Of a DNA stretch of 11,795 bases, positions 1-11,795 are shown in pieces (within the stretch, counting starts at the first letter, position 1; each line of letters opens with the position of its first letter). The translations under genes and the position numbers were made by a program. The notes under the pieces were generated by a model, which was not told the DNA's origin, did no database searches, and was given only the letters and a program-made list of their open reading frames with translations. This DNA comes from Polaromonas sp. (GTDB lineage: Bacteria > Pseudomonadota > Gammaproteobacteria > Burkholderiales > Burkholderiaceae_C), in the NCBI GenBank assembly GCA_026786065.1, contig JAJAYS010000145.1, forward strand, positions 1 to 11,795, read 5' to 3'.

Positions 1-146
1 CGGCGGGCTTCGCCGGCCGGCGCGTGGTCCTTGTGGATGATGTCATGACCAGCGGCGCGTCGATGTTCAGTGCCGCCGGCGCCTTGCGGCAAGCTGGCGC
101 GCAACACGTCTCCGGACTGGTGTTCGCGCGAACTGAGGGCGCCTGA
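1..146 (+). CDS. comF: ComF-family phosphoribosyltransferase-like protein, C-terminal fragment
   Basis: Only the last 47 codons lie in the window; the reading frame starts at base 3 and ends with TGA at 144-146. The peptide contains VVLVDDVMTSGAS, the PRPP-binding signature of type I phosphoribosyltransferases (hydrophobic strand, two acidic residues, then the TSG loop), followed by a short helix and a strand ending in FARTEGA. This arrangement at the extreme C-terminus is typical of ComF/GntX proteins, which are linked to DNA uptake or to use of DNA as a nutrient, although their enzyme reaction is poorly defined. The stop lies 31 bp before trmL on the same strand, so the two may be cotranscribed. 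Another PRTase is possible because the N-terminal zinc-finger part is outside the window. Confidence 0.8.
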   Translation, partial: AGFAGRRVVLVDDVMTSGASMFSAAGALRQAGAQHVSGLVFARTEGA

Positions 147-177
147 ACCAGCCTGACCAAACGGTGACAATTCCGGA

Positions 178-663
178 ATGTTCAATATCGTCCTGGTCGC
201 ACCCGAAATCCCGCCCAACACCGGCAACGTGATCAGGCTGGCGGCCAACACCGGTTGCACCCTGCACCTGGTTGAACCGCTCGGCTTCTCGATGGACGAC
301 AAACACCTGCGTCGTGCGGGGCTGGACTACCACGAGTACGCCTTGGTGTTGCGCCATGCAAGCTGGTCCGCCCTGATGACAAAGCATCGACCGGGGACGC
401 CCCGGATGTTTGCGCTCACCACCACCGGAACCCGCGACTTTTTCCAGGTGCGTTTCGAGCCCGGCGACTGGCTGGTTTTCGGTTCCGAATCCAGCGGGTT
501 GCCGGCTGAGGTTCGGGCCGCCTTTGCGCCGACTCAGCAGCTCCGGATTCCGCTGGTTCCGGGACAACGCAGCCTTAATCTGTCCAACGCCGTGGCCGTT
601 ACGGTGTTCGAGGCCTGGCGGCAGAACGGGTGCGCCATGCCGCCCCGAGTGGCAGCGCATTGA
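178..663 (+). CDS. trmL: tRNA (cytidine(34)-2'-O)-methyltransferase TrmL
   Basis: The 161-aa product matches the usual length of TrmL (YibK), a SPOUT-fold enzyme that uses S-adenosylmethionine to methylate the ribose 2'-OH of the wobble base in tRNA-Leu isoacceptors. The three SPOUT motifs are visible: PEIPPNTGNVIRLAANTG at residues 9-26, FGSESSGLP at 101-109, and RSLNLSNAVAV at 131-141, which builds the deep trefoil knot that binds AdoMet. No extra RNA-binding domain is present, as expected for this minimal family. The ATG at 178 has a GGTGA ribosome-binding site at 163-167, ten bases upstream. It follows the comF-like gene on the same strand. I see nothing abnormal in it. Confidence 0.95.
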   Translation: MFNIVLVAPEIPPNTGNVIRLAANTGCTLHLVEPLGFSMDDKHLRRAGLDYHEYALVLRHASWSALMTKHRPGTPRMFALTTTGTRDFFQVRFEPGDWLVFGSESSGLPAEVRAAFAPTQQLRIPLVPGQRSLNLSNAVAVTVFEAWRQNGCAMPPRVAAH

Positions 664-666
664 TCG

Positions 667-721
667 TCAAGGGGTCTTGATCGGGAAAATCGGCCCTTCT
701 ACGCGAAGCGGTGGCTCCGCT
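667..721 (+). other. Two small hairpins downstream of trmL
   Basis: Directly after the trmL stop, TCAAG (667-671) and CTTGA (676-680) form a 5-bp stem with a GGGT loop. A second stem, AGCGG (707-711) and CCGCT (717-721), follows. Neither is followed by a run of T, so they are not convincing Rho-independent terminators; they may be 3'-end hairpins or chance. The rest of 664-780 holds no recognisable gene apart from a doubtful 28-codon ORF at 722-808. Confidence 0.25.
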
Positions 722-825
722 ATGGCAAAAACCGGATCGAAAGCCGACAAGCTCGCGAGGCTTGCAGGGAAAGCCCAAAATTGTGTAAAGCTACTTTTTT
801 TGTCATAAGCCATACATAAAACAAG

Positions 826-854
826 TTGATACTTCTCCTTAGAAATGACAGAAT
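826..854 (+). promoter_or_regulatory. Candidate sigma-70 promoter for the 120-aa gene
   Basis: TTGATA at 826-831 (4 of 6 to TTGACA) is followed after 17 bp by CAGAAT at 849-854 (4 of 6 to TATAAT). It sits in the AT-rich block at about 780-900, which contrasts with the GC-rich surroundings, 51 bp before the GTG start at 905. The match is moderate and AT-rich sequence produces such hits by chance. Two 14-bp palindromes overlap or flank it. Confidence 0.35.
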
Positions 855-885
855 CTCTTCTGTTTCGAAAATATCATTTTTGATA
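849..885. promoter_or_regulatory. Two tandem 14-bp palindromes in the AT-rich leader, possible operator
   Basis: CAGAA-TCTC-TTCTG (849-862) and TATCA-TTTT-TGATA (872-885) are both perfect inverted repeats with 5-bp arms and 4-bp centres, starting 23 bp apart. The second also carries TTGATACTT (880-888), an exact repeat of TTGATACTT at 826-834. The arms differ between the two palindromes, so a single regulator is not implied. They overlap the candidate -10 box and the start of the transcript, where an operator or a 5' hairpin pair could act. Confidence 0.3.
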
Positions 886-904
886 CTTTTACTGGGGAAA
901 TCTC

Positions 905-1267
905 GTGAAAAGCATGTTTCGGCGATTTTCTGATGCGTTTCGGTCCAGCCTGCCTTTTAATCAGGTCGCGCCAGTGGAACGTGTCCCGCTGATGGCGGTC
1001 CGCAGGCAGCTTACCGACGCCTTGTACGACTGCCATGGCAGCGCTTCCCAGCGGGTCGCCCGTCAGATCAGGGTCGCGGCCACAGCGCAGGACCTCTGGC
1101 TGCTGCGCAGTGACATCCATCAGTGCATCGCATGTGCCCACAGCCAGTCTGAAGCCTCAGCCCGCATCGAACCCATCGCCGAAACGTTTCGCGGCTGGTT
1201 ACCCGCACACCAACTTTCACCTGTACGCGACCCGTCCCGACTCCCGGCGAGCAGAAGCCGTCTATAG
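905..1267 (+). CDS. Conserved-looking hypothetical protein, 120 aa
   Basis: I do not recognise a named family, although similar short proteins of unknown function seem familiar from Comamonadaceae. The protein is basic at the N-terminus (KSMFRRFSDAFRSS). Its middle, about residues 30-75, is probably helical, with ARRLTDAL-like and QDLWLLRSDIHQCI stretches, and it ends in a low-complexity basic tail. It has no signal peptide and no membrane segment. The GTG start at 905 is supported by GGGGA at 894-898, six bases upstream; an in-frame ATG at 914 is a weaker alternative. The gene has its own AT-rich leader with a candidate promoter. It converges with the maoC-like gene, the two stop codons being adjacent inside one CTATAG. 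Confidence 0.6.
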   Translation: MKSMFRRFSDAFRSSLPFNQVAPVERVPLMAVRRQLTDALYDCHGSASQRVARQIRVAATAQDLWLLRSDIHQCIACAHSQSEASARIEPIAETFRGWLPAHQLSPVRDPSRLPASRSRL

Positions 1268-1726
1268 CGGCGTGGTGTAGCGCCGTACCAGCGACTCGGC
1301 CACGCAGACCGGCTTGATTGCGCCTTCGCGCTCGACCGTCACCTGCCAGGTCATCTGCACGCCGTTCCCGTCGATGGGTTCAGCAGAAATCAGGCGCATA
1401 CGGCCCCGCAAGCGGCTACCCACCGGAACCGGCGCCATGAAGCGAACCTTGTTTAGGCCGTAGTTGACGCCCAGGGCCGAATTCTTCACAGAAAACGACG
1501 AGTCAAAAAAGCGAGGCAGCAAAGCCAGCGTCAAAAACCCGTGGGCGATGGGCCCACCAAAAGGACCTTCTGTCGCCCGTGCCGGATCGACATGAATCCA
1601 TTGATGGTCGCCGGTTGCATCGGCGAACTGATTGATCGCCTGCTGCGTTACGGTGACCCAGTCGCTGACGGCCACCTCCGCGCCAACGCAAACCGCCAGC
1701 TCGCTCAAAGATTCAAAAGTTCGCAT
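1262..1726 (-). CDS. MaoC-family (R)-specific enoyl-CoA hydratase-like protein
   Basis: The 154-aa protein has the single hot-dog fold length typical of (R)-specific enoyl-CoA hydratases (PhaJ/MaoC type). The signature FADATGDHQWIHVDPAR followed by GPFGGPIAHG lies at residues 34-63. Asp40 and His45 have the spacing of the catalytic pair that adds water to trans-2-enoyl-CoA. The ATG at 1726 is chosen because it gives the family N-terminus and has GGAG (complement of 1736-1739) nine bases upstream; the frame stays open further upstream but into parA. It starts 16 bp after the parA stop, so the two are probably one transcript. Proteins like this feed (R)-3-hydroxyacyl-CoA to polyhydroxyalkanoate synthesis or act in acyl-CoA metabolism; the substrate cannot be told from sequence. 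Confidence 0.88.
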   Translation of the reverse strand: MRTFESLSELAVCVGAEVAVSDWVTVTQQAINQFADATGDHQWIHVDPARATEGPFGGPIAHGFLTLALLPRFFDSSFSVKNSALGVNYGLNKVRFMAPVPVGSRLRGRMRLISAEPIDGNGVQMTWQVTVEREGAIKPVCVAESLVRRYTTPL

Positions 1727-1742
1727 CGCAGACTGCTCCGCG

Positions 1743-2378
1743 CTACTTGTCCGACGGCGGTTTCTGGTCGAGCCACCGGCAAATCGATTGCCACTGCTCG
1801 AGGTCTTTCTCAACGCGCCCCGGTGCCACATCAAACAAGGTCAAGCCACGCGCGGCAAGGTGAATGTAGTTTTGCGTGTCCCGCAGATAGCCGAGCACCG
1901 GCAGCCCAAGCTGCTCGACGAACTCGCGCAGGTTGTCGGCTGCAATGGTGCGCGCATCGACGCGCATGCCGACGAGCGCCACCTCCACTTTGCCGGCGCG
2001 CCGGTGCTCGGCGAGGTGGTCCAGGAAACTGCGCGTGGCGAAAATATCGAACACGCTGGGCTGCAGCGGAACAATGATCTTGTCGGCCATCTTGACGACA
2101 TCTTTGAAGCGCCAGCCGTGCAAACCACCGGGCGTGTCCAGCACGACATGGGTCGTACCTTTGGGCGGCTTGACGATCAGGTCTGCGTCGATGTTCCAGC
2201 TTCCTATCGGCCGTGCAGCGGGCGGCCGGAGGTTCAGCCACAGGCGCGAGGACTGCTGGCGGTCCACATCGCCGAGCATCACGGCGCAGCCCTGGCTCGC
2301 GAAGTAGCCGGCCACATTGGTGGCCAGCGTCGTTTTCCCGACGCCGCCTTTTGGATTTGCAATCACCACGATGGGCAT
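1743..2378 (-). CDS. Orphan ParA/MinD-type ATPase
   Basis: The 211-aa protein is a deviant Walker A ATPase of the ParA/Soj class. KGGVGKTT at residues 10-17 carries the signature lysine Lys10 and the P-loop Lys15. DVDRQQSS from residue 37 is the switch I/Walker A' region, and HVVLDTPGG with Asp81 is the Walker B strand. It lacks the N-terminal helix-turn-helix of large plasmid ParAs, and no parB or centromere-like repeats are visible beside it. Such orphan ParAs position cargo other than the chromosome or have unknown tasks. AGGAGA (complement of 2385-2390), about seven bases upstream, supports the ATG at 2378. It is divergent from kefF with only 40 bp between start codons, and runs on into the maoC-like gene. 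Confidence 0.9.
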   Translation of the reverse strand: MPIVVIANPKGGVGKTTLATNVAGYFASQGCAVMLGDVDRQQSSRLWLNLRPPAARPIGSWNIDADLIVKPPKGTTHVVLDTPGGLHGWRFKDVVKMADKIIVPLQPSVFDIFATRSFLDHLAEHRRAGKVEVALVGMRVDARTIAADNLREFVEQLGLPVLGYLRDTQNYIHLAARGLTLFDVAPGRVEKDLEQWQSICRWLDQKPPSDK

Positions 2379-2418
2379 GGACGATCTCCTGTTTATTCCT
2401 TTCAGCTATGGTAACGGC

Positions 2419-3099
2419 ATGAACCTCGCTACTGGGCTGGTTGACCCCCCCGCCGCCGCCAACCCGGACATTTACCTGGTGGCCGCCCACCCCGCCCTGC
2501 AGCAGTCCCGCGTCAGCCGCCGGCTGCTTGAAGCGGCGCACGGTTTGGCGCGGGTGCAGGTGCGCGACCTTTACGCGCATTACCCCGACTTTGTCATTGA
2601 TGTGGCCGCCGAACAGGCTGCGCTAAGCCGGGCCGGGCTGGTGGTGCTGCTCCACCCGATCCAGTGGTATTCGATGCCGCCGCTGCAAAAGCTGTGGCTT
2701 GATGAGGTGCTGACTTACGGCTGGGCGTACGGTGAGGGAGGAACCGGGCTGCGCGGCAAAGATCTGTGGCTGACCGTGAGCACCGGCGGACCCCAAGATT
2801 CCTATCACCCAGAAGGCTACAACCGCTATTTTTTCGACGCCTTTTTGCCCCCCTATGAGCAGACAGCCGCGATCTGCGGTCTGAGGTTCCTTCCGCCGCT
2901 GGTCCTGCACGGAATGCACAGTGGCGAACAGGAGCCTCTGGACCACTACGCCGAAACGTTTGCGCAGCGGCTGGCAAGCTACCCCGACTGGCCCGAAATG
3001 GAGGACCTCGAAAACTGCCCGTCGTGCGTGGTGCCGCTGCACGACCGGCCAACCCCGCGCGAAGCCCGGCTTGGCAAAGCCAGCAGGACTGCGGGTTAA
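2419..3099 (+). CDS. kefF: KefF/KefG-type NAD(P)H quinone oxidoreductase, KefC ancillary subunit
   Basis: The 226-aa product is a flavodoxin-fold FMN oxidoreductase of the MdaB/KefF/KefG group. AAHPALQQSRVSRRL near residue 22 is the phosphate-binding loop for flavin. HPIQWYSMPP at 79-88, LWLDEVLTYGWAYG and STGGPQDSYHPEGYNRY near 121 are hallmark segments of KefF. In E. coli such a protein binds the KefC dimer and is needed for full K+ efflux when glutathione adducts of electrophiles appear; it also reduces quinones. The kefC gene follows on the same strand, which supports this role. The start at 2419 is the first ATG outside parA, but its ribosome site is weak; an in-frame ATG at 2377 would overlap parA. 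The C-terminus is some 40 residues longer than E. coli KefF and ends in a basic tail. Confidence 0.88.
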   Translation: MNLATGLVDPPAAANPDIYLVAAHPALQQSRVSRRLLEAAHGLARVQVRDLYAHYPDFVIDVAAEQAALSRAGLVVLLHPIQWYSMPPLQKLWLDEVLTYGWAYGEGGTGLRGKDLWLTVSTGGPQDSYHPEGYNRYFFDAFLPPYEQTAAICGLRFLPPLVLHGMHSGEQEPLDHYAETFAQRLASYPDWPEMEDLENCPSCVVPLHDRPTPREARLGKASRTAG

Positions 3100-3110
3100 G
3101 GAGCGGCCCG

Positions 3111-3170
3111 ATGGGCTTTCGGCCAAATCAAGCTCGCGCCAAGGTACGGGTCACGGACGTTCTCCAGTGA
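3111..3170 (+). CDS. 19-codon ORF overlapping the kefC start, possible coupling leader
   Basis: AAGGAG at 3098-3103, overlapping the kefF stop codon TAA (3097-3099), lies seven bases before an ATG at 3111. The frame reads MGFRPNQARAKVRVTDVLQ and stops with TGA at 3168-3170. That stop overlaps the GTG start of kefC (3167-3169) in the four bases GTGA. kefC itself has only a weak ribosome-binding site, so ribosomes ending the short ORF could restart on kefC. The peptide shows no signal sequence or known motif. It could instead be fortuitous. This is inference from layout only. Confidence 0.4.
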   Translation: MGFRPNQARAKVRVTDVLQ

Positions 3171-4999
3171 GTGCCGACCTGCCCGGCTGGCTCATCAATA
3201 GCCTGATCTACCTTTCGGCGGCGGTACTGGCCGTTCCGTTGGCACGCAAGCTCGGACTGGGCGCCATCATCGGCTACCTCGGGGCCGGGATGGCGATAGG
3301 GCCTTGGGGGCTCGGTCTGGTTGGCAACGTGCAGGACATCCTTCATTTCTCCGAGTTCGGCGTGGTGTTGATGCTGTTCCTGATCGGCCTGGAACTCGAG
3401 CCCAGGCGTCTTTGGGAGCTGCGCCGGCCGATTTTTGGCTGGGGCAGTGCCCAAATGCTGGCCTGCGCGGCCTTGATCGCCGGCATCGCCATGCTGTTCG
3501 GGGTCGACTGGAAGGTCGCGCTGGTGGCCGGTTTGGGGCTTGCGCTTTCGTCCACCGCAATCGCACTGCAAGTGATTGGTGAGCGCCACCTGCTGCCGAC
3601 TTCGAGCGGCCAGGCGGCTTTTTCGATCCTGCTGTTTCAGGACGTCGCGGCGATCCCGATTCTCGCCCTCCTGCCGCTACTCGGGCTGGCGGTGGAAGCC
3701 CGGCCCGACGGCGCGGGCGCGTTTGCATTCGAAGCGGCCAAAATTGTCGGTGTGGTTGGAGGCATTGTGCTGGGAGGCCGCCTGCTGCTGCGGCCAGTGT
3801 TGCGCATGATCGCCAACAGCGGCGCGCCGGAGATTTTTACTGCGGCCGCGCTGCTCCTGGTGGTCGCCATTGCCGCGTTGATGCAGTTCGTCGGGCTGTC
3901 GATGGCGCTGGGCGCCTTTCTGGCCGGTGTGCTGCTGGCCGACAGCGCCTACCGGCGCGAACTCGAAACCGACATAGAGCCATTCAAAGGGCTGCTACTC
4001 GGGCTGTTTTTCATAGCCGTCGGCATGAGCATCGACTTCGGCGTGCTGCGCCGCTCCCCCGGTCTGATGGCCGCGATTTTGTTCGGCTTTTTGGCCCTGA
4101 AACTGAGCCTGATTTACGGACTGGCCCGCTTGATGAAATTGCCACGTCAGGAGCGGCCGGTATTTGCGGTGTTGCTGGCTCAAGGCGGCGAGTTTGCCTT
4201 CGTGGTGTTTCAGGCGGCCGCCGGCTCACGGATTTTTTCCAGTGAGGTCGCGTCTTTGCTGATCGGAGCGGTGGCGCTGTCGATGCTGCTGAGCCCTGTG
4301 CTGTTGGTGGCTATAGACAAATGGCTGCTGCCGCGCTGGGCCAGCGGCAATCGGCCCACCTTGCCGGAGATCTCCGAACCTCAGAACGCACCGGTGGTGA
4401 TTGCCGGGTTCGGACGCTACGGCCAGATCGTCGGCCGACTGCTGCTGGCCCAGGGCATCGCGCCGACCGTGCTGGACCACGACGCCGAAATGATTGAGAA
4501 CATTGGCGCCTTCGGCTACCGGGTGTTTTACGGTGACGCGACGCGACTCGATCTGCTGCGCACGGCCGGATGTGCCAGCGCGAAGGTGCTGGTGGTTGCG
4601 GTTGACGACATGACCCAGTCGTTGAAGATCGTGGGGCTGGCGCAGCAACACTTTCCCCAGTTGCAGATCGTCGCGCGGGCGCGCGACGTCGTCCATGCCT
4701 CCGCGCTGCGCGAACGCGGCGTCACGCTGGTTGAACGCGAAGTGTTCGAGTCCAGTCTGCGCAGCGCGCGCAGCGTGCTTGAATTGCTCGGACAGGCGCC
4801 GTACGAGGCACGGCAGAACGCGATGCGGTTTCGCCAGCACAACCTGGACCTGTTCGAACAGATGCTGCCGCACCGCAAGAATCGCAGCAAGCTGATCGCT
4901 GTGGCCCGTCAAGGCCGCTTGCAGCTGGAAGAACAGATGGCCGCCGAGCGCGCCGAAAATGCGCGCCGCAGTCCGGGCGGGCAAGACGGCTGGCAGTGA
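3167..4999 (+). CDS. kefC: Glutathione-regulated potassium-efflux antiporter KefC (CPA2 family)
   Basis: From the GTG at 3167 the product is 610 aa, close to E. coli KefC. Residues 1 to about 385 form the multi-helix Na+/H+ exchanger-like membrane domain, starting INSLIYLSAAVLAVPLARKL. They include GLELEPRRLW and the regulatory loop ELETDIEPFKG at 265-275, which matches the KefC HALESDIEPFKG region. QGGEFAFV begins at 339. A short linker leads to the cytoplasmic TrkA-N/KTN domain with nucleotide loop GFGRYG at 414-419, then TVLDHD, FYGDATR and IVARARDV, closer to KefC than to KefB. The domain binds nucleotide and glutathione or its adducts, opening K+ efflux and acidifying the cytoplasm against electrophiles. 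The frame is open further upstream, but that part only shadows kefF. Confidence 0.93.
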   Translation: MSADLPGWLINSLIYLSAAVLAVPLARKLGLGAIIGYLGAGMAIGPWGLGLVGNVQDILHFSEFGVVLMLFLIGLELEPRRLWELRRPIFGWGSAQMLACAALIAGIAMLFGVDWKVALVAGLGLALSSTAIALQVIGERHLLPTSSGQAAFSILLFQDVAAIPILALLPLLGLAVEARPDGAGAFAFEAAKIVGVVGGIVLGGRLLLRPVLRMIANSGAPEIFTAAALLLVVAIAALMQFVGLSMALGAFLAGVLLADSAYRRELETDIEPFKGLLLGLFFIAVGMSIDFGVLRRSPGLMAAILFGFLALKLSLIYGLARLMKLPRQERPVFAVLLAQGGEFAFVVFQAAAGSRIFSSEVASLLIGAVALSMLLSPVLLVAIDKWLLPRWASGNRPTLPEISEPQNAPVVIAGFGRYGQIVGRLLLAQGIAPTVLDHDAEMIENIGAFGYRVFYGDATRLDLLRTAGCASAKVLVVAVDDMTQSLKIVGLAQQHFPQLQIVARARDVVHASALRERGVTLVEREVFESSLRSARSVLELLGQAPYEARQNAMRFRQHNLDLFEQMLPHRKNRSKLIAVARQGRLQLEEQMAAERAENARRSPGGQDGWQ

Positions 5000-5083
5000 T
5001 CCATCGCCGCTGACCAACAGGCCGAACGCAGCCAATCCGCCGAATGACTGGGCGCGTGCGTGGTGAGCGTCGGCCGAATCGTG

Positions 5084-7285
5084 TCACCGCAGCTGTTCGG
5101 CTTCGCGCCGACGCTCTTCCATCGCGCCGCGCTCCCGGCAAACCGGATGACCGGAAAACGCCGGTTTGGCGCATTGCTCGGTCAGGCAAATCTGAAAGCC
5201 CAGCAGCACACGGTTTTCGCATTCGGTACGGGGGCTTGCAGGCGTCGCCGTCGGCGCTGCAACTGCCGGCTGCGGCGTGGACCGTGCGACCGGGTCTTGC
5301 GCCGCCTCGGTAGCCGCTCTTGACTGCGCTGACATCGGTTGAGGGGCCGATGCGCCAGTTCGGCTCTTGCCTGCCGCAGGAACGCGAGTTGCAACCGCAA
5401 CGGGGCTGAGGCTCGCTGGTGCCGCCGGCGCCTCTGACGCGGAAGCGGCTTTCGGGTTCGCGCCGGGCAGCGTAGCGGCAGCCGGAGGCTTTGCCGGTGT
5501 AGAGGCCGGCTCGGCCAGCGGCGCTTGACCAGGCGGCACAGCCGATGGCGACCCTGTCACTGGCGCGCCCTTGGGCAGCGCCGGCATGGCAGCCCCGCCC
5601 ACTGCAGCAACCGCATTGCCCGAATCCGACGGAAGCAGTTGCCAAACGCCGAACAGGGCGCCGATCACGCCCAATGCGAGGGCAGCAGTGAGCCAGAGCG
5701 CATTGCGCCGGGCGAGCCAGGACCTCGAGCCGAAACCGGCCGGCTTCATGGCGGCGCTCTTTCGGCGCCGACGACTGCCTTGCGGCTGGACCCCATACCC
5801 CTTGACCGGCACCGGAAGCTGACCGACACCGACACCGGCTCCCATCGACGACACCGCAGCCCCAACAGGCGAAAGTGCAGGCGCAGCAGCAGCTTGAAAG
5901 TCAGCCAAAGAGTGGCCCGACATCGAGAATGAAAAAGTCGAATCGGTGGCGTCGGGCTGCGTGGCGTGAACCGGTTCGGAGGAACGGTTTTGCACCGCAG
6001 ACCGCGAGGGCACGAAGCCGGTTTGCGCTGCGGCGCTGGTGTGCATAACCACGGTTAGATCGGCAGAGCGCGCAGCAAAATCGACCGCGTCAGATTGGGC
6101 GGAATCGCGCTCCCCGTCGGCGGCAGATCCACCCCCGGCCAATGCCGGCTTGGCGGCTTGGAGGGTCTGCAAGCGCCGAAGCGCAAGATCGATATAAATG
6201 CCGTTTGGAAACTTTTCGATGAACAGCTGCAGGTCACGCGGTTGCGCGGATTGCCGGACATCCTTCCAATAAACCAGCTCAAGTTCTTGGGTGATGCTGC
6301 CTGGGTAGCGTGAGGGCGTGTTCGTGTTCGTGTTTGTGTTCGTGTTGGTGTCGGTGTCGGTTTCCAGACCGACAAGGCCCTCGCCGTCGGCCGAAGCCAA
6401 GGTCCCGCTGCCGGTTACCACAGAGCGGACAGCCCTTGGTGGGATGTTCAGGTCGCCCGCATCCTGACATGCCGCGAGCAACGCCAACGCAAACTCCGCC
6501 GCTGTCTGGTAACGCTCCTCGCACGGCTTGGCTATCGCTTTGGTGACGACCCGGTCTATCGCGCCGGGCAGGTTGCGGTTGCGGGCTGAGGCTGGCAGCG
6601 GCTGGTGCCCGACGATTTTCTGGATGATCTCGAAATCGGTCTTGCCAGCGAAAGGCCGATGGCCGGTCAGCAGCTGATACAGCACCACGCCCGCCGCAAA
6701 AATGTCGGCACGGGAATCGACGGCCAGACCTTTGACCTGCTCTGGCGACATGTATTTCAGCGTGCCGACCATCGTGCTCTCATTGCGCGTCGCATCGCCG
6801 GCCTGCCGGATGTGCGCCACGCCGAAATCGGTCAGTTTGATTCGCCCGCCTCTCTCGACCAGCAAATTTGCGGGTTTGACGTCGCGGTGCACGACGTTTT
6901 GGCTGTGTGCGCAGCCCAGTGCGGCCAGCAGGTCCTGCATGATGGCCAGCGACTGCGCCAGCGAATAGCGCTCGCCGTTGTCGAGGTAGTGCTTCAGGTC
7001 TTTCCCGTCCACCAGTTCCATGACGAGATATGCGGTGTCGCCATCGCGGCCGGCGTCATAGACGCTGACGATGTTGGCATGCTGCAAACGTCCGGCCGAA
7101 CGCGCCTCGTTGCGAAAACGCAGTTCGTAATCGGCAGCGGCCACCTCGGACAACTCGCCCACGCTGATGGTCTTGATGGCCACGAAACGGCCCAGACTCG
7201 GGTCGCTGGCCTTGTAAATCAAGCCCATCGCTCCCTTGCCAATCACCCGAAGCAGTTCGTATCGACCGAGTTTTTTGAGACTCAT
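5084..7285 (-). CDS. Membrane-anchored Ser/Thr protein kinase with periplasmic Cys-rich tail
   Basis: The 733-aa protein begins with a complete Hanks-type kinase domain (about 8-270): G-loop GKGAMG at 16-21, Lys38 in VAIK, helix-C Glu60, catalytic HRDVKPAN at 133-140, DFG at 153-155, SPE at 180-182 and Asp194 in DIFAAG. A Thr-Asp/Thr-Asn repeat spans 309-323. Next comes a segment like those in bacterial kinases and caspase-like proteins (about 332-377, KDVRQSAQPRDLQLFIEKFP), then an Ala/Ser-rich linker and an RRRR stretch. One membrane helix lies at about 528-551, followed by a Pro/Ala-rich stalk and a C-terminal piece with four cysteines spaced C-x10-C-x4-C-x10-C. The tail is probably periplasmic and may sense a signal. 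No partner phosphatase or FHA gene is in the window. The ATG at 7285 has no clear ribosome-binding site. Confidence 0.92.
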   Translation of the reverse strand: MSLKKLGRYELLRVIGKGAMGLIYKASDPSLGRFVAIKTISVGELSEVAAADYELRFRNEARSAGRLQHANIVSVYDAGRDGDTAYLVMELVDGKDLKHYLDNGERYSLAQSLAIMQDLLAALGCAHSQNVVHRDVKPANLLVERGGRIKLTDFGVAHIRQAGDATRNESTMVGTLKYMSPEQVKGLAVDSRADIFAAGVVLYQLLTGHRPFAGKTDFEIIQKIVGHQPLPASARNRNLPGAIDRVVTKAIAKPCEERYQTAAEFALALLAACQDAGDLNIPPRAVRSVVTGSGTLASADGEGLVGLETDTDTNTNTNTNTNTPSRYPGSITQELELVYWKDVRQSAQPRDLQLFIEKFPNGIYIDLALRRLQTLQAAKPALAGGGSAADGERDSAQSDAVDFAARSADLTVVMHTSAAAQTGFVPSRSAVQNRSSEPVHATQPDATDSTFSFSMSGHSLADFQAAAAPALSPVGAAVSSMGAGVGVGQLPVPVKGYGVQPQGSRRRRKSAAMKPAGFGSRSWLARRNALWLTAALALGVIGALFGVWQLLPSDSGNAVAAVGGAAMPALPKGAPVTGSPSAVPPGQAPLAEPASTPAKPPAAATLPGANPKAASASEAPAAPASLSPVAVATRVPAAGKSRTGASAPQPMSAQSRAATEAAQDPVARSTPQPAVAAPTATPASPRTECENRVLLGFQICLTEQCAKPAFSGHPVCRERGAMEERRREAEQLR
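6318..6359. repeat. Seven-unit hexamer tandem repeat in the kinase linker
   Basis: Seven consecutive hexamers on the plus strand read GTGTTC, GTGTTC, GTGTTT, GTGTTC, GTGTTG, GTGTCG, GTGTCG. On the coding strand they give alternating Thr with Asn or Asp, just after the kinase domain. Each unit is two codons, so gain or loss of units would change linker length without breaking the frame. Confidence 0.85.
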
Positions 7286-7369
7286 CTGTGTTTAGGAGCG
7301 TCAGTCGCACCTGCAACTGATCCGCCCGAATCTGGAACCGGAAAACGTTTGTAGCGGAAACCCGCCCAA

Positions 7370-7397
7370 GCAAGCCAAAACGTCGGCATGCAAGCCA
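7370..7397. repeat. Direct repeat GCAAGCCA, 20 bp apart, upstream of the kinase gene
   Basis: GCAAGCCA occurs at 7370-7377 and 7390-7397. The start-to-start distance of 20 bp is about two helical turns. It lies between the kinase start and the 23-bp palindrome, where an activator could bind, but eight-base repeats this close can arise by chance. Confidence 0.3.
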
Positions 7398-7402
7398 GTT
7401 TC

Positions 7403-7425
7403 GACAAAATTGTCACAATTTTGTC
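7403..7425. promoter_or_regulatory. Perfect 23-bp palindrome, candidate operator
   Basis: GACAAAATTGT (7403-7413) and ACAATTTTGTC (7415-7425) are exact reverse complements around a single central C. The element is AT-rich in a GC-rich spacer, 118 bp upstream of the kinase start and 82 bp past the TauE stop. With 11-bp arms and a one-base centre it has the geometry of a site for a dimeric regulator. It is not a normal terminator: the stem is AT-rich, a workable loop would leave nine pairs, and no T tract follows on either side. I cannot match it to a named consensus. The rest of the 222-bp spacer 7286-7507 holds no gene I can support. Confidence 0.6.
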
Positions 7426-7507
7426 TCCACGCCGCGGCCTTGGCAGGTTTTGAACCTACACAGCAAACTGCGGGCCGACTTGGACTTGCGCGGGTTGGCT
7501 GCGCGGC

Positions 7508-8269
7508 TCAGATGCTTAAAAAACCATCCCAAACCAGTTTGCAGCCGGTCAAAAACATGCCGACATACAGGATCCGGTAGAACCACTGCGGGCTGATGCG
7601 GTGGGCCAGTAGCAGCCCGATCCAGACGCCCAGCGGAGCCAGCGGCAGCAACACCAGCGAGGTCGCCATGTTGCGCAGATCAATCAACCCAAGCAGGCCG
7701 TAGGGCAGCCATTTGGCCAGGTTGACGACAAAGAAGTAAAAAGCCATCGTGGCAGTGAACTGCAGCGGCGACAGGCGCAAGCCGATCACGTAAGCCGACA
7801 AGGGTGGACCGCCGGCGTGCGCAACAAAACTGGTAAAGCCAGAGAGCGTGCTCAACATGGCGCCAAGCCATTTCGGCGACGGCGCAGTACCTGCGCCTGG
7901 CGGAAAAACCAGCCTCTGCGCCAGAAAAATCAGCGTGAATACGCCCACGGTGCCGGCTACCAGCCGCGCATCGAGCAGCTTGAACAGCAACGCGCCAACA
8001 ATGACGCCGAGCAGCCCGAACGGCACCAGAAAGCGCAGCAGCCGGGCGTCGAAATTTTTGCGGAAGGCAGCCAGCCCAAGCAAGTCCATCACCAGCAAGA
8101 CCGGCATCAAAATCGCCGCAGCTTGCGGTACGGCCACCGTCAGCGCCATCAGCGGCACCGCCAGCGAGCCAAAGCCGGCGCCGAATCCACTTTTGCTGAT
8201 GCCAAGCAGCAGCACGGCCGGCACCGCCACCAAATAGAAAACCGGGTCCTCAATCAGCGGAAAAGGCAT
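7508..8269 (-). CDS. TauE/SafE-family membrane permease
   Basis: The 253-aa product is almost entirely hydrophobic, with about eight predicted membrane helices. It has the family's opening glycine-rich loop (ISKSGFGAGFGSLAVPLM, about 24-41) and the second-half counterpart (LSGFTSFVAHAGGPPLSAYVIG), where FVAHAGGPP is characteristic of the TauE/SafE (formerly DUF81) group. Members export sulfite, sulfoacetate or other small organic anions, often after sulfonate breakdown, but many have no known substrate and nothing here fixes it. Both halves of the inverted repeat are present and length is normal, so it looks intact. The ATG at 8269 has no Shine-Dalgarno; a perfect TATAAT eight bases upstream suggests a leaderless transcript. 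Confidence 0.92.
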   Translation of the reverse strand: MPFPLIEDPVFYLVAVPAVLLLGISKSGFGAGFGSLAVPLMALTVAVPQAAAILMPVLLVMDLLGLAAFRKNFDARLLRFLVPFGLLGVIVGALLFKLLDARLVAGTVGVFTLIFLAQRLVFPPGAGTAPSPKWLGAMLSTLSGFTSFVAHAGGPPLSAYVIGLRLSPLQFTATMAFYFFVVNLAKWLPYGLLGLIDLRNMATSLVLLPLAPLGVWIGLLLAHRISPQWFYRILYVGMFLTGCKLVWDGFLSI

Positions 8270-8277
8270 TTTTATTG

Positions 8278-8283
8278 ATTATA
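8278..8283 (-). promoter_or_regulatory. TATAAT -10 box for a leaderless TauE/SafE transcript
   Basis: Reading the minus strand, TATAAT is followed by CAATAAAA and then the ATG of the TauE/SafE gene. An eight-base gap from -10 box to start codon puts the transcription start at or within a base or two of the ATG. No ribosome-binding site is present, consistent with leaderless translation. The -35 region is poor: the 17-bp position reads GTATTT. The box sits at the edge of an intergenic repeat. Confidence 0.45.
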
Positions 8284-8322
8284 TTCGGCTGCAGCCCAAC
8301 AAATACGCGCGCAAGCAGCTAT
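8283..8322 (-). repeat. Dispersed intergenic repeat, copy B
   Basis: The reverse complement begins ATAGCTGCTT and ends AGCCGAAT; it matches copy A at 11659-11698 at 33 of 40 positions without gaps. It occupies the 111-bp spacer between the Bug pseudogene and the TauE/SafE gene. Nothing else is recognised in 8323-8380. Confidence 0.65.
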
Positions 8323-8380
8323 AAAAAATGGAGCGTCTAAAGGACCACTGAAGTCTTGGCGAGGTGCCAGCCTGTGCGGG

Positions 8381-9551
8381 TTAGTCGGCCGTGGCGCCCG
8401 AGGTCTTGACGACGTCGGCCCACTTGGCGCTTTCGGCCCGGATGACCGCCGCATAGCCGGAGGGTCCGCCAAGGTGCCGCACCGCCCCTTCGACTTGGAG
8501 CCAGGACTGGAATTCGGCCGTTGCGGCGACCTGCAAAAGCTGCGCCGACAAGGCCGCAACCAGGCCCACGGGCGTGTTGGCCGGAGCCAGCAGCCCGTAG
8601 GTCAGCGCGCTCTCAAACCCGGCAAAGCCGGGCAGGCCGGATTCGGCCAGCGTGGGCACGTCGGGCATGGCTGGCGCGTTGCGCAAACTGGTCACGGCGA
8701 TGGCGCGCAGCCGAATGCTTTTGACCAGCGCCAGCGCCGGCGTCGGCGTCGGCGCAATGACGCTGAACATGAACTGAACCTGACCGCCGGCCAGGTCGGT
8801 CAGCGCAAGAGCGGTGCCCTGGTACTGGATGTGGATCATTTTCAAACCGCTGCTTTGCGCGAACATCTCGCCGGTCAGGTGCGCGCCGCTTGCGCCGCCG
8901 CTGGAGCCAAAATTCAGCGCGCCGCGCCGCGCACGGGCCAGCGCAATCAGGCCAGCCAGCGTTGTCACCGGCGATGCGGCCGACACCACCAGCACCAGCG
9001 CCGACGAGGCGAACCTGGTCACTGGCAGCAAGACCTTCTGCGGGTGGTACTTGAGCTGCTTGTAGCGCGCCGGCTTGATCAACACCGTGCCCGAATGGCC
9101 CGGCGACCCTTGGCATACCCGTTGCGGTCTGTGGCGGCCGGATCGGGATGGGCTGCAAGGCGCCTTTTTGCAGCCAATAGAGCGACTATCGGCAAGAAAA
9201 GCAACGCGGCAGACCGCCCGCGCCCGGCTAATCACAGGCCGCAGGGGTTCTGCAAAGGGTCGCACAGCAAGCAGCGTGCTGCCGCCGGGCGCACTGCGCA
9301 CCACCTGCTCGGTGCCCGGATTGCCGCCCGCACCGGGCTTGTTTTCTACAACGATGCCGAGCCCATGCAATTCGCCCAGGCTCTTGGCCATTTGCCGGGC
9401 AAACACATTGTTGCCACCCCCCCGGCGGGAAGGCCACCAGAATCTTGATCGGCTTGCCGCCGAGCGAAGGCGGTAGCACCTGCGCATGAACCGCCAGACC
9501 GGAGCCCGATAGCGTGGCACCGAGCAGACAGCGGCGTGAAAGAGGGACCAT
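8381..9551 (-). pseudogene. Bug-family (TctC-like) periplasmic solute-binding protein, frameshifted and interrupted
   Basis: Bug proteins are periplasmic receptors, most often for carboxylates, and many act without an adjacent tripartite tricarboxylate transporter. The natural start is the ATG at 9551 (GGAG nine bases upstream), giving MVPLSRRCLLGATLSG, a Tat-like signal with SRRCLLG, then KPIKILVAFPPGG. At the G7 tract (complement of 9417-9423) the frame must shift by one base to continue as NNVFARQMAKSLGEL and VVENKPGAGGNPGT. After GGSTLLAV some 55 residues have no counterpart in the family, then homology resumes at GTVLIKPARY and runs through LNFGSSG, GGQVQFMF and PDVPTLAESGLPGF to the TAA at 8381. 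The alien segment coincides with a 161-bp inverted-repeat element. A 411-codon open frame spans 8381-9616 but begins in the wrong frame for the signal peptide. It follows pcaF by 77 bp. Confidence 0.8.
9103..9263. mobile_element. MITE-like 161-bp insertion with long terminal inverted repeats
   Basis: The ends are inverted repeats: the plus strand from 9103 inward (GCGACCCTTGGCATACC...) and the minus strand from 9263 inward (GCGACCCTTTGCAGAAC...) agree at 25 of 31 positions without gaps. Weaker symmetry continues inward through GCCGG, CGGG and CTGC blocks. An inner hairpin is formed by GGCTGCAA (9151-9158) and TTGCAGCC (9168-9175). The element lies exactly where Bug-family homology breaks. It encodes no protein and preserves the open frame, as a non-autonomous element might. 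I could not see a convincing target-site duplication, and no second copy is in the window. Confidence 0.55.
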
Positions 9552-9591
9552 CCAGGCATTCTCCGTCTGAGGGAGACTCTTCGCCGGTGAC

Positions 9592-9608
9592 CGGCTGCAA
9601 GGCAGCCG
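9592..9608. other. Strong hairpin between pcaF and the Bug gene
   Basis: CGGCTGC (9592-9598) and GCAGCCG (9602-9608) form a perfect 7-bp GC-rich stem with loop AAG on the plus strand. No T tract follows in the direction of transcription (minus), so it is not a standard intrinsic terminator. It could limit read-through or mark an mRNA processing point. It shares GGCTGCAAGGC with the insertion in the Bug gene (9151-9161). Confidence 0.4.
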
Positions 9609-9628
9609 ACCACCACTCGTTCACAAAG

Positions 9629-10834
9629 TCAGACCCGCTCCAGCACCAGCGCAATCCCCTGCCCCACCCCGATGCACATGGTGCACAGCGCGTAACGGCC
9701 GCCGCTCTTGTGCAACTGGTTGACGGCCGTGGTCGCCAGCCTGGCTCCGCTGGCCCCTAGCGGATGGCCGAGCGCAATCGCGCCGCCGTTGGGGTTGACG
9801 CGCGCGTCCTCGTCCTGCAAACCCAGCAAGCGCAGCACCGCCAGGCCCTGCGCGGCAAAGGCTTCGTTGAGTTCGATGACGTCCATCTGCGCCAGGCTCA
9901 GGCCGGTCAGCGCCAGCACTTTTTGCGTGGCCGGCGCCGGGCCGATGCCCATGATGCGGGGAGCAACGCCTGCGGTCGCCATGCCGACGATGCGCGCGCG
10001 CGGGATCAGGCCATGCCGCGCTGCGGTGGCTTCGTCGGCCAGCAGCAAGGCGCAAGCCCCATCGTTGACGCCGCTGGCGTTGCCAGCGGTGACGCTGCCG
10101 TCCGGGCGCACGACGCCCTTGAGTTTGGCCAGCGATTCGAGCGTGGTCTGGCGCGGGTGCTCGTCCTGACTTACGACCAGCGCATCGCCTTTTTTCTGGG
10201 CCACCGTCACCGGGGTGATCTCGGCATCGAAATACCCCGACTGCTGGGCCTTGACGGCGTTGATCTGGCTACGCAGGGCCATCTTGTCCTGATCTTCGCG
10301 GCTGATTTTGTAATCGGTGGCGACGTTCTCAGCGGTCTCCGGCATCGAATCGACGCCGTATTTTTCTTTCATCAGCTTGTTGACGAAACGCCAGCCGATG
10401 GTGGTGTCGTACACCGCATTGCTGCGGCTGAATGCGCTGTCGGCCTTGGGCATCACGAAGGGTGCGCGGCTCATGCTTTCGACGCCGCCGGCAATCATCA
10501 GTCCGGCCTCGCCCGACTTGATGGCCCGCGCCGCGGTGCCGATCGCATCCAGCCCGGAGCCGCACAGGCGGTTGATGGTCGCGCCCGGCACGTCCAGCGG
10601 CAGGCCAGCCAGCAGCGCCGACATGCGGGCCACGTTGCGGTTGTCCTCGCCAGCCTGATTGGCACAGCCGAAAAGAACGTCGCCGACGGCCTGCCAATCG
10701 ACTTTCTGGTTGCGCGCCACCAGCGCCCGCAGCACGATGGCGCCGAGGTCGTCGGCGCGGATGCTGCTCAGCGCGCCGCCGTAGCGGCCGAAGGGGGTGC
10801 GAATCGCGTCGCAGATAAAAGCTTGGGTCGTCAT
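9629..10834 (-). CDS. pcaF: 3-oxoadipyl-CoA thiolase PcaF
   Basis: The 401-aa thiolase matches the usual PcaF length. It cleaves 3-oxoadipyl-CoA with CoA to succinyl-CoA and acetyl-CoA, the last step of the beta-ketoadipate pathway. The acylated cysteine is Cys91 in NRLCGSG, the catalytic His357 lies in NPNGGAIALGHPLGASG, and the second cysteine Cys387 in CTMCIGVGQG. The N-terminal run FICDAIRTPFGRYGGALSS with GCANQAGEDNRNVARM is closer to PcaF/PaaJ than to acetoacetyl-CoA thiolases. The start at 10834 gives the family N-terminus, though the ribosome-binding site is weak. It begins 41 bp after pcaJ ends, so it is probably cotranscribed with pcaIJ. PaaJ of phenylacetate breakdown is the main alternative, but the pcaIJ neighbours favour PcaF. 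Confidence 0.94.
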   Translation of the reverse strand: MTTQAFICDAIRTPFGRYGGALSSIRADDLGAIVLRALVARNQKVDWQAVGDVLFGCANQAGEDNRNVARMSALLAGLPLDVPGATINRLCGSGLDAIGTAARAIKSGEAGLMIAGGVESMSRAPFVMPKADSAFSRSNAVYDTTIGWRFVNKLMKEKYGVDSMPETAENVATDYKISREDQDKMALRSQINAVKAQQSGYFDAEITPVTVAQKKGDALVVSQDEHPRQTTLESLAKLKGVVRPDGSVTAGNASGVNDGACALLLADEATAARHGLIPRARIVGMATAGVAPRIMGIGPAPATQKVLALTGLSLAQMDVIELNEAFAAQGLAVLRLLGLQDEDARVNPNGGAIALGHPLGASGARLATTAVNQLHKSGGRYALCTMCIGVGQGIALVLERV

Positions 10835-10875
10835 GCGGGTACTTTAAGAGGGGTTTGGTCGGTGTGTTGTGCGGG

Positions 10876-11556
10876 TCAGGCGGCGACCATTGGCAGAGCA
10901 ATTGGCAAAGAAATTGGCAGAGAAATTGGCAGCCCAACCAGCTGTTCGAGTTCGGCGTGGCCAAGGCCCTCCACCGTGTCGATCAGCCTGAGCCCTTGCG
11001 GCGTGCATTCGAGCGTGGCGACATCGCAGTAGATGCGCTTGACGCAGGCTATGGCGGTCAAGGGGTAGCTGCACTGCGCGACGACCTTGCTCACGCCTTT
11101 TTTGGTCAGCAAGTCCATCATCACCCAGGTCTGGTTGGCCCCCACGGCAAGGTCCATCGCGCCGCCGACCGCTGGTATCGCCCCGGCCTCGCCGGTGTGC
11201 CAGTTGGCCAGGTCGCCGGTGGCGGACACCTGAAACGCGCCCAGCACGCAGATGTCGAGGTGGCCGCCGCGCATCATCGCGAAGCTGTCGGCATGGTGAA
11301 AGTAGGCGCCGCCCTTGAGCAGCGTCACCGGCTGCTTGCCGGCGTTAATCAGGTCGTAGTCCTCCTGGCCAGCGGCCGGTGCCGGGCCCATGCCGAGAAT
11401 GCCGTTTTCGCTATGCAGCAGCACTTCGCGGTCGGCGGCAATGTGGTTGGCCACCAGCGTTGGCATGCCGATGCCGAGGTTGACGACATCGCCCTCCCGG
11501 ATGTCCTGCGCAACGCGGGCCGCAAGCTGGTCTTTGGTGCGTTTCTGGTAAGTCAT
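10876..11556 (-). CDS. pcaJ: 3-oxoadipate CoA-transferase subunit B PcaJ
   Basis: The 226-aa protein is the beta subunit of a succinyl-CoA:3-oxoadipate CoA-transferase, which with PcaI moves CoA from succinyl-CoA to 3-oxoadipate. Glu50 in HSENGILGMGP is the catalytic glutamate that forms the enzyme-CoA thioester. NLGIGMPTLVANHI, DLINAGKQPVTLL, GGAYFHHADSFAMMRGGHLD and GDLANWHTGEAGAIPAVGGAMDLA are PcaJ-like segments. The ATG at 11556 is chosen over longer starts because AAAGG lies seven bases upstream and the added N-terminus would only translate a hexamer repeat. The C-terminus is unusual: after EQLVG it ends in tandem Leu-Pro-Ile-Ser units encoded by a 12-bp repeat. ScoB-type acetoacetate transferases are the alternative. 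Confidence 0.94.
   Translation of the reverse strand: MTYQKRTKDQLAARVAQDIREGDVVNLGIGMPTLVANHIAADREVLLHSENGILGMGPAPAAGQEDYDLINAGKQPVTLLKGGAYFHHADSFAMMRGGHLDICVLGAFQVSATGDLANWHTGEAGAIPAVGGAMDLAVGANQTWVMMDLLTKKGVSKVVAQCSYPLTAIACVKRIYCDVATLECTPQGLRLIDTVEGLGHAELEQLVGLPISLPISLPIALPMVAA
10889..10936. repeat. Four copies of a 12-bp tandem repeat at the 3' end of pcaJ
   Basis: The units on the plus strand are ATTGGCAGAGCA, ATTGGCAAAGAA, ATTGGCAGAGAA and ATTGGCAGCCCA. On the coding strand they encode the repeated tetrapeptide LPIS (LPIS, LPIS, LPIA, then LPM). The unit is a multiple of three, so copy-number change would lengthen or shorten the C-terminus in frame. Confidence 0.88.
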
Positions 11557-11582
11557 GGGACTGCCTTTCGATTGGGGTCGCC

Positions 11583-11612
11583 GGGTGCGGGTGCGGGTGC
11601 GGGTGCGGGTGC
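11583..11612. repeat. Five perfect hexamer repeats in the pcaJ leader
   Basis: GGGTGC is repeated five times without error, starting 26 bp upstream of the pcaJ ATG. It lies in the spacer between pcaI and pcaJ, ahead of the ribosome-binding site. Such a repeat is prone to slippage; changes in copy number could alter spacing or RNA structure in the leader. Confidence 0.88.
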
Positions 11613-11658
11613 GAGTTGGGGTGCAGAAGCGGGAGCTCTGCAAGTTGCTACTTTTTCG

Positions 11659-11698
11659 ATAGCTGCTTACGCCCGTATTTATTTGGTTAAAGCCGAAT
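11659..11698 (+). repeat. Dispersed intergenic repeat, copy A
   Basis: The sequence begins ATAGCTGCTT and ends AGCCGAAT and matches copy B (8283-8322, opposite strand) at 33 of 40 positions. It is preceded by GCTACTTTTT (11647-11656), a string also present in the AT-rich leader at 790-799, where a third, decayed copy may lie. It fills most of the 147-bp spacer between pcaI and pcaJ. Confidence 0.65.
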
Positions 11699-11703
11699 TA
11701 TTC

Positions 11704-11795
11704 TCAGATCAAGCGGCTTTTTTTGGCGCCGCTCGCTTCGGTCGCAACACGGGCTATGCGCACCACCTTTTGCACGAACAGGCCCGGCGTCACGA
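11704..11795 (-). CDS. pcaI: 3-oxoadipate CoA-transferase subunit A PcaI, C-terminal fragment
   Basis: Only the last 30 codons lie in the window, ending with TGA (complement of 11704-11706). The peptide begins VTPGLFVQKVVRIARV, which matches the conserved end of CoA-transferase alpha subunits (…TPGIFVKRVV…), and closes with a basic tail ASGAKKSRLI. It lies upstream of pcaJ on the same strand, the normal I-J order. The spacer of 147 bp to pcaJ is unusually long for this pair, because a dispersed repeat and a hexamer tandem repeat sit in it. The catalytic glutamate belongs to subunit B, so no active-site residue is expected here. Confidence 0.8.
   Translation of the reverse strand, partial: VTPGLFVQKVVRIARVATEASGAKKSRLI

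Follow-up and report, generated by a model that had tools for sequence, protein, structure and literature searches.

The interval 9104–9262 of the window, the 11,795-nucleotide stretch of Polaromonas sp. DNA analysed here, is a MITE, a small transposable element that is non-autonomous, and its middle part is a core hairpin whose fold is conserved across elements with different types of ends. We consider it likely that the MITE is mobilised by an IS5-family transposase and carries the core as a separate module, which is under selection for its fold and passes between end pairs.

An inverted-repeat element in a Bug receptor gene

The element lies within a gene for a Bug/TctC tricarboxylate receptor. 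The relevant features of the window are:

9104..9262, plus strand: MITE copy of 159 bp, oriented as the family consensus (from aligned copies)
9104..9122, plus strand: left terminal inverted repeat, an eroded copy of GGACCCTCTGCATAACTC (from an alignment of 30 copies)
9244..9262, minus strand: right terminal inverted repeat (from an alignment of 30 copies)
9100..9103, no strand: left target-site duplication, eroded, CCGG
9263..9266, no strand: right target-site duplication, eroded, CACA, with one of four bases as in the left copy
9144..9221, plus strand: conserved, structured core hairpin of 78 bp, the segment common to elements with other ends
8381..9616, minus strand: ORF carrying the insertion, a probably decaying Bug/TctC tricarboxylate receptor gene (Pfam TctC, E 9.3e-46; orthologues)
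9417..9423, minus strand: run of seven C where the Bug frame shifts, either a true frameshift or an assembly error

The original prediction of an inverted-repeat element of 161 bp at 9103..9263 holds with respect to the element itself, and its edges are corrected to the above limits; 161 bp is the length of the family consensus, which was derived by aligning the 30 best copies in a common orientation, starts with GGACCCTCTGCATAAC and ends with GTTATGCAGAGGGTCC. The inverted repeats proposed to bound the interval are indeed present. Their arms, 9103–9133 and 9233–9263, are 81% complementary over 31 nt and form the longest among 25 listed pairs (of 130) with arms less than 3 kb apart. Folding of the interval, suggested earlier as a check, yielded a strong structure of −96 kcal/mol (z −4.46) which none of 200 shuffles equalled. 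Separately, a second inverted repeat of 52 nt with 79% complementarity (8283–8334 and 11647–11698, 3.3 kb apart) encloses the Bug, thiolase and CoA-transferase genes and is possibly another dispersed repeat. The CoA-transferase ORF contains head-to-tail CGGGTG-like hexamers at its start (11582–11623), encoding a Thr-Arg run, and three 12-bp tandem units, ATTGGCARAGMA, at its end (10889–10931), encoding PISLPISLPIALP.

The insertion was examined on 15 Bug orthologue loci (L098–L112), which were the top-scoring matches beyond the window when 87 genomes were searched. An empty site was found in 14 of them, with an uninterrupted sequence of the LLLGHSGTV type spanning 12 nt compared to 177 nt in the window, which corresponds to a net insertion of 165 bp or the consensus length of 161 bp plus 4 bp; for the fifteenth locus (L103) no upstream match was obtained. 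The anticipated break in Bug homology, which ends after GGSTLL(AV) and is picked up again at GTV, is thereby confirmed. On the gene strand, the site corresponding to 9100..9103 reads CTGG, CTCG, CTAG or TTGG in the 14 orthologues. In 12 of the 14 empty-site loci, a neighbouring gene for a thiolase, a TSUP transporter or a kinase is shared with the window.

The long frame through the element had been described as free of stops and frame changes. The insert indeed leaves the frame unchanged. The gene as such is not intact, however, as its N-terminus, which starts at 9551, sits in another frame than the rest, with the shift at the seven-C run 9417–9423. Moreover, the open frame is weak evidence, because three of the six frames of the consensus are open. 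The downstream part of the Bug protein shares 61–67% identity with ten orthologues, whereas L099 and L102, whose thiolases are equally distant from the others (85–87%), retain 75–81% in Bug. Judged by its sequence, the Bug gene thus looks to be decaying and, given this low identity and the frameshift, the in-frame passage of the element is probably incidental. The MITE probably entered the Bug gene a long time ago in the present Polaromonas lineage, and as 161 + 4 bp happen to equal 55 codons, the frame would have stayed open during the decay.

A MITE family in Polaromonas genomes

The search for dispersed copies was positive. The window genome (G000; 2,928,861 bases in 396 contigs) contains at least 40 matches to the MITE including that of the window (E ≤ 3.9e-28; 176-bp query, 40 of 100 first-look candidates scored), and the window copy shares 77–87% identity with the 39 other scored matches, some of which are partial. 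With up to three mismatches, the terminal repeat occurs at 145 sites of this genome compared to 11 for a reversed control pattern. The copies are short (159–163 bp in 36 copies) and devoid of a transposase gene. For flank analysis we used these 36 copies, which comprise 30 of the 40 G000 matches and six chosen from relatives, with ends set by the consensus. Identical 4-bp flanks were found in nine of them, against a mean of 2.07 when the right flanks were permuted (0 of 5000 permutations as high), and agreement in at least three of four positions in 20, against 9.8. The target duplication comprises 4 bp with the base preference YTAR; a few copies are one base off register. Short gene-free copies, terminal inverted repeats, a target duplication, dispersed occurrence and empty sites together define a MITE, and the earlier reading as a non-autonomous transposon is supported by the copies, the empty sites and the fold.

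Matches to the element were detected in nine of 41 genomes, G000 included. Full-length copies are present in G000, G005, G010 and G011; G003, G016, G018 and G024 match chiefly in the middle of the element and G033 over 27 bp. Perfect end pairs in a scan of named genomes were confined to three records, all of them Polaromonas MAGs. At two places of the window genome (G000:C7:441-524 and G000:C197:2374-2422) facing MITE ends are only 84 and 49 bp across, perhaps reflecting internally deleted copies.

A candidate mobiliser

Four DUF772 transposase loci are found in G000. One of them, locus L091, harbours at 728–1932 an IS of 1205 bp with the ends GGATGGTCTGAATAAC and GGACTCTCTGCATAAC and TTAA on both sides. 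Its ends agree with the MITE consensus end in 12 of 16 and 15 of 16 bases, and its transposase, the frame of which is split into two ORFs, scores above the cut-off of NCBIfam transpos_IS5_4; the MITE resembles this IS5-family element in its ends and duplication. A separate MITE copy adjoins L091. DUF772 transposases of other genera are flanked by comparable ends (L161, L165, L166, L168 and L171), the flanks of L161 being AGAG and not YTAR; these IS end pairs were chosen by eye from lists also containing chance pairs. A DUF4096 IS5-family transposase (L311) is situated between ends resembling those of class II (see below); the right end is present twice at this locus, and an exact duplication is missing. 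YTAR and TNA are target rules of IS5 subgroups. Based on these sequence relationships we infer that an IS5-family transposase recognising GGACCCTCTGCATAAC-type ends would move the MITE in trans and duplicate 4 bp (YTAR).

DUF772 was found in four of six relatives carrying the element or the core and in seven of 15 core-rich genomes, and DUF4096 in six of the 15. The lack of a partner transposase in many core-rich genomes, as far as these two domains are concerned, lowers our confidence in the favoured explanation. Inspection for a core inside an autonomous IS revealed only three separately bounded MITE copies in 26 DUF772 loci and none in 12 DUF4096 loci, with IS borders found for a minority of these 38 transposase loci.

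A common core between different types of ends

The core is enclosed by at least two classes of ends. Class I ends have the form GGA...CTGCAnAA or GCTGAA and belong to elements of 159–163 bp in the Polaromonas copies with a YTAR duplication. Class II ends are GAACGTGTTTACGATC-like and delimit elements of about 160 to 336 bp with a 3-bp TNA duplication; among 19 copies of this class with ends placed at GA(A/G)C, 11 showed an exact TNA duplication, although the scoring of the search favoured duplications. Both classes surround the same core, and G362 holds both of them. A third end type, beginning with GGGCTCGTTAATGAATAA, is found in other families. The survey of ends covered 80 further copies from the best-scoring places of the family scan, of which 11 were without an end pair and many had pairs a few bases off.

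Of 27 family loci, which were assigned to end classes by eye, 21 served to compare core and flanks. Between the end classes the core is 77.5% identical, while the 50-nt flanks share 56% and 54%, compared to 56% for unrelated 77-nt DNA; within the classes the values are 82–83% for the core and 63–67% for the flanks. The core is therefore conserved across end types, and the analysis below demonstrates this for its fold. Like IS5-family MITEs in general, the present element is short and gene-free, has ends like those of a resident IS5-family element and a 4-bp YTAR duplication, and occurs in many copies; it is unlike them in that its structured core is common to elements with unrelated ends and another duplication length.

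Fold and covariation of the core hairpin

A covariance model of the core was built from 32 cores; the window core, itself among them, matches it with an E-value of 3.7e-17. For the fold statistics, 79 cores, each from a different genome or plasmid, were aligned by sequence alone; five of the available loci were omitted as near-duplicate or partial. Paired cells amount to 94.4% compared to 74.9 ± 0.6% upon shuffling, and to at most 47.7% when the partners are slid against each other. Changes on both sides were seen at 17 of 22 pairs (13.7 in shuffles, 3 of 500 reaching 17), and the cells changed on both sides number 329 against 89.6 ± 10.5 (0 of 500); these shuffle counts overstate the certainty, as the cores are related and not independent and the structure was derived from the same alignment. 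In the middle stem three of six pairs display all six standard pair types. The hairpin has two conserved asymmetric internal loops, one in the strings CAAGGCG / CAACGC and the other in GCAG / CAAG; CAAGGCG and CAACGC are nearly invariant and partly unpaired, the AA of CAACGC being present in 79 of 79 cores. When folded singly, four of five cores reached z-values of −4.7 to −6.5, and that of the window had only a modest z of −2.32, matched by 5 of 200 shuffles.

A comparison with Rfam 15 gave no family at the gathering score for the window. Among 18 other loci only tRNA was above threshold, outside the core, with nothing for L133, and L301 gave four sub-threshold microRNA matches, the best with 25.2 of 110 bits.

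The conserved palindrome could also be explained as a double-stranded DNA site, such as a cruciform or a site to which a nucleoid protein or the transposase binds. Palindromic DNA is able to extrude, and the conserved loop strings would offer possible contact sites. However, such a site has no need for the matched changes of the middle stem with their full range of pair types. Furthermore, G–U cells outnumber A–C cells by 85 to 23, and by 52 to 23 after removal of the two largest columns, which speaks against a double-stranded site, but counted by columns the G–U excess (12 of 18, p 0.24) is not significant and leaves this argument in favour of the rival. Altogether, we regard a double-stranded site as unlikely.

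We rather propose that the middle 78 bp are a separate module selected for its fold and carried by small elements with unrelated ends. The core would most likely act single-stranded, with either a host or a transposition protein attached to it, and might pass from one IS5-type end pair to another. Function as an RNA hairpin upon transcription appears plausible, at slightly less than an even chance, and a role as a DNA hairpin, in replication or transposition, is less likely. We infer that the core is a structured RNA or single-stranded-DNA module riding on IS5-type ends; its protein binding, the exchange of ends and its benefit are likewise proposals.

Distribution of the core

The core model was applied to samples of the family, order and class of Polaromonas, the latter being Gammaproteobacteria in GTDB. 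Matches were obtained in 111 of 299 genomes of the family sample (63 of 141 genera; 188 genomes without match), in 94 of 399 of the order sample (305 without) and in 75 of 369 of the class sample (294 without), many of the class-level matches being weak (E 1e-4 to 1e-7). The scans used the stricter filters of Infernal with 15, 11 and 12 candidates scored per genome, respectively; G000 is counted in all three samples and a few genomes are common to more than one. As a partial control, 343,392 bases around known cores produced 170 model matches in 162 sources, hence 8 beyond one each. Up to 71 matches were recorded in one genome. No match was detected by BLAST in E. coli and phage records.

BLAST also located the core on plasmids of Cupriavidus, Comamonas, Acidovorax and Azotobacter, with no annotation below the matches except one "hypothetical protein". 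The Azotobacter case (L283, plasmid pAcX50f of Azotobacter chroococcum) belongs to Pseudomonadaceae, outside Burkholderiales. Three IMG/VR contigs with a model-confirmed core (L280, L281 and L282) may be phage or host DNA. Cores on these plasmids and viral-collection contigs would suit a simpler scenario, in which the MITEs are plain deletion derivatives and the core is an old IS-internal sequence spread horizontally without selection on its fold. This scenario also accords with the common view of MITEs as IS lacking the transposase, as expressed in PMC5896051. Yet a spread of whole elements would have brought the ends along, while the flanks between the end classes are at background and the core is kept. 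In addition, the both-side changes at most of the pairs argue against drift without fold selection, and no core was seen within the transposase loci checked, borders being defined for the minority noted above. A plain deletion derivative therefore appears quite unlikely to us.

In several loci a second core-like hairpin is located less than about 200 bp from the first. The two have opposite orientations in L271, L275, L277 and L279 and point the same way in L143; such arrangements recall paired REP units. REPINs are dispersed hairpins, single or paired; they cause no target duplication, and a RAYT transposase is encoded in the genome. The core hairpins are likewise dispersed and single or in pairs, and mobilisation of a REP/REPIN-like element by a RAYT (Y1) transposase might thus be envisaged. 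Nevertheless, the present elements have target duplications and IS-type terminal repeats, and a comparison of the ORFs at 73 loci revealed no recurrent gene beside the core, the groups consisting of the element's own translation (12–14 loci) or of 2–4 loci. We consider this origin extremely improbable.

A bias of the core towards one replication strand was rejected for four closed genomes (permutation p 0.36, 0.56, 0.17 and 0.30; 44 listed places of 47 matches, then 15, 71 and 20, two genome lengths being rounded); a bias apparent in the first 15 places of one genome was gone in the longer list.

Copies in other coding frames

A copy at L011 (1505–1665; G000:C95) sits within an ORF for pyruvate dehydrogenase E1 and keeps its frame; it adds 64 residues, which in terms of the E. 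coli AceE chain fall between positions 170 and 172, the ORF being open over 782 codons. As an in-frame case it appears more telling than that of the apparently decaying Bug gene. Another copy extends the frame of an AlkA-like ORF past its domains. A frame spans the copy at 16 of 30 loci inspected, as judged from ORFs, and among ten spanning ORFs scanned five have Pfam domains and two (TctC and PDH E1) homology on both sides of the insert.

These cases raise the question of a protein-coding palindromic insert similar to the Rickettsia palindromic elements, kept in frame as a tolerated peptide of host proteins. The net insertion of 3 × 55 bp in Bug, the in-frame addition in the AceE-type ORF and the continued AlkA-like frame would agree with this idea, in-frame insertion being clear for AceE and net in frame for Bug. 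However, the Bug and AceE copies are read from opposite strands of the element and in different frames, so that their peptides differ and no conserved encoded peptide emerged from comparing the two. The number of open consensus frames is roughly that expected from base composition (an estimate), copy lengths vary, the Bug gene appears to be decaying, and homology flanks the insert in two of the ten ORFs scanned. A selected peptide insert is hence very unlikely. A frame-neutral length as a selected trait was also considered and not upheld, the lengths spanning 159–163 bp.

Relation to known elements and implications

Similarities to established repeats are evident. Rickettsia palindromic elements are, according to PMC10969869, also palindromic, about 150 bp long and sometimes in frame in protein genes. 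The present element differs from them by having no single conserved peptide, by the use of both strands and by a frame-keeping that looks incidental. The sequences of ERIC, RU and Correia repeats presumably differ from that of the present element. In being small, mobile, palindromic and dispersed these repeats resemble it, again according to PMC10969869. As a source on Polaromonas MITEs this review names Mattes et al. 2008 (strain JS666 by title), which possibly concerns the same element. TIMEs, inverted-repeat miniature elements derived from Tn3, are comparable as mosaic and non-autonomous elements and are distinguished by their Tn3-type ends. TIMEs are not known to have a conserved hairpin core. 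Six genus names sought in PMC3733652 were not present there, and no earlier description of the core hairpin was found in the literature searched, mostly outside subscription journals. The suggestion of a kind of repeat not previously described hence fails for the MITE, which is of a known kind, and stands for the core hairpin as far as Rfam 15 at its gathering score, E. coli and phage records and this literature gave no match. We give an even chance to the broadest reading, namely that the core is an undescribed structured nucleic-acid module, a transposon cargo across Gammaproteobacteria (GTDB) which swaps IS5-type ends and parasitises transposases while belonging to none of them.

As a repeat without an Rfam entry, occurring up to 71 times per genome, and with its two conserved loops, matched changes and presence in many genera, the core hairpin is a ready target in the search for a protein that binds it or for a role as RNA. 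MITEs are commonly regarded as remnants of IS whose insides drift freely. Here, the inside is the conserved part and the ends appear interchangeable, implying that the core has a function.
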